A stretch of DNA of 64,000 bases from Fodinibius salinus. Its GTDB lineage: Bacteria; Bacteroidota; Rhodothermia; Balneolales; Balneolaceae. Below the pieces are notes generated by a model. That model did no database searches, was not told where the DNA came from, and was given only the letters and a program-made list of their open reading frames with translations. Where the stretch lies: the NCBI RefSeq assembly GCF_008124865.1, contig NZ_VNHY01000001.1, forward strand, positions 620,001 through 684,000, given 5' to 3'. Each line of letters begins with the position of its first letter. The stretch's first letter is position 1. Of this stretch, positions 1-64,000 are shown one piece after another. A program made the position numbers and the translations under genes.

Positions 1-51
1 ATTCATATCTAAATAAAAGCTTTTCCTAATTACCTTATATGCTTGGACAAA

Positions 52-1329
52 TTACGGAGTGGTAGTCTTTTTTATTTCACTAAGTGCACGGGCCTTCACT
101 ATGGTCTCGTCCCATTCTTTTTGGGGATCCGAATCACTGGTAATAGCCCCACCTACTGAGTAGTAAAGCTTATCACCTTTTACAATAGCCGTCCGAATAA
201 CCACATTAAAATCAAAGTTTCCTGCGGGATTGATATAGCCAATGGCTCCGGAATATATACCCCGCCGGTAGTTTTCAAGCTCTTCAATAATTTGCATAGA
301 CCTTAATTTTGGAGCTCCAGTCATCGACCCCATGGGGAAACAAGACTCCAAAATGGTAATAGCATCTTCACAATCGGTTTGCGCCTCAATAGTTGATACC
401 ATTTGGTGCACTGTTTCAAAAGATTGGATCTCAAAAAGATTTGCTACCGATACTGAACCCGGACGAGCAATTTTGCTCAAATCATTCCGAACCAAATCTA
501 CAATCATCACATTCTCAGCCTGTTCCTTTTGTGATGTAACAAGCTGCTCCCTAAGCATCTGATCTTCTTCCTTCGTTACACCTCTAGGTGATGTCCCTTT
601 GATAGGCTGAGAAAAAATATGATCATCTTCTTTTCGTATAAATCGTTCCGGAGACTGGCAACAAATGCTAAGATCGTCGGTTTGTAGGTAACTCCCGAAA
701 GGTACTGCTCCAGCTTCTTTCATTTTGCTATATAGTGATAGCGATGATCCACCAAAACATCCCTGCAACTGGTGAGAAATATTGACCTCATAACAGTTGC
801 CTTTGGCAATATGGAACTTCGCATCCTTTATTCTTGATATATATTCACTTTTACTGACTTGAGGCTCTAAATCCCCAATTTGGCAATTGCCCGCAGAGTT
901 GGGATCTATGTCTTTTAGCTCCTCCTCACTTATTGAGCCGCGTAATACTTCAATCTGATTAGTTTGATGATTTACTGATAACAATAAATCAGGAACCATA
1001 AAAAAAAGATCCGGGGCCTGTACATCATCAGCATTGGTAGAACTAATATCCTCAAGATGATTTTTTAAGTCATATCCAAAGTAGCCGAACATCCAGTCAT
1101 CATACTTTTCTCGAAAATCCCGTAATGCTTGCCACGGATTGCCTTCCCACTGCTTACTTTGCCCTTCTGTCGAAATCTTAATCTGGTCGTCTCGTGCTTT
1201 AATAACCGCTTTAGGCTGTGCTGCTAAATATGATTTTTGAGCCCAAGAGTGACTTTTTAACTGAGATTCCAGTAACACGACAGGACCATGATTAGAAAAA
1301 TAATGCGTTAACCGACTAATGTCCGTCAC
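52..1329 (-). CDS. pabB: Aminodeoxychorismate synthase component I (PabB)
   Basis: Aminates chorismate to 4-amino-4-deoxychorismate for folate synthesis, normally with a separate glutamine amidotransferase (PabA/TrpG) that is not in this window. The C-terminal chorismate-binding domain (about residues 160-420) carries PIKGTSPRG at 242-250. The lysine of PIKGT is the PabB nucleophile; anthranilate synthase TrpE has alanine there, so this favours PabB over TrpE. DLVRND and MTGAPK motifs follow. At 425 residues it is slightly shorter than E. coli PabB. The start is GTG, two bases after the pabC stop, so the two are very probably co-transcribed and translationally coupled. Bases 1-51 downstream hold nothing I can assign. 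Confidence 0.9.
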   Translation of the reverse strand: MTDISRLTHYFSNHGPVVLLESQLKSHSWAQKSYLAAQPKAVIKARDDQIKISTEGQSKQWEGNPWQALRDFREKYDDWMFGYFGYDLKNHLEDISSTNADDVQAPDLFFMVPDLLLSVNHQTNQIEVLRGSISEEELKDIDPNSAGNCQIGDLEPQVSKSEYISRIKDAKFHIAKGNCYEVNISHQLQGCFGGSSLSLYSKMKEAGAVPFGSYLQTDDLSICCQSPERFIRKEDDHIFSQPIKGTSPRGVTKEEDQMLREQLVTSQKEQAENVMIVDLVRNDLSKIARPGSVSVANLFEIQSFETVHQMVSTIEAQTDCEDAITILESCFPMGSMTGAPKLRSMQIIEELENYRRGIYSGAIGYINPAGNFDFNVVIRTAIVKGDKLYYSVGGAITSDSDPQKEWDETIVKARALSEIKKTTTP

Positions 1330-1331
1330 AA

Positions 1332-2207
1332 TTAGTACAAAGGTTTTAAATTTTTATTAACCAAGTCATGAAAACGATCTTTTAGCTCTGCAAGTAACGG
1401 ATCATCTATATTATAGGTTTCATCATTAATTTTTTGCACAGCGACAATTTCGCGTACTGAGTTACATACCCAAACAGCCTCGGCATCAGCAAGATGGTCA
1501 ATGTTATAGGTATCTTCTTCAAGATTCCATTTTCCATGCCGCCGAATGATATCCATCACAATAGCTCGCGTTATACCAGGCAGTAGCTCGCATTCTTTTG
1601 AAGGGGTAAATATCGTTGAACCCTTTCGCCAAAAAATATTAGCAATAGTTGTTTCCGAAACATATCCCGAAAGTGTTTCCATAAGCGCATCATCAGCTCC
1701 CTTGCGGGATGCCTGCTGAGCAGCCAGAATATAGTTTATTCCATTGGTAAATTTATACTTTGAAGGCAATGATTGTGATGGTATTCTTTTAGTTTCAACA
1801 GTTGCTAATTCTATAGGCTTAAAGCCTGCAGGACAAGAAGATGCAGATATCATAAAATGAGATTTTTCAATATCATCCGGATGGTATCCGCGTGCTCCTT
1901 CCCTCCAAACCTGCAGGCGTATTACAGCATCCTTTCCAGCTAAGTCATTCTGTTCTTTAAGTGTTTGGATGTAATCTGAAATTTGACCTGTTCGTACCGC
2001 CTCAGGATGTTTGATATCCAGCTCGTCAAGCCCACCACGCAACCGTTCTAAATGTTTTTTAAGAAAAAGTACTTTATCTCCATATGTTCTAAAAGTTTCG
2101 AAAACCCCATCACCATACATAAGTCCCCGAGACTGAGCCCCGGCCAGTGGAGAGCCGGCAGGCTTAATATCACCATCAAAGCAAATTAAATTGCTATTAT
2201 CTTCCAT
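1332..2207 (-). CDS. pabC: Aminodeoxychorismate lyase, PLP class IV (PabC)
   Basis: A fold-type IV PLP enzyme that would split aminodeoxychorismate into 4-aminobenzoate and pyruvate. The N-terminus has the GLMYGDGVFETFR motif (about 28-40). The PLP lysine is probably Lys152 in YKFTNGINY, and LLPGITR lies near residue 220. Class IV lyases and branched-chain or D-amino acid aminotransferases are hard to tell apart by sequence; the position directly upstream of pabB decides the call. Its 5' end overlaps the preceding thioredoxin-like gene by 11 bases. Confidence 0.85.
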   Translation of the reverse strand: MEDNSNLICFDGDIKPAGSPLAGAQSRGLMYGDGVFETFRTYGDKVLFLKKHLERLRGGLDELDIKHPEAVRTGQISDYIQTLKEQNDLAGKDAVIRLQVWREGARGYHPDDIEKSHFMISASSCPAGFKPIELATVETKRIPSQSLPSKYKFTNGINYILAAQQASRKGADDALMETLSGYVSETTIANIFWRKGSTIFTPSKECELLPGITRAIVMDIIRRHGKWNLEEDTYNIDHLADAEAVWVCNSVREIVAVQKINDETYNIDDPLLAELKDRFHDLVNKNLKPLY

Positions 2208-2739
2208 CTGAGATTATTGTTTTTAAACTATCATATTGGCCTTTATCACTATATCCCATAAAAATACTTTCAAGCTGCCCTTTTGGGTTATACACCAGCT
2301 GAGCAGGTAACCCGGGAATTTGAAACTCAGAAAATTGTTTTGATCCCGCTACAAAGTTAAAGGGAAACTGATTTTCTTGTATATAATTAATTGCTTCGTC
2401 CTTTTGCAACCCTACCGCAGCAGCAATTACCGCAATGCTATCAGAATACTGTTGTTTAACCTTGGCAAGTTGGCGATGAGATCTGAGTGATGCCTTCGAC
2501 CAATTTCCCCAAAAATCAACAACAACAAATTTGCCTTTAAAATCGGATATCCGCAAGCTATCGTCAGTCTGTACCTTATTCCAGGTGACTATGCGCAAAG
2601 AATCCTGCTCAAACATACGCTCCTGAAATGCTTTGTGTTCACTACTGCGGTTGCTAAGCGTAAAAAAGACAATTAATCCAGCAGCAATTACAAAACAGAT
2701 CGCCAAAAAAGTATTAAAGTATTTAGGATCGAGCTTCAT
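2197..2739 (-). CDS. Membrane-anchored TlpA-like protein lacking the CXXC cysteines
   Basis: An uncleaved N-terminal membrane anchor (about 9-28) precedes a periplasmic thioredoxin-fold domain of the TlpA/AhpC-TSA type. The motif normally reading W-x-x-W-C-x-x-C is WGNWSKAS at 77-84, so both redox cysteines are serine. The only cysteine (Cys15) lies in the anchor. The downstream cis-proline region (IPGLPAQLVYNPKG) is kept, so the fold looks intact. It cannot be a conventional thiol-disulfide reductase; a binding or scaffolding role is inference. It overlaps pabC by 11 bases and follows pfkA by 12 bases, so it belongs to that transcription unit. Confidence 0.8.
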   Translation of the reverse strand: MKLDPKYFNTFLAICFVIAAGLIVFFTLSNRSSEHKAFQERMFEQDSLRIVTWNKVQTDDSLRISDFKGKFVVVDFWGNWSKASLRSHRQLAKVKQQYSDSIAVIAAAVGLQKDEAINYIQENQFPFNFVAGSKQFSEFQIPGLPAQLVYNPKGQLESIFMGYSDKGQYDSLKTIISDGR

Positions 2740-2751
2740 AATATGATGTTG

Positions 2752-3744
2752 TTAAATTGAAATAATATCAGCAATACGGAGCAGTGCGTCATCCATCTCT
2801 GGCTTACGCTCTGTCGCTTTCTTAAAATCGGTAAATGTAACCGACCTGTTCCGCACGCCTACCATCACGTTACGACGACCATTCATTAACGCTTCAACCG
2901 ATCTTACGCCCAACCTACTGGCCAGTACGCGATCTGCAGTATTAGGACGACCACCCCGTTGCACATGTCCTAATATAGTAACTTTTGTTTCATAACGATC
3001 ACCAAAACGTTGCTGTACCTCGTCTTCCAACTCAAAAACACTTTTACTTTCCCCTTCGGCTACGATCACCAACCGAGAGCTTTTTTTACGCTGTGAGGTG
3101 CGTTCCAATGATTGGAAAAGCTTATCCACATCCCGATCTATCTCGGGTATCAATACCTCCTCAGCACCGGCACCGATACCCGAATACACGGCTATAAATC
3201 CGGCATCACGGCCCATTACCTCAATAAAAAACAGTCGGTTATGCGAAGTAGCAGTATCTCTTATTTTATCTACAGCCTCAACAACGGTATTAACGGCCGT
3301 ATCAAACCCAACTGTAAAATCAGTACCAAAAATATCATTGTCGATTGTACCGGGAATTCCTACAATAGAAAAGTCATACCGTTCTCCAAACTCCAATGCA
3401 CCTGAGAATGTGCCATCGCCCCCAATAACAACTAACGCATCGAGATCATGTTTTTGTACATTCTTCCAGGCTTTCTCCATACCTTGATCTGTCCTAAAAT
3501 CAGCACTTCGGGCCGATTTCAATACCGTTCCTCCCTGATGAATAATATGCTTGACCGATCCGGCCTCCATTTTTTCAAACTTGTCATCGATAAAACCTTG
3601 GTATCCCTGATAAATTCCATATGGTGTAATGTCATAATACACACACGAACGTACCACTGCTCGGATCGCTGCATTCATACCGGGTGCATCCCCACCGGAT
3701 GTTAGTACACCAATTTTATCAGGATTTTTTTCTTGCTTAGCCAA
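2752..3744 (-). CDS. pfkA: ATP-dependent 6-phosphofructokinase
   Basis: Phosphorylates fructose 6-phosphate to fructose 1,6-bisphosphate in glycolysis, in the cytoplasm. At 330 residues it is close to the E. coli enzyme. Visible motifs are GVLTSGGDAPGMNAAIR at the N-terminus, GGDGTFSGA (ATP site), PGTIDNDI with the catalytic aspartate, and EVMGRDAGFIA. The glycine in GGDGT favours the ATP-dependent enzyme over the pyrophosphate-dependent form, which has aspartate there. It is the first gene of a tight leftward run with the TlpA-like gene, pabC and pabB. Confidence 0.95.
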   Translation of the reverse strand: MAKQEKNPDKIGVLTSGGDAPGMNAAIRAVVRSCVYYDITPYGIYQGYQGFIDDKFEKMEAGSVKHIIHQGGTVLKSARSADFRTDQGMEKAWKNVQKHDLDALVVIGGDGTFSGALEFGERYDFSIVGIPGTIDNDIFGTDFTVGFDTAVNTVVEAVDKIRDTATSHNRLFFIEVMGRDAGFIAVYSGIGAGAEEVLIPEIDRDVDKLFQSLERTSQRKKSSRLVIVAEGESKSVFELEDEVQQRFGDRYETKVTILGHVQRGGRPNTADRVLASRLGVRSVEALMNGRRNVMVGVRNRSVTFTDFKKATERKPEMDDALLRIADIISI

Positions 3745-3815
3745 TGAATTGATGTCTTGTTTTCAGATTATTGAAAATAAAAATATAGTAAAATATTGGT
3801 CTTCCTGCAGGTAGA

Positions 3816-4607
3816 CTACTGCAAATTATTGATGAGTGAATGACACTCATCCTTTAAAAACTTATCCTCGGCTCTTTGTACGGGTAGCTCCAGAGCACGC
3901 TGACAGCTAGCAATTGCTTCTTTCTCCCAGCCCAGCTTGTTATAAACAGCTGCTAAATGCCGATGATACAAAATAAATTGGCCGTCATGCTGAATAGCTT
4001 TTCGAATATAATGGGCAGCTTTTTTATTACTGGGATCTCCAGGGATACCGCCAAAAAGAGTGTTAGCTGCTGTACGTTCGAGCCAGCTGAGATTAGCTGC
4101 CTTGTAATGCCAACGTCCCAATGCATGCCACGCTCCTGCATTAGTACTGTCATATTTGATAGCCTGTTCAGCATAGTGTTTAATTTTTCGAGAAACAGCT
4201 ATACGCTCTTTTACTCCCGCGGTCAATGCCTTTCGTCCCAAAGCTACAGCCATCACAAAGTTTGATTGCGTGTGGGTTGAGTCAACTTCAAGAGCACGTT
4301 TGGCAAATTCTAGAGCATTATCAAAATACTTTCTTTTTTTGTCTTTGTCATTAAACTGGTTACTAATACGTGCATATAAAAAGCTGGACCGCCACAAGGC
4401 AGTAAAATTTTGAGGGTCACCTTCTAGGACGTTTTGATAAATCTGTAATGCCTCCTCATCTTCATAGGCATTATATAGTGAATCTGCCCGATTCATCTGT
4501 TGGCTCAAATTATCCTGTGCCGAGACCGAAACACTAATCAAAAAAAAGAAAAGAGCTAGGGAAACACCGGATTTGTATACTTTTTTTTCTGTCTTTATAG
4601 ATATCAT
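3816..4607 (-). CDS. Secreted TPR-repeat protein
   Basis: An N-terminal signal peptide (hydrophobic run about 13-30 ending SVSAQ) precedes helical repeats. ADSLYNAYEDEEALQIYQ (about 41-58) and the C-terminal HRHLAAVYNKLGWEKEAIAS are recognisable TPR units, so the protein is probably a periplasmic scaffold. No catalytic motif is visible. It sits 11 bases after the preceding lipoprotein gene, which itself overlaps ispG, so all three may be one transcript. Function unknown. Confidence 0.7.
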   Translation of the reverse strand: MISIKTEKKVYKSGVSLALFFFLISVSVSAQDNLSQQMNRADSLYNAYEDEEALQIYQNVLEGDPQNFTALWRSSFLYARISNQFNDKDKKRKYFDNALEFAKRALEVDSTHTQSNFVMAVALGRKALTAGVKERIAVSRKIKHYAEQAIKYDSTNAGAWHALGRWHYKAANLSWLERTAANTLFGGIPGDPSNKKAAHYIRKAIQHDGQFILYHRHLAAVYNKLGWEKEAIASCQRALELPVQRAEDKFLKDECHSLINNLQ

Positions 4608-4618
4608 ATAACCTAATA

Positions 4619-5278
4619 TTATTGTTCAATAATGTTACCACCCGTTGTAATTATGTAACGAGCGGATTGACTGTCCTGCTGACGGATTGGATAAGTTTGA
4701 TCCTGGTCAATTTGAGAGCTGATTAATACCTTCCCATTGATAGATTTAACAGATATAGAAGTTGTAATTTTACGGGATAAGTTATTCTCAAAAACGCCCA
4801 CACTGCGAAAATTTTGTAGCCTTCCATCATTATATGTCACTGCCAACAGCCGCTTATTTTTGTAAGCCGATAGATCTCTCACCATAATCCAACGGATGAA
4901 TAAACCGGAGTGCTTTGTAAAACCAACAATTTCTATAGTATAATCTGATTTAGATAATACCTCTAACCATTTGCACTGAATAGGATTATAAGAATTACTT
5001 AAGGTATTACTATTGGTATTAAATAGAACAGGAAGTTTTAGCTCACGGATTTTTGGGCATTGGGATATCAGCTGTAATGAAGATCGCAAACTATTGGTTG
5101 CAACTTGAAAATTCTTTTCCTCTTCTAAATCAGCACTAAACCTTTGATATTGCTTTGAGTCTAGATATTGGCTGTTTACCGGTTCGGTCTCACTGCTACA
5201 AGATATACCCCCCATCAACCAAATAACAGACAAGAATAATAAAACATGTTCTGTGGGGTCTGAATGCGACACGCTCAA
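4619..5278 (-). CDS. Putative lipoprotein of unknown function
   Basis: I do not recognise the family. The N-terminus has a hydrophobic stretch followed by a lipobox-like GGISC at about residue 27, suggesting a Cys-lipidated envelope protein. The rest looks like a mixed alpha/beta domain with alternating hydrophobic strands and no repeat or catalytic signature. The start is TTG and overlaps the ispG stop codon in a TTGA junction, which implies translational coupling. No in-frame ATG exists before the lipobox that would keep the signal peptide. Confidence 0.6.
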
Positions 5279-6531
5279 GTAGACTGATGAGCTGTTTGCT
5301 GCTTTTCTTCGCCATTTGATGAGCCGTAATTATTCACAACATAATCATCGAGAATATTCCGGAATTCTTCTCCAATGTTATCACCCCGCAACGTTTTGTA
5401 ATGCTCACCATCCATATATACTGGTGCTTTGGGCTCTTCGAATGTTCCAGGCAATGAAATACCAATATCAGCATTTCGAGACTCACCGGGACCGTTTACG
5501 ACACAACCCATAACAGCAACGTTCATTTCCTCTACACCGGGATATACATCGCGCCAAATGGGCATCATTTCACGAAGGTACTCCTGTATCTCTTCAGCAA
5601 GCTCTTGAAAGTAGGTACTTTCCGTTCGTCCGCATCCCGGACAAGCAGTAACTTGAGGCACAAAATTTCTGATGCCCAGCGACTGTAACACTTGTTGACA
5701 AATACGTACCTCTTCGGCACGGTCACCGCCCGGCTTTGGCGTTAGTGATACGCGAATGGTATCGCCAATACCCTGTTGCAATAACACCGATAGTGCTGCT
5801 GTACTAGCGACTGTCCCCTTCATCCCCATACCAGCCTCGGTGAGGCCTACATGTAGCGGGTAATCCAACATTTTGGCAATACGTTCATAAACGTGTACTA
5901 CATCCTGCACATGCGACATTTTACAGCTAATGATAATTTTGTTCGATGCCAGTCCTACATTTTCGGCTAGCTCGGCCGACCGACGCGCACTTTCGACCAT
6001 CGTATCGAGCATCACCTGTTTCGATGACTTTGGATTCTCGAGCTCATTATTGGCATCCATCTTTTGAGCTAATAATTTTTGATCTAAAGATCCCCAGTTA
6101 ACGCCAATGCGTACTGGTTTATCGTGTTTAATGGCCTGCTCTACAATAGTACAAAAGTTTTCGTCGCGCGTTTTGGTACCGGTATTACCGGGATTAATGC
6201 GAAACTTTGAAAGGGCTTTAGCTGCTTCGGGATAGTCAACAAGCAGTTTGTGGCCGTTGTAATGGAAATCTCCGACAATGGGTACGTTTACATCATCTTC
6301 GAGTAATTGTTCTTTAATGTGAGGTACCGCCTGGGCGGCTTCATCATTATTAACGGTAATGCGCACAATTTCGGAGCCTGCTCGATGCAGATGTTTAATC
6401 TGATCAACAGTTGCTTCCACATTAGAAGTAGTAGTATTAGTCATTGATTGCACCACTACCGGTGCGCCGCCCCCTACCGGCACGTCGCCAACCATTACTT
6501 GTATTGAATCTCGTCGTTTAATGTCAGCCAT
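5275..6531 (-). CDS. ispG: 4-hydroxy-3-methylbut-2-enyl diphosphate synthase (IspG/GcpE)
   Basis: The penultimate step of the non-mevalonate isoprenoid pathway, a 4Fe-4S enzyme converting MEcPP to HMBPP. The cluster cysteines are visible in [11 protein letters not shown] and in [11 protein letters not shown] near the C-terminus, and the N-terminal [19 protein letters not shown] matches the family. It is 418 residues, longer than E. coli IspG, mostly through a C-terminal extension. Isoprenoids from this pathway feed the menaquinone side chain attached by MenA, also encoded in this window. Confidence 0.95.
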
Positions 6532-6539
6532 AATATACG

Positions 6540-7406
6540 CTAATTTTTCTTGCTCAATTCAAAGAGTTTTTGTTTTTCGGCATCGGTCAGTCCGTCGTAT
6601 CCCTTTTCGGATATCTTTTCAAGAATTTCATCCAGTTCTGACTGCTCGTCTTCATCAATAATTTCAACGTCGGAGACCGAATACATATTCTTATTTCTTG
6701 GTTTGGAAGATTGTTCCTGTACCATGCCCTTTAGCCGGTACCAAAGCTGCTCAACGGGCAAAATCCAGCTGCTTAAGTCTGTGCCCTGCCGGTGCCACTT
6801 GATCATTAAATAACCAATCCCGGCACCCGCCAAATGTACAATACGGGCGGTACTGTCTGCAGATCCCAACAACAAAGCATCAATGGCAATAAGTCCTGCT
6901 ACCACATACCGCGCCTGGATGGGAGGCAAGAGAATCAACATAATAGGCATCTTGGGATAAAGCATTGCAAAAGAAACCATGATGCCATAAACAGCACCGG
7001 ATGCTCCTATTACGGGATTAAATCCTAAAATTGGAGCCGCAATAATATAGAGCAGCGCCCCGCCCAATCCGGCTGCAAAATATATGACGGTAAAAGTGCG
7101 CGGCCCGAGTCGTTCTTCGACAGAGCGTCCCATCCACCAAAGCCAAAGCATATTAAAAATCAGGTGGAAGGCACTGCCGTGCAAAAACATATAGGTAAAA
7201 GCCCGCCAAGGCTGAAATAGCGCAATTTGCCAGTCGGGAAAGAACGCAAAATTATTGATAACCGCTTTAGCATAATCGGGACCAAAAATTCCCGCAATAA
7301 CCTGCAGGACATAGATCCCGACATTGAGAGTAATAAGCGTACGGATAGCAACGGGCAAACCGCGGTATCCTCGTTTTAATGATGCTCCAAAAGAATCGTC
7401 ATACAT
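6540..7406 (-). CDS. Rhomboid intramembrane serine protease with C-terminal soluble tail
   Basis: A polytopic membrane protease. The catalytic serine lies in GASG (Ser136) on one membrane helix, with a partner His191 in [10 protein letters not shown] on a later helix; [17 protein letters not shown] (81-97) is the typical loop region. After the membrane core, the tail (about 245-288) has an acidic stretch then [19 protein letters not shown], a short domain I associate with Bacteroidota rhomboids. The gene lies 9 bases upstream of ispG on the same strand and 98 bases downstream of a second rhomboid gene. Confidence 0.9.
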
Positions 7407-7504
7407 AAAAATCTTCTATCGTCTATTATGAAACAATAAAAACTGCTTAGGTATATTTAGTTAACAATTATCCAGCTATAATTAGTTTCTGATTATTACC
7501 GTCT

Positions 7505-8134
7505 TTATTGGTACGAGTCTTGGCTCTTTAACCCCCAGTATTTGATGAGGATAAATCCTACCAACATACCACCCAAGTGTGCAAAATGGGCTACATTAGA
7601 ATTCGTACGACTTATGCCACTTACGAATTCGATTACTCCAAAAATAGCAACAAAATATTTGGCTTTCATGGGTATAGGTGGGAATAACAGCATAATACGC
7701 CGATTGGGAAACATCATCCCAAAAGCCAATAAAATACCATAGACAGCTCCAGATGCACCCAGCATGGGAGCTTGGCCTCCACTGATAAACATATGTAACA
7801 AGGCAGCTCCAATGCCGGTCAGTAAATAGTAAATAGTAAAACGTCTGGTACCCCAAATATTTTCTATGGACTGGCCAAACATCCAAAGAGCAAACAAATT
7901 GAAGAAAATATGTCCAAATCCGGCGTGCAAAAACATGTAGCTTACCAACTGCCAAACATGAAATTCTCCTGAACCAATAGGATAAAGCATACCAAAATGC
8001 TGGATATAAGTGCCGATATTGGGCGTCCACATGGCTATAAAAACCAGCACATTAATGATAAGTAAATGCTTTACTGCAGGAGGAAAAATAGAAAGTTCAG
8101 TATTGGGGCTGTATTGCTTGTTTTGGTAATTCAA
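7505..8134 (-). CDS. Rhomboid intramembrane serine protease (short form)
   Basis: The second of two tandem rhomboids. The 209-residue protein is almost entirely membrane core: hydrophobic helices, HIFFNLFALWMFGQSIE, the catalytic serine in LGASGAVYG (Ser128), and the catalytic His186 in AHFAHLGG. It lacks the soluble tail of its neighbour. The start appears to be TTG; no upstream ATG is in frame, and the next Met (MWTPN) would delete the first helix. The substrate cannot be told from sequence. Confidence 0.88.
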   Translation of the reverse strand: MNYQNKQYSPNTELSIFPPAVKHLLIINVLVFIAMWTPNIGTYIQHFGMLYPIGSGEFHVWQLVSYMFLHAGFGHIFFNLFALWMFGQSIENIWGTRRFTIYYLLTGIGAALLHMFISGGQAPMLGASGAVYGILLAFGMMFPNRRIMLLFPPIPMKAKYFVAIFGVIEFVSGISRTNSNVAHFAHLGGMLVGFILIKYWGLKSQDSYQ

Positions 8135-8624
8135 AAATGAAGGGTATTAGTTTCTATTTTCATTCATCGGAATATACGGTTCCTAACTATGAATTCGAAC
8201 AATGGTCTAACTGTTGATACTCATTATTATGTTTTAACAGAGTGAGTATCTGCCCATTGTCAGAGCTGTTTTTATGTACGAAAAAGAACGGTTCAAGTTT
8301 TAAAAACTTCATAGTTAAAAACAAAAGACACACAGGATATATAAAAACAAAAAGGCTTTTGCGCATACATTATTCCAAATCTTGCAAAACCATCTCAATT
8401 ATAAAACCGGCTTCGCACGCCAAGTGGCTTAAGTGTTGCTATCCCATATGCAGAAGAAGGCTACACTTGCAATGATCTTAGGCTTTGGGAAAACCTCAAG
8501 TAATTGACTTATTTACTTGCTGTGTCTCGTCATATAAACATAAGTTAACGTTGCAAGCGATTGCAAGTACCAGGTTTATCCCTTTCTCATCCAAAACTTA
8601 AATTACCACGGTATAGCCCAAATA
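8135..8624. other. Intergenic region with no convincing gene
   Basis: About 490 bases between the short rhomboid and the glnA terminator. The longest open frame is a 77-codon GTG-started rightward one rich in Lys, Cys and Ser with no recognisable feature, which I take as chance. The only clear structure is the LacI-type palindrome listed separately. The upstream promoter of the rhomboid gene should lie at its left end, but I cannot place it. Confidence 0.5.
8551..8566. promoter_or_regulatory. LacI/GalR-type operator-like palindrome
   Basis: TTGCAAGCGATTGCAA has two TTGCAA half-sites around a central CG-containing spacer, matching the general LacI-family pattern TGnAAnCGnTTnCA. It is about 115 bases beyond the glnA stop and about 415 bases upstream of the rhomboid start, so no obvious target is adjacent. 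It may be a relic or may act at a distance. Confidence 0.4.
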
Positions 8625-8626
8625 AA

Positions 8627-8658
8627 AAATGCCACCACGACTAATCGTGATGGCATTT
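8627..8658 (-). terminator. Intrinsic terminator of glnA
   Basis: A 14-base arm (AAATGCCACCACGA) and its near-perfect complement flank a CTAA loop. Read on the minus strand the single non-identical pair is G-U, and the hairpin is followed by a T run. It lies 22 bases past the glnA stop codon. Confidence 0.85.
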
Positions 8659-8680
8659 AGATGATAAAATACAATAACTG

Positions 8681-10864
8681 CTATTTTACAAACAGCATTT
8701 CTCGATAAACAGGTAACGGCCAATAATCGTCAGCTACATGACGCTCCAGAAAATCAACCGCATCACGTATTTTCGTCATAGCGGGAATTACATTTTCCTT
8801 CACATGTTTTGCGTTATCAATAATAGAATCACCGTTTGACTCCAATACCGCTTCTCGAAGTTCTTCGAGAGCTTCGTTCAGCTCATTCAAGGTTGTATTA
8901 ACCTTTTTGAGCATTGCTTTGGATCCCTCATCATCGAGACCTAATTTTTCGATACGCTCTACATTTTCAGCAAGCTCATTCATATAACGAACAGCAGCGG
9001 GATAAATCATCGTCTTCGCCATCGACTCAGTAGTATCTGCTTCAATATTGAGCGTTGTAAGATATTGTTCGGCCCAAATTTCCTGCCTAGAATACACCTC
9101 AGCTTCCGAAAGCACATTGTGCTTTTCGAAGAGCTCAATATTTTTATCATCCGTAAGCTTTGGCAATGCATCAATAGTGGTAGGCAAGTTAAGTAGCCCA
9201 CGTTCTTCAGCCTCCTCTTCCCATTCATCTGAATAACCGTCACCATTAAAAATGATATCTTTCGACTCGGAAAGAGAATCTCGAATAACAGCTCCGAGAG
9301 CCTCTTCGAGAGAATCACTGTCGTCAACATTATCCTCAAGTTCAGTACAAAGCTCGTCAATAGCATCTGCCACAATCGTATTAAGCACTACGATGGGAAA
9401 TGAAATTGACTGACTGGATCCTACGGCACGAAATTCAAACTTATTGCCGGTAAAAGCAAAGGGAGATGTTCGATTTCGGTCTCCCGCATGCTTCGGCAAC
9501 GATGGCAACACCGGAGATCCGAGCCCCATAAGTCCGCCTTGTTTTGACTCTTTGGCTCCCCCATTAAGCAATTGTTCAATAACATCTTCAAGCTGATCAC
9601 CGATATAAGTCGATATAATAGCCGGTGGAGCTTCATTGCCACCTAATCGATGGTCATTAGCGGCATGTGCAATACTGATACGCAACAGGTCCTGATTTTC
9701 ATAAACCGCTTTAAGAATAGCCGTAAAGAAAAAGAGGAACTGCATATTATCATGCGGGTTATCACCAGGTTCCAGCAAGTTCATTCCCTCACTGGTACTA
9801 ATTGACCAGTTGAGGTGCTTACCGCTACCGTTAAGCCCATCAAACGGCTTTTCATGGAGCATGCATTCCAGTCCATAATTACGAGCAACACGTTTTAGCG
9901 TAATCATCATCAATTGCTGATGGTCGGCCGCAATATTACAGTTTTCAAAGATCGGTGCTATTTCATACTGGCTCGGAGCAACCTCGTTATGTCGCGTTTT
10001 AACAGGGATGCCCAACTTATACAGCTCTTGTTCAGCCTCCAGCATAAAAGACAATACGCGCTCGGGTATAGAACCAAAGTAGTGATCATCCAGTTCTTGT
10101 CCTCGCGGTGGTTTAGCCCCAACCAACGTACGTCCCGAGGTCATCAGATCCGGCCGGCGATAATAAAACTCCTGATCAATTAGAAAATACTCTTGCTCAC
10201 ATCCTACCGTAGAAGTAGCACGTTTAGTCTCTACATCAAAAATTTCCAGTGCCCGTTTAACTTGCTTATTTAACGCTTCATTGGAGCGCAATATCGGAGT
10301 TTTGTGGTCAAGCGCTTCGCCCGTCCATGATGCAAAAGCTGTTGGAATACAGAGGTATGATCCGTTTTCATTCTCCATGATAAAAGCCGGAGATGTAGGA
10401 TCCCAAGCCGTATAACCACGTGCTTCAAACGTCTGTCGCAATCCTCCGTTAGGAAAGCTGGAGGCATCGGGTTCACCCTGAATTAAATCTTTACCAGAAA
10501 ACTCTGTAATAGCTCCACCGCCCTGATTGGGAGTGATAAAACTGTCATGCTTTTCGGCCGTAAGTCCGGTCAGCGGTTGGAACCAATGCGTAAAATGGGT
10601 AGCACCTTTATCCATCGCCCAATCCTTCATAGCCACCGCAACAGCATCTGCCACATCCGGATTCAGCTCCTCTCCCTCCTCAATTGTTTTTTCTAAGTCT
10701 TTCCATATTCTTTTGGGTAGCTGTTCTTTAAGGTCATCTTGCTGAAAGGTATTTTCGCCAAATATTTCAGTTACATTCATCGCATCAAATGTATCCCCAT
10801 TTTTATTGTGGGACCAGTTTCGAGCTGCAGCCAACGTATCGTATCTTCTGATTGTTTTACTCAT
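8681..10864 (-). CDS. glnA: Glutamine synthetase type III (GlnN class)
   Basis: ATP-dependent amidation of glutamate, the main ammonium assimilation step, in the cytoplasm. The 727-residue length and [16 protein letters not shown] near residues 95-110 identify the GSIII class rather than the shorter GSI or [20 protein letters not shown] is the ATP/glutamate-binding segment. The gene stands alone, with its own terminator and a 283-base divergent spacer shared with menA. No GlnK, GlnB or adenylyltransferase gene is nearby, consistent with the different control of GSIII enzymes. Confidence 0.95.
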
Positions 10865-10955
10865 TGAAATAAAATTCGATAGTAAAGTTTAAATGCAATT
10901 TTAATTACCCTTAAAATAGGTTAGAATAAACTTCAGCACAAATAAATTAGGCATA

Positions 10956-10971
10956 AACTTGTCAACAAGTT
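10956..10971. promoter_or_regulatory. Palindrome in the glnA/menA divergent promoter region
   Basis: AACTTGTCAACAAGTT is a perfect 7-base inverted repeat with a 2-base centre. It lies 92 bases before the glnA start and about 177 before menA, in AT-rich DNA where both promoters must be. Position and symmetry suggest a dimeric regulator site. The regulator is unknown and I could not align it to a GlnR or NtrC consensus. Confidence 0.35.
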
Positions 10972-11147
10972 ATTTATAAAGAATTATTAGTTACAATAAT
11001 TTATTTTTTTAACTAAAAGAGTATTTTTTGTGGTGATGGGTTAAATTATTTTGCTACTATATGCATCTACATTGTTTTTTTAAGCGGGTAATTAATTACT
11101 ATAATTAGAGGCAAAACTTATCCACATTGTTAATACCAATATTTTAG

Positions 11148-12044
11148 ATGGACAAGCTTTCAAAACTAAAAATTTGGGTTCATGCCGCACGTCCCCAAAC
11201 GCTGGCCGCAGCATTTGTTCCAGTTTGTGTAGGATCGTCACTAGCCTTTCATGACGGACAGTTTAATAGTACCGCGACAATTGTTGCTTTAATTTGTGCA
11301 TTTCTTATTCAAATAGGTACTAATTTTGCTAACGATTATTTCGACTTTAAAAAGGGAGCGGATACCGATGAACGACTAGGGTTTGAGCGGGCCACCGCCA
11401 AAGGCTATGTAAGTACCGAAGCCATGCGCAATGCTACGGCTATTACAATGGGTATTGCATTTATACTGGGATTATATCTGGTGTGGATTGCCGGGTGGGA
11501 AATCCTATGTCTGGGTATTCTCTCTATTATCTTTGGATTACTTTATACAGGCGGCCCTTTCCCTTTGGGATACAATGGATTAGGTGATTTGTTTGTATTT
11601 GTTTTTTTTGGGATTGTAGCCGTAATGGGAACCTACTATGTAAATGCACTACAATGGAGTGTAGCTGCATTTTGGGCCTCCCTGGCAGTGGGAGCATTAT
11701 GTATAAATATACTGGTGGTAAATAATCTGCGAGATATAGAGCAAGATCGGCTTGCGGGCAAAAATACGCTAGGTGTTATCTTCGGTGAACAAATACTCCG
11801 CTGGGAATACTCATTGATGATACTGTTGGCATTAGTTATTCCCCTGTATTTTTTCTTTCAGCTTAAATACGATTATTCCATTTTTATTCCTTACTTCAGT
11901 CTTCCTTTTGCAGGAATATTATTAAACACAATATGGACGGAATCTGACAAACGAAAGCTGAACAAGACATTGGAACATACCGCTCAATATATGACGCTTT
12001 ATGCTGTTTTATTTAGCGGTGGAATTTTAGCCGATTTACTGTAA
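11148..12044 (+). CDS. menA: 1,4-dihydroxy-2-naphthoate polyprenyltransferase (MenA)
   Basis: An integral membrane UbiA-family enzyme that attaches the isoprenoid chain to DHNA to give demethylmenaquinone. The first aspartate-rich motif is in NFANDYFDFKKGADTDER (about 61-78), and the second is NNLRDIEQDRLAGKNTLG (about 193-210). Hydrophobic helices fill the rest of the 298 residues. It opens a three-gene menA-menC-menE run; menC starts on the base after the menA stop codon. The other men genes are not in this window. Confidence 0.93.
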   Translation: MDKLSKLKIWVHAARPQTLAAAFVPVCVGSSLAFHDGQFNSTATIVALICAFLIQIGTNFANDYFDFKKGADTDERLGFERATAKGYVSTEAMRNATAITMGIAFILGLYLVWIAGWEILCLGILSIIFGLLYTGGPFPLGYNGLGDLFVFVFFGIVAVMGTYYVNALQWSVAAFWASLAVGALCINILVVNNLRDIEQDRLAGKNTLGVIFGEQILRWEYSLMILLALVIPLYFFFQLKYDYSIFIPYFSLPFAGILLNTIWTESDKRKLNKTLEHTAQYMTLYAVLFSGGILADLL

Positions 12045-13130
12045 ATGCTTAAAGCATTTAAATATAACATTCCTTTTACGAGTCAGCTGGAAACCAGCAA
12101 TAAAACGTATAGCCATCGGCGCGGACTTATTCTTGAGCTCCGTATTAATGAATGCTCCTATTATGCCGAAGCCGCTCCCCTGCCCGGCTTTTCTTCTGAA
12201 TTGGTCGATGATATTCTTCGTCAAATATCTCAACAGCATCAACAGATACAGGCGGCCTTTAATTATCACTATCCGACTGACAAATTAAACCATCTATATC
12301 AGGATCAAGATATTTTTCCGGCACTGGCTTTTGCATTGGATACTTTAGCCTGTCAAATAGAAAACGAGCACCAAGAACAATCGCTCTCTGCTTATCTTTT
12401 TGATGATTGCCAACCGGAACTTCCCGTTAACGCTCTCGGAACACTCAACGGCAAAAATGACATCCAAAAAATAAAAACTATAGCTAAGCAGGGATATAAA
12501 ACGGTAAAGTTTAAAATTGGAACTGATTTTGATCATGAATTTCAGGCTTTGCAAAAAATTCGATCTTCCTTTCCTGCACTTAATATCCGACTGGATGCTA
12601 ACCGTGCCTGGGAACTAGAAGAAGCCGTCAATAACTGCAAACAGCTTGAGTCACTGGATATTGAATATTGCGAAGAACCCCTTAAAGAAGTATCTGTAAG
12701 TGGTTTTAAAAAGCTCACTAAAAATACCAACTTACCGTTGGCAATTGACGAATCGGTAACTACCATCCCTTTTTGGCATAAGTTATTGCCAACTACATCT
12801 TTTGTGGTAGTAAAACCAATGGTTATAGGCCAATTTGCAACTATTTTTGATATTTATAAACAAGTAAAGTACCATCAAAATGAGCTGATTTTTACCAGTA
12901 GTCTAGAATTAATTATCGGACGAATTATGACAGCCATATTAGCGATGGGACTAGGTTCACAGACCCACGCACATGGTTTGGGAACTGCAAAATTATTGGC
13001 AGATGATCTACAATCTAATAGTTATATTACTAATGGAATATTTTCACTGCCTAAGGAAGGAATGGCTATAAACATCAACACTGAAAAACTGGAAGGTTTT
13101 TCAACATATAACTTTAACAACGGCAAATAA
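12045..13130 (+). CDS. menC: o-succinylbenzoate synthase (MenC)
   Basis: An enolase-superfamily enzyme that dehydrates SHCHC to o-succinylbenzoate in menaquinone synthesis. The catalytic set is visible in order: the KxK motif in VKFKIG, metal ligands in RLDANRAW, EEPL and AIDES, and the second lysine in VVKPMVIG. Superfamily members include dipeptide epimerases and N-acylamino acid racemases, but the location directly between menA and menE makes MenC the strong choice. The ATG abuts the menA stop with no spacer. Confidence 0.92.
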   Translation: MLKAFKYNIPFTSQLETSNKTYSHRRGLILELRINECSYYAEAAPLPGFSSELVDDILRQISQQHQQIQAAFNYHYPTDKLNHLYQDQDIFPALAFALDTLACQIENEHQEQSLSAYLFDDCQPELPVNALGTLNGKNDIQKIKTIAKQGYKTVKFKIGTDFDHEFQALQKIRSSFPALNIRLDANRAWELEEAVNNCKQLESLDIEYCEEPLKEVSVSGFKKLTKNTNLPLAIDESVTTIPFWHKLLPTTSFVVVKPMVIGQFATIFDIYKQVKYHQNELIFTSSLELIIGRIMTAILAMGLGSQTHAHGLGTAKLLADDLQSNSYITNGIFSLPKEGMAININTEKLEGFSTYNFNNGK

Positions 13131-13145
13131 CGCAAAAAAGCAACA

Positions 13146-14621
13146 ATGTCATCTTTTAATACTCCCCGCGATGATGATCTCTTCCTGGGATCTAACCAGG
13201 GATTACATTCGTATGGGGATTTGAATCAATTTCAGGACTTTTTTCTACAATTTCTCTTTGATTTTGATCACAATTTTGAAAAACCGGTGGGTTTTCTTTC
13301 CGAATCTTCAGATTCTCTGATCTTTGGTATTGCCGCCTGCTGGAGACTAGGAATCCCTTTTGTTTGCTTTAGCGACAAAGCTTCATCCAGCGAGCTTCAG
13401 CAACAAGTCGAGATGATAGATCCCGGTCTCATATTTGTAGATGATGAACGTAACAATATGATAGATCATCCTAATAAGATCGACATCTATCAATTAAACC
13501 TGGAGCGTGCCCTAAACATCGAAACCAAACTTAGCTATCAAGCTAAAAACTTTGATGCTTCGACAGAGCCCCAAGAAATTTTCGGCTATTTCTTTACTTC
13601 AGGCACTTCTGGCAAACCCAAAATTGTTCCGCTTAAACGTCGACAAATGATTGTGGCAGCCCATTCCTCCGCTGAAAATTTCAGACCGCGGATGAATCAT
13701 TTTTGGCTACTCTGTCTGCCACTTAACCACATTGGCGGTATTTCAATTATTTTGCGATCACTGCTATACGGTTCAGGAATTTTTAGGATGAAAAGCTTTA
13801 AACCAGACCGGGTGATAAAGTTTTTATCAGAAAACAAGCTCTTTCACGCGGCATCCTTAGTTCCTACTATGCTCAAAAAGTTAATAGAACAAAAGGGATT
13901 TTATACACATAATCAGTTTAAAGCTATCCTGCTGGGAGGTGGGCCCATCGATCCCGAATTGGTTAAAGCATGTAACCGCCGGGGGATTCCACTGGTTCCC
14001 AGTTACGGTATGACTGAAACTTGTGCTCAAATTGCCGCCAATCCAATTTTAAAACCCAGCGGCACTTATAGTCCTATGCGCAGTGTCGGTAAAGTTTTTC
14101 ATGGAAATGAAATTGAGATCAGGGATGATTCTAACAACGTGTTAGGACTAAATACATCAGGAACAATATGGCTTAGAGGTCCACAGGTGTTTGACGGGTA
14201 TCTCAATGAAGATGAGCATGACAGCGAAGAAATTGATTATGCCGGTTGGTTTAATACCGGTGATTATGGCTACGTAAATAATCGTGGACAGCTGTTTATT
14301 AAATCACGGCGCTCAGACTTGATCATCACCGGCGGCGAAAATGTGTCCCCTTTTGAGGTTGAATCAACGCTTACATCGCTTGATGAAATTTCCGAAGCTG
14401 CTGTTATTGGACTAAATGATGAAAAATGGGGAGAGAAAGTGGCTGCAGTTGTTGTTCCCGATATTGAGTTGTCTATCAGCTCCCAAGAAATACAAGATAA
14501 GCTCAAATCACGAATTTCGAGCTTTAAGATCCCAAAAACTATTGTCCAATCTGATTCACTGCCACGAACACAAACGGGCAAACTACAGCGCAGTAAACTA
14601 AAAAGGCTTTTCACTTCTTAG
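13146..14621 (+). CDS. menE: o-succinylbenzoate-CoA ligase (MenE)
   Basis: An ANL-family adenylating enzyme that makes o-succinylbenzoyl-CoA. FFTSGTSGKPK is the phosphate-binding loop, SYGMTETCAQIA the adenine-binding segment, NTGDYGY and SRRSDLIITGGENVSP the hinge region, and the C-terminal PRTQTGKLQR holds the catalytic lysine. At 491 residues it is normal for the family. It follows menC by 15 bases and converges with purD, whose stop lies 21 bases away. I see no strong terminator hairpin between them. Confidence 0.92.
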   Translation: MSSFNTPRDDDLFLGSNQGLHSYGDLNQFQDFFLQFLFDFDHNFEKPVGFLSESSDSLIFGIAACWRLGIPFVCFSDKASSSELQQQVEMIDPGLIFVDDERNNMIDHPNKIDIYQLNLERALNIETKLSYQAKNFDASTEPQEIFGYFFTSGTSGKPKIVPLKRRQMIVAAHSSAENFRPRMNHFWLLCLPLNHIGGISIILRSLLYGSGIFRMKSFKPDRVIKFLSENKLFHAASLVPTMLKKLIEQKGFYTHNQFKAILLGGGPIDPELVKACNRRGIPLVPSYGMTETCAQIAANPILKPSGTYSPMRSVGKVFHGNEIEIRDDSNNVLGLNTSGTIWLRGPQVFDGYLNEDEHDSEEIDYAGWFNTGDYGYVNNRGQLFIKSRRSDLIITGGENVSPFEVESTLTSLDEISEAAVIGLNDEKWGEKVAAVVVPDIELSISSQEIQDKLKSRISSFKIPKTIVQSDSLPRTQTGKLQRSKLKRLFTS

Positions 14622-14642
14622 TTTCTCAGCTAACCTACATAC

Positions 14643-15923
14643 TTAGTGATCAAAATACACGAGTCCCTTGGCTCCAATATCTGATCGGAAATATTTGTTT
14701 TCGAAGGATATTTTTTCAACTTCTTCGTACGTATTATTAATAGCCTGCTTCAACGATTCGCCCTGCCCCACAACACTTAATACTCGTCCGCCATCAGTAT
14801 ATATCTTGTCATTTTGGGATTTTGTTCCTGCATGAAAAACTAAAGCATCCGATACATCATCAATGCCTGTAATTTCTTTTCCTTTTTCATACTCAACCGG
14901 ATAACCGTCAGATGCCAATACTACACAGCAACGATACAGGTCATCTATACGAACTTCCTTCTGATCTAAACTCTCCGTTGCGGCAGCGTAAATGAGCTCT
15001 AAAAAGTCAGACTCGAGCGAAGGTAAAATAGCTTGGCACTCCGGATCACCAAGACGGCAGTTAAATTCTACTACCTTTGGCCCATCATCGGTAATCATTA
15101 ATCCACAATACAAAATACCTTTATAGGGATTATCATCCAGCAGCATCGCAGAAATAGTGGGTAATATAATTTCTTTCTCAACGCGCTGCAGCATTTTGTT
15201 CCCAATTACCGGCGTTGGGCAATACGCTCCCATCCCGCCGGTATTGAGGCCGGTATCTCCATCTCCAATTCGCTTGTGATCTTGGGCATAATGCAAAATT
15301 TTGGCCGTCTGACCATCCGAAATCACAAAAACTGACGCCTCCTGTCCTTCCATGAATTCTTCTACAACAAGCGTTTGAGCAGCATCTTCGAACTTTTCAT
15401 TCTCTTTAAGCTCATCAAGACGTTTAACAACTTCCTCTTCAGTCTCACAAATAAATACTCCCTTTCCTCCGGCTAGTCCGTCAGCTTTTAAAACTACGGG
15501 ATACTCATCTTTAGCTTTGATAACTTGTAATGCTTGATCAAACTGGCTTCGCGTGTAGGTCTCAAATTCAGCCGTAGGAATACGATTTTGCTTCATAAAT
15601 TCGTTGGCAAACTTCTTGCTACCTTCGAGTTGGGCAGCATACTTCGAAGGACCAAACACAGGATGTCCATTCTCTTCCAAAAAATCTACAATGCCATTCA
15701 CAAGTGGCTTTTCGGGCCCCACTACTGTTAGGTCAACCGACTTTTCTTGTATAAAGTCTCGAATCTGCTGAAAATCAGAAAAAGACAGATCCACATTAGT
15801 ACCTACTTCGCCCGTACCAGGATTGCCGGGTGCAATATAAAGATTATTCAGCTTGCTGGATTCAGCGATACTCCACGCCATGGCATGTTCGCGACCGCCG
15901 CTTCCAAGTAACAGTACATTCAT
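14643..15923 (-). CDS. purD: Phosphoribosylamine-glycine ligase (PurD)
   Basis: The second step of purine synthesis, joining glycine to phosphoribosylamine with ATP. The N-terminus VLLLGSGGREHAMAW is characteristic, followed by the ATP-grasp core with LKADGLAGGKGV, GDGDTGLNTGGMGAYCP and FNCRLGDPECQ metal-binding segment. At 426 residues it has the normal single-domain length, without fused PurM or PurN. It lies 81 bases downstream of tpiA on the same strand, with a decayed repeat in the gap. Confidence 0.95.
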   Translation of the reverse strand: MNVLLLGSGGREHAMAWSIAESSKLNNLYIAPGNPGTGEVGTNVDLSFSDFQQIRDFIQEKSVDLTVVGPEKPLVNGIVDFLEENGHPVFGPSKYAAQLEGSKKFANEFMKQNRIPTAEFETYTRSQFDQALQVIKAKDEYPVVLKADGLAGGKGVFICETEEEVVKRLDELKENEKFEDAAQTLVVEEFMEGQEASVFVISDGQTAKILHYAQDHKRIGDGDTGLNTGGMGAYCPTPVIGNKMLQRVEKEIILPTISAMLLDDNPYKGILYCGLMITDDGPKVVEFNCRLGDPECQAILPSLESDFLELIYAAATESLDQKEVRIDDLYRCCVVLASDGYPVEYEKGKEITGIDDVSDALVFHAGTKSQNDKIYTDGGRVLSVVGQGESLKQAINNTYEEVEKISFENKYFRSDIGAKGLVYFDH

Positions 15924-15949
15924 AGAAAAAATCTAACTTTTAATGTTAC

Positions 15950-15998
15950 ACCCCCTGTCCGCCAGTTGGCATCCTCCTATCAAAAGGAGGTTTTGAGG
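15950..15998. repeat. Decayed interspersed GC-rich repeat with CCTCCT/AGGAGG hairpin
   Basis: The purD-tpiA gap contains a CCCCCTGTCCGCC segment, then CCTCCT and AGGAGG arms (15973-15990) around a 6-base loop, then TTTTGAGGG. This wording recalls intergenic repeats scattered through Bacteroidota-type genomes. No second copy is in this window, so calling it a repeat rests on general knowledge. It lacks a T run on the minus strand and is a poor terminator. Confidence 0.4.
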
Positions 15999-16004
15999 GT
16001 GAAT

Positions 16005-16778
16005 TTATTTATATAGTGTTTCTGCGATTTGAATAATATCAGTAAAACTATCAGCTTTAAGAGAAGCACCGCCTATCAGTCCGCCGTCAACGTCAGACTG
16101 TTTGAGTAGTTCTTCGGCATTATGCGGCTTCATACTTCCACCATACACAATTTGAACTTGGTCTGCAGCATCTTCGTCAAAAAGATCAGCCAATACAGAC
16201 CGGATCATTTCGTGCATTTCTTGAGCTTGTTCAGGCGTAGCAGATTCGCCGGTACCTATAGCCCAAATAGGTTCATAAGCAATAACTAAATTTGTAGCAC
16301 CCCCATCTTCAACATCAACCAGCGCAGCTTGAACCTGCTTACGAACATTCAGCTCCTGCTTGTCAGCCTTACGCTGTTTTAATGATTCTCCCACGCAAAT
16401 CACAGGTCTAAGACCACCATCAAGCGCTTTTAATACCTTAGCATTTACCGTTGTATCACTTTCCCCAAAATACTGACGGCGTTCGGAATGTCCCAGGATA
16501 ACATATGCGCACCCCACCTCATTAAGCATGGTCGTGCTCACTTCGCCAGTAAACGATCCATTATCCTCATAGAACACATTTTGAGCACCCAACGCAATAC
16601 CGGTTATATCTTGTAGCTCGTCGGCCGCTGCCGTCAATGAGATGGCCGGAGGACATACCAGTCCATCTACGCCATCAGGCATAGCCCCCTGTTGTTCTTT
16701 GATTCCCTTTAAAAGTTCCCGGGTTTCAGCGGGACCGCAATTCATTTTCCAGTTACCGGCAATTAAAAAGTTTCTCAT
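16005..16778 (-). CDS. tpiA: Triosephosphate isomerase
   Basis: Interconverts dihydroxyacetone phosphate and glyceraldehyde 3-phosphate. The active site is complete: GNWKMN with the catalytic lysine, VILGHSERR with the electrophilic histidine, AYEPIWAIGTG with the catalytic glutamate, and the phosphate-binding VYGGSMKPHN and GGASL segments. The 257-residue length is standard. Its ATG overlaps the stop of the upstream lipoprotein gene in an ATGA junction, so the two are translated in tandem. Confidence 0.96.
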   Translation of the reverse strand: MRNFLIAGNWKMNCGPAETRELLKGIKEQQGAMPDGVDGLVCPPAISLTAAADELQDITGIALGAQNVFYEDNGSFTGEVSTTMLNEVGCAYVILGHSERRQYFGESDTTVNAKVLKALDGGLRPVICVGESLKQRKADKQELNVRKQVQAALVDVEDGGATNLVIAYEPIWAIGTGESATPEQAQEMHEMIRSVLADLFDEDAADQVQIVYGGSMKPHNAEELLKQSDVDGGLIGGASLKADSFTDIIQIAETLYK

Positions 16779-18151
16779 GATGTTGGTGAACCTTCGTTGT
16801 TATTGTTTGTTACCGTTTGAATATCCTGAATGACATCTTGGTATTCCCTACCTACGTATTTTCGGATAATCATACCATCTCTGTCAACAAGAAAACGCGT
16901 AGGTATCAATTGAATATTAAATTTATCAACAAGACTATCTTTATCAAAGGCAGCTGCATCAGCAACCGGCCAGGGTTTCATTCGCTCATCAAAAAAGGCA
17001 TTTACCGTAATTTGGCTCTGATCCAACGGTATAGTCACAACTTGAAATCCATAATTTTTATAAATGCTGTGAATAGCAACCGTGCGATCAAACTGCTGCT
17101 GATACAATTTATTAGACAGCCGCGTAATTTCTAAAATATAGGGTTTACCTATCAGAGAATCGCTGCTAATTTTTCTGCCGTTCTGTGTAAATTTAAAAGA
17201 TGGAATCCTTTGTCCAGGTGCTAAATAATTCAGGTCGTAATTTATACTTTCAACCCAATCTTGAGAATACTGATCCTTGGAAAACGTGTTCTTAAAATCT
17301 GTTAATGCCTTTCGGGCGTCCTCAACCCGAGCACTATCATACAATAGCTTTATACGCTCCATACTTATTTGCATTCGCCGGTCAATATCAGAAGTATTCT
17401 TAATAAGGGTATCCAGATAGGCCAATGCCGAATCAATTCCACGATTATTGGCAATGCTATTGCTCCCCATCTTGGCAGCAAAGTAGCTGAATATATCCTG
17501 ATCATCTACCGACCGCAGCCGACGCATCATTTTTTTGTGATCAAAGTCTTCTAGAATGCGAATCGATTCCTGTCCTGCCAAAATGGACCCCAGCGTACCT
17601 CGACGGTCATTATATACCTGCCAATAAAGATTGCTCCATTTGTTAAGCTCACGACGCAAGCTATCTCCTTCAATTAAACCAGCATTGGCATATTCTCTTA
17701 CGCGTTGAAAGTTTTTATTCAGCCGCTGATAGCTATTCATCGCTTCGCGTTCACGAGAACTAATAGAAAACGACTCATTTAACGTGGGCAAAATACCTTC
17801 CACAGAAATGGTATCTCCATCAGCCAATATGATCCCCGTTCGGCCAATATTTCTATTATATCGGCTGATGATAGCCTGATATTGCCTGCGTTCAGGAAAT
17901 GAGACTGTTCCAGAAAATGCACCAGAAGAATCAGTTAAAGCATGGAAAAGTGTATCTGCATCAGCATTGGCAGAATCTTTTTTTATAATCGTAAAACCTA
18001 TTTTTGAGTAATCATTTGATTTCTGAACAGAATCAGCTACTGAAAATTCACCAGAAATAATCGCTTTATTTTTTTCTGGGCTAGAGCTGCATCCCCAGCT
18101 ATAACAAACAATTACAGATATAAATAGAAACTGTATAGTTCTTTTTATCAT
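16775..18151 (-). CDS. Thioredoxin-fold lipoprotein without active-site cysteines
   Basis: A lipobox (YSWGCSS, Cys21) indicates envelope anchoring. An N-terminal beta-rich region is followed by a helical linker and a C-terminal TlpA-like domain (about 315-450) in which LIPTRFLVDRDGMIIRKYVG is the cis-proline/strand region. The position where TlpA proteins have W-C-x-x-C reads LEITRLSNKLY, with no cysteine. The layout resembles the Bacteroidota DUF4369/TlpA proteins. It overlaps tpiA by 4 bases and follows gatB by 36. A redox role is excluded by the sequence; the actual role is unknown. Confidence 0.75.
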   Translation of the reverse strand: MIKRTIQFLFISVIVCYSWGCSSSPEKNKAIISGEFSVADSVQKSNDYSKIGFTIIKKDSANADADTLFHALTDSSGAFSGTVSFPERRQYQAIISRYNRNIGRTGIILADGDTISVEGILPTLNESFSISSREREAMNSYQRLNKNFQRVREYANAGLIEGDSLRRELNKWSNLYWQVYNDRRGTLGSILAGQESIRILEDFDHKKMMRRLRSVDDQDIFSYFAAKMGSNSIANNRGIDSALAYLDTLIKNTSDIDRRMQISMERIKLLYDSARVEDARKALTDFKNTFSKDQYSQDWVESINYDLNYLAPGQRIPSFKFTQNGRKISSDSLIGKPYILEITRLSNKLYQQQFDRTVAIHSIYKNYGFQVVTIPLDQSQITVNAFFDERMKPWPVADAAAFDKDSLVDKFNIQLIPTRFLVDRDGMIIRKYVGREYQDVIQDIQTVTNNNNEGSPTS

Positions 18152-18187
18152 ACCCTATGAACAATAATGTTAATACTGAAACCCTTT

Positions 18188-19633
18188 TTAATCATCCAGT
18201 CGTTCGGTAATCATTTCGCGTACAAGACCAGGGTTAGCTTTACCCTCCGATCGCTGCATCACCTGTCCAATAAAAAAGCCAATCAAACCATCTTTACCAT
18301 CTTTGTAACGCTGCACTTCATCGGGATGTTCTTCAATCACATCATCAATAATAGGTTCGATAAAGCTTTTAGCTGAAACCTGAATCAAGTTCATTTCTTT
18401 AGCCAGTGTTTCAGCCTCTTTATCCTCTTCCAGCATAGCATCAAAAATCTCGGTCATTGCCGAAGAGTTTATCTTATCCTCCTCGCGAAGCTCTACCAAG
18501 CCGGCCAGCCGCTCTTCTGATACGGGAAACTCTTTAATACCAATACTGCGATCGTTTAATACCCGTAGCACTTCTGATAAAATCAGGTTTGCTGCCGCCT
18601 TGGGGCTATCAACATGAGAAATCACCGCTTCATAATAGTCAGCCAAGTATCTATTTTCAGTAAGCGTCTGTGCATCGTCGCTGCTCATGTCAAATTCATC
18701 TATAAACCGCTGCTTGCGAACGTCCGGCATTTCCGGCAGTCCACTCTTGATCTGCTCTAGCATTTCATCAGTTACTACCACAGGTGGTATATCCGGCTCC
18801 GGGAAATAACGATAATCGTGTGCCTCCTCTTTGGTCCGCATAATGCGGGTCTGCATCTTGTTGGCATCCCACAGTAAGGTCTGCTGCTGTACCGTGCCAC
18901 CGGACTCAATCAGGTTAACCTGACGCTCAATTTCATACGAAATAGCACGTTCTACATTACGAAATGAATTCATATTTTTAAGTTCTGTACGCGTACCGAA
19001 CTCTTCTTGCCCCTTCGGACGAACCGAAACATTCGCATCGCAGCGTAGGCTTCCCTCTTCCATATTGCCATCACAAATTTCGAGATACTGCACAATCTGC
19101 TTGATGCGCTTTAAATACTCATATGCCTGCTTTGGCGTACGGATATCAGGTTCTGACACAATCTCAATAAGTGGAACGCCCGCACGATTTAAGTCAATTA
19201 GCGTATGATAAGGATCTTGATCGTGAATTGACTTGCCGGCATCTTCTTCCATATGGATACGTGTGATGCCTATGTCTTTTTCTTCATCATCAACTGTTAT
19301 CGTAATACCGCCATCATGACAAATGGGCGTTTTGTACTGCGAAATTTGGTATCCTTTAGGCAGATCAGGATAGAAATAATTTTTACGAGCAAAAATTGAT
19401 TTACGAGCAATATCACAGTTAGTAGCCAACCCCATCTTAATGATATAACGAACTAGATTTTCGTTTAAAACGGGCAATGTTCCGGGATGGCCTAAACATA
19501 ACGGGCTAACCTGTGTATTCGGCGATCCTCCAAATTCTGTTGATACCGGTGCAAAAGCTTTACTTTCCGTTAACAGTTGAGCATGAACTTCTAGCCCGAT
19601 TACTGCTTCATAATTATCTTCAATGCTGCTCAT
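18188..19633 (-). CDS. gatB: Asp-tRNA(Asn)/Glu-tRNA(Gln) amidotransferase subunit B
   Basis: With GatA and GatC this subunit transamidates misacylated tRNA, letting the cell make Gln-tRNA and Asn-tRNA indirectly. The N-terminal EAVIGLEVHAQL, LCLGHPGTLPVLN, and DLNRAGVPLIEIVSEPD motifs are diagnostic, and the C-terminal YqeY-like helical domain reaches GKANPGLV. At 481 residues it is full length. GatA and GatC are not in this window. A hairpin from a decayed repeat lies just upstream of the start. Confidence 0.95.
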   Translation of the reverse strand: MSSIEDNYEAVIGLEVHAQLLTESKAFAPVSTEFGGSPNTQVSPLCLGHPGTLPVLNENLVRYIIKMGLATNCDIARKSIFARKNYFYPDLPKGYQISQYKTPICHDGGITITVDDEEKDIGITRIHMEEDAGKSIHDQDPYHTLIDLNRAGVPLIEIVSEPDIRTPKQAYEYLKRIKQIVQYLEICDGNMEEGSLRCDANVSVRPKGQEEFGTRTELKNMNSFRNVERAISYEIERQVNLIESGGTVQQQTLLWDANKMQTRIMRTKEEAHDYRYFPEPDIPPVVVTDEMLEQIKSGLPEMPDVRKQRFIDEFDMSSDDAQTLTENRYLADYYEAVISHVDSPKAAANLILSEVLRVLNDRSIGIKEFPVSEERLAGLVELREEDKINSSAMTEIFDAMLEEDKEAETLAKEMNLIQVSAKSFIEPIIDDVIEEHPDEVQRYKDGKDGLIGFFIGQVMQRSEGKANPGLVREMITERLDD

Positions 19634-19677
19634 GTATAATATTCGCTAAAGTTTAGTTTTTAATCATAAATGCAATA

Positions 19678-19701
19678 AGATCCCGAACTGTTTCAGGATC
19701 T
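19678..19701. repeat. Hairpin-forming decayed repeat upstream of gatB
   Basis: AGATCCCGAA and TTCAGGATCT flank a CTGT loop. Read on the minus strand this is a 10-base stem with one G-U pair, 44 bases before the gatB start. The wording resembles the GATCCTGAAACAAGTTCAGGATGACA-type intergenic sequences seen in many bacteria. It could also act in the gatB leader; the sequence alone does not decide. Confidence 0.4.
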
Positions 19702-19853
19702 CATTAAAACCATCAAGGTTATATGATATATTCTTTTCAAAATCCCTATTTAAAATTGCATAATCCTGTAAACCTTTCGTTTGCCAAAGATATTAAAGCT
19801 GCAGGACTTTTATTAACTGAATTTTCGGAGCTACAAAAATAAAATAAATAACA

Positions 19854-20396
19854 TTGACCGACAGAGAACTTCATATAATAGAAGAACAGGCACAGCTTTT
19901 TTGGGCCCTGCTGGTTTTTGTTTGTACCTGTGGCGGCACTTACTTATTGGCAGGCACGTTTATTTTTCGAAGCTGGAATTTCTTTAATCTAGACCAGTTG
20001 GGTGCTATAGTACTTTTTTTAATTAGCTTTTGGGGTATTTACAAAATCACCGAGCCCCGATATCGCTTTACTATTTACGCTAAAAAAGGCACACTGATTA
20101 TAGAAATTATGAAAGGTTCTCTTGATATAGATACTGTTCATATACCTATTGATGAGATTGTAGAACTTAAATTCTCACCCCACCGGCGGCGCAAAGAAAA
20201 TGAGGCAAGCTATGATTACTCAACTTCCTTCCATTTGATGTACCGAACAGTTAATTCTAACAACTTTAAAAAAGTTATTGATGTTGAATCAGGGTCCATC
20301 ACCCTTAAAGTAAAAGATATTGCCAAGCTGATGCGCTATATTCATGAACGTAATCCCGACATAACAGTGCCCGAATCGCAGCAGTATTTTTTGTGA
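19854..20396 (+). CDS. Small membrane protein with two TM helices and a cytoplasmic beta domain
   Basis: Two hydrophobic helices (about 16-37 and 46-65) form a hairpin, followed by a roughly 110-residue soluble region with alternating beta-strand pattern (RFTIYAKKGTLIIEI onward) that resembles a PH-like fold, though I cannot name a family. The start is TTG; the next Met is past the membrane region. It stands alone, rightward, between leftward genes. Function unknown. Confidence 0.6.
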   Translation: MTDRELHIIEEQAQLFWALLVFVCTCGGTYLLAGTFIFRSWNFFNLDQLGAIVLFLISFWGIYKITEPRYRFTIYAKKGTLIIEIMKGSLDIDTVHIPIDEIVELKFSPHRRRKENEASYDYSTSFHLMYRTVNSNNFKKVIDVESGSITLKVKDIAKLMRYIHERNPDITVPESQQYFL

Positions 20397-20520
20397 CCAA
20401 TTAGTGGAATTAAGTAATTGGCTGTTCAAAAGACAACCAGCAGGGTCTAATAAGCACTTTATAAGTAAAGAAAGCCGTTCCAATATTGTCCGGTAACACT
20501 AGCAAACTTCAATTTGGGAA

Positions 20521-21576
20521 CTAACTAAGCCCATACCACGGCTGCGTTATACAATGGATAGCGCCCTGCCCCCATACCAGATCGCTGCATTGAATACCAA
20601 CAACCTCTCTATCGGGGAAATTCCGATCCATTAAACTTATTGCCTGTTGGTCAGCCGGATCGTCATATACCGGCATCAAAACCACTCCATTGGCAATATA
20701 AAAATTAGCATAGCTAGCCGGGACATGCTCCGAGCCGTCCACAGTGGTACCTTTTATACGAGTTTGGGGCAATGGTAACGTCTCAATTTGAAAGGAATTA
20801 CCCTCTTGGTCAGTGCTCTTATATAAAATCTCCAGATTTCTTTGAAGGACATCATAATTCACATCTTCCGGGTCATCAACCGTCATTGCCAAAATAGTAT
20901 CCTTATTCAGAAACCGCGCCAGATCATCAATGTGCCCGTCTGTATCATCCCCTGCCAACCCTTCTTTAAGCCAAATTATTTTTTGAATACCCAGATAATC
21001 TTTCAGTCGCTGTTCGACTTCTTTTCTAGAGAGATCCGGATTTCGATTGGGATTCAATAATACTGATTCGGTTGTTAGCAACATACCGTGTCCATTTGTC
21101 TCAATAGCTCCACCCTCAAGAACCATTTGAGGCTCAAATCGCGGAATATCATAATAATCAGCAATATAAGCAGGAAGATTGTTATCGGCATCAAATGGTG
21201 GATATTTTCCACCCCAGGCATTGTATTCCCAATCCGTTATGGCAATTTCTTGTCTCTCACTGTTATCCTTTAAAACAAAAATCGGTCCACAATCCCGCGC
21301 CCAAACGTCATTAATGGGATATTCATGGATAGTTACCTGTGAAAAATCAATCGAACGATTCTCCATTAAGCTGCGAGCATGCCCTAGTGCCTGTTCTTCA
21401 ATAAAGAGATGAATGCGCTCAAAGCGGTGTAAAATTTCAATAATATTCAGATAAACCTGTTCAACACGTTGCAGACGCTTTCCCGGCCAGGTATTGCGAT
21501 TACTTGGCCAGTGAAGCTGGGTTCCTACATGCGGATGCCACTCCGGAGGCATCTTATATTTTCGATGATCAGTCAT
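20521..21576 (-). CDS. aguA: Agmatine deiminase
   Basis: Hydrolyses agmatine to N-carbamoylputrescine and ammonia, a guanidino-modifying enzyme. The N-terminal GTQLHWPSNRNTWPG, VLEGGAIETNG, GLAGDDTDGHIDDLARF and the C-terminal GQGAIHCITQPW with the nucleophilic cysteine all fit. The ATG at 21576 is preceded by an in-frame TTG; I prefer the ATG. It overlaps the end of aguB by 8 bases, so the two successive pathway steps are co-translated. Citrulline-producing peptidylarginine deiminases are relatives, but the pairing with aguB supports agmatine. Confidence 0.93.
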   Translation of the reverse strand: MTDHRKYKMPPEWHPHVGTQLHWPSNRNTWPGKRLQRVEQVYLNIIEILHRFERIHLFIEEQALGHARSLMENRSIDFSQVTIHEYPINDVWARDCGPIFVLKDNSERQEIAITDWEYNAWGGKYPPFDADNNLPAYIADYYDIPRFEPQMVLEGGAIETNGHGMLLTTESVLLNPNRNPDLSRKEVEQRLKDYLGIQKIIWLKEGLAGDDTDGHIDDLARFLNKDTILAMTVDDPEDVNYDVLQRNLEILYKSTDQEGNSFQIETLPLPQTRIKGTTVDGSEHVPASYANFYIANGVVLMPVYDDPADQQAISLMDRNFPDREVVGIQCSDLVWGQGAIHCITQPWYGLS

Positions 21577-22435
21577 CAAAACGTTTCAAGATTGGCTTAT
21601 AGGTATCGATGCGTCGATCTCGGAAGAAGGGCCAAATTTGCCGCTGCTCCTCAATCTTGCCTAAATCAATGTCTGTAATAAGAATTTCTTCTTTGGTTCC
21701 CGCCTCCGCCTGTATTTGGCCAAAGGGTGCCGACACAAAGGAATGTCCCCAAAAACTAATATCACCTTCCTGCCCTACCCGGTTGATACTAGCCACATAA
21801 CAACCGTTGGCAATAGCATGACTTTGCTGCATAGTCTGCCAGGCATTTAAAAACTCCTGTTCTTTTTTTCGGTTTTCATCCGGCAATGTACCAATAGCTG
21901 TGGGATAGACCAGTAGCTCCGCGCCTTTTAGTGCTGTAATACGAGCGGCCTCCGGATACCATTGGTCCCAGCAAATAAGTGGGCCAATCTTGGCATATCG
22001 CGTATCAAATACCCGGTAGGCATCATCACCGGGCGTAAAATAATATTTTTCATAAAAACCCGGATCATCGGGAATATGTTTTTTGCGATAGGTCCCCTTC
22101 AGCGTGCCGTCTGCATCGATAACCACTAATGAATTGTGATATATGCCCGGGGCTCGCTTTTCAAAAAAGGGCGCAAGAATGACAATCTCCAGTTCTTTTG
22201 ATAACGCACAAAGTTGTTTAGTCATTGACCCAGGAATGGGTTGGGCCCAACCAAAATACTGCTCATCAATTTCTTGGCAAAAATAAGTCGTATTGAACAA
22301 CTCCTGCAACAGGATAATCTGTGTTCCTTGTTGAGCAGCTTTTCTTATTTTATCAGCTGCTTTAGAAATATTTGCTTCTTTATTTTCTGAACAGCTGTGC
22401 TGTATTAATCCAAGCTTAACCTTGTTTGCCGGCAT
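21569..22435 (-). CDS. aguB: N-carbamoylputrescine amidohydrolase
   Basis: A nitrilase-superfamily (carbon-nitrogen hydrolase) enzyme that releases putrescine from N-carbamoylputrescine. The Glu-Lys-Cys triad is visible: Glu45 in LLQELFN, Lys119 in YRKKHIPDD, and Cys155 in LICWDQWYPEAAR. At 288 residues it is normal. Upstream of and overlapping aguA, it completes agmatine-to-putrescine conversion. Arginine decarboxylase, which would supply agmatine, is not in this window. Confidence 0.93.
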   Translation of the reverse strand: MPANKVKLGLIQHSCSENKEANISKAADKIRKAAQQGTQIILLQELFNTTYFCQEIDEQYFGWAQPIPGSMTKQLCALSKELEIVILAPFFEKRAPGIYHNSLVVIDADGTLKGTYRKKHIPDDPGFYEKYYFTPGDDAYRVFDTRYAKIGPLICWDQWYPEAARITALKGAELLVYPTAIGTLPDENRKKEQEFLNAWQTMQQSHAIANGCYVASINRVGQEGDISFWGHSFVSAPFGQIQAEAGTKEEILITDIDLGKIEEQRQIWPFFRDRRIDTYKPILKRFDD

Positions 22436-22640
22436 AATCTACTGTATCCATTTACTCTATTCTGGTATTGATTTCCAAAAATACAGAATTAACGGGGCAA
22501 ATCATTTTAGAAGTAGAAAAAGGTAATCCAATTTTAAGATCCCCAGAAGGCATCGAAGAATCCAAAGAGTAAATAAATGAGCTATAACAGAGTTGCATTC
22601 CTGACTTATTCAATCCGATAGTGTTTTTTGATAAAAAAAA

Positions 22641-22663
22641 CCTGCCGGTTATTCGCCGGCAGG
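22641..22663 (-). terminator. Intrinsic terminator of the propeller lipoprotein gene
   Basis: CCTGCCGG and CCGGCAGG form a perfect 8-base GC-rich stem with a 7-base loop. On the minus strand it is followed by a run of eight T residues. It is about 40 bases past the stop of the leftward lipoprotein gene. Confidence 0.9.
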
Positions 22664-22703
22664 CATCACCATAATTATGCTATGGTTTTCTCTCTATTTA
22701 CAT

Positions 22704-23849
22704 TTATTGTACTGGGCTCCAAAAAGGTACCTTATCATTTGAAGAAGAGCTGTTAGTAATGTTTGTAGGCTGCCCACCGCCATCTGAATCGATAACATAG
22801 ATTTCATAACCACCCTGTGACATATTTCTTTCATACACAATTTTCGAGTCATCCGGTGACCATGAAGGGTTAAAAAGGTTGCGGGATCCATCATATACCA
22901 GTTGTTCATCCGAACCGTCAGCATTTATGGTATAAATATCTTCACCACGACTAAAAACTAACTTTTGTCCGTCATGCGACCATTGTGCCCCCCCAACATT
23001 TGAACTCTGAGATGTTAATTGTCTAAGACCTGTTCCGTCGGTATTCATTGTGTAGAGATTAAAACTACTACCTGGCCTACTCCGAAAAACAACTTTATCA
23101 CTATTTGGTGACCAGTCTGGAGAATCATCTCCATAGGTATTATCAGTAAGTTGATTAATATTTGATCCATCTGCATCGGTGATATAAAGTTCATAGTCAC
23201 CATCTCGGTCACTACTGAAAGCAATTTGTGACTCGTCGGGTGACCAGCTACCCAAACCTATATTAACATCCGAAATTAGCTTTTGCTGTTCACTGCCATC
23301 AGCATTCATTCTGAATAAGCCATCTTGTGAGAAATCGGTATATAGTATTTGGGTTCCGTCTGAGGAGATATCTCCAATGTAATGGTTGCCCACATTCGTT
23401 AACTGCCTTACATCACTACCATCTTCATTCATCACAAAAATATATGGGTAGGAATCTCGATCACTTAGAAAAACGATTTCATTCCTTAGTTGTGCCTCGC
23501 ATTCAAGATCAAAAGTAGTAGAAGTGGTATCTCCGGCCGTCACCGACACATTCTTCGGATTATCACCGGTTATGGTGCAATTGCTAGTTAAGCCGGATAA
23601 TTCTACATCAACACTTCCTTCAGAAAGATCAGTAAGAATGGTGGTATCATTAGGGTCAATACTGGAACTTGCATTTGCAGCAGCCACCGTAAAACCGTCG
23701 CCGTCTATATCATCACCGGTGGTACTAGTGGTTACTTCCACAGCACCGGTAGTGAGTTCCGGCGGAGGTTCGGATCCAGTACTGTCACCGCCACCGCAGG
23801 AAACTAACAAAAAGCTTAAAACAAGAGATAGTAACGTTGATTTATACAT
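22704..23849 (-). CDS. TolB-like (PD40) beta-propeller lipoprotein
   Basis: The lipobox LLVSCGGG (Cys18) marks an envelope lipoprotein. Residues about 30-120 form a beta-rich region with an SVTAGDTTST-type segment. From about 125 there are at least five repeats of the PD40/TolB kind, each with a pattern like SPDESQIAFSSDRDGDYELYITDADGSNINQLT (written here only by its ends SPDES and NQLT). It lacks the TolB N-terminal domain and is not next to tol-pal genes, so it is a TolB-like propeller rather than TolB. It stands alone with its own terminator. Confidence 0.8.
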   Translation of the reverse strand: MYKSTLLSLVLSFLLVSCGGGDSTGSEPPPELTTGAVEVTTSTTGDDIDGDGFTVAAANASSSIDPNDTTILTDLSEGSVDVELSGLTSNCTITGDNPKNVSVTAGDTTSTTFDLECEAQLRNEIVFLSDRDSYPYIFVMNEDGSDVRQLTNVGNHYIGDISSDGTQILYTDFSQDGLFRMNADGSEQQKLISDVNIGLGSWSPDESQIAFSSDRDGDYELYITDADGSNINQLTDNTYGDDSPDWSPNSDKVVFRSRPGSSFNLYTMNTDGTGLRQLTSQSSNVGGAQWSHDGQKLVFSRGEDIYTINADGSDEQLVYDGSRNLFNPSWSPDDSKIVYERNMSQGGYEIYVIDSDGGGQPTNITNSSSSNDKVPFWSPVQ

Positions 23850-24115
23850 AATAAGGGAAGTTTATTAAAGGTTGTCTGACACTAGACTACACAAGTCAAA
23901 AGAAAATTAATTCAGGAAAAGCCCGTATCGGAATTCACTCCGGTACGGACAGGTCATCTTTAATAGTGTTTTTTCTCGCTATTTATTGAATTCAAGACGT
24001 CAATTGATTATATATTTGATGATTGTTTATAATTAGAAAATTTTAGGGTCTTCTTTACTAGTAAATACGCAATCACATATTAAATCAGGTCATTTTTTAT
24101 ATATTTTTTTGACGC

Positions 24116-24691
24116 ATGGATAAACAAGGAGTAACAAAGCTATTAGTACGTCTTAAGGAGGGCGAACAGGAGGTTTATGACCAACTATATCCGCTGATTT
24201 ATGAAGAATTGCGGGATATTGCCTATGCACATATGAGCCGGCAGTCAGCAGATCATACCCTTTCGAAAACAGAGTTGGTACATGAAACCTACTTGAAACT
24301 AATTAATCAGTCACAAATAGACTTTACTGATAAAAGCCATTTTTTAGCAATTGCATCTCGCTGCATGCGGCAAATTCTTGTGGATTATGCTCGCAAAAAA
24401 CACGCAAAAAAACGTGGCGGTAAAAAACAAGATATTACCTACATTGATGAAATTTTTGAAAAACAGGATAAAAAAGCACAAGAGCTTATTAATATAGATA
24501 ATGCGCTAGACCAGCTGGAAGAGCTCAATGAGCGGCTAAGTAAAGTAGTTGAAATGCGGTTTTTTGGAGAAATGACGATCGAACAAACAGCTAAAGCCCT
24601 GGATATATCAGAGAGTACCGTAAAACGAGACTGGATGAAGGCCCGCGGATGGCTTTATAAAAAACTGAAAGAGCGATTTGATATACAATAA
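24116..24691 (+). CDS. ECF sigma factor of the kinase-associated type
   Basis: A 191-residue sigma-70 family protein with sigma2 (about 10-90) and sigma4 (about 130-185) but no anti-sigma neighbour. RCMRQILVDYARKKHAKKRGG and the sigma4 helix-turn-helix EQTAKALDISESTVKRDW are typical of the ECF type common in Planctomycetes and Rhodothermota. Where many ECFs have acidic residues before the core-binding helix, this one has LSKTELVHETYLKL with Thr52. In the ECF43-like group such factors sit beside Ser/Thr kinases and can be activated by phosphorylation. Two kinase genes follow, the first 98 bases away. A small hairpin (24693-24711) follows the stop. Confidence 0.85.
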   Translation: MDKQGVTKLLVRLKEGEQEVYDQLYPLIYEELRDIAYAHMSRQSADHTLSKTELVHETYLKLINQSQIDFTDKSHFLAIASRCMRQILVDYARKKHAKKRGGKKQDITYIDEIFEKQDKKAQELINIDNALDQLEELNERLSKVVEMRFFGEMTIEQTAKALDISESTVKRDWMKARGWLYKKLKERFDIQ

Positions 24692-24789
24692 AATGAGCTA
24701 TTTCTGCTCATAAATACGTATATAAGATCTAGATATTTATTCTGGGCTATAGTATTAATTATTTCCCTATCGAATAACTACCGTATATT

Positions 24790-27390
24790 ATGAGCGATAT
24801 AAATTGGCATAAAGTAGAAACGATTGTTGATCAAGCTCTGGAACTACCTGAAGATAAACGGAAAACATTTGTTCAACAAAAATGTAAGGGAAATCCTAAA
24901 CTTAAGGGAGAGGTTACACAACTCTTGGAGTCTATTTTTGATTCGGAGGGATGGCTCGACAATCCAGCAAAGTATAAAAATGAGTTCTATAGTGAAGTAG
25001 CTGATAATATCGAATCCCTGTCTCCTGATCGTTCTTTAATCGGTCAAAAAGTAGGTGGCTTTACTATTACAAAAGAGCTGGGTACCGGTGGAATGGGATC
25101 AGTATACCTGGCCCAACGTACTGAAGAAGAGTATGATCACCAAGTGGCAATCAAGATTATTCGGGATAGCCGGGCAACCCCCTCAAATCTACAACGATTT
25201 AAAAGAGAGCAAAAAATTCTGGCTGAACTGAATCATCCCGGAATTGCCCGATTTTTTGATGGTGGTATTACTGAAAATGGTACTCCCTATATTATTATGG
25301 AATATGTGGAAGGAGTGCCTGTAGATGAATATTGTAAGCAAAATAATTGTACCATTGGGCAAAAAATTAATCTTTTTAAACAGGTGCTTCAGGCCGTACG
25401 CCATGCACATGAGAACTTAGTTATTCACCGAGATTTGAAGCCCGGTAACATTTTAGTGGATAATAATGGAACCGTAAAAATACTGGATTTTGGTATTTCT
25501 AAGCTTCTCGAAGATGATGAGGATCTCCAGCTCACCCAAACCGGCAACCGTATGCTAACTCCCCGCTACGCGGCCCCCGAACAAATTAAAGAAACTAATA
25601 TTACCACAGCTACGGATCTCTATACACTGGGAGTTATTTTATATGAATTACTGACTAACTCAACACCATTTGATTTAGAGAATACATCCTTACATAAGAT
25701 TGAAAAACAAATCCTGCACAAAGAACCGGTTTCCCCTAGCCGTACGGTCAATGACAAGGGAATCCAAAAGAAGCTACGCGGCGATCTGGATGCTATTATA
25801 CTCAAAGCTATACGAAAAGAGCCGGGCCAACGATATCGTGTAGCCAATGAATTTTTAGAGGATCTGGACCGTTACCAAACGGGCGTGCCCGTCTCTGCCC
25901 GGGAGGGTTCCTTCCGTTACCGCACCTACAAGTTTATTAACCGACATAAGAAAGGGATCGTTACTGCAGCCGGTGTATTAGTTTTTATCATAGGGTTGAG
26001 TGGATTTTATGGCTGGCGAATTACGCAAGAGCGCGACCAAGCGCAGTTTGAAGCAAAACGGGCTGAAGAGATTACCAACTTCTTAGTTTCCACACTGGAG
26101 TTAAATAATCCTAGCGAAAATTCAGGTGATGACATCACTATTAATGATGCATTAAATCGTGGTATTGACTATCTGCAGAAGCAAGATATGTCAGCCTTAA
26201 ACCGTGCAACGATCCTTGGGACTATTGGATCTATTCAAATTAAAAATGGTGATATTGATCAAGCGGAAAAGAGTTTAGAAAAAGCAATAACGTTTGTAAC
26301 TGATTCACTTGAAAAACAAACTCCTAAAACATTATTGATCGGTAGCATTTATGCTGAATGGAACAAGTTGGTAGGAAATATGGAAAAGGCTGAGCAATAT
26401 TTCCAGTTAAGCGATTCGCTGTATCAAAAAAACAATCTTCAAAATTCACCTAGTTTTTTGGAGCATCAGCTGAATTACAGTGATTTCTTGTTGGAAGTTG
26501 GCAAATATCAAAAAGCACTTACTATATTATCTGGATTAGATAATATTTTCGAGAAATTTGAACAGGATGATGAATCGACCGTTGACTTCTTGGCGGACAT
26601 GTATAACAACCGAGGTCGGGCGTACAAGAATTTAGGTAAAAATCAAAAAGCACTGCGAAATCTGGAGCAAGCTCTGGAAATCAAACGGCAAATTTATGAT
26701 GAAGACAATCCTAAAATTGCCAAGCTTTATCACAATACAGGGGTTGTGTACGCTACCATAGCAGACTATCCCAAAGCAATGGAAATGGCTAAAAAAGCGT
26801 ATGAGATACGGCTAAATGTTTTTAACCCAACCCATCGGCTTGTAGGGTCTACGTTACAATTGTTGGGGAATATTGCAATAGGACTTGGCAATTATGATCA
26901 GGCCTATAACTATATTAAAGAATCAGTTACTATCACCAAAAAGCAACACGGTCCTAATCATTTTAGGTATGCCCTGGCCCTGCGTGAATATGCAAAAGTA
27001 TTTAGTCAAACCGGAAAGTTTGATTCTGCTCTGCAGCAAATCCAAAAAGCTGAAGAAATTATAAAAGACAACTATAGTTCCGGGCATCCTTACTATGGTT
27101 TTGTAATGAATACCTACGGTGATATCTATTATAAGACTGGAAATTATGATAAAGCCATGACTTACGGTGACAAAACCATCGCTGTTTTTTCAGCTAGTCT
27201 TGGTCCCTCACATCCCAATTTAGGGCGCGCATATGCTAACCAGGGCAAATATGCTCTTCACGTTCAACAATTGGAACTTGCAGATTCGCTCTTAACAAAA
27301 TCGGTATCCATACTAGAGCAGCATTTTGATAATAGCAATCCTTATCTAAAAGAAGCAGACTCTTTGTTAAAAATATCCCAAAAAAGATAA
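24790..27390 (+). CDS. Transmembrane Ser/Thr protein kinase with extracytoplasmic TPR sensor (copy 1)
   Basis: A Hanks-type kinase. A helical N-terminal region (about 1-80) precedes the catalytic domain (about 88-360): glycine loop GTGGMG (98-103), Lys122, HRDLKPGN (213-220), DFG (233-235) and the APE motif at 262-264. A single membrane helix (about 387-407) leads to a long C-terminal half of TPR repeats, for example ADMYNNRGRAYKNLGKNQKA and IAKLYHNTGVVYA. All catalytic residues are kept, so it should be active. Downstream gene copy 2 begins 26 bases on. The putative phosphorylation target is the adjacent ECF factor. Confidence 0.9.
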   Translation: MSDINWHKVETIVDQALELPEDKRKTFVQQKCKGNPKLKGEVTQLLESIFDSEGWLDNPAKYKNEFYSEVADNIESLSPDRSLIGQKVGGFTITKELGTGGMGSVYLAQRTEEEYDHQVAIKIIRDSRATPSNLQRFKREQKILAELNHPGIARFFDGGITENGTPYIIMEYVEGVPVDEYCKQNNCTIGQKINLFKQVLQAVRHAHENLVIHRDLKPGNILVDNNGTVKILDFGISKLLEDDEDLQLTQTGNRMLTPRYAAPEQIKETNITTATDLYTLGVILYELLTNSTPFDLENTSLHKIEKQILHKEPVSPSRTVNDKGIQKKLRGDLDAIILKAIRKEPGQRYRVANEFLEDLDRYQTGVPVSAREGSFRYRTYKFINRHKKGIVTAAGVLVFIIGLSGFYGWRITQERDQAQFEAKRAEEITNFLVSTLELNNPSENSGDDITINDALNRGIDYLQKQDMSALNRATILGTIGSIQIKNGDIDQAEKSLEKAITFVTDSLEKQTPKTLLIGSIYAEWNKLVGNMEKAEQYFQLSDSLYQKNNLQNSPSFLEHQLNYSDFLLEVGKYQKALTILSGLDNIFEKFEQDDESTVDFLADMYNNRGRAYKNLGKNQKALRNLEQALEIKRQIYDEDNPKIAKLYHNTGVVYATIADYPKAMEMAKKAYEIRLNVFNPTHRLVGSTLQLLGNIAIGLGNYDQAYNYIKESVTITKKQHGPNHFRYALALREYAKVFSQTGKFDSALQQIQKAEEIIKDNYSSGHPYYGFVMNTYGDIYYKTGNYDKAMTYGDKTIAVFSASLGPSHPNLGRAYANQGKYALHVQQLELADSLLTKSVSILEQHFDNSNPYLKEADSLLKISQKR

Positions 27391-27416
27391 ATTGGGGTTG
27401 ATATGACCTCCTGATT

Positions 27417-29942
27417 ATGAGTGATAACAATTGGCAGAAAGTAGAAACGATTGTTGACCAAGCTCTGGAACTACCTGAAGGTAAACGGGAAACATTTGTT
27501 CAAGAGAGATGCGAGGGAAACCCTAAGCTCAAAGGCGAAGTTACCCAACTGCTGGAATCCATTTTTGATTCCGAAGGCTGGTTAGAAAATCCAAAAGAAT
27601 ACAAACAAGATTTTTATTACGAGATTGCAGATGACATTGAAGAGCTTGCCCCCGACCATTCGCTGATTGGCCAGCAGGTGGGATCTTATACCATAAAAAA
27701 GAAAATTGGCGAAGGCGGAATGGGAACCATCTATCAAGCCGAACGATCCGGCGATGATTTTGCCCACCAGGTGGCTATCAAAATTATCCGCAGCAGCAAA
27801 GCCAGCAGGCAAAATGTCCAGCGTTTCCGACGTGAACAGCACATTCTGGCGGGATTACATCATCCTAATATTGCCCAACTGTTTGACGGTGGGGTAACCC
27901 ACGATGGTACTCCCTATATTATTATGGAATATGTAGACGGTATTCCTATTGACAAGTATTGTAAAACCAACGACTGTACCCTGGAACATAAAATCGAGCT
28001 GTTCAAAGCGGTCTTGCAGGCGGTGCGTTATGCTCACGAAAACCTGGTGGTTCACCGGGACCTAAAACCCGGAAACATTCTCGTAGATAATAACGGGAAT
28101 ATTAAAATTCTAGATTTTGGCATCTCGAAGCTACTTAAAGACGATGAAAGCCTGGAACTCACCCAAACCGGGACACGCCTGCTTACGCCTCGGTATGCGG
28201 CTCCCGAGCAGGTACGGCAAGAAAATATTACCACGGCTACTGATATGTATGCTCTGGGCGTTATCCTATATGAGTTGCTATCAGGAGCATATCCGTTTGA
28301 CTTTACAGAACTTTCACAATACGAAATGGAGCAGGCTATCGTAGAAAAAGAGCCGCCCAAGCCCAGCTCAAAAATATCGGATGCCCCTACCCTACAGAAA
28401 AGACTTAACAGCGATCTTGATGCCATTGCCCTAAAAGCACTGCGCAAAGAGCCGGATCGACGCTACCGGGTGGCCAACGAGTTGTTAGAAGATCTTGACA
28501 ATTACCAACGTGGCATCCCCGTTTCTGCCCGGGAGGATTCATTTCGATACCGAAGCGGTAAGTTTATCCGCCGTCACAAACAAGGGTTGGCTGCGGCTGT
28601 GGGAGTAGTTGTACTCATTGTTGGGCTGGTTGGATTTTATACCTGGCGAATTGCAAAAGAACGGGATCAGGCGCATCTTGAGGCCCAAAAAGCAGAAGAG
28701 GTTTCTAATTTCCTATTGAACCTTTTTGAAGCAAACAATCCTTCCATGAATGAGGGCCAAGAACTTACTGCGGAAAAACTACTTGAACGCGGCCTAAACA
28801 GATCCCAAAAAATGCAAAACGATTATGTCCGTGCAGATATGCTTGAAGTAATTGGAGAAGCATACGGAAAGCTTGGCTTCCAGCATAAGTCCGAAAATAT
28901 AATTGATCGTTCGATCAAAATACATCAATCTTTATATGATAAATCAAGCCTGGAAATTGCTTCTATACTTTATAAGCGTGGAGTTGCAGAAAACCTAAAC
29001 CACGATATTGCGCTACCCTACTTTAAAAAATCGTTTAAGATTTATAAGTCTAAACCTTCTGAAAGAGTTTTAGAACGGGCAGCAGTGGCGAGAGAACTCG
29101 CAGTTTCTTATCGCCATGCAGGCAAACTTGATTCCGCAGAATTTTTTGCGCGAAAATCACTTAAATTAAACCGGCTACACGACAAAAATGAGGGTAGCGA
29201 ATCAATTTTAAATTCCAAAACTACCTTAGCATATGTGCTGCGTAAAAGAAACAAACTAGATAAAGCTAAAAAATTATATCTCGAAGTAATTTCAAAAAGA
29301 AAGTCAGAAACTTCTAAGCCATCTCTTTCACTTGCCACAAATTATAATAATCTGGCATTCATTTTCAGGGATGAGAAGAACTATGATCGGGCGGGCCAGT
29401 ATCTCAGTAAATCATTAAATATAACTGAACGTATTCTGGGGTCCGGCCATGAAAATACGTTAATGGTGCGTAGCAACTTAGCACAAATACATAACTATGC
29501 TGGAGATACTAAAGAGACAGAAAAATTATACAGAGATAATGTAAGATATGCAGAAAAATATTATCCCTCGGGTCATTGGAAGATAGGATCGAAATACGGA
29601 ACACTTGCATTCCTTTTAACCAAAGAAGGTCGATATAAAGAAGCAGAACCCTTGTTTCGAAAAAGTGCCCGCATCTACAAAAACAGTTTGGGGAAAAAAC
29701 ACATATGGACAGCCTCAGAATATAGTAGGTTATCTATTAATCTTTTCTTGCAAGATAAGGATGAGGAAGCTAAGAAAATGTTTAGTAATTACTACCCTTT
29801 CCTTGAAAAAAAAGCGCCTGACTTCCGCAAATTAAATATTAATCAAATTAAAGATCTAATTACACTTTGCAAGATAGATACAACCAAGCTGTCTGAAGAA
29901 ATTTCCAGCTATAAAAAGCTAATAGATATAGCACAGAAATAA
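27417..29942 (+). CDS. Transmembrane Ser/Thr protein kinase with extracytoplasmic TPR sensor (copy 2)
   Basis: A paralogue of the preceding kinase with identical spacing: glycine loop GEGGMG (98-103), Lys122, HRDLKPGN (213-220), DFG (233-235) and a membrane helix at about 388-408. The N-terminal region and kinase domain are close to copy 1 even at base level, whereas the C-terminal TPR halves (for example LATNYNNLAFIFRDEKNYDRA) are clearly different, implying duplication followed by sensor divergence. All catalytic residues are present. No obvious gene follows until pckA, 367 bases on. Confidence 0.9.
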   Translation: MSDNNWQKVETIVDQALELPEGKRETFVQERCEGNPKLKGEVTQLLESIFDSEGWLENPKEYKQDFYYEIADDIEELAPDHSLIGQQVGSYTIKKKIGEGGMGTIYQAERSGDDFAHQVAIKIIRSSKASRQNVQRFRREQHILAGLHHPNIAQLFDGGVTHDGTPYIIMEYVDGIPIDKYCKTNDCTLEHKIELFKAVLQAVRYAHENLVVHRDLKPGNILVDNNGNIKILDFGISKLLKDDESLELTQTGTRLLTPRYAAPEQVRQENITTATDMYALGVILYELLSGAYPFDFTELSQYEMEQAIVEKEPPKPSSKISDAPTLQKRLNSDLDAIALKALRKEPDRRYRVANELLEDLDNYQRGIPVSAREDSFRYRSGKFIRRHKQGLAAAVGVVVLIVGLVGFYTWRIAKERDQAHLEAQKAEEVSNFLLNLFEANNPSMNEGQELTAEKLLERGLNRSQKMQNDYVRADMLEVIGEAYGKLGFQHKSENIIDRSIKIHQSLYDKSSLEIASILYKRGVAENLNHDIALPYFKKSFKIYKSKPSERVLERAAVARELAVSYRHAGKLDSAEFFARKSLKLNRLHDKNEGSESILNSKTTLAYVLRKRNKLDKAKKLYLEVISKRKSETSKPSLSLATNYNNLAFIFRDEKNYDRAGQYLSKSLNITERILGSGHENTLMVRSNLAQIHNYAGDTKETEKLYRDNVRYAEKYYPSGHWKIGSKYGTLAFLLTKEGRYKEAEPLFRKSARIYKNSLGKKHIWTASEYSRLSINLFLQDKDEEAKKMFSNYYPFLEKKAPDFRKLNINQIKDLITLCKIDTTKLSEEISSYKKLIDIAQK

Positions 29943-30309
29943 CCTACACTTTTAAGTGACTTTCTCCTGCTTAATTTAAATTTAGCAATGCTCAATTTTT
30001 TGAAGTTTCTAACCAGTTTGGTGAAACTAATATTCTCTTTTCTTAAGCAATCATAGCTTAAAAGAGGAAATGCCTTATCTCTTTCAATCTTTTAAGCTAA
30101 ACTCCTTATTTTTTAGTGAGAATTTGAACACTTTGTAAAGTATTTTATACATCTAAATTTAATTTTCTTAAAGCTTTCATAAAAAAATCCCTAACCCATT
30201 TTTCATGATAATTTTTCTTATGTTTAATGCCTCTAGAAAATAGTACAGTATTATTTGTGTTTAACTTTCAAAATTTAAAACGACAAAGACTTTTAAAATA
30301 ATTTTTTCC
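29943..30309. other. AT-rich intergenic region before pckA
   Basis: A 367-base non-coding stretch. It contains a perfect 12-base inverted repeat (TAGCTTAAAAGA at 30054-30065 and its complement at 30088-30099, 22-base spacer) followed by a T-rich stretch; this could end the kinase transcript but is AT-rich and long-looped. The rest is strongly AT-rich and presumably includes the pckA promoter, which I cannot define. Confidence 0.5.
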
Positions 30310-31908
30310 ATGAGCACCCCCTCACAACCTAAGAGCAACATCGGACTTGATTATCTCGGATTAGAAAATAACGATAAGGCCATCTGGAACCTCAATCCAC
30401 CGCAACTTTATGAAGAAGCCATCGAAAATGGTGAAGCGGTCTTAACCAATGATTACGCCTTGCGTGTACTGACCGGCAAATACACCGGTCGCTCTCCAAA
30501 AGACAAGTTTCTTGTAGATCAACCCTCAATCCACGATGATATTGACTGGGGAGAAATTAACCAACCGACCTCTGAGGAAGTATTTGAAAATTTATTTGAT
30601 AAAGTAACTGATTACCTGTCAGACAAAAAGTTATATGTCAAGGATTGTCATGCCGGGGCGGATGAAAAATATCAGCTGAATGTGCGGGTAGTAAGCGAAG
30701 CCGCTTATCACGGACTCTTTGCCCACAATATGTTCGTACGTCCCTCAAAAGACGAACTAAAAGAACACAATCCAGACTTTACTGTTCTGGCCGCGCCCAA
30801 CTTTAAAGCCGATCCCAAAGAAGACGGTACACGGAGCGAAGCCTTTGTACTCGTTAACTTTGACAAAGAGATTATCCTTATCGGCGGTACGCTGTACTCC
30901 GGCGAAGTTAAAAAGGGAATTTTTGGTGTAATGAACTATCTGTTGCCCAAACAAGATGTAATGGCCATGCACTGTTCAGCCAATATGAGTGAAGACGGTG
31001 ACACAGCCGTATTTTTTGGACTGTCGGGCACAGGTAAGACAACCCTTTCTTCTGATCAGGATCGCATTCTTATTGGTGATGACGAACACGGTTGGAGTGA
31101 AGATGGAGTCTTCAATATCGAAGGTGGCTGTTATGCCAAAACCATTAACCTTTCTCAAGAAGGTGAACCACTTATTTATGCTACTACTAAAATGCCGGGC
31201 ACTATACTTGAAAATGTAGTACTTGATGAAGATCGGAATCCTGATTTTGATGATACCAGCTATACTCAAAATACACGCTGCTCCTACCCCATTGACTATA
31301 TCCCCAATGCCAGTGAAACCAGTACAGGCGGACATCCCAACAATGTAATTTTCCTAACCTGCGATGCTTTTGGGGTACTTCCTCCTATATCAAAACTTAC
31401 GCCCGAACAAGCTATGTACCACTTCATCAGCGGATATACGGCCAAGGTTGCGGGTACGGAACGTGGTGTAACAGAACCCCAGGCTACATTTTCAGCTTGT
31501 TTTGGCGCTCCTTTTATGCCATTGCACCCTACAGTTTACGCCGAGTTGCTGGCGGACAAAATTCGAAAACATAATTCAGACGTGTGGTTACTTAATACTG
31601 GATGGACAGGCGGGCCTCACGGTGTGGGTCACCGTATGAATCTGCCCCATACCAGACAGATGCTCAGCGAAGCTCTGAATGGTAATCTTGAAGACACTAC
31701 ATACAGTGTAGATCCTTTCTTTGGAATGGCCATTCCAGAAGAGGTCGATGGAGTACCTAATGATATACTCATTCCACGAAACACCTGGGATGATAAAGAG
31801 GAATATGATAAAAAAGCCAAGCACCTGGCACAGATGTTTGCCGAAAACTTTGAACAGTTCGAAGACATGGCGAGCGAAGAACTAATTAAAGCTGGCCCTA
31901 AAGTTTAA
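30310..31908 (+). CDS. pckA: Phosphoenolpyruvate carboxykinase (ATP)
   Basis: Converts oxaloacetate to phosphoenolpyruvate with ATP, the entry to gluconeogenesis. The kinase P-loop is GLSGTGKTTLS (about 237-247), followed by the metal-binding IGDDEHGWS segment. YTGRSPKDKF near the N-terminus and the 532-residue length match the ATP-dependent class and not the GTP class. It is monocistronic, with a promoter region upstream and a hairpin between it and the convergent prfA. Confidence 0.96.
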   Translation: MSTPSQPKSNIGLDYLGLENNDKAIWNLNPPQLYEEAIENGEAVLTNDYALRVLTGKYTGRSPKDKFLVDQPSIHDDIDWGEINQPTSEEVFENLFDKVTDYLSDKKLYVKDCHAGADEKYQLNVRVVSEAAYHGLFAHNMFVRPSKDELKEHNPDFTVLAAPNFKADPKEDGTRSEAFVLVNFDKEIILIGGTLYSGEVKKGIFGVMNYLLPKQDVMAMHCSANMSEDGDTAVFFGLSGTGKTTLSSDQDRILIGDDEHGWSEDGVFNIEGGCYAKTINLSQEGEPLIYATTKMPGTILENVVLDEDRNPDFDDTSYTQNTRCSYPIDYIPNASETSTGGHPNNVIFLTCDAFGVLPPISKLTPEQAMYHFISGYTAKVAGTERGVTEPQATFSACFGAPFMPLHPTVYAELLADKIRKHNSDVWLLNTGWTGGPHGVGHRMNLPHTRQMLSEALNGNLEDTTYSVDPFFGMAIPEEVDGVPNDILIPRNTWDDKEEYDKKAKHLAQMFAENFEQFEDMASEELIKAGPKV

Positions 31909-31914
31909 ACAACA

Positions 31915-31963
31915 GGCAGTAGCAGTATGCAGCTTAGATAATCGCTGCTTACTGCTTTCTGCC
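31915..31963. repeat. Imperfect hairpin between pckA and prfA
   Basis: GGCAGTAGCAGTATGCAGC and GCTGCTTACTGCTTTCTGCC are imperfect complements around an AT-rich loop. It lies in the 62-base gap between two convergent genes. Such GCAGTA-rich hairpins resemble known interspersed sequences, and a fragment (TACTGCTAGCTGCTCACTGC) lies at 50901-50920. A role as bidirectional terminator is possible, but T runs are poor. Confidence 0.5.
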
Positions 31964-31970
31964 AATTAAT

Positions 31971-33050
31971 TTACTGCTCCATCACGGCATTTAGCTTATC
32001 CAAATTGTCCTGCACCCGCAGCGCTTCTATTACTTCTCCGATCTCTCCCTTCATAATATCTTCGAGGTTATAGAGCGTCAGATTTATGCGATGATCCGTA
32101 AGGCGGCTTTGAGGAAAATTATACGTCCGTATTTTCGCACTGCGATCACCTGTTGAAATCTGGCTATTCCGTTCTGCTTCACGTTCTTTGCGCTGCTTTT
32201 CTTCTTCTTTCTCATAAAGCTTAGAGCGAAGCATCTTCATGGCTTTACTTTTATTCTTATGCTGTGATCGCTCCTGCTGACACTCTACCACTACCCCGGA
32301 TGGCTCATGTGTTATACGAACAGCTGAGTCCGTTTTATTAACGTGCTGTCCACCAGCTCCACTGGCACGAAAAGTATCAACACGCAGGTCGGCAGTTTTA
32401 ACTTCAATATCTACTTCTTCGGCTTCGGGCAAAACAGCTACCGTGGCAGCAGAAGTGTGCACCCGTCCTTTTGTTTCAGTCTCTGGCACTCGCTGCACCC
32501 GGTGAACGCCGCTCTCATACTTCATTTTAGCATATACATCATCTCCTTCGAGCCCAAAGTTAAGCTCTTTGTATCCGCCCTTTTCGGATTGGCTAAGGCT
32601 CAACAAATTTAATTTCCATCCTTTATTATCCGCATATCGTCGGTACATATCGAAAAGATCTCCGGCAAAAATAGCAGCTTCATCTCCGCCTGCTCCTGCC
32701 CGTAACTCTACGATAACATTCTTGGAGTCATCAGGATCTTTGGGGATAAGCTTGAACTTAATATCTTCTTCAATCCCTTCAAGTTTAGGCTCTAGTTCTT
32801 CATTTTCAGATCTAGCCATTTCAATGATATCAGCATTTTCTGCTTCTTCTATAAGCTCTTTGTTGCCGGCAATATCTTTTTTTGTTTTTTTCCACTGATC
32901 ATATAAATCAACTAACTCTTTTAAATCACTGTGTTCTTTGGTCAACTCAGTGTATCGATCGGGGTCATCATATACCGACGGATCGCTCATAGCCGTCGTC
33001 ACTTCTTCAAAACGCTCTTTGACCTGTTCAAGTTTTGCCTGAATATCCAT
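31971..33050 (-). CDS. prfA: Peptide chain release factor 1
   Basis: Terminates translation at UAA and UAG. The GGQ hydrolysis motif is in GAGGQHVNKTDSAVRITH, and the stop-codon recognition motif reads PET in RVQRVPETETKGRVHTS, the PxT form typical of RF1 (RF2 has SPF). The length of 359 and the C-terminal IRTYNFPQSRLTDHRI are standard. No prmC (HemK) gene follows as it often does elsewhere. The next gene upstream, purK, is divergent. Confidence 0.95.
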   Translation of the reverse strand: MDIQAKLEQVKERFEEVTTAMSDPSVYDDPDRYTELTKEHSDLKELVDLYDQWKKTKKDIAGNKELIEEAENADIIEMARSENEELEPKLEGIEEDIKFKLIPKDPDDSKNVIVELRAGAGGDEAAIFAGDLFDMYRRYADNKGWKLNLLSLSQSEKGGYKELNFGLEGDDVYAKMKYESGVHRVQRVPETETKGRVHTSAATVAVLPEAEEVDIEVKTADLRVDTFRASGAGGQHVNKTDSAVRITHEPSGVVVECQQERSQHKNKSKAMKMLRSKLYEKEEEKQRKEREAERNSQISTGDRSAKIRTYNFPQSRLTDHRINLTLYNLEDIMKGEIGEVIEALRVQDNLDKLNAVMEQ

Positions 33051-33239
33051 TAGTACTTTTTTACCTACTGAAAATGCCCGTTAAATATCACACTTAAAAT
33101 ACGATTCTTTTGGACAAGAGTTAAAATTGGAAATAAGACGTATTACTGTTTTATATTCTAAATAAAATGATGGAGAACAATTTTTAATATTTAATTCTTC
33201 ATTCCGTATCATTGATGATAATTATTCACAACAAAACTC

Positions 33240-34415
33240 TTGTATCCATTGACTAATAAAAAAAATCCACTTTCTGCAAATTATAGACTTGGTTTTTTAG
33301 GCGCTGGCCAACTGGCACGCATGTCGGGTCTACAAGCTTTTCGGTATGGTATACAACTCGGTGTCTTTTCTGATCGCGATGAACATGAACCTGTCGAATC
33401 TATGACACCACATTCACATACGGGATCCTTTGAATCTGCAGAAGACTTGATAACTTTTGCAGAAACTTGTGGGGTGCTAACACTTGAAAACGAATTTATC
33501 AGCTCCGAAATACTCAAACAAGCACAGGAAAAGAGCAACACTCCTATATATCCATCCCCAGCTACTTTTGCACTCATAGAAAACAAACTGATTGAAAAAC
33601 AAACGTTTGAAGATGCCGGAATACCAGTTACGCCTTATACCCTGATCCAAAACGACCGGCAACTTACAGAATTCGGAAATAAACACGGTTGGCCATTTTT
33701 ATTAAAATCCTCAAAAGGCGGCTATGACGGCTATGGAAACGAAACCGTACATGATCTAAAAGAAGCATTAGAGGCTTTTGGTAGTTTGGGCGGAAACGAA
33801 GGACATAATATTATTGCCGAAGCCTTTGTTGACTTTACCCATGAGCTAGCTGTTCAGGTTGCTCGAAATGAAACCGGTCATGAGGTTTATCCTTGTTGTG
33901 AAACCGTACAGCAGGATCATATTTGTGTTGGTGTTAAGTCACCTGCTCCTGTTGAGAAATCCATCAGAAAAAAAGCGAAAGAATTAGCCCTCAAAGCGAC
34001 CGAGACTATTGACGGTAAGGGCATCTTTGCCTATGAATTCTTCTTAAAACCTGATGGTGAACTGTTACTTAATGAATCAGCACCTCGTCCTCATAATTCA
34101 GGTCACTATACTATTGAGGGCTGCGTGACTTCCCAGTTCGAGAATCACGTTCGTGCCGTTTTGGGATTACCTCTGGGCTCAGCTGCACTTCGCAAACCGG
34201 CAGTAGCAATGATCAATCTGTTGGGAACCGACCAACGAGATGCACAAGTTGAAGATACTGAACAAGCACTGGCAGAAAACGACGGACATCTCCACATTTA
34301 TGGCAAACTCGACAGCAGAGTAGGTCGTAAAATGGCGCACTATACGCTCCTGGGAAATGATTTAGAAGAAACTTATGGCGAGGCAGAAGAACTGACAGAA
34401 AAAATCCGAATTTAA
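33240..34415 (+). CDS. purK: 5-(carboxyamino)imidazole ribonucleotide synthase (PurK)
   Basis: The ATP-dependent carboxylation of AIR in purine synthesis. The N-terminal LGFLGAGQLARM is the family nucleotide-binding motif, and the ATP-grasp core shows LKSSKGGYDGYGN and LLNESAPRPHNSGHYTIE. At 391 residues it is full length. The start is a TTG with no clear ribosome-binding site; no upstream ATG is in frame, and the first internal Met would cut the GAGQLAR motif. It is followed by purE, the next pathway step, 79 bases on with a small hairpin between. Confidence 0.93.
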   Translation: MYPLTNKKNPLSANYRLGFLGAGQLARMSGLQAFRYGIQLGVFSDRDEHEPVESMTPHSHTGSFESAEDLITFAETCGVLTLENEFISSEILKQAQEKSNTPIYPSPATFALIENKLIEKQTFEDAGIPVTPYTLIQNDRQLTEFGNKHGWPFLLKSSKGGYDGYGNETVHDLKEALEAFGSLGGNEGHNIIAEAFVDFTHELAVQVARNETGHEVYPCCETVQQDHICVGVKSPAPVEKSIRKKAKELALKATETIDGKGIFAYEFFLKPDGELLLNESAPRPHNSGHYTIEGCVTSQFENHVRAVLGLPLGSAALRKPAVAMINLLGTDQRDAQVEDTEQALAENDGHLHIYGKLDSRVGRKMAHYTLLGNDLEETYGEAEELTEKIRI

Positions 34416-34441
34416 ATAATCATCCTAAAACACGTATTTCA

Positions 34442-34461
34442 CTCAGAGTTTCCGCTCTGAG
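34442..34461 (+). other. Short hairpin between purK and purE
   Basis: CTCAGAG and CTCTGAG form a perfect 7-base stem around a 6-base loop (TTTCCG), 34 bases before the purE ATG. There is no T run after it, so it is more likely an mRNA processing or stability element than a terminator. Confidence 0.4.
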
Positions 34462-34494
34462 CCAAGTGATGAAGTGATAACAAAATCAATTATT

Positions 34495-34989
34495 ATGAGT
34501 AGTCAACAATCTCCTTTAGTCAGCGTAATTATGGGCAGCGACAGTGACTGGCCTACGATGGAAGCCGCTTGCGATATCCTTGACAAATTTAATGTGCCCT
34601 ATGAAAAAAAGGTAGTCTCTGCTCATCGCACTCCCGATCTGATGGCACAGTATGGCAAGGAAGCACGGCAGCGCGGCATACAAGTTATTATTGCAGGTGC
34701 AGGTGGAGCAGCCCACCTTCCCGGTATGACAGCTGCTCATACGACATTACCCGTAATAGGAGTACCCGTTAAAACGAGCACCCTAAGCGGATTAGACAGT
34801 CTGTATTCTATTGTTCAAATGCCACCGGGCGTACCAGTAGCTACCGTAGCAATCGGCAAAGCAGGAAATGCCGCACTGTTGGCCATTCGCATGCTAAGCA
34901 TGGAGAACCTAGAACTTTCTCAAAAATTGGCAGAATATCATGACCAGATGGCCGAAGAATCCCGCGCCAAGACCAAGAATCTTACTTAG
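34495..34989 (+). CDS. purE: N5-carboxyaminoimidazole ribonucleotide mutase (PurE class I)
   Basis: Rearranges N5-CAIR to CAIR after PurK. The motifs [24 protein letters not shown] and [13 protein letters not shown] (with the catalytic histidine and glycine-rich loop) are all present. I chose the ATG at 34495 (164 residues); an upstream GTG in frame would add seven residues unlike the family. The co-presence of PurK identifies the class I mutase. Confidence 0.95.
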
Positions 34990-35006
34990 CAAAAAGAACA
35001 TATGCT

Positions 35007-35468
35007 ATGGCTGTTTTTGAACAGGATTTCTTAATGAGACAGGTGCAGTATCTTACGCAACTGCTACAGCAAATTATTTTCAAAAAGAATAATAATAAAC
35101 AGTCAGAGGCAATCCGAGAAATTGAAAATGCTTTCCAGCGGCTAACAAAAGAGCAACCCCAAAAACTAAACGAGCTTAGTCTGGAAGAGACTATTGCCCT
35201 TTTCAGGCATCAAGGCGACTTTAAGTCTGATCTGGCGTTGGCCGTAGCAGATTTATTGATCGAAGAAGCCCAAATGCTAAGTGACAAAAACTATAGCAGA
35301 TCGCAAAAAGCATATCAACAGGCGCTATTGTTATTTAAGAAAACACAGAACACAGCCTCATCTGCCATCCCTGTAAATATGGAAGAGAAAATTTCAGTAG
35401 CAGAAAATAACATAACAAATTCTGAACAGCTGAATCTTATTGACCAATTGACAGATGAAGATGGCTAA
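35007..35468 (+). CDS. Small helical protein, DUF6483-like
   Basis: A 153-residue, largely alpha-helical protein with no signal peptide or membrane helix. The opening FEQDFLMRQVQYLTQLLQQIIF and the later SRSQKAYQQALLLFKK resemble what I remember of DUF6483 proteins, but this is a weak recollection. It begins 17 bases after purE on the same strand and likely shares its transcript. Function unknown. Confidence 0.55.
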   Translation: MAVFEQDFLMRQVQYLTQLLQQIIFKKNNNKQSEAIREIENAFQRLTKEQPQKLNELSLEETIALFRHQGDFKSDLALAVADLLIEEAQMLSDKNYSRSQKAYQQALLLFKKTQNTASSAIPVNMEEKISVAENNITNSEQLNLIDQLTDEDG

Positions 35469-35532
35469 CTGAATTGAACAAGAAATAACACCTCCCGAAG
35501 AAGTTATTTATACAACGGGTCATCACTGGGTA

Positions 35533-35880
35533 ATGCTTTACCAGCCTTTTTCGGTTTTTATTATGCTTATCTTTAGCTGGTGGTTTTTAATCCCGGCCAT
35601 CTTATGGTCAATATACAGGCTTTATAAATTCAGTTCTTATCAGCTTATTGTGACCAATAAACGATTCATCCCAAAAAAGGGATTCTATTATATTCAAACA
35701 GAAGAATGGCCCCTTAACAAAATAGGTAATGTCCTTTGTAATCAACTACTTGGAGATAATGTATGGAATAGAGGAAAAATAATATTGACAGGACATAAAA
35801 TAACAAGTAAAAAGTTTGGTAATATTTGGAATGCAAAAAAATTAAGAGATGCCATGCACAGTCAGCTGCCGACTAAATAA
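35533..35880 (+). CDS. Bacterial PH-domain-like membrane protein
   Basis: A hydrophobic segment (about 6-30) is followed by an SSYQLIVTNKRFIPKKG strand pair typical of bacterial PH (YdbT/bPH_2-type) proteins, ending in AKKLRDAMHSQL. The frame stays open upstream of this ATG to 35473, encoding PPEEVIYTTGHHWV, which resembles the usual family N-terminus. The only possible initiators there are ATT (35473) or ATA, so either a rare start is used or the ATG form lacks the conserved lead. It follows the DUF6483-like gene closely. Function unknown. Confidence 0.65.
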   Translation: MLYQPFSVFIMLIFSWWFLIPAILWSIYRLYKFSSYQLIVTNKRFIPKKGFYYIQTEEWPLNKIGNVLCNQLLGDNVWNRGKIILTGHKITSKKFGNIWNAKKLRDAMHSQLPTK

Positions 35881-35980
35881 CCTTTTCAATATAAAATGAA
35901 AACTATATAATAATTGGTTACTTTTTTGTCAGATTAATCCTTAGCACGAAAAATATCCATTATAAAAACATATAACCACT

Positions 35981-36364
35981 TTGGCTACATATAACCAACG
36001 GCTTGAGGATCTCCTGGATCATCATCTTATCGACAACGAAGAGCTCGAGAAAAAGAAAAAACTCGGCGGTGTGGGATACACCATTAACGGCAATATGTGT
36101 CTGGGTATATACAATGATCTTCTTGTTGCCCGGGTCGGAACTCACTTAGCCACCACTTTAACAGAAAAACCGGGTATTACTCCATATCTGCCCGAGGATG
36201 ATAATTTTGATGAATTTATTTCTGTTGAGGATACGATCTATAGTCACTCAAAAGCTCTTCAAAAATTTATTGATGAAAGCATCTCTTACACCAAACAACT
36301 GCCGCCCAAAGAACACGACCAAGAAGAGCTGGATTTATCTGATTTTCCTGACAGCAATATCTAA
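35981..36364 (+). CDS. TfoX/Sxy N-terminal-domain-like protein
   Basis: A 127-residue protein whose core KKKLGGVGYTINGNMCLGIYNDLLVARVG matches by its order of motifs the TfoX/Sxy N-terminal domain (GGxxxxxNGNMxxGxxxDxLxxRVG), followed by a KPGITPYLPEDD segment and an acidic tail. In gammaproteobacteria full-length Sxy activates competence genes; this is a stand-alone N-domain and no such role can be assumed. The start is TTG because no ATG precedes the domain. Confidence 0.7.
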   Translation: MATYNQRLEDLLDHHLIDNEELEKKKKLGGVGYTINGNMCLGIYNDLLVARVGTHLATTLTEKPGITPYLPEDDNFDEFISVEDTIYSHSKALQKFIDESISYTKQLPPKEHDQEELDLSDFPDSNI

Positions 36365-36442
36365 CATAAAGTATTTCATCGTTTTCAAGTCACTTAGAAT
36401 ATAAAGAGCATCACTTTTAATTTTAATTAAACAATTATACCG

Positions 36443-37675
36443 ATGAGACGATTAAAATACATTAGCACTTTTTTTATTGCACTCTTTCTGCTGTGGGGTT
36501 GCAGCTCATCCAAGACAGAAAATTATCAGCAGCAAGCTCAACAACTGGCCCAAAAATATATTATTGTTGACGGGCATATTGACGTGCCCTATCGACTTAA
36601 AAGCAACTGGGAAGATGTATCCGAAGAAGCACCCGGCGGAGATTTTGACTATCCGCGAGCCAAACAAGGAGGACTCAATGCGCCCTTTATGTCTATCTAT
36701 ATCCCCGTCAAGTATCAAAAAACCGGCGGTGCAAAAGCTGTAGCAGACAGCCTGATAGATCTTGTAAAAGGCATCGCTTCCGACAATCCCGAAAAGTTTG
36801 CCATTGCTACTTCACCTAAAGAAATTAAGCAACAATTTAAGGACAGCCTTATCTCCTTACCCATGGGAATGGAAAATGGTGCGCCCATTGGCAACAACCT
36901 GGAGAATATATCTTATTTCTATGAGCGGGGAATTCGCTACATCACTCTTGCACATGCGAAGGACAATCAAATAAGCGATTCCTCATACGATACTACTGAT
37001 AATACACATAACGGACTGAGCGAGTTCGGGAGAGATGTTATTAAGAAAATGAACCGCGTAGGTATGATGGTCGATGTTTCTCATATTACCGATCAAGCCT
37101 TTTTGGATGTTATGGAAACAACAAAATCACCAGTTGTAGCAACACACTCTTCTAGTCGTCGTTTTACTCCGGGATTTGAACGGAATATGAGTGATACCCT
37201 TGTAAAACGACTTGCTGCAAACGAAGGTGTTATCATGATTAATTTCGGTTCTACCTTCCTCGACAGTGCGTCAAGCAATAGTATGGACCGTGTACAAAAA
37301 GAAATACAACAAAAGATAAAAGAACGTGGTTGGAAAGCTGACAGCAAAAAGGCAAAAGAGTTTAGACAGAAATACTTCCAGGATAACTTTAAGTTTAGCT
37401 CTGTTGGTAAAGTCGCTGACCATATTGACCATGTAGTGGATCTAGTTGGTATTGAGCATGTCGGATTAGGCTCAGACTATGATGGTGTAGGCCCTACCCT
37501 GCCAACCGGCTTAAAAGATGTTTCTGCATATCCCAATCTTTTTGCTGAACTGCTAAAACGAGGATATAGCAACGAAGATATTCAAAAAATTGCATCCGGA
37601 AATATCTTAAGAGTCTGGAACCGAGTCGATGAGATAGCCGATAGCCTTGACTCAAATAATTCAACAACCCAATAA
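36443..37675 (+). CDS. Membrane dipeptidase (peptidase M19) lipoprotein
   Basis: A zinc dipeptidase of the renal dipeptidase family. Lipobox LLWGCSS (Cys20) places it at the envelope. Metal ligands are visible: the HxD in VDGHIDVP, Glu in GMENGAPI, His in VDVSHITD and ATHSSSR, and Asp in GLGSDYDG. The family cleaves dipeptides, including those with D-residues. It is rightward and alone, with a strong terminator after it. Confidence 0.92.
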   Translation: MRRLKYISTFFIALFLLWGCSSSKTENYQQQAQQLAQKYIIVDGHIDVPYRLKSNWEDVSEEAPGGDFDYPRAKQGGLNAPFMSIYIPVKYQKTGGAKAVADSLIDLVKGIASDNPEKFAIATSPKEIKQQFKDSLISLPMGMENGAPIGNNLENISYFYERGIRYITLAHAKDNQISDSSYDTTDNTHNGLSEFGRDVIKKMNRVGMMVDVSHITDQAFLDVMETTKSPVVATHSSSRRFTPGFERNMSDTLVKRLAANEGVIMINFGSTFLDSASSNSMDRVQKEIQQKIKERGWKADSKKAKEFRQKYFQDNFKFSSVGKVADHIDHVVDLVGIEHVGLGSDYDGVGPTLPTGLKDVSAYPNLFAELLKRGYSNEDIQKIASGNILRVWNRVDEIADSLDSNNSTTQ

Positions 37676-37703
37676 TTTTCTTACTCATTTGTAACTTAAC
37701 CTC

Positions 37704-37734
37704 AAACAGCCTGGTAGCTTTTATCAGGCTGTTT
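37704..37734 (+). terminator. Intrinsic terminator of the dipeptidase gene
   Basis: AAACAGCCTG and CAGGCTGTTT form a 10-base stem with an 11-base loop, followed by a T-rich run on the plus strand, about 28 bases after the stop codon. It precedes the next gene start by only 25 bases, so that gene probably has its promoter in or near this region. Confidence 0.85.
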
Positions 37735-37759
37735 TTATTTCTAACAATTACCCATCATT

Positions 37760-38848
37760 ATGCTATCTAAACCCACATTAATTTTGGACAGCGATATATG
37801 TAAGCAAAATATAGCGCGAATGGCTGAAAAAGCTGATCAAAATGATATGCAGTTTAAGCCGCATATGAAAACCCATCAGTGCGCAGAAGTTGGGGAATGG
37901 ATGAAAGACTGTGGCGTAGAAGCCATTACTGTTTCATCGGTAAAAATGGCACATTACTTTGCTAAAAATAATTGGGATAAAATTACCATAGCAATGCCTG
38001 CGCACCCAGATCAAATATCAACTATTGATGATCTTGCAGAAGAGCAGGCGATCACCCTGCTGGTTAATCATCCAAAAATTGCAAGAGAGATAGACAAAAA
38101 ATTATCCCATGATATACAGGTTTTTATAGAATTTGACAGCGGTGCTCACAGAACCGGCTTAACAATCGATCAAAAAGCAGAAATTGAAACCTTAATAAAA
38201 ACATTGGACTCATGTACTAAACTTCGATGGAAAGGTTTTTATTCTCATCCCGGTCATTCTTATGACGCTCATTCATCAAAACAAGTAAAAGCAATACACC
38301 AAGAAGTACTAAAACAGTGTGAAAAGCTGCGTAATGCTTTCGAACCAACTGACCGAAAAATAGAAATTTGCATAGGTGACACTCCCTGCTGCTCTGTGGG
38401 CTCAGAGTTTAAGGCAATTGATGCCATCAGCCCCGGCAATTTTGTATTCTATGATCTTATGCAATACCAGATAGGCAGCTGTGAAATCTCTAATATTGCA
38501 GTAGCTATGCAATGTCCCATTATAGACAACTATCCCGAACGTTCAGAAATCGTTATTCACGGTGGCGCTATCCACTTTTCAAAAGAGACACTCTTAAGTG
38601 AAGGGATATCTCATTACGGTATGCTTGCAGAAACAACGAACGACGGTCACCACTGGAAAATTAAGGAACCAGTGTCATATCTTAAAAAGCTATCCCAAGA
38701 ACATGGTGTTATTCATTGTTCAACAACTGATCAATATAATATTGGAGATCGTCTCACCATATTACCTGTTCATTCTTGTCTTAGCGCCCACCTAATGGGG
38801 CAGTTTCGCTTAAACAAACAGATGAATCATTATATCAATCAGATGTAA
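37760..38848 (+). CDS. D-threonine aldolase / D-serine dehydratase-like PLP enzyme
   Basis: A fold-type III PLP enzyme (alanine racemase-like N-terminal barrel). The PLP lysine is Lys37 in FKPHMKTH, EFDSGAHRTGL and KGFYSHPGHSYD follow, and the C-terminal LPVHSCLSAHLM has the His and Cys that bind the metal in the DSD1/D-threonine aldolase family. The substrate cannot be fixed from sequence: D-threonine, D-serine or another beta-hydroxy-D-amino acid. Its place after a dipeptidase that can release D-amino acids is suggestive. Confidence 0.8.
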   Translation: MLSKPTLILDSDICKQNIARMAEKADQNDMQFKPHMKTHQCAEVGEWMKDCGVEAITVSSVKMAHYFAKNNWDKITIAMPAHPDQISTIDDLAEEQAITLLVNHPKIAREIDKKLSHDIQVFIEFDSGAHRTGLTIDQKAEIETLIKTLDSCTKLRWKGFYSHPGHSYDAHSSKQVKAIHQEVLKQCEKLRNAFEPTDRKIEICIGDTPCCSVGSEFKAIDAISPGNFVFYDLMQYQIGSCEISNIAVAMQCPIIDNYPERSEIVIHGGAIHFSKETLLSEGISHYGMLAETTNDGHHWKIKEPVSYLKKLSQEHGVIHCSTTDQYNIGDRLTILPVHSCLSAHLMGQFRLNKQMNHYINQM

Positions 38849-38883
38849 ACTATTTGATTCTTAGGTAATCTATAACCCCAACA

Positions 38884-40941
38884 TTATTTTGTGGAGTATA
38901 ACCAAGCCTCAGTATTTTCCTCCTCCTGTATTCTTGTAAGAGCCTCTTTAGCTTTCTGGAGATCATCAAATTGATCATAGGAGACAAGGAATAACTCTTC
39001 GTCAGGCTTTTCAAAAATCATCGCATTATAACCTTTCGAGTTAATACTATCCTTGAAAATACTGGCATTTTCCATCTGAGAAAAAGATCCCGCGATAATA
39101 TAATGTGTTTGCGATGATACCACCTCTTGTGTTTGCTGTGTAACAGTGGTATCCGTCTCCACTCCTTGAGTATCTGTGGTGTCAGCATCTATTTGCTGTT
39201 TGTTATCCACTATTTGATTTTCTTGCTCTTGGTTTAATGAGTCTTCTTTAGATTCATTCGACACCTTCTCTTCTTCATTGTTTCCATCAACTGCAGCACC
39301 AAGGTTCAATGGTACTTCCTGGGGTTGCACTTCAGGGTCCTCAACAGTCGGGGATTCTTCCCTATTCTCTTCCTGCTGATCCATTTCTTGCTCTTCCTCG
39401 TTCTGGTCAGCAGATGTATCAACAGAGTCTTCTTTCTGTTCAATCTTCATTTCCTCTTTCTGTGACTTTTCTTCTTCCATTTCCGGCTCGGGAGGAGAAC
39501 TATCTGTTGTATCATCCTGCCGTTCTGACTCATCAAGATCTTCAAAATCATTTTCTGCATCAGACTCAAGAGCTTTTTCGCTTTCCTTAATTTCGTCACG
39601 CATACGGTTGCGCTCGTCACGGAGAGTCTCATACATGGTATTAAATTCATCCTTATCCATGCGTTGGGGAATACGCGGTTCCAAAGAAGCTTTGAGCAAG
39701 ATAACAAGTTCCCGAGCTTGGGTATCCTTTGAATTATATCCAAACAGATAACGCAGCCCAAAAAACCATGGTGGAAGATCTTTAAGAATAGGAACGCCCC
39801 GTCGCACTTCACTTTTTTCGGTACTATACAATCCAGCTATAACCGTAGTTTCTCCGTCCAATAACAGCGACTGAGTTTCAGCTTCCTGTTTGTTAATAAT
39901 AGTACTTACCGGATCTGGCTGAGCCGTTGAACGCTCGGCACTAATATCCAGATGAATAAAAGTAGTATCTTGTTGCTTAATTACATTGGGTGTTACCTCA
40001 AGAATTGTACCCACACTAAAGAATTCTTCTACTACATTACCGGCAATATCACGCTGCTTAATGGAAAAGTCCTGCCCTACCTGAATACGTCCGTCTTCTC
40101 CATCCTGTACTTTGACAGTAGGCGATGCTAAAATTTCACCAAGATTATCAGCTTCAAATGCACTGAACAAAGCCTGCACTTCAATACCTGAGCTCCCTAT
40201 TTCTCCAAAATTAACAAGAGAGTTAAATACGTTTTGAGATACACTCTGAGCTCCTTTTGAGTTTACCTGTACAAATGGACCATTTGCATTAAACTGAGAA
40301 TTCGGAACTTGCGGAGGGCCTTGTTGTCCACCTCCACCACCTCCACTTTGGCCGCCTCCGCCGCCTTGTCCACCACCGCCACCACCGACAACGGCGTTAG
40401 GTACATTCTCCGAAATAGTGGACCAGTCAACCCCAATTTCTTGCAGTGCCCGACGATTACCTTCAAAAAATACGGCATTGATGCGAACCTCATAGGTATC
40501 GGTAGTTGCAAGAACTTCTCCTTCTTCGCCACTGCTACCAGATGTTGATGTTTGTGGTGTCCCTTTTTCTTCTTGTTGAGATGCGATAGTCACTATTTCG
40601 TAAATATCTTTATCTTCCTTAAGCACCAAATCATTGGCACGCAGAATAAGCTTTAATGCATCAAACCAGTGCATAGCCGGTACGGAGATACCAATATTAC
40701 CCTCTGTACCAGATTTATCGAGCACAATTTTATCACGAAAATTTTGGGCAAAATCATTTATTACATCAACTGCTCGCTTAAATGATGTAGTACGATCAAA
40801 GGTAACAACCTCCTCAGGATTAGTATATTCTCTAAATTCAGAAGGTAGCTGATCTCTGTTTTGCCCCAGTACCCCTGCGGAGATAATGAAAAGAAAAAAG
40901 AATAAGAACGCTAAGAAATTACTGTATTTATAAAAACTCAT
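38884..40941 (-). CDS. Secretin (PilQ/GspD-like) with C-terminal SPOR domain
   Basis: The outer-membrane channel of a type IV pilus/type II secretion-like machine. A signal peptide (ending about residue 27) precedes an N-terminal STN-like domain; after a glycine-rich stretch (about 186-208) comes the secretin core (about 240-425) with the ETTVIAGLYSTEKSEVRRGVPILKDLP motif region (ends given only). A long acidic Glu/Gln-rich linker (about 450-605) ends in a SPOR-type domain (612-685: THYIIAGSFSQMENA), a peptidoglycan-binding module. I chose the ATG at 40941, one base after the upstream stop; an in-frame ATG at 40968 would overlap that gene. Confidence 0.85.
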   Translation of the reverse strand: MSFYKYSNFLAFLFFFLFIISAGVLGQNRDQLPSEFREYTNPEEVVTFDRTTSFKRAVDVINDFAQNFRDKIVLDKSGTEGNIGISVPAMHWFDALKLILRANDLVLKEDKDIYEIVTIASQQEEKGTPQTSTSGSSGEEGEVLATTDTYEVRINAVFFEGNRRALQEIGVDWSTISENVPNAVVGGGGGGQGGGGGQSGGGGGGQQGPPQVPNSQFNANGPFVQVNSKGAQSVSQNVFNSLVNFGEIGSSGIEVQALFSAFEADNLGEILASPTVKVQDGEDGRIQVGQDFSIKQRDIAGNVVEEFFSVGTILEVTPNVIKQQDTTFIHLDISAERSTAQPDPVSTIINKQEAETQSLLLDGETTVIAGLYSTEKSEVRRGVPILKDLPPWFFGLRYLFGYNSKDTQARELVILLKASLEPRIPQRMDKDEFNTMYETLRDERNRMRDEIKESEKALESDAENDFEDLDESERQDDTTDSSPPEPEMEEEKSQKEEMKIEQKEDSVDTSADQNEEEQEMDQQEENREESPTVEDPEVQPQEVPLNLGAAVDGNNEEEKVSNESKEDSLNQEQENQIVDNKQQIDADTTDTQGVETDTTVTQQTQEVVSSQTHYIIAGSFSQMENASIFKDSINSKGYNAMIFEKPDEELFLVSYDQFDDLQKAKEALTRIQEEENTEAWLYSTK

Positions 40942-40942
40942 A

Positions 40943-41818
40943 TCAATTACCGCTTTGTTTTTCATCATCTTTATTAATCTGCAGAGTCACCTGCTCAACT
41001 ATACCACCCTTATTGAGGTTAAAAGTTGCCGTTCCTTCATTAACATCAATGGATGTGAGAGTACCTAAATAAACTTCTTCGCCTTTAGATAATTTTTTCA
41101 TAACACCGTTTTGGTCAAGCACAAAGACCTGATCACCGCTAATAGCCAATAATTTACTTTGTTCAATGTTAACCAAGTTGTTTTTGTTGCCCTTTACTGA
41201 CCGAATTAACGGGAAAAACGGATTGTAAACTGATCCAAGTAAATTGTTTTCAATCGCCAAGTTCGGCTCACCCAATAGTTTAACCCGGTCATAAAAACTA
41301 CTAATCTTAAAATTAAAGTTAACCTTTCCGTATGACTCTAATTCATTTATAGGGTTAATACTAATGCCGGTAATTTTATTTAACGGCTTACTTAACTCAA
41401 GTTGCCGAATAAAATTAACAAAATTGCGGTAATATCCTTGTCCTGAGATACTCATATTCATTACCCCATACTGGCCATGGGTGGTAGAATCATCAAAACT
41501 AAACGTAAAATCAGTATAGGCTGATCCTACACTTACGGAATTTAAAAAATCATACACAATATCTTCATTACTGTCACCATACAGTGCTTTATTATAATTG
41601 TTGAAAAAGGATTTTGCCTTTTCAAATTGCTTCTGCAATGCTGGAAAAGCATCAGCAATCTGTTGCTTTTTGTCAAGCTCCTGTTGGGTCTCTTCCACCT
41701 TTTCTTCCAACTCCTCTATTTTAGGCAGCTGATAAAAATAAATATAGCTCCAGCCTGCCCCAATAAAAGCAATAAGGACAATCAGTAAAATAAGTGTATT
41801 TCGAACACCGTACGACAT
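40943..41818 (-). CDS. PilO-like inner-membrane protein with PilP-like tail
   Basis: One N-terminal membrane helix (about 8-29) is followed by a coiled coil (about 32-70) and a PilO/GspM-like ferredoxin-fold region (QYGVMNMSISGQGYYRNFVNFI). The C-terminal part (about 210-285) KLLAISGDQVFVLDQNGVMKKLSKGEEVYLGTLTSIDV (ends given) has the beta-rich pattern of a PilP/GspC periplasmic domain. So one protein may combine alignment-complex parts that are two genes in Proteobacteria. It lies between pilM-pilN fusion and secretin, at one base from the secretin start. Confidence 0.75.
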   Translation of the reverse strand: MSYGVRNTLILLIVLIAFIGAGWSYIYFYQLPKIEELEEKVEETQQELDKKQQIADAFPALQKQFEKAKSFFNNYNKALYGDSNEDIVYDFLNSVSVGSAYTDFTFSFDDSTTHGQYGVMNMSISGQGYYRNFVNFIRQLELSKPLNKITGISINPINELESYGKVNFNFKISSFYDRVKLLGEPNLAIENNLLGSVYNPFFPLIRSVKGNKNNLVNIEQSKLLAISGDQVFVLDQNGVMKKLSKGEEVYLGTLTSIDVNEGTATFNLNKGGIVEQVTLQINKDDEKQSGN

Positions 41819-41840
41819 AAATGCTGTCTATATTAAAATA

Positions 41841-43529
41841 TTAATTTTCACTTTCTATCAATTCTTTCACTTCTTTAGGGGTAGATGGTGAATATATTGA
41901 ATCTGACGGAGCAAAAGAACTTATCAATATCGAAAAACTGTATACATCTTGCTCGCGCAATGTCTCATTATTTACATTCATCAGCGTAGCCTCATCAAAA
42001 ATATTGACAATTCTAGTTATACGTTCTCTATATAGACTATATCCTTGGATAAAGGCCCCACCTGAAGATTCCTCGGCAAATGATGTAATCCAAGTATTAG
42101 AGATATCCTCCAATCCTTCATTAACAATCTGCAGCTTCTGTGACCACTCTTGGCTACCTTGGGTCAACGTATCTAACATTACCAACTTTCCTTTCAAAGT
42201 GGCTAGATCCTGTTCCATCTGTTTTGACCGATCAACAATAGGATTTAGCTCTTCAATCCTATCATTCATCTCAGTAAGATCATCAGACAGAGATTCAATC
42301 TGTTCTACATTTTGCGTATAAAAATAATTAAATGTAATGGGCATCAAGAAGATCAAAAACAAAATAAGCATACCGTGCCACTGCAGCTTGAAAATCTTTT
42401 GTCGGTCAGCAACATATTGTGGCAACAGTGATATATCAGGAAAATCCTCTTCATATACCCCGCTTGCAGCAAATGCGGAACCAATAGCAGTCGTAAAGAA
42501 AGGTATTGTAGAAGGATCCACATTTTCAGACTCATAAAAAGAGTCCTTAAAAGTAAGATTTTCTACCGGGATGTCCGGGAAATTTTCACTAAAAAAGTCA
42601 ACGGGTTCTTCCCCTCTGGGATTATTTGCCAAAATAATCCGGTCCAAGCTTGGAACTTCTCCCGTATCAAGCTGGAATAAAATTTTACTGAATACAGTAT
42701 TCAGAAATGAATCTTGGTTTGTCCCTTCATTGATAATTGGAGAAACCAGCCATACCTCTTCCCCCTGCATAAAAACAACACGACAACGTTTTTCACTAAA
42801 CTGGATAATCCCTGTTACTTCATCGGGGTCCAATTCATAGTTAACACGTACAAGACCAACCAAGCTAATTTCATCAGGGACTACACTATTGACAGCAATT
42901 TTACCGCTGTAAAGCTCCCTTACATTATTTATCAGCTGTAACGTTTCGGATTCATTATCAATAGAGGCTAGCAAAAGAGAACCATCTTCACGAACTTCAT
43001 ACGAATACTGATCAGAAGATTTGGGTTCTCCGTAAATAGAAGCCAGCTTTTCTTCCAGATCTTCAACAAGATCCTTTTCCTTGACTTCATTAAAATCAGT
43101 ATCTCTAATAATCTGAAAAATCGTGTTACCAGACGGTACATTTAATCCCAAATGTACCTTTTTCTGGTTAAAACCGGATAAAATATCATACATCAACAAT
43201 TCATTGGACTGAGGAGTATCTGCCTCATCAACCATATCGGTTGTATCCTCATCCACGGTCCCAAAATCTTCGAGATCTATTTCCTCTTCATCCTCTTCCT
43301 CATCTTCTTCATCCAGCCCAAATATGGAATCAGCTTCAGACTCAGCCTCATCGAAGCTTCCTTCTTCACTAACCGCTGCCGATTCGGTTGATCCGGCTCC
43401 AATCTTTTCAACCAGAGAAAATTGATCAAGTTTGATTAGTTTTAGCGAACTACCACTTGCGCGAACCCGAGCTACACGAATGGTTTCGCCTTCGATCGCT
43501 AAGCCTATGTAATCCTTTTTTCCAAACAT
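41841..43529 (-). CDS. PilM-PilN fusion protein
   Basis: The N-terminal part begins KKDYIGLAIEGETIRVARV, like the actin-fold PilM, which in Proteobacteria is a separate cytoplasmic protein. An acidic, low-complexity insertion (about 54-105, rich in Glu and Asp) interrupts the domain, which continues to about residue 380. A single membrane helix (about 384-404) then leads to a coiled coil and a PilN-like periplasmic domain (about 406-555). Membrane topology fits: cytoplasmic PilM, periplasmic PilN. It is 22 bases from the PilO-like gene on the same strand and so probably in one operon with secretin. Confidence 0.8.
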   Translation of the reverse strand: MFGKKDYIGLAIEGETIRVARVRASGSSLKLIKLDQFSLVEKIGAGSTESAAVSEEGSFDEAESEADSIFGLDEEDEEEDEEEIDLEDFGTVDEDTTDMVDEADTPQSNELLMYDILSGFNQKKVHLGLNVPSGNTIFQIIRDTDFNEVKEKDLVEDLEEKLASIYGEPKSSDQYSYEVREDGSLLLASIDNESETLQLINNVRELYSGKIAVNSVVPDEISLVGLVRVNYELDPDEVTGIIQFSEKRCRVVFMQGEEVWLVSPIINEGTNQDSFLNTVFSKILFQLDTGEVPSLDRIILANNPRGEEPVDFFSENFPDIPVENLTFKDSFYESENVDPSTIPFFTTAIGSAFAASGVYEEDFPDISLLPQYVADRQKIFKLQWHGMLILFLIFLMPITFNYFYTQNVEQIESLSDDLTEMNDRIEELNPIVDRSKQMEQDLATLKGKLVMLDTLTQGSQEWSQKLQIVNEGLEDISNTWITSFAEESSGGAFIQGYSLYRERITRIVNIFDEATLMNVNNETLREQDVYSFSILISSFAPSDSIYSPSTPKEVKELIESEN

Positions 43530-43547
43530 TCGCTAACGGTATCGGTA

Positions 43548-44801
43548 TTAATATTCTGTTTCAGCTATCAGTTGCTTAACACGCTTTTTATTATTGGCAT
43601 TATTAATAGCCACTTCCTTCGAAATTTTCCCTTCTGTATAAAGGCGCTTAAGATCCTGTTCCATTGTATTCATACCCTTTTTACTGCCCTCCATCAACAT
43701 CTGGTAAATTTCACCAATGTTATTATTACGGATAGCAGCCTTTACAGAACTGGTGACTATCAGCACCTCTTTTGCTAAGATACGTCTTCCGTCAAGACTG
43801 GGGACCAATTTTTGACTGATTACACAAGTTAAAACATCTGCGAGACGCGCACGTACACGATTTTGTTCTTTTACTGGCACCTCACCCAATATACGTTCTA
43901 TGCTTTCCATCGCAGAGCTGGTGTGCAGCGTTCCAAAAGTCTTGTGCCCCGAGTCAGTCACTTCAAGTGCTGTCATGATTGTTTCAGGATCGCGAAGCTC
44001 ACCAACAACAATGATATCGGGATCTTGGCGTAGTGCCTGTATAGCCCCATCTTTAAATGATTTCACATCCCGACCCACTTCACGATGTCGAATGACTGAT
44101 TTCTTGGGTTTATGTACAAGCTCAACCGGAGAAGCAATAATAACTACATGGGCATTCACTGTCCTGTTATTGGCATCAATAACAGTATCCAGGGTTGATG
44201 ATTTTCCTGAACCGGTAATACCCGTTACAAGTGTAAGGCCATACTTTAAATATTTCAGGCTTAGCGCTTTAGCAACTTCCGGATGTAAATTTAAATCTTT
44301 AAAAGGGCGAATCTCATTATCGATCTTTCGCATATTTAAAGCCAGATGCTCCATATCAAAATACATATCGGCACGAAATCGCTTAGCTGCCGATATATCA
44401 TTTGTAGCATCACTAATAGAATAAGAGAAGTCTAGATTGCCCTCTTCCAGTAACCGTTCACGTTGAGAAGGCAAAATAAGATTATGCAACAAGAAATTTG
44501 TTTCAGTAAGCGTAAATTCCGGAGCATTTTCGTCGGGCGATTTTTCACCGTGAATACGGTACCATACTTTCTCGTCGCAGCCCGGCCCTCCTATATCTAT
44601 GTCTGAAGCCTCATTGTCATCCATTTTATACAACAGGTCATCAACCACTTCTTGAAGCTCATTACGGACTGACTCTGACTGGCCTTCTATGAGTTCACCA
44701 ATATTCCGGTGCCGTTCAACTCCTTTGGAGCTGCTCGGTAATTGTTTCGCCAGCGGCGTAACAATTTCTTTAACTCTATTCTTTTTTACCCCTACTTCCA
44801 T
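43548..44801 (-). CDS. pilT: PilT-like type IV pilus retraction ATPase
   Basis: A hexameric secretion ATPase. Walker A is GITGSGKS (194-201), the Walker B region is DPDIIVVGELRDPETI, and GHKTFGTLHTSSAMESIERI is the His-box typical of PilT. An extended N-terminal region (about 1-95) precedes the PAS-like N-domain. PilT proteins drive pilus retraction; PilB-type extension ATPase is encoded separately upstream. It precedes the pilM-pilN fusion by 18 bases. Confidence 0.88.
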   Translation of the reverse strand: MEVGVKKNRVKEIVTPLAKQLPSSSKGVERHRNIGELIEGQSESVRNELQEVVDDLLYKMDDNEASDIDIGGPGCDEKVWYRIHGEKSPDENAPEFTLTETNFLLHNLILPSQRERLLEEGNLDFSYSISDATNDISAAKRFRADMYFDMEHLALNMRKIDNEIRPFKDLNLHPEVAKALSLKYLKYGLTLVTGITGSGKSSTLDTVIDANNRTVNAHVVIIASPVELVHKPKKSVIRHREVGRDVKSFKDGAIQALRQDPDIIVVGELRDPETIMTALEVTDSGHKTFGTLHTSSAMESIERILGEVPVKEQNRVRARLADVLTCVISQKLVPSLDGRRILAKEVLIVTSSVKAAIRNNNIGEIYQMLMEGSKKGMNTMEQDLKRLYTEGKISKEVAINNANNKKRVKQLIAETEY

Positions 44802-45018
44802 AAAAGTGTGTTACAACTGTATCAATAAAATAATTTAACTAAAGACTTTATGACCTTGTGTTACAAGCATTATAAGTAATTAATTGCTATTAATCGACAC
44901 CTATATAGTCTTTATACCATCCCCAAAAACATTAATTATTATTAATATTTCAAAAATAACTTTTTTTAATCGGCTTTCTAAGATTCAAATACTTTATATA
45001 GCCGGATAAATAGCTATT

Positions 45019-45516
45019 TCACCAGTTTGTATCATCTAACAGGCGCTTTTTAAGCTGCAAAAGCTGGATATTCATGTTATTGATCTTATTCTGTTGAATC
45101 TCAATAATATTCCGTGTAAATATATTAAACAGTTTTTCCGGTTTCTTTCGGAAAAAATTTAGAGCATCATAACGCTCAAACTTCAACAGTTTAGTATCTC
45201 CTTCTGCAACAACTTTAGCCATTCTGTTATTTTTGCTAAAAAGAAAGGACTCTCCTAAAAAATCTCCCTCTTCGAGCTTGGCCAACTGTATATTGTCTTT
45301 CCAGATTGTTACTTCTCCATCTGCGATTAGAAAAGCAGAATTTACATATTCCGACTCATTTACGACAATATCATCCTGGACAAACTTCTCAAGTTTACCC
45401 AGTTTCAAAAACTCCATAATATCTTCATAATGGAAATTTCGAAGCAACATAGGCGGCTCTTTTAAAAATTGCCGAATATATTCCGGCGCTGCTTCTTTTT
45501 GATCTTCGTTAGACAT
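45019..45516 (-). CDS. Stand-alone cyclic-nucleotide-binding domain protein
   Basis: A 165-residue CRP-like sensor domain with no DNA-binding helix-turn-helix. The phosphate-binding cassette reads GESFLFSKNNRMAKVVA (88-104), keeping the glutamate and arginine that contact cyclic nucleotide in CRP. A C-terminal helix (about 138-160) is rich in Asn, Gln and Leu and could dimerise or dock. It lies between pilB and pilT, so it probably links a cyclic nucleotide signal to pilus function; this is inference. Flanking gaps of 217 and 86 bases leave operon structure uncertain. Confidence 0.85.
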   Translation of the reverse strand: MSNEDQKEAAPEYIRQFLKEPPMLLRNFHYEDIMEFLKLGKLEKFVQDDIVVNESEYVNSAFLIADGEVTIWKDNIQLAKLEEGDFLGESFLFSKNNRMAKVVAEGDTKLLKFERYDALNFFRKKPEKLFNIFTRNIIEIQQNKINNMNIQLLQLKKRLLDDTNW

Positions 45517-45602
45517 AACTTTTCTCCAAATTTATATCTGTGTTAAACCCCGTAAATTGATCAACAAGCTATACTATTAATAAATTTACAAATTAAATAC
45601 CA

Positions 45603-47381
45603 TCAATCTTCTATTGTAATTGCTGCAATTTCTTCTATGGTCGTCAATCCGTTCTTAATACGTTCTCTCCCCGATGCTCTAAGGCTCAACATCCCTTGGT
45701 CTATAGCATGCTGTTTAATAGCAACCTCATCAATTTCATCACCGGATTCAAGAATCATCTTACGAATTTCCTTATCAAAATATAGGGCTTCCATAATAGC
45801 TGTACGCCCGCTATAACCATTGGAACATTCATCACAACCAACAGCCCGATAAAAGGTATTATTTTCAATTTCTTCTTCTTCAAAACCAATACTTTTTGCC
45901 GCTTGAGGATGAGGCTCGAATTCTTCTTTACATTCTTCACACAGCGTACGCACTAGCCGCTGAGCCATAATCAAATTCACGGCATTAGCAATTAAAAACG
46001 TTTCAACACCCATCTTATATAGTCGTGAAATAGCACTGGGTGCATCGTTGGTGTGCAGCGTCGAGAAAGTCAAGTGACCGGTATTTGCCAGTTTGATGGC
46101 AATTTCTGCTGTTTTAAGATCCCGAATCTCACCAACCAATACAATATCGGGGTCATGACGCAAAATACCGCGCATAGCATTATCAAATGTCATGTGATCA
46201 CTAATTTTTAACTGCCTGGCCCCTTCAATCATATACTCCACCGGTTCCTCGACGGTTAGTACGTTTACCGAAGGATCAATTACATAGTACAAGGCGGCAA
46301 CAAGCGTCGTTGACTTACCACTGCCGGTAGGACCAGTGACAATAACAATGCCCGAAGGTTTTTCAATCGCCTTCACAAAGTCATCTTTTGCTTTTTCCTG
46401 GAGCCCCAGAACATTGAGATCGGTAATCACTTCCCGGTCATCAAGGATACGGATTACAATAGACTCAAACTTGCGATCAAACTGTTCTCCCACCATCGGC
46501 ATAATAGATACTCGATACCGAATATTATGGCCATCAACTGCACGCTGGATAAATCCATCCTGGGATGCGTCACGCTCAAAACGATCCACATCACGGGTTT
46601 TATCTTTCACAACGGCCGATATCGCCTCCGGCTTTACATTATTTTGCTGGTGCCAAAGTTCCAATTTCCCGTCAATACGAAAACGGATATCCGTAGAAGC
46701 ACTACCACAGGGTACAATATGAATATCACTAACTCCCTTGCGGACTCCCTCAACCAAGAAACCCTCAACGAGAGAATTGAGCATACTCTGGTTGATCTCG
46801 GCATCTATCTCCTCTTCATCAATTTCTTCAGCTTCATCTTCTTCCTGAAGATCCGGCTCTTCGTGCTCAATCTCTTCGAGCAGATCTAAGAACTCATTCT
46901 TTTGTTCATAAACCTGTGTAAGAATCTGCTCTACTAGCTCATAGCGGCAATAGACAATCTCGTGCTGGGTAAAATTTAGTTTACCTACAATCTTGGAGAG
47001 CGTAGGATCAGAGGGATCAGCCGCTGCAATAGTTAAAGAAGTCCGGTTTTTCTGCAGAGGAACTGCTTTTTGATGTACCAGTTCATCTACAACTTCTGAA
47101 GGGAGATCATCAATATTAGATTTTATCTGGGCCAGAATTTCATCTTCAATTGTTTCTTGGCCTTCCAACACCTCTTCAAAAGCATAAATCGATGCAATCT
47201 CTTTCATGACCCGATTACGATCTATACCGAGATCCTGATAAAGAATTTGCCCCAACCGCCTGTTAGAAGAGTCAGGTTCTTGACGCAGGATAGCAAGTGC
47301 TTCCTGGAGTTGATCTTGTGTAATAACCTCTCGGCTTACCAAAAGATCACCAATATGTCTACGTGTATTTACTTGTGACAT
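45603..47381 (-). CDS. pilB: PilB/GspE-like assembly ATPase
   Basis: Powers pilus extension. An N-terminal GspE-N domain (about 5-150) is followed by an unusual acidic linker (about 168-197), then the core ATPase: Walker A GPTGSGKST (350-358), Walker B region DIVLVGEIRD (412-421), GHLTFSTLHTNDAPSAI and the zinc-binding cysteines 481, 484, 516 and 519. The tetracysteine group favours PilB or GspE over PilT. Length 592 is normal. It precedes the CNB gene. Confidence 0.9.
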   Translation of the reverse strand: MSQVNTRRHIGDLLVSREVITQDQLQEALAILRQEPDSSNRRLGQILYQDLGIDRNRVMKEIASIYAFEEVLEGQETIEDEILAQIKSNIDDLPSEVVDELVHQKAVPLQKNRTSLTIAAADPSDPTLSKIVGKLNFTQHEIVYCRYELVEQILTQVYEQKNEFLDLLEEIEHEEPDLQEEDEAEEIDEEEIDAEINQSMLNSLVEGFLVEGVRKGVSDIHIVPCGSASTDIRFRIDGKLELWHQQNNVKPEAISAVVKDKTRDVDRFERDASQDGFIQRAVDGHNIRYRVSIMPMVGEQFDRKFESIVIRILDDREVITDLNVLGLQEKAKDDFVKAIEKPSGIVIVTGPTGSGKSTTLVAALYYVIDPSVNVLTVEEPVEYMIEGARQLKISDHMTFDNAMRGILRHDPDIVLVGEIRDLKTAEIAIKLANTGHLTFSTLHTNDAPSAISRLYKMGVETFLIANAVNLIMAQRLVRTLCEECKEEFEPHPQAAKSIGFEEEEIENNTFYRAVGCDECSNGYSGRTAIMEALYFDKEIRKMILESGDEIDEVAIKQHAIDQGMLSLRASGRERIKNGLTTIEEIAAITIED

Positions 47382-47598
47382 TTATCGATTTATGCTACAC
47401 AGTTCTTCGTTACAGTGATTGTTTAATATACATGTTACAAACTGGAATGTAAGAAAAACTTAATCATCCATTTGCTAATAATTGAAACTATTCTTAACAA
47501 ATAGCCATGATAACGCATTCCGGCAAATCGCATTTATTACTGAAACCAAACACTAATTGTACAACTACTTAGTTTTATAATCTCTTTTCACCTATATA

Positions 47599-48939
47599 TT
47601 ACATTCCGGTTTTGGGTTGAATCAAGGCTGACTCGGCAGATACAATAGTAATGGCAATAAGGGCTATACATATAAATATGTTAACACCCAAGCTAATCAT
47701 ATCTACCAGCGTATCCATCTTATAGGTGGTTTGCGTTTCGTAATACTGAGCCAGCTGGTTGGCATTTTCTTTAAGTGCACCAGACTCAGCTCCCAACTTA
47801 AACCTGCTAATGGCCGTATCCGTAAATACACCAGTTGCTTCAAGAGATTCAATAAGTCCTGCTCCCTCTTTGAGCATCATTTTTATAGCCACTTCCTTAA
47901 TCTGTTTCTCCATATATTTATTACGGCATGCCTCGGCTGCTACTTTGATCACTTCAATATTTTGCCCTGATCCACTGTACAAAGTATAGAAAACACGAGA
48001 AAAAATTTCGATACTTGTCTTATGCATTAAATCGCCTATAACCGGCACATTAATAATGTGTTTATCCCGCCAAAGCTGTCCTTCGGGTACCTGAAACAGG
48101 TAATACCATGCCGCAGCTATAGGGGTAATAAATGACAGCGTCAGTATTATCCAGTTTGACTGCAGCCAATAGCTGAGTTCAAGCGTTGCAGCGGTCATAG
48201 GTGGCAGTTCAATATTCATCTCTACGAAAAGTTCAGCTGTAGCTGGAAAAATATAACCAACATAAAACAGGATTACCCCAATAGTTGCCAGTACGGTAAT
48301 GGATGGCATCAATAACGAACGACGCAAGTTTTTCTTAAACTCGGCGTCGCGCTCCATAAATTTGGCGGTACTTTCAAACACCTGCGCCATATTACCACTC
48401 GTGGAAGCAACACTAAGCATATATGAGGCAAATTCTCCAAATACATCCTCGTGTTTGCCGTAAACCTCGTCCCCTTCTTTACCATCCTTTAAATCTTTTT
48501 GGATAGTGCTGATAACCTCACGCATCCGCTTATTCTGGGTATCTTCATGAAGAAGCTCTAGGATCTCATCAAAACTAAGCTGCTGATTAAGCAGGTCAGC
48601 ACAAAGACGAATAAACGTTACAACCTCTTGCTGTGGCACGCCCCCCTTCCAGTTGAACCACTTTTTCTTAATGCTAATAACCTTATAGTCCAGCTTGACA
48701 AGTGCGCGTTCTACTTCTTCCTTAGAATACGCTTCTTGCTCTCCGGTAACTGGTTCTTTCGCTCCGCGCTGTACTTTATACTTAAAGGTCTTTTTCTCAT
48801 CAATGGATTTTACCTTAAATCCATTTTTGCGTGACAGTTTTTCGACACGATTTTTTGCTTCTTTTTTACTGGTTGCCTCAAACTCTGTTTTGATTTTCTT
48901 GCCCTGGGCCGAAACTGCTCTAAGTCTAAACTCTGCCAT
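47599..48939 (-). CDS. pilC: PilC/GspF-like inner-membrane platform protein
   Basis: Type II secretion F-family membrane protein that anchors the assembly platform. Two F-domains flank membrane helices (about 210-235 SITVLATIGVILFYVGYIF, about 260-285, and the C-terminal SLGVNIFICIALIAITIVS). The N-terminus has an extra roughly 90-residue, lysine-rich section made of two similar beta-alpha units (EFRLRAVSAQGKKIK and TFKYKVQRGAKEPV begin each), which ordinary PilC proteins show as one. It is the first gene of the leftward locus; a 217-base gap separates it from pilB. Confidence 0.85.
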   Translation of the reverse strand: MAEFRLRAVSAQGKKIKTEFEATSKKEAKNRVEKLSRKNGFKVKSIDEKKTFKYKVQRGAKEPVTGEQEAYSKEEVERALVKLDYKVISIKKKWFNWKGGVPQQEVVTFIRLCADLLNQQLSFDEILELLHEDTQNKRMREVISTIQKDLKDGKEGDEVYGKHEDVFGEFASYMLSVASTSGNMAQVFESTAKFMERDAEFKKNLRRSLLMPSITVLATIGVILFYVGYIFPATAELFVEMNIELPPMTAATLELSYWLQSNWIILTLSFITPIAAAWYYLFQVPEGQLWRDKHIINVPVIGDLMHKTSIEIFSRVFYTLYSGSGQNIEVIKVAAEACRNKYMEKQIKEVAIKMMLKEGAGLIESLEATGVFTDTAISRFKLGAESGALKENANQLAQYYETQTTYKMDTLVDMISLGVNIFICIALIAITIVSAESALIQPKTGM

Positions 48940-49081
48940 AACAAAAGAATTTATATAATATATTCTGCAGGAAGTTAGGTGCTATATAGGATAAAATAAC
49001 TTTGTCAGAAAAAAAAGTATAACAGAAGCTCGTCAAAATTGATACTGCTTTTTCAAGATTTCACAATTGAAATGTTGTTTC

Positions 49082-49115
49082 CTACCCTCCGCAGCGGAGC
49101 TACAGAGAGATAAAG
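49082..49115. repeat. Short interspersed repeat, copy A
   Basis: Contains CCGCAGCGGAGCTAC then an AGAGAGATAAAG tail. It matches, with a few changes and a short indel, the copy at 53540-53575, and loosely that at 53611-53645. It lies in the 282-base gap upstream of pilC, which otherwise shows only AT-rich DNA. Confidence 0.55.
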
Positions 49116-49221
49116 CATATTATCCTAAATACTAACGTTTGGGATAAGCTAAAAAAATCCGGTAGATTTCGACCAAATATTTAGCTACCCTTTTAAAAAG
49201 CTTAATTAACGATAATCAATT

Positions 49222-49740
49222 TTGATATATATAGAACTACTAATATATGTACTGCTTATCCTGCTCTTGTTATCCAATGATAAGGTTAAAACTCTGATCT
49301 CAAACACTAAGATTCTAACAAAGACAGCTGGCCTAATTGCTGTTGCAGGTATGATTTTTGCTCAACTTTACAACACACCTGATTACACGTACCCATTTGT
49401 GCAATGGGATATGTATTCCGGAAGCTACCCTGCACCCGCCTATTTAGAATATCGAATTGAATTAACAAACGACAATAACAGGCATTACCCGATTGACGAA
49501 GTTGCCTTTACTTCGCAAAAAGGCTTTATGGTAAAATTGGAAGACCTTATGGGCGGAGCAAAAAAACAGAATAATGCGCTCACCCAAACAGTGGAGGCGT
49601 TAATTAATATTTATGAATACAACCATCCAGATGATACTGTTAAACAATTTATGATTATCAGCAAGAGGGTTCAGCCCTCACAAGCTAAAGAAGATTTTTC
49701 TGTGGAGGCGACTAAAATATTTGAATATCAGGGTAACTGA
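49222..49740 (+). CDS. Small membrane-anchored protein paired with the HTTM-like gene
   Basis: Two hydrophobic helices (about 2-18 and 37-55) precede a soluble region (about 60-172) with no motif I recognise. The start is TTG with no upstream ATG. Its stop codon TGA shares its last base with the ATG of the following HTTM-like gene, so the two are translationally coupled and probably act together. They are rightward within an otherwise leftward pilus region. Function unknown. Confidence 0.6.
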   Translation: MIYIELLIYVLLILLLLSNDKVKTLISNTKILTKTAGLIAVAGMIFAQLYNTPDYTYPFVQWDMYSGSYPAPAYLEYRIELTNDNNRHYPIDEVAFTSQKGFMVKLEDLMGGAKKQNNALTQTVEALINIYEYNHPDDTVKQFMIISKRVQPSQAKEDFSVEATKIFEYQGN

Positions 49741-50642
49741 TGACTTATTATATTTTTGACAATGCTGATGGGCGTGATCTTGGGATTCTGCGTTTTACTG
49801 TTTTTGCTATTTGGCTGGTAATTGTTTTTTGTACTCCCTTAACTAATTATGCTTTACTTCCGCCAGAAATATTTGAGCCCTGGGGCGTCTTCAATATTAT
49901 CTTCTCTGATCCAACAAGTCTAGTTACCCAGGTTACACTCTCTCACACTTTTCTTTTATCCCTTAAAATAATAATAATTATCGGATGTCTGCTTTGTATG
50001 GCAGGCATTCGTCCTTTTCGGTGGATAGCAATTCCTACTGTTGTATTACTATTGCTAGCAGAAGGTATTGTAAAGGGGTTTAACGGATATATAAATCATG
50101 CGGAGCTAATTCCCCTTTATACAGCGGCTATTGTCTCGGTTTCTCCGTCCTCTGACCAATTTACTATATTGTACAATCCGATTCAAAACAAGCTTAAAAC
50201 CAATTATACTTTTCCAATTTTTGTGGCTGCCTTGGTTTTTCTTCTATCATATTCGTTTGTAGGAATAAACCGGTTTATGTCTGTTGGTCTGGAGATCTTT
50301 CAGACTGACGCACTGCGCAATTATCTATTTGTAAATAGCTTTGAGTATTCAAAATACGGGTTTGACCTAGGTTTACTGATAGCTAAAAATGATTGGCTGT
50401 TAACACTTTCTAATATCGGTTTCTTTGTTCTAACTGTTTTGGAGTGCCTTTCTCCGTTAGTTCTGATCAACAGGCATTTTTGTTATGGATGGGTAACGAT
50501 TATGATATCATTTCATATCCTATCATTGCTGACGATGAATATCTTTTTCTGGGCAAATATAATGCTTATCATTCTGCTATTCATAATCATTCCCTGTCTT
50601 GATGGTGATAAAGCATTCAAGACAAAATTCTTATTCCATTAA
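49740..50642 (+). CDS. HTTM / gamma-carboxylase-like membrane protein
   Basis: A polytopic membrane protein of about 300 residues with six or more hydrophobic segments. The opening DNADGRDLGILRFTVFAIW and the later NIGFFVLTVLECLSPLVL and FFWANIMLIILLFI resemble the HTTM/DoxX-like group related to vitamin K-dependent gamma-carboxylases. I do not see evidence that it carboxylates anything. It overlaps the stop of the preceding gene by one base. Confidence 0.6.
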   Translation: MTYYIFDNADGRDLGILRFTVFAIWLVIVFCTPLTNYALLPPEIFEPWGVFNIIFSDPTSLVTQVTLSHTFLLSLKIIIIIGCLLCMAGIRPFRWIAIPTVVLLLLAEGIVKGFNGYINHAELIPLYTAAIVSVSPSSDQFTILYNPIQNKLKTNYTFPIFVAALVFLLSYSFVGINRFMSVGLEIFQTDALRNYLFVNSFEYSKYGFDLGLLIAKNDWLLTLSNIGFFVLTVLECLSPLVLINRHFCYGWVTIMISFHILSLLTMNIFFWANIMLIILLFIIIPCLDGDKAFKTKFLFH

Positions 50643-50956
50643 TATTATTTTCATCATTTACAGATATCGCAATATCCACATTTTGAGACTCCCCTCCCGA
50701 ATTCTCGGGGGTCGGAATGACAATCGTTGTGTTATAGCAAGAACAAGCAGAGCGACATCATTCTAAAAGGAAGTCGAAGGACCTCCCTAGTGCGATTCGC
50801 ATAGGATCTAAGGGAAAAACTCTTCTGCGCTTGCGGGCTGTTTCATGGGGATAGATTCGACTACCGCGCATCTGGCATTTTAAATCATCCTAAATAGCGT
50901 TACTGCTAGCTGCTCACTGCATTGAGCCATTCAACTTCCAGTATCAAAATTAACAC
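50643..50956. other. Intergenic region with decayed repeat material
   Basis: A 314-base gap between convergent genes. It contains CTCCCGAATTCTCGGGGGTCGGAATGACA (only its start CTCCCGAATT and end GGAATGACA matter), then AGTCGAAGGACCTCCC, wording that resembles the rearranged GATCCTTCGAC/GGATGACA intergenic sequences found in many bacteria. A TACTGCTAGCTGCTCACTGC fragment lies at 50901-50920. I see no open frame here. Confidence 0.45.
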
Positions 50957-52471
50957 TTACTGTTTTTCTGCTTCCGATTGTTTGGAATGCTTATTTTCTT
51001 GCTCCATCCCGCTGTAGTCAAAACCGATAATGCCCTGCATCCAGTAACGGGGTAATAGTCTATCCCGTTGTGTCTTTTTTAAATAGTAACTGTCCAATTC
51101 ATGTCGATCAATTTGATTATTTAACGGCCAATAGCTTACGCTTGCAATAGATCCCAAAATTACGAACACAGTAATCCATTGATATACCGTTGGAGTACTT
51201 TTTGCGTCATATTCTTTTGGGTTTTCCGCAAAAAACACGCCCAGCGATGCCCCTACAACCAATACCAAAAGCATTTGACTAATTGGAGTAACCAAAATTC
51301 TGGTAAAAAAACCATGTACCAGAGCGGCTACCATTGACCACAAAAGCCCCAACTTTAACCATTTAGCCCGCAGCATATAATTTTGGTCGTTAATATTTTT
51401 GACAAGCTGCTTTCCAAAACTTTTTAAGCCATTTATAAAAAGTACAAACAACATTATAGCAACAGGGATGCCCCATTCATAGGCAAACTGTAAAAACCAG
51501 TTGTGCGGCGAACTTGCCATATTGGTTGGCATGTACACGGCATAATGCATAGGACCATAGCCTATAAACGGTGCATTAAAAATTTCTGGTAGCATTTGAC
51601 CCCAGATAACTAGCCTATTACTGCTGTTAGCACGCATAACCGTTTGCTCGGTACCTCCTGCGAATAATTCAAAAAATAAAAAATACCCCAGTAGCGTACA
51701 CACTACCAGTGACCCACAATAGCTAAAAAACTGTCTTTTTTCTTCCACAAAAAATGCCCAGATAACCACAGTGCCAACCACAACCCCAAGCATCACGCCG
51801 CGCGCCCCCGATGCAAAAACGAGCATGCCCCATCCTACTATAACGGCCGCCAGTCCCCATCTCAACCACTGTTTGGCGGAATAACGCCACGCATACCAAC
51901 CCATACTAACCAATATGGGTATCGACCACGTTTGGGTATGGTTAAAGGTACGAATGCTTGAAAAACCAAATAAATCAATGGTGTGGTTATTGCTTGGCCA
52001 CAACTTAAATTCGCCCAACTGGTACAATACATACGTGCCTGCTACCCGAGCCAAATAACATACCACAAATCCTATAACGCCAACAAGCACATAGCCCAAT
52101 GCTTTAGAAGGATTTTCATAGGCTACGGCACCAATAGCAAAGATAGCAGTTAGCAGCAATAGATAATGCCCGTAATCCAGCAGGGCCCAATCTAAAAAGG
52201 TAGCCCTCATGCTTGCCACCAAGCCGAGAAGTATAATGCCTCCCAGTGCTATTCTGGTACTGCTTGTAAATTCATTAATGAAAGCAGTTAACCGGCACAG
52301 ATTGCCGGGTAACAGCGAAATACCATTAACCAGCAAAAGCAGCCCCACCTGAAGCAGCCGCCGGTTATTAAGCGTATCATTAAGCCGGTAAGGTTCGTAC
52401 TGCAAGGCCGGCAACAAAATTACATAGCAAATTAATGCCAGCAGTAATACGTCATCGAGTGACCATTTCAT
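50957..52471 (-). CDS. O-antigen ligase / pilin oligosaccharyltransferase-like membrane protein
   Basis: A polytopic membrane protein of the Wzy_C/O-antigen ligase family. About ten hydrophobic segments are visible, and the catalytic periplasmic loop carries FIGYGPMHYAVYM and SPHNWFLQFAYEWG (about 360-385), the conserved H-containing signature. Family members attach oligosaccharides to lipid A, or to pilin (TfpO/PglL). It lies immediately downstream of the pilin gene on the same strand, behind a terminator. I chose the ATG at 52471 over the TTG at 52483. Confidence 0.8.
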   Translation of the reverse strand: MKWSLDDVLLLALICYVILLPALQYEPYRLNDTLNNRRLLQVGLLLLVNGISLLPGNLCRLTAFINEFTSSTRIALGGIILLGLVASMRATFLDWALLDYGHYLLLLTAIFAIGAVAYENPSKALGYVLVGVIGFVVCYLARVAGTYVLYQLGEFKLWPSNNHTIDLFGFSSIRTFNHTQTWSIPILVSMGWYAWRYSAKQWLRWGLAAVIVGWGMLVFASGARGVMLGVVVGTVVIWAFFVEEKRQFFSYCGSLVVCTLLGYFLFFELFAGGTEQTVMRANSSNRLVIWGQMLPEIFNAPFIGYGPMHYAVYMPTNMASSPHNWFLQFAYEWGIPVAIMLFVLFINGLKSFGKQLVKNINDQNYMLRAKWLKLGLLWSMVAALVHGFFTRILVTPISQMLLVLVVGASLGVFFAENPKEYDAKSTPTVYQWITVFVILGSIASVSYWPLNNQIDRHELDSYYLKKTQRDRLLPRYWMQGIIGFDYSGMEQENKHSKQSEAEKQ

Positions 52472-52503
52472 ACCATAGTTCAAGTTCTTAAAACTAATAA
52501 AAA

Positions 52504-52531
52504 AGGCCTCTCCGAGTAATCGAAGAGACCT
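52504..52531 (-). terminator. Terminator / attenuator between pilin and ligase genes
   Basis: AGGCCTCTCCGA and TCGAAGAGACCT form a 12-base stem (two G-U pairs on the minus strand) with a four-base loop, followed by a T run. It lies 26 bases after the pilin stop and 33 before the ligase start. It would allow a strong pilin transcript with partial readthrough into the ligase gene. Confidence 0.85.
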
Positions 52532-52556
52532 AAAATATTACAGAAGTTATAACAAT

Positions 52557-53021
52557 TTATGAACTAGAGCTTGAGCATTCACTAGCTCCAGGTGCAGATG
52601 CACTTCCGTCTGCGGCATAATCACTTATTGCCGCATCGTCTGCACATACGGTAATTACAATATTCCCGCCGGCAGATGCAGGTTTCCCAGTTATGTCAAA
52701 GCTATTCTCACTGGTCGATGAGATGCTGTACGTTCCATTTTCATTAACACAATCAGTACCACTGATATCTCCTGTACAGCCTATGTCTCCGATACCAATC
52801 GCACTTCCATTCGTATTATCAAACGAGTTCGAACCGCCGCCCATCATGTCTGGCTTCATGTAGAAACCCTGAGCAGTTGACGCCATGCTGAGTAGGTCGT
52901 TGCGAACGGCATCGACATTAGCAGAATCAGCTGCACTACTAAATGTGTTAATCGCTACTACTGTAGCAATTCCCACAATAATCGTGACCAAAATTACAAG
53001 TAAGAGTTGTTGTTGTCCCAT
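52557..53021 (-). CDS. Atypical type IV pilin-like protein
   Basis: A 154-residue protein that begins MG then QQQLLLVILVTIIVGIATVV, a hydrophobic helix like the pilin N-terminal alpha-1. Unlike classic pilins it lacks Phe at +1 and Glu at +5 after a Gly, and the leader is just two residues. The globular part has four cysteines (82, 91, 126, 149) that could pair into two disulfides, and ends Cys149 followed by five Ser (150-154). It is near a complete set of pilus assembly genes and upstream of an oligosaccharyltransferase-like gene, so it is the probable major pilin. Confidence 0.7.
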   Translation of the reverse strand: MGQQQLLLVILVTIIVGIATVVAINTFSSAADSANVDAVRNDLLSMASTAQGFYMKPDMMGGGSNSFDNTNGSAIGIGDIGCTGDISGTDCVNENGTYSISSTSENSFDITGKPASAGGNIVITVCADDAAISDYAADGSASAPGASECSSSSS

Positions 53022-53462
53022 AATAGTTACCTATTTATTTGTGAATTGTTGTTATATTGTTTCGAGATTAATAAATCCGAAAACGGTTGTTAGGTTAAAT
53101 TCTTGTTAGTGAACAGTGTTCTTTTTGTTCAGTTCTAATATTACAGCTGCCCTAATGAAATGCAAGACCACATTAACTTTTTTTAATCTTCTTACATTTA
53201 GGCGAAAATCGGTGTTTACAGACCATTAAAGCATTTACTTTTTTAACAATCGGCCTTAAAGACGCTTGCAACGGAGGATAACAGACAAAATTTAATTTAC
53301 GATATGTAATTGGGGATATACAGTGGACAGAGCACCAGCAATTGGTGGGCGGATCACTTGTCGTCTCATACGCCGATCATAGCAATATTTACAAGCTGAG
53401 GCTATCTTTCAACAATATTAGCAACATCACTATCACTACTTGAGACTTTTGGCTGTTACCCG

Positions 53463-53484
53463 TTTTACGCAGCCTTGCGTAAAA
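53463..53484. other. Perfect short hairpin (TTTTACGCA)
   Basis: TTTTACGCA and TGCGTAAAA form a perfect 9-base inverted repeat around GCCT. It lies far from any gene end and is not followed by a T run, so it is not a clear terminator. It may be an operator or part of a decayed element. Confidence 0.4.
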
Positions 53485-53539
53485 GAGGACTTGAAGTGAC
53501 AACATGGACTTTATGGGCGGGATCCTCTTCCCTATTTGC

Positions 53540-53575
53540 CCACTCCCCGAAGCAGAGCTACGGAGAGAGATAAAG
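53540..53575. repeat. Short interspersed repeat, copy B
   Basis: CTCCCCGAAGCAGAGCTACGG followed by AGAGAGATAAAG (ends given), the closest match to copy A at 49082-49115. The shared GAGCTAC and AGAGATAAAG tail identify the pair. Confidence 0.55.
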
Positions 53576-53610
53576 ATGAGTGAGGACCCTAGCTCTGGAA
53601 TGAGAAATAC

Positions 53611-53645
53611 CCAGCCTCAGCAGCGGAGTTATGGAAGGGAGAAAA
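53611..53645. repeat. Short interspersed repeat, copy C (degenerate)
   Basis: CAGCCTCAGCAGCGGAGTTAT then a GGAAGGGAGAAAA tail, a diverged relative of copies A and B on the same strand, 36 bases after copy B. Confidence 0.4.
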
Positions 53646-53931
53646 CAAAAATTTACAGTGGGAATTATTTCCATAGAATATTAGCGATATAATTCTTTAC
53701 AACTCTTCTACTTACTGTAGTCGAACTCTGATGTTATTTTTTAGAATATCATCATTAAACAACTGCACGGTCATTCTCAAAAGTATGTAATTACAGTTGA
53801 CAATACAGTATGTTACTGTTAATCTTATGGAAACATCTTTTAACAAAGGATGGTGTTGGTTTTTATTTACCAATATATATTCTATTATAGAAAAAATTAT
53901 TAGACCTTTTACCCCCAACCATTTTCACATT

Positions 53932-55362
53932 ATGAAGAATCGCTACTTTCTATTACTCATATTCGCTGTTGCGTTAATTACACAGGCTTGTAGTTCTGAT
54001 AGCGGAACTATTGTAGCCGGACAGGTTATCGAGGCCGGTACCGGCAATGCTGTTGACGGTGCTATTGTTGAAATAACTGAGCCCGTTGATTTGCAGGAAT
54101 CAACAACCACTGATTCTACCGGTAACTTTTCATTCAGCGTTAATGTGGATGAAACCGCAACAGTTACACTTGAGGTAAGTAAGCAAAATTTTGAAACCGC
54201 TACCCGAAATTTTAAACTCTCAAGCGGCAATGATGTTGATGATTTGGTTATTGAGTTGACAAGCAGCACTGCCGGCGATGGCGGAGATGACAGCGATGAC
54301 ACGATAGGTGGAGATTCCGGGCCTCCTGCCGCCCTTGAACTTACCAGTATCTCTAGTAGCAACATAGCGGTAAAAGGAACGGGAGGAGATGTTTCTGCCA
54401 AATTTACCTTTTCTGTGACAGATAGTGCTGGCCGGCCGGTAGACCAAGGGTATAATATCGATTTCTCTATTATAACTGGACCGGGCGGTGGCGAATATGT
54501 ACAGCCGGCTACTGCAACAACAAGTTCACAGGGTACCGTCTCCTCGGTCATAAATGCCGGTACACAGTCCGGGGTTATTAAACTACAAGCTTCCGCCGGC
54601 TCCAATATCGCTTCTACCCCGGTGCTTGTTGCCGTAGGTAATGGGTTTCCACAAGGCGATAACTTCCGTATAGCCCCTACAAACATAAACTTTGAAGCAT
54701 GGGGACTTTTAGCAAGCTCGCAAAATTCTGTTAAATCGAATTATGTAGCTGTCAGTTTGGGGGACAATCGCAATAACCCCGTCTTGCCCGGTACGGCTGT
54801 TGACTTTACAACTACCGCGGGTAACATTACTGCCTCAGCGGTAACAGATGAAAAAGGAGTAGCCATTGCTGAACTGATACCCGATGGCAGCCGGCCAGGC
54901 GCTGCCAGCTCACCCATACCGGTACACCCCCGGGGCATCGGCTGGGCCACTGTAACAGCACGTACCGTTGCTGAAAATGATAATTATGTAACCGTAGAAA
55001 CGGATGTGCTATTTACGTCTTCGAGTAATATCAGTATAAACCTCTATGATCCGGGAACAACAACTCCTGCTACAATTAGTATTCCCAGCAATGGATCCCA
55101 ATCATTTGACTTAGTTATAGAGGATGTGAACGGCTATCCTATTCCTGCCGGTTCTGAAATGGAGGTTACCTCAAGTACGGGAACGTCTAATACTTTTGGC
55201 ACCCTCACCCAGGGGGATCACACCTCAGCTGGACAAGGTACCACCCGTTTTAGCTTTAGCGTTACTGACTCTGATGATCAAAATCCAACAGAACAGAATG
55301 CTTCGATAGATGTGACTATTACCTTCCCATCAGAAAATACAGCTACTCGTGGATTCCAATAA
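53932..55362 (+). CDS. Envelope lipoprotein with carboxypeptidase-regulatory-like and Ig-like domains
   Basis: The lipobox LITQACSS (Cys20) marks a lipoprotein. Residues about 25-110 resemble a carboxypeptidase-regulatory-like beta-sandwich (GQVIEAGTGNAVDGAIVEI), followed by a Ser/Asp/Gly-rich link and one or more Big_1/invasin-like Ig-type modules (AKFTFSVTDSAGRPVDQGYNIDF, LVIEDVNGYPIPAGSEMEV). I chose the ATG at 53932 because it starts the signal peptide; the open frame extends upstream to 53797 without such a signal. Stand-alone, rightward, with a strong terminator after it. Role: probably a surface-exposed structural or adhesive lipoprotein. Confidence 0.75.
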   Translation: MKNRYFLLLIFAVALITQACSSDSGTIVAGQVIEAGTGNAVDGAIVEITEPVDLQESTTTDSTGNFSFSVNVDETATVTLEVSKQNFETATRNFKLSSGNDVDDLVIELTSSTAGDGGDDSDDTIGGDSGPPAALELTSISSSNIAVKGTGGDVSAKFTFSVTDSAGRPVDQGYNIDFSIITGPGGGEYVQPATATTSSQGTVSSVINAGTQSGVIKLQASAGSNIASTPVLVAVGNGFPQGDNFRIAPTNINFEAWGLLASSQNSVKSNYVAVSLGDNRNNPVLPGTAVDFTTTAGNITASAVTDEKGVAIAELIPDGSRPGAASSPIPVHPRGIGWATVTARTVAENDNYVTVETDVLFTSSSNISINLYDPGTTTPATISIPSNGSQSFDLVIEDVNGYPIPAGSEMEVTSSTGTSNTFGTLTQGDHTSAGQGTTRFSFSVTDSDDQNPTEQNASIDVTITFPSENTATRGFQ

Positions 55363-55390
55363 AAACTAGTACATATTTTTTCAATTACTG

Positions 55391-55413
55391 CCCTGCCGAT
55401 ATTCTCGGCAGGG
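55391..55413 (+). terminator. Intrinsic terminator of the Ig-like lipoprotein gene
   Basis: CCCTGCCGA and TCGGCAGGG form a perfect 9-base stem with a 5-base loop, followed by seven T residues, 28 bases after the stop codon. Confidence 0.92.
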
Positions 55414-55420
55414 TTTTTTT

Positions 55421-55756
55421 ATTGGTGCCAATCTTATATTTGATAGCAGTTAACTGACAACTATCGACGCATACGGGGATCGGTCTGCTTAATCACAGCA
55501 TACTGTTATTCTAACGGAGTATCACTAACCCTTGGTGTAGTTTTGGGAGTGAAGAAATCTCGAATGTGGATAATGACAGAATTTACAGACAGGCTCTGAA
55601 AAACTGCGTTGCTCGACCCGAGATAACACACCCCGGCCTATCAATGGGAGGTTTATCCAATTAATAACAATCCTTTCTATAAACCTGTTACAATTATTAT
55701 ATTTGCCTCTTTAATTTTACAGTTACAATAGTTGCAACAATCGAACTAACAGCACC
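55421..55756. other. Intergenic region before the desaturase gene
   Basis: About 336 bases. I see no open frame with features, no tRNA and no strong repeat. It should carry the desaturase promoter, which I cannot define. Confidence 0.4.
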
Positions 55757-56686
55757 ATGGAAGCCCCCTATACACCAGAAGAATACGACGAAGAACTCGA
55801 TAAAATTAACTGGGTCAGCGGTATTCCATTTTTTCTGCTTCACCTCTCCTGTCTGCTTGTCTTCTGGGTAGGTTTCAGCTGGGTAGCGCTCGCGACTCTC
55901 ATCATCAGCTATACCGTGCGCATGTTTGGTATTACCGCAGGATTCCACCGCTACTTTTCGCACCGCACCTACAAGACGAGCCGATTATTCCAATTCCTCA
56001 TGGCCTTCCTCGGAACTACCAGCGCACAGAAAGGTCCCCTGTGGTGGGCCGCCCACCATCGGCATCATCACAAATATGCCGACACTGAAAAGGATGTCCA
56101 TTCTCCGGTAGAACGCAGCTTGTGGTGGTCGCATGTGGGGTGGATCCTCAGTAATCGTTTTAAGGATACTAATACCAAGATGGTAAAAGATTTAAAACAG
56201 TATCCCGAGCTTCAGTTTCTCAATAATTATCACCTAATCCCTCCTATTTTGCTTGCGGTCGCGATGTTTGGACTAGGCGCGTTACTCAATACGTTATTCC
56301 CCTCACTGAGCACTTCAGGGTTGCAAATACTGATATATGGATTTATCCTCAGCACCGTACTGCTCTATCACGGTACATTTACCGTCAACTCGCTGGCGCA
56401 TGTTTTTGGCAAGCGACGGTTTGAAACGGATGATGACAGCCGAAACAACTGGTTTATCTCAGTCATCACACTTGGTGAGGGGTGGCATAATAACCATCAT
56501 CGGTTTCCCTCCTCCGAACGGCAGGGCTTTTACTGGTGGGAGTTTGACTTTTCTCACTATGGACTTAAAGCACTCTCCTGGCTGCGTCTGGTATGGGATT
56601 TACGTGTACCTCCGAACCGCGTTTATGCTGATGGCCATGTTTTTAAGCGTCCGCCGGAAGTTATAGAACATCCCCAAGACCGGTGA
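55757..56686 (+). CDS. Membrane fatty-acid (acyl-CoA/lipid) desaturase
   Basis: An integral-membrane diiron desaturase of the stearoyl-CoA delta-9 type. The three histidine boxes are present: HRYFSH (about 62-67), HHRHHH (about 100-105) and WHNNHH (about 246-251), with hydrophobic helices between. The family introduces a double bond into acyl chains, adjusting membrane fluidity. It is monocistronic. The exact acyl carrier and position cannot be read from the sequence. Confidence 0.92.
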   Translation: MEAPYTPEEYDEELDKINWVSGIPFFLLHLSCLLVFWVGFSWVALATLIISYTVRMFGITAGFHRYFSHRTYKTSRLFQFLMAFLGTTSAQKGPLWWAAHHRHHHKYADTEKDVHSPVERSLWWSHVGWILSNRFKDTNTKMVKDLKQYPELQFLNNYHLIPPILLAVAMFGLGALLNTLFPSLSTSGLQILIYGFILSTVLLYHGTFTVNSLAHVFGKRRFETDDDSRNNWFISVITLGEGWHNNHHRFPSSERQGFYWWEFDFSHYGLKALSWLRLVWDLRVPPNRVYADGHVFKRPPEVIEHPQDR

Positions 56687-56782
56687 TATCATTGCTTAAA
56701 ATAACAGCAGGTAGTTCTGGAAAACGACCGCTATTTCATATATTCACTTATTGACAAAATTAACGCTCTAGCTATTTTTGAT

Positions 56783-57382
56783 ATGGATATTGACACGCCC
56801 GAAAAAAAGTTCAAAAACATTTCTTACGATCACTCTTCCTTCGATGATCTGGTCGAATATCTTGTAAATCATAATAAAAGTGATATTCACCATCTGAGTC
56901 TCTTTTTGGGAGTGTACAGCCCCAATAAGAAAAAGGCCGTTGAAAAGCTTGGTGCAAAACTTGACCGGGATATTCAATACGTTGATACAGCAGATATTGT
57001 TTCTCGCATTGAATCTGAAACAATGGCCAATATTGACAACTTTTTCGAAGGTTTTACGCAGTCTGATCATATTCTTTACTTCAAAAACGCGAATAAACTA
57101 TGTGGCGTATATGTGGGAAATTCGCATTCTCGCGTTAAATATGCCACGCCCGAAGAACGTTACTTTCTTCAAAAGGTACAAGCATTCAGTGGTCTCGTCA
57201 TTTTAGATATCGAAGAATTCAGAGATGCTGACAAGACCTTGCGGCGGGCAGCAAAGTCGGTAGTGTCTTTTACCCTGCCCGACTCAAATTTCAAGCGGTT
57301 TTTCTGGCATCTCAAAAACTTTTCTGCCCACGGATGTGATTTAAAAACTACACGTCCGGATGCGTACGATGCTACTGCATAA
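56783..57382 (+). CDS. AAA+-like protein lacking Walker motifs (pseudo-ATPase)
   Basis: A 199-residue protein whose middle follows the layout of the CDC48-like AAA+ module found, for example, in contractile-injection-system ATPases. LSLFLGVYSPNKKKAVEKLG (39-58) occupies the Walker A place, DRDIQYVDTADIVSRIESET the following helix, ILYFKNANKLCG (97-108) the Walker B place and LQKVQAFSGLVIL (129-141) the sensor region. Walker A lacks G-x-x-G-x-G-K-T, Walker B has FKNAN in place of DEAD-like acids, and the sensor-1 Asn is gone; the arginine-finger RR (154-155) remains. Likely a non-hydrolysing structural paralogue. This alignment is from memory. It precedes the SUI1 gene by 165 bases. Confidence 0.55.
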   Translation: MDIDTPEKKFKNISYDHSSFDDLVEYLVNHNKSDIHHLSLFLGVYSPNKKKAVEKLGAKLDRDIQYVDTADIVSRIESETMANIDNFFEGFTQSDHILYFKNANKLCGVYVGNSHSRVKYATPEERYFLQKVQAFSGLVILDIEEFRDADKTLRRAAKSVVSFTLPDSNFKRFFWHLKNFSAHGCDLKTTRPDAYDATA

Positions 57383-57547
57383 TCTTTCAAAACGTATAAG
57401 CATAAGGGCGCTAATTGTTGATGGGTTTCCCAGAGCATTTTTCTTTTTAAAAAAGAATCTGACCCTATCGAACATTTGAGATCGGCACCGAGTAACATAA
57501 AAGTTCAGGTGTTTCCAAATCTTTAATTTACATTTAACTAATTACTA

Positions 57548-57772
57548 ATGGCTATTTCTGTAAAGTTAGATACCAGCGGACGACGCGGTAAAACAGTAAC
57601 GATGATCAGTAATATTCAACACAATCCACAGGTTATTGAGGATCTTGAGAAGCAACTAAAACAAAAATGCGGAGCAGGCGGAACCAGTTATGCCAAAACC
57701 ATTGAGATACAGGGCGACCATGTGGATAAGGTTCGCTCATACCTGCAGGATGAAGGATACAATGTGAAGTAA
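57548..57772 (+). CDS. eIF1/SUI1-like translation factor (YciH family)
   Basis: A 74-residue protein matching the SUI1 fold: GRRGKTVTMISNIQHN, the KCGAGGTSYAKTIEIQGDH segment and a C-terminal VRSYLQDEGYNVK. In eukaryotes eIF1 controls start-codon fidelity; bacterial YciH has a proposed role in initiation fidelity. It follows the pseudo-AAA+ gene on the same strand. Confidence 0.9.
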   Translation: MAISVKLDTSGRRGKTVTMISNIQHNPQVIEDLEKQLKQKCGAGGTSYAKTIEIQGDHVDKVRSYLQDEGYNVK

Positions 57773-57940
57773 TTCGTCACTGCTGCAACTTACAAATTTG
57801 AACCAGCAAAAATATCATTGCTCTTTTACCTGAATCTCCCGATCACTACTATTCCATAAGTTCGGGATGAGAGCCCCGTAGAGCTGAGCTTCAACGTTTC
57901 CTATAAAAGATTTTTAACCTACTAAACGCGTACCAACACT

Positions 57941-58117
57941 ATGGATTTACAAATAAATGATGAAGAATACGAGGAAATTCTCAGTCAAATAGAAAGTGAA
58001 GACAGCCCCGTAGGTATTGATGCCGGCAAGACGCACGTTCTGATACTGGATAAACTTTTAAATATTGAACGTCGTCTCGAGGCCCTGGAAATGCAATTTT
58101 TTGAGGAAGAAGAATAA
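57941..58117 (+). CDS. Small acidic protein (58 residues), too short for many gene finders
   Basis: Translation from the ATG gives 58 residues beginning MDLQINDEEYEEILSQIE and ending in FFEEEE, strongly acidic and helix-prone, with heptad-like leucines (LILDKLLNIERRLEALE, 34-50) that suggest a coiled coil. It is 168 bases after the SUI1 stop on the same strand and ends just before the hairpin at 58122. No family recognised. The ordered helical pattern favours a real gene over chance. Confidence 0.65.
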   Translation: MDLQINDEEYEEILSQIESEDSPVGIDAGKTHVLILDKLLNIERRLEALEMQFFEEEE

Positions 58118-58121
58118 AAAA

Positions 58122-58142
58122 GGTGCAGTAATATACTGCACC
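58122..58142 (-). terminator. Terminator between the convergent small gene and the metallopeptidase-like gene
   Basis: GGTGCAGTA and TACTGCACC form a perfect 9-base stem with a three-base loop (ATA). On the minus strand it is followed by a T run, so it terminates the leftward gene that ends 33 bases upstream; it may also slow the rightward transcript. Confidence 0.85.
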
Positions 58143-58174
58143 CTCAAATTCTGGTCTATTTTCAATAAGTAATA

Positions 58175-58669
58175 TTACAAGTTTACCTTGCTCTCTCGTT
58201 TGGGATCTAAATCATAAAGCGAAGAAACCGTAGCCTGCACAGTCTTATACCAGTCGTTGCCGTATTTGTCATTGATTTCATAAAAATCCGAGAAGTCCGG
58301 CTTCCGTATCTTCATCTTCCATTCTTGGTTTTTAGCTTTATAAACAGGGTCAACATGCATAAGCTGATGGAATAGTACCATTTCCCGCGTCTTTTGGTCC
58401 AGCATATCCCACATTTCTCCGGATATCTCAATCAAGTAATTATTGCCGGAATAATATTCCACTTCACGCGATGCTTTTTTACATTTGGCCGCTTTATATT
58501 TCGAGAGATTCGGATAAACCAAAAAGTAACCAATTTCAGCGGGACCAAAATCCAGACTTTCACGCTCAATCACTATGTCGGCAACCTTTTCTACTTCTGG
58601 GGATTCCATCAGCTGTTTATTACTGTGTGCAACAGTGTCGCCGGGCTTCAAAAAGTCGTTGTCTTTCAT
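58175..58669 (-). CDS. Putative metallopeptidase-like protein with altered catalytic residues
   Basis: The helix VLFHQLMHVDP (HQLMH at 101-105) is laid out like the HExxH zinc-peptidase motif, and the downstream IRKPDFSDFYEINDKYG resembles the third-ligand region (usually RKHD) of the phage-type putative metallopeptidases. Here the motif reads HQLMH, with Gln replacing the catalytic Glu, and the third ligand position is Pro124. If the family match holds, this is a catalytically dead relative. The start is the ATG at 58669 rather than the TTG before it. A terminator follows. Confidence 0.55.
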   Translation of the reverse strand: MKDNDFLKPGDTVAHSNKQLMESPEVEKVADIVIERESLDFGPAEIGYFLVYPNLSKYKAAKCKKASREVEYYSGNNYLIEISGEMWDMLDQKTREMVLFHQLMHVDPVYKAKNQEWKMKIRKPDFSDFYEINDKYGNDWYKTVQATVSSLYDLDPKRESKVNL

Positions 58670-58932
58670 CAATCAAAAAACATTTTAGGGGTTAATTTTC
58701 ACGAAACTAAAGGTATGATTATCACCGCTTTTTTTCACACGATAATTTCTTTTAAATAAAGAATTTCTGGGAATCGATAATCTCAGTGGCAAGACTGCAA
58801 TGTATTTTACTAATTCCATTTTAATCTGAAGATCAAACCCTGAAATTCTCTTATATGGATTCCTAAATTAAACCTGTTTTATGCCTTCCATCAGGATATT
58901 CTCTTTATGCAATTCCCCCGCTTAGTCCAATT

Positions 58933-59382
58933 TTATCCTGCAGCGAGCATGCGATGTAAATAATTTAGCTGCCCGAGATGATAATTCAAATGCCCGTATA
59001 AATGAAGGAGAAACTTATGATTTGATGCTTCAAAAGGGATATCCACCGGAAAATCTTGCGTCAGCTGATTATCCTCAATAGCATTAAAAACAGCACTAAG
59101 TGTTTCTTTGAGCTGCTCTATATCACTGATTAACTTCTCTTTGGATCGATGAGTATCCGTAAACTCACGGTCGCGCTGACGCACGTAATCGGTCTGTCCT
59201 ATGCCGTGGTTAATGTAGTGCTCTAAGTTATCAACAATATGTTGTGCCAACACTCCACAGCTGTTGGATATACCCTCGGGTGATTTCCATAATTGCTCAT
59301 CCGATGTTGACTGCAAGTTATCAATCAGCCGGTCTAAGTCGCGTTTATAAAGTGAACGAAAATCTTGAGTAAGCGGATTCAT
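58933..59382 (-). CDS. DinB-family protein (DUF1572-like)
   Basis: A 149-residue four-helix bundle of the DinB superfamily. The N-terminal helix ends LAQHIVDNLEHYINHGIG, and the C-terminal HLYGHLNYHLGQLNYLHR carries the histidines of a metal site. DinB-like proteins include thiol transferases; a precise reaction cannot be assigned. It follows the nei-like gene by 92 bases on the same strand. Confidence 0.75.
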   Translation of the reverse strand: MNPLTQDFRSLYKRDLDRLIDNLQSTSDEQLWKSPEGISNSCGVLAQHIVDNLEHYINHGIGQTDYVRQRDREFTDTHRSKEKLISDIEQLKETLSAVFNAIEDNQLTQDFPVDIPFEASNHKFLLHLYGHLNYHLGQLNYLHRMLAAG

Positions 59383-59474
59383 AATGAGTCTTTTATTTTA
59401 GTTATCTGGATTTATTTTTGGATAAGGGAACCTCCCAGAGAAATATTGATCCATTCTTTCTTTTCTAAGGTCAT

Positions 59475-60299
59475 TTAATCATTTATTTGACAACTGGGAC
59501 AGTAGTATATTTTGCGCCCGCCTGTTTTTTCCTCTTCAATTACAGTGCCGCACTTGTGACATCGATCCCCTGTCCTGTTATACACAAAATGACGGTATTC
59601 GCTATACGCTGCATTTTCTCTTTTCAGTGCCTCTACAATTGACGCATCGTTAGTAATACCGCCTGTCTCATACGAGCGTTCCGATAATGTGATCGTTGCC
59701 TTAGCCAGCTCTTCTTTTTCTTCTCTACTGTATTCTCGCAGCTTCTGTCGAGGGTTTACACCGGCATAGAACATAATTTCACTCCGTAGGTAATTGCCGA
59801 TACCACTCACAAAACCTTGGTCCAAGAGCAAGGTAGTCAACTTTCTGTTTTTGAATTCATCCGAAAAATACTGCTTTGCGATATCTTGTTTCGTGGTATT
59901 GGGATGTAGTACATCCGGTCCCAGCTTCTTGATATAACTGTGGTCTTCCACCTTGTTTCTGGGTAGTAATTCAACATCAGAAGCTGAGTACAAGTATGCC
60001 GAACCCTGTTTATTATGAATAGCTACCCGCAGTGAACGATTAGTCTCGGGTTGTTTGCCATCTTCAGGGATCATCCACTTGCCGTATAGCTGATTGTGAC
60101 TATACATTACAATATCATCTTCAAAATAGGTAAGAATAGCTTTCGCCCTGGCCTCTACGTTCGTTATTTTCTGTCCTTTTAACTTTGGTTCGGAATCCTT
60201 TAATTCATCAAAAGCAAAATAAAAATCTGTAATTTTGCGGCCAGTTAAGGCTTTATTAAGGTTATCGGCTGTACGCCAGATTTCAGGTCCTTCAGGCAT
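59475..60299 (-). CDS. nei: Endonuclease VIII-like DNA glycosylase (Fpg/Nei)
   Basis: Removes oxidised bases from DNA. After Met removal, Pro2 and Glu3 in MPEGPEIWRTADNL are the catalytic N-terminus. The C-terminal zinc finger is visible as CHKCG (about 248-252) and CPSC (about 268-271), with the helix-two-turn-helix region before it. The PEGPEI-W-RTADNLN start is more like Nei than Fpg. Length 274 is normal. It is followed by the DinB-like gene. Confidence 0.88.
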   Translation of the reverse strand: MPEGPEIWRTADNLNKALTGRKITDFYFAFDELKDSEPKLKGQKITNVEARAKAILTYFEDDIVMYSHNQLYGKWMIPEDGKQPETNRSLRVAIHNKQGSAYLYSASDVELLPRNKVEDHSYIKKLGPDVLHPNTTKQDIAKQYFSDEFKNRKLTTLLLDQGFVSGIGNYLRSEIMFYAGVNPRQKLREYSREEKEELAKATITLSERSYETGGITNDASIVEALKRENAAYSEYRHFVYNRTGDRCHKCGTVIEEEKTGGRKIYYCPSCQIND

Positions 60300-60635
60300 A
60301 GTATATTATTGGATTTGAATTTTTACCCAATGTACAAGAATACATTTACTGGTTAAAATTTATGATAAATTTATTCAACAAAAGGTCAATCTCCCTATAT
60401 TCGTCTTTTACAAAGCTTGTCCCCAATTCTTCGGAGAGGGGCTTCCGGATATTCGCTCATAATGTTCAACAATTTAATAATTCGCTACATGAGCTTTGCC
60501 TTGCCTGTCCAGTATTCAACCGGAAGAAATCAACAAAAAAGACAGTTGACCCAGAGACCAAGAATTTGAGAATTTAAACCTATTTTTAATTAGTATATCA
60601 GTTTATAAGATTAATTTTACAACCGTTCAGCTATC
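60300..60635. other. Intergenic region between nei-like and membrane-protein genes
   Basis: About 336 bases separating divergent genes. A rightward 71-codon ATG frame (60362-60577) has no recognisable feature and spans CCCCAATTCTTCGGAGAGGGG-like material; I take it as non-coding. Both promoters must lie here. Confidence 0.45.
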
Positions 60636-61037
60636 ATGATTCGATCCCTGCTTGCCATTGTGGCGGGATATTTTTCCATAACCCTGCTTAACAGTTTTGC
60701 TCATCTTATTGTGTCGGTCTATTTTAAAACAGAGCTTGTTTTGAGTGGTGTTTCACAATTGCCCAGTCTTCCATGGGTGATTGGATTTACCATACTGCAA
60801 TTTGTTTGGGGACTATTCGGCGGACTGTTGGCAAGCACGCTGGCCCAAAAAAATATTTCTATAGCAATACTGGGGTTTATCCTGCTTATCGCAGTGATCG
60901 GCATGCTCAACTACTCTGTATTAAACCACCGAGAACCGCTTTGGCACCTCATTTCCTCACCGACTCTTACTATGGGCGGGATTTTTCTGGGATACAAATT
61001 ACAACTAGATCAACAGCAAAAAAATACTCTGCAATGA
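60636..61037 (+). CDS. Small polytopic membrane protein
   Basis: A 133-residue protein with four hydrophobic segments (about 4-27, 45-68, 73-93 and 103-121) and short loops. I do not recognise a family. Its stop TGA overlaps the ATG of the following sialidase-like gene (ATGA junction at 61034-61037), so the two are coupled. Function unknown. Confidence 0.6.
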   Translation: MIRSLLAIVAGYFSITLLNSFAHLIVSVYFKTELVLSGVSQLPSLPWVIGFTILQFVWGLFGGLLASTLAQKNISIAILGFILLIAVIGMLNYSVLNHREPLWHLISSPTLTMGGIFLGYKLQLDQQQKNTLQ

Positions 61038-62251
61038 TATCTAAAAAAAATTTTATTTTTACCGTTTTAGCTTTATGCTTTTTAGCAGGCTGTTCCGGCT
61101 CATCTTCGGGCCCCATTCCGTTGGCCAATCCGGCTGGTGAATATAGTCAGTTCCCCTTTCTTTACAGTACAGATAATGCCCTTTATATGAGCTGGATTGA
61201 AGGGGAAAGCGCAGAAAAATCACTGCGCTATGCCCGTTATGCTGACGGCAACTGGAATGAACCTGTAACTATCGCCGCAGATTCGGGCTGGTTTGTAAAT
61301 TGGGCCGATTTTCCATCAATTATCGCTAATGACAACGGTCCCATAGCTGCCCACTGGCTCAATAAAAAGACCGGCGGAACCTATGCCTATGACGTTAACA
61401 TTGCGGTGCCACAACCGACAGGAGAATGGTCTTCAGCTATTACACCTCATCACGACAGTACAGCTACCGAGCACGGCTTCGTTTCCATGATTCCCTGGCA
61501 CAATAACACCATTCTTGCCGTCTGGCTGGATGGCCGCCAAACAGCTGGTGCCTCCGGTAAAGAATTATATGATCTCAACAACGCAATGACTCTGCGGGCC
61601 GCTATCATATCGGAAGAAGGAACAGTAGAAAAAAGTTTTCTTATTGACAATTCGGTTTGTGACTGTTGCCAAACATCTCTGGTTAAAACAAGTGACGGTG
61701 CCCTGGTAGCTTACCGCAACCGGACAGACAACGAAATTCGAGATATCTATGTCAGCCGTTTTGACGATCAGAGCTGGTCGCAACCGAAAGTTATTTATGA
61801 GGATGATTGGAATATTGGTGCATGCCCCGTTAACGGTCCGGCCCTAGCTTCATCAGCATCAACAGTAGTAGCCGGCTGGCATACTGGTGCAAATGACAGT
61901 CCCTCTGTAAAACTCGCATCATCTACTGATGGCGGAAGATCCTTCAAAAATGTTAAAACTATTAATACCAATGAATCAGTCGGACGTGTTGATGCTGTAA
62001 TACACAACGGTACGACCTATATTTCATGGATGGAACGTAAATCAGGAAAGACACAACTAAGGGTATCATCTCTCGATGATCAAAATAAAAAAGAAAAAAC
62101 AATAACGGTTGATACTATCAAGGGGGCTCGTAAAAGTGGATTCCCGCAAATGGAAGTGATGAACAATCAGCTTTTCTTTGCATGGACAAAAGCTGACAGT
62201 ACATCCCCAAAAATTACTACGAAACGCATTTTACTGCCGTTGGGTAAATAA
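61034..62251 (+). CDS. Sialidase-like (BNR/Asp-box) beta-propeller lipoprotein
   Basis: The lipobox LAGCSG (Cys20) indicates a lipoprotein. The rest is a beta-propeller-like repeat protein: SSTDGGRSFKN (about 296-306) is a clear Asp-box (S-x-D-x-G-x-x-F), and DGNWNEPVTI and QSWSQPKVIYEDDW are repeat elements of the sialidase fold. The catalytic arginine triad of sialidases is not evident to me, so the enzyme activity is unproven. I used the ATG at 61034; the open frame continues upstream but without a signal peptide. Confidence 0.75.
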   Translation: MISKKNFIFTVLALCFLAGCSGSSSGPIPLANPAGEYSQFPFLYSTDNALYMSWIEGESAEKSLRYARYADGNWNEPVTIAADSGWFVNWADFPSIIANDNGPIAAHWLNKKTGGTYAYDVNIAVPQPTGEWSSAITPHHDSTATEHGFVSMIPWHNNTILAVWLDGRQTAGASGKELYDLNNAMTLRAAIISEEGTVEKSFLIDNSVCDCCQTSLVKTSDGALVAYRNRTDNEIRDIYVSRFDDQSWSQPKVIYEDDWNIGACPVNGPALASSASTVVAGWHTGANDSPSVKLASSTDGGRSFKNVKTINTNESVGRVDAVIHNGTTYISWMERKSGKTQLRVSSLDDQNKKEKTITVDTIKGARKSGFPQMEVMNNQLFFAWTKADSTSPKITTKRILLPLGK

Positions 62252-62348
62252 GCAACTTCTCATGTTTCAAGCGTGAGCATTTATCATATTGCTACACAGA
62301 GGTTCATTAAAGGTTTTGGGGATAATCTACTATAGATATATCCATTTA

Positions 62349-63110
62349 TTAGGTAGCTAAATTATCAAGCTCATCGGCAGGTTGATTTCTCCACTCCGCC
62401 AGCTGGTTAAGTATTTGCCCGCGCACCTCTTGGGACAGTGAACGCGCCTGGTTCTCCTCATATTTCTCCACAGAAACAGGTGGCAACACCCGCAGTTTTA
62501 TATGCTTGGCAATGCCAAACTTCCAGCTCCTTTTGGGCAGGGTATTCTGCGTACCGTCAATAACAAGGGGCAAAACTGGGACATCTTCGCGGATAGCAAG
62601 TTTAAAAGCACCTCTGGTAAAAGCATTTAACTTCCCATTCCTGGATCGAGTTCCCTCGGGGAAAAACATCACTGAACACTGGCGATCCAAATAGTAAGAT
62701 GCCTTATCCAATGTCCGCTCTTTTCGGTCTGTAGCCTGACGATCTACTGAAATATCACCGGCTAATTTCATCATCCATCCAACGACAGGCGTATCGAAAA
62801 GTATTTTCTTGGCTACCCATTTCATCTCCCACGGAAGGTTCGAAATAAGCGGTATATCAGCCTGCGACAAATGATTACAAACCACCACATACGGCCGGCG
62901 ATCATCAATATTAACCTTGCCGGTTATTGATAATTGCCAGTTGGGATTAATCCGCGATATCGTCTTTCCCAACTTGCGAAAAAACTTACCCGTATAGTAA
63001 TGGGCCGGATCGCGATCAAAAAGACGAATGACAGCCATCAGCGGCAGCCATATAAGAACTAATAAAGCTATGGCACACCAAATGAGCAGTGATTTCAGGG
63101 ATTCCCACAT
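62349..63110 (-). CDS. plsC: 1-acyl-sn-glycerol-3-phosphate acyltransferase (PlsC)
   Basis: Makes phosphatidic acid from lysophosphatidic acid. One N-terminal hydrophobic helix (about 8-28) anchors it. The acyltransferase motif NHLSQAD (HX4D) and the FPEGTRSRNG motif with its glutamate and arginine are visible, followed by LPLVIDGTQ. Length 253 is standard. It ends one base before the helicase stop region on the same strand, so the two are probably co-transcribed. Confidence 0.93.
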   Translation of the reverse strand: MWESLKSLLIWCAIALLVLIWLPLMAVIRLFDRDPAHYYTGKFFRKLGKTISRINPNWQLSITGKVNIDDRRPYVVVCNHLSQADIPLISNLPWEMKWVAKKILFDTPVVGWMMKLAGDISVDRQATDRKERTLDKASYYLDRQCSVMFFPEGTRSRNGKLNAFTRGAFKLAIREDVPVLPLVIDGTQNTLPKRSWKFGIAKHIKLRVLPPVSVEKYEENQARSLSQEVRGQILNQLAEWRNQPADELDNLAT

Positions 63111-63111
63111 C

Positions 63112-64000
63112 CTAGCCCCCTATTTTTGGGATATAACTTTTTATGACCCCCCAAATGCCTTTTGCCGGGCGCAGTGATCGCTTATTGCGCAACACAGCCT
63201 TTCCAATAACTTCCGGCTGAAAGATATCTTCATCATAGTCTCCCAGATGTTTACGCAGGGCCGCACGCTTCTTCTTTTGAATCTCTTTATTAACTTCTTC
63301 CTGGGATTCCTCAACCTCTTTCTTTTTTTCTTTCTCTTTCTTCTGTGATGATTTAGAATCCGGTTCTGGCTCCGGCTTGGGCATATCCTCTTTAGTCAAA
63401 TGTGCCGGGCGGGGCTTACGAGTATGTTTTTTTGCCGTATCCGTTTGCTTCTGCTGTTTTTCCTCTGATTTCTGAGCTTTCTTTTTAGTGGCCGCTTTCT
63501 TCTTTTGAGATTTCTTAGGTGACCGACTACTCTTTTCTTGCTCTTTTCCTTTCTTGGAAGATAAGTCTTTGACAGTCAGCTGATCTCCCACCACATTCTT
63601 GATCGCATGGTAGTATTTTTTGTCATTATTACTTACGAAAGTGATTGCCGTACCCTTTTTATCATATCGACCCGTCCGACCAATACGATGGATATAATCT
63701 TCGGGATTGTTGGGGACATCAAAATTGACAATCAACGAGACGTCATCGATATCGATACCGCGCGAAAGAACATCCGTTGCTACCATCACCGGATGAGTAC
63801 GATTTTTAAACTGCCGCAGTGCTTCATTTCGCTCCTTTTGATCCCTGTCGCCATGCATACTTACAGCATTGACGTTACGCTTTTTAAGCATCCTTTCAAC
63901 CTGGTCAGTGCCCTTTTTGGTAGCACAAAATACGATAGCCGTTTCATATTTATCAGCATCAAAAAGCTGCTCAAAAAGTTTAATTTTCTTTTTGGGATGC
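63112..64000 (-). CDS. DEAD-box RNA helicase, C-terminal part (cut by window end)
   Basis: The frame is open to the right edge of the window, so the N-terminal part with the Walker A and DEAD motifs is missing. What remains is the helicase C-domain: IVFCATKKGTDQVERML, GDRDQKERNEALRQFK, VMVATDVLSRGIDIDDV and the HRIGRTGRYDKKG motif VI. A long basic, Lys/Glu-rich tail (from about 63600 down) follows, typical of RhlE-like or CsdA-like proteins that bind RNA. The internal ATG at 63891 is not the real start. Confidence 0.9.
   Translation of the reverse strand, partial: HPKKKIKLFEQLFDADKYETAIVFCATKKGTDQVERMLKKRNVNAVSMHGDRDQKERNEALRQFKNRTHPVMVATDVLSRGIDIDDVSLIVNFDVPNNPEDYIHRIGRTGRYDKKGTAITFVSNNDKKYYHAIKNVVGDQLTVKDLSSKKGKEQEKSSRSPKKSQKKKAATKKKAQKSEEKQQKQTDTAKKHTRKPRPAHLTKEDMPKPEPEPDSKSSQKKEKEKKKEVEESQEEVNKEIQKKKRAALRKHLGDYDEDIFQPEVIGKAVLRNKRSLRPAKGIWGVIKSYIPKIGG

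Follow-up and report, generated by a model that had tools for sequence, protein, structure and literature searches.

The window analysed here, a stretch of 64,000 nucleotides from Fodinibius salinus (contig NZ_VNHY01000001.1, positions 620,001 to 684,000), carries an array of type IV pilus-like genes within which no prepilin peptidase is encoded. To our knowledge a leader is carried by all known type IV pilins; class III signal peptides serve to find pilins. The prepilin peptidase itself has been described as a component that type IV filament machineries invariably have (PMC4471445).

Gene content and domain fusions of the locus

The array spans ~14 kb (38884-53021) of the minus strand, and open reading frames together with profile searches place its genes in the order pilin to secretin. 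At its head lies a predicted leaderless major pilin starting with MGQQQLLL (52557..53021, minus strand, as are all the following genes of the array), after which comes an O-antigen ligase or pilin oligosaccharyltransferase-like protein with a Wzy_C domain (50957..52483; PF04932, 3.5e-12), whose gene is found between those for the pilin and PilC in several relatives. The platform protein PilC (47599..48939; PF00482, 5.5e-31) is of a 446-aa type forming its own clade, and is succeeded by the extension ATPase PilB (45603..47381; PF00437, 3.9e-102; TIGR02538, 1.2e-131) with an N-terminal MshE-type c-di-GMP-binding motif (NF053729, 2.5e-8). Next is a cyclic-nucleotide-binding (CNB) protein that is devoid of a DNA-binding domain (45019..45516; PF00027, 6.2e-11) and whose conserved gene sits between pilB and pilT in Balneolaceae, occupying the same position in many relatives. 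The retraction ATPase PilT (43548..44801; TIGR01420, 4.9e-94; PF00437, 1.2e-32) displays Walker A and B and AIRN motifs in its translation, its score against TIGR01420 being 315 bits, 4 bits short of the curated cut-off. The array closes with a 562-aa PilM-PilN fusion (41841..43529), a PilO protein with an additional C-terminal domain (40943..41818) and a 694-aa PilQ-type secretin (38884..40968) that combines a weak N-terminal STN/N0 region, the secretin domain and a C-terminal SPOR domain (PF05036, 7.7e-7); the secretin domain scores above the cut-off of PF00263 (2.8e-30), and TIGR02515 (1.6e-30) lies under its own cut-off yet is the best-matching profile. An earlier sequence-only reading of this DNA had named these genes as lying within the same 14 kb, and all of them are found where it had placed them, PilM-PilN being supported by a structural model and a family profile. 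Its description of them as nearly all leftward holds for the array itself, which is interrupted by two plus-strand genes at 49222-50642 that separate pilC from the ligase gene; in a congeneric genome (G009) these two genes lie about 60 bp apart.

The same reading had proposed that four alignment proteins are fused into two, in a lineage-specific architecture. The window PilM-PilN protein has no match in Pfam. Residues 3-371 of its AlphaFold model (mean pLDDT 77.5) match solved PilM structures of the actin-like fold (5eou, Z 24.6; 2ych, Z 24.1; Foldseek E 1.1e-12), with solved GspL/EpsL chains also among the fold matches; one TM segment follows and then a periplasmic PilN region, for which the family profile hits PilN of Myxococcus (3jc8, 2.3e-9) and PF05137 (PilN) is detected in 10 of 20 family members. 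A separate PilM elsewhere in the genome was considered and rejected, as the PilM_2 and PilM-like matches are MreB and FtsA only. PilO is recognisable in residues ~1-185 of the neighbouring protein (PF04350, 1.4e-6; family profile against Myxococcus PilO of 3jc8, 0.0021), and its C-terminal tail (~186-291) is a conserved domain (19 loci) whose consensus runs around NPFYPLI, then DQxGxxxxLxxGDxVYLGxL and then LNKGGIxExVTL. The tail finds no match among library profiles or solved structures, including in a profile search of the PDB; its sequence pattern makes an assignment to the PilP/GspC HR domain plausible, and the protein is a putative PilO-PilP fusion. The proposed lineage-specific architecture is borne out, and the gene order of the array is kept across the class and phylum, but the PilM-PilN fusion as such is not unprecedented, since the GspL protein of type II secretion joins PilM and PilN parts in the same layout.

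Leaderless major and minor pilins

The window pilin reads MGQQQLLLVILVTIIVGIATVVAINTF. An in-frame TAG stands four codons before its ATG, and alternative upstream start codons were rejected in view of this near stop and of the lack of any other start in most rows of a scan for GQQQ. Of the 151 distinct rows of that scan, a few of which are spurious matches, 148 have an ATG or GTG start at MG and 147 offer no other start; the upstream in-frame stop lies at a median distance of 3 codons. The MGQQQ pilin family, for which Pfam has no model, occurs in 45 of 59 relatives. The contig scan used the pattern MGQQQLL and so carries a caveat of circularity, whereas a second scan, anchored only by position upstream of pilC, is independent of the motif, although the contig scan supplied many of the loci it covered; it recovers pilins with the same start, the exceptions being MANKE in L116 and L128, in which the second residue is again small and a leader is likewise missing.

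The AlphaFold model of the window pilin (pLDDT 91) consists of a 54-residue helix and an antiparallel sheet. Foldseek alone returned noise, and re-alignment with VIA-align ranked pilins first, led by Thermus PilA4 (Z 9.3), PilV (9.1), PilE (8.4), PilX (8.0) and full-length PAK pilin (7.0), against about 4.4 for unrelated chains. The sequence-only reading had called this protein an atypical pilin: the pilin fold is indeed present, but the leaderless state, its most striking feature, went unrecognised. The register of the N-terminus is given by a family profile alignment, in which G17 and F27 correspond to canonical G14 and F24 (an offset of 3), and by the structural alignment, in which model residue 4 falls on PAK pilin residue 1 (again an offset of 3). 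The alignments to PilV, PilE and PilX start with this same offset, while that to PilA4, the best structural match, begins at offset 1 and not 3. Canonical mature residue 1 corresponds to Gln4, with Gln3 instead of Gly or Ala at position -1 and Leu8 instead of Glu at position 5; the protein therefore lacks a leader as well as both the Gly/Ala of the cleavage site and Glu5. The N-terminus also lacks the positive charges that normally hold it inside. Gly2 and Gln3-5 are invariant in the family, and the invariance of Gly2 is what would be expected of a cleavage-site Gly, which counts against reading these pilins as born mature.

Between pilB and pilT, many relatives have three genes for I-, J- and K-like minor pilins, one of which matches PilV weakly. 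Their hydrophobic segments start within about ten residues of the Met, as befits leaderless proteins, and the K-type minor starts with MG in all 15 aligned sequences. Such genes are absent from the window locus; the K profile detects two copies elsewhere in the host genome, where one further locus (L206) encodes two complete I-J-K triplets, that is, six minor pilins, all of them leaderless. The canonical N_methyl prepilin domain (PF07963) has no match at E<=10 in this genome. Because the triplets are leaderless and no PF07963 prepilin is present, the predicted leaderless state extends to every pilin found in the organism.

Absence of the prepilin peptidase

The missing pilD, noted earlier for the window, is genome-wide and lineage-wide. 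PF01478, the profile of the A24 prepilin peptidases, has no match at E<=10 in the window or in the whole host genome (2.86 Mb in 9 contigs, 98.5% complete); a control search with the same profile was positive in 12 of 14 named genomes. We also built a lineage-specific A24 profile from 16 A24 proteins of the phylum and its relatives, which detected nothing credible in the window genome or 54 other genomes and was positive in four relatives (1e-44 to 1e-62). Across the class, PF01478 is above its cut-off in 18 of 245 genomes and PilC is present in 165. Of the 394 genomes sampled from the phylum, 129 carry the MGQQQ pilin, all of them at least 90% complete, and A24 above the cut-off is not detected in 114 of these 129 carriers. 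An effect of the window edge as the reason for the missing gene was rejected on the strength of these genome-wide and clade-wide searches. Genomes of the KSB1/Calditrichota/Marinimicrobia type differ in that 11 of 18 pilin carriers have an A24 peptidase, and there the pilin may consequently make use of it.

Where present, A24 belongs to another machine. Most of the A24 loci read encode, near or beside the A24 gene, a canonical prepilin that has Glu5 and a charged leader (for example, MKTSGRKFINDESGFSLTELLIVLAIIGIL), and none contains the MGQQQ pilin; a motif scan for canonical prepilins found nothing in three of the A24 loci (L181, L184, L190). A24 is present in 14 of 20 class genomes with a canonical-type PilC, defined by an E below 1e-24 in the class-wide PilC search, as opposed to 2 of 145 with only the other, MGQQQ-associated type (Fisher p 6e-14), and each of the ten class genomes in which the MGQQQ pilin and A24 occur together has a canonical-type second PilC as well. 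In a tree of 83 PilC proteins, a single branch (length 3.95, support 100/100) separates the MGQQQ-associated ones from the others. The earlier observation is confirmed, and its subject is larger than was reported.

Relationship to known systems

With the type IVa pili (T4aP) of Pseudomonas, Myxococcus and Thermus the system shares homologues of PilB, PilT, PilC and PilQ, the PilM/PilN/PilO complex and a major pilin with the long-helix lollipop fold. Unlike them, it has no PilD, no prepilin with a class III signal peptide, no Glu5 and no genome-encoded A24 peptidase, and it features a fused PilM-PilN, a probable PilO-PilP fusion, a C-terminal SPOR domain on the secretin and a separate PilC clade. 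Given that the class III signal peptide and the prepilin peptidase are missing, we describe it as a putative type IV pilus variant, known here from its genes, which would function in the manner of T4aP, and do not file it under T4aP. The absence of a prepilin peptidase gene from the locus has a parallel in MSHA pilus loci, but genomes with MSHA always have a peptidase from another system (PMC6668835), whereas most genomes considered here have none at all and their pilins are leaderless. Previously, the genome of Melioribacter roseus was reported to have pilT, pilQ, pilB and pilC but neither pilA nor pilD, and the set was judged incomplete (PMC3534657); we found an MGQQQ pilin beside pilC in a Melioribacteraceae genome (L160). 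That remark on Melioribacter aside, a search of open-access journal literature returned no description of leaderless pilins, peptidase-free pili or the MGQQQ motif.

Assembly of pilins that may be born mature

Based on the above, we think there is a good chance that this locus represents a distinct clade of retractable type IV pilus machines assembling their pilins with no need of a prepilin peptidase, a clade that would range over the Bacteroidota (Balneolota/Rhodothermota, Ignavibacteria and Kryptonia) and related phyla. We propose, a little more guardedly but still as the probable case, that a whole type IV pilus clade, either ancestral to the FCB group or derived early within it, builds its filaments from born-mature pilins and has given up the peptidase, the major pilin and all three minor classes being leaderless together. 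The best reading of the predicted pilins is that they would be born mature, with at most the initiator Met removed. Methionine aminopeptidase acts before Gly or Ala. We posit that Sec inserts the pilins N-in and that methionine aminopeptidase might cut the Met before Gly2, yielding GQQQLLL at the cytoplasmic face. PilB, acting with PilC and the PilM-N/PilO-P proteins, would then push these subunits into a filament passing through PilQ, which PilT would retract. The Gln3-Gln5 patch in the filament core may replace the usual contact between the N-terminal amine and Glu5, while extension could be regulated by the CNB protein and through PilB's c-di-GMP motif, and the ligase-like protein could glycosylate the pilin.

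An enzyme from an unrelated peptidase family could, however, trim one or two residues, and processing by such a non-A24 enzyme, removing Met-Gly or a few more residues, is in our estimate unlikely but the most serious of the alternatives. It would escape PF01478, and the invariant Gly2 and Gln3-5 would fit a recognition site; yet methionine aminopeptidase explains the invariant Gly equally well, almost nothing is left to remove with just three residues ahead of canonical residue 1, no cleavage motif is common to the I-, J- and K-type minors, and the syntenic loci show no conserved extra protease-type gene. That a divergent or unassembled A24 peptidase is present and was missed appears very improbable: the assembly does consist of 9 contigs and falls short of full completeness, but the 114 pilin-bearing genomes lacking A24 include single-contig ones, the lineage-specific profile gives the same outcome, and the pilins, in the register derived from both profile and structural alignments, lack a Gly/Ala where such an enzyme would cut.

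The locus might alternatively encode a type II-like secretion system or an adhesive pseudopilus and no pilus, which we regard as improbable. The GspL-like layout of PilM-PilN, the resemblance of the I/J/K minor set to the GspI/J/K pseudopilins and the additional match of PilC to GspF speak for it. Against it, the secretin is PilQ-like, a PilT-type ATPase is encoded in nearly all the syntenic loci, several copies of the major pilin often adjoin pilC in them, and neither a GspG-type canonical major pseudopilin nor a GspO peptidase is found, the possession of both and the lack of PilT being what marks type II secretion.

Implications

A complete gene set for a retractable pilus with predicted leaderless pilins and no leader-cutting enzyme indicates that a supposedly essential step appears to be skipped in a large branch of the Bacteroidota and their relatives. 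Because the peptidase is deemed invariable and class III signal peptides are used as the marker of pilins, standard searches would miss leaderless pilins and call their systems incomplete, as with Melioribacter. If born-mature pilins do assemble, the mechanics of pilus assembly would not require leader cleavage. A comparison of two natural solutions, found together in some genomes (G009, for instance), could then test what the leader does for topology and for holding the pilin in the membrane until it is cut, and which roles N-methylation and Glu5 play.

Genes associated with the pilus locus

The constant position between pilB and pilT is occupied across the Balneolaceae by a gene for a small cyclic-nucleotide-binding protein lacking a DNA-binding domain (45019-45516 in the window), through which a second messenger might possibly control the pilus. 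A SPOR domain forms the C-terminus of the window secretin (38884-40968); in 3 of 20 relatives such a domain resides instead on the PilM-PilN fusion protein (alignment A3). Between pilC and the O-antigen-ligase-like gene, two plus-strand genes coding for membrane proteins (49222-50642) constitute an insertion relative to the congeneric locus L076. Divergent from the adjoining pilin gene is that of a large Ig-like repeat protein (53797-55362), a candidate adhesin, with similar proteins also close to the pilus loci L076, L079 and L087.

Pilin variants and coexisting systems

Beyond the window, the same genome codes for two tandem leaderless minor-pilin triplets of types I-J-K (L206:5631-10732, G000:C1); adjoining them is the gene for a repeat protein of 1622 aa, whose C-terminal domain resembles those of type IX secretion. 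The second pilin genes of L116 and L128 code for products beginning MANKE, which lack a leader yet have a Glu close to the N-terminus. Typical MGQQQ pilins also occur on metagenome-assembled contigs labelled Chitinophagaceae, Mollicutes, Deltaproteobacteria and Patescibacteria (L109, L146, L161, L167), which are probably mislabelled or mis-binned. Finally, the congener G009 combines three type IV filament loci (L076, L077, L078), two MGQQQ-type and one canonical with an A24 prepilin peptidase, and offers a natural test of peptidase independence.
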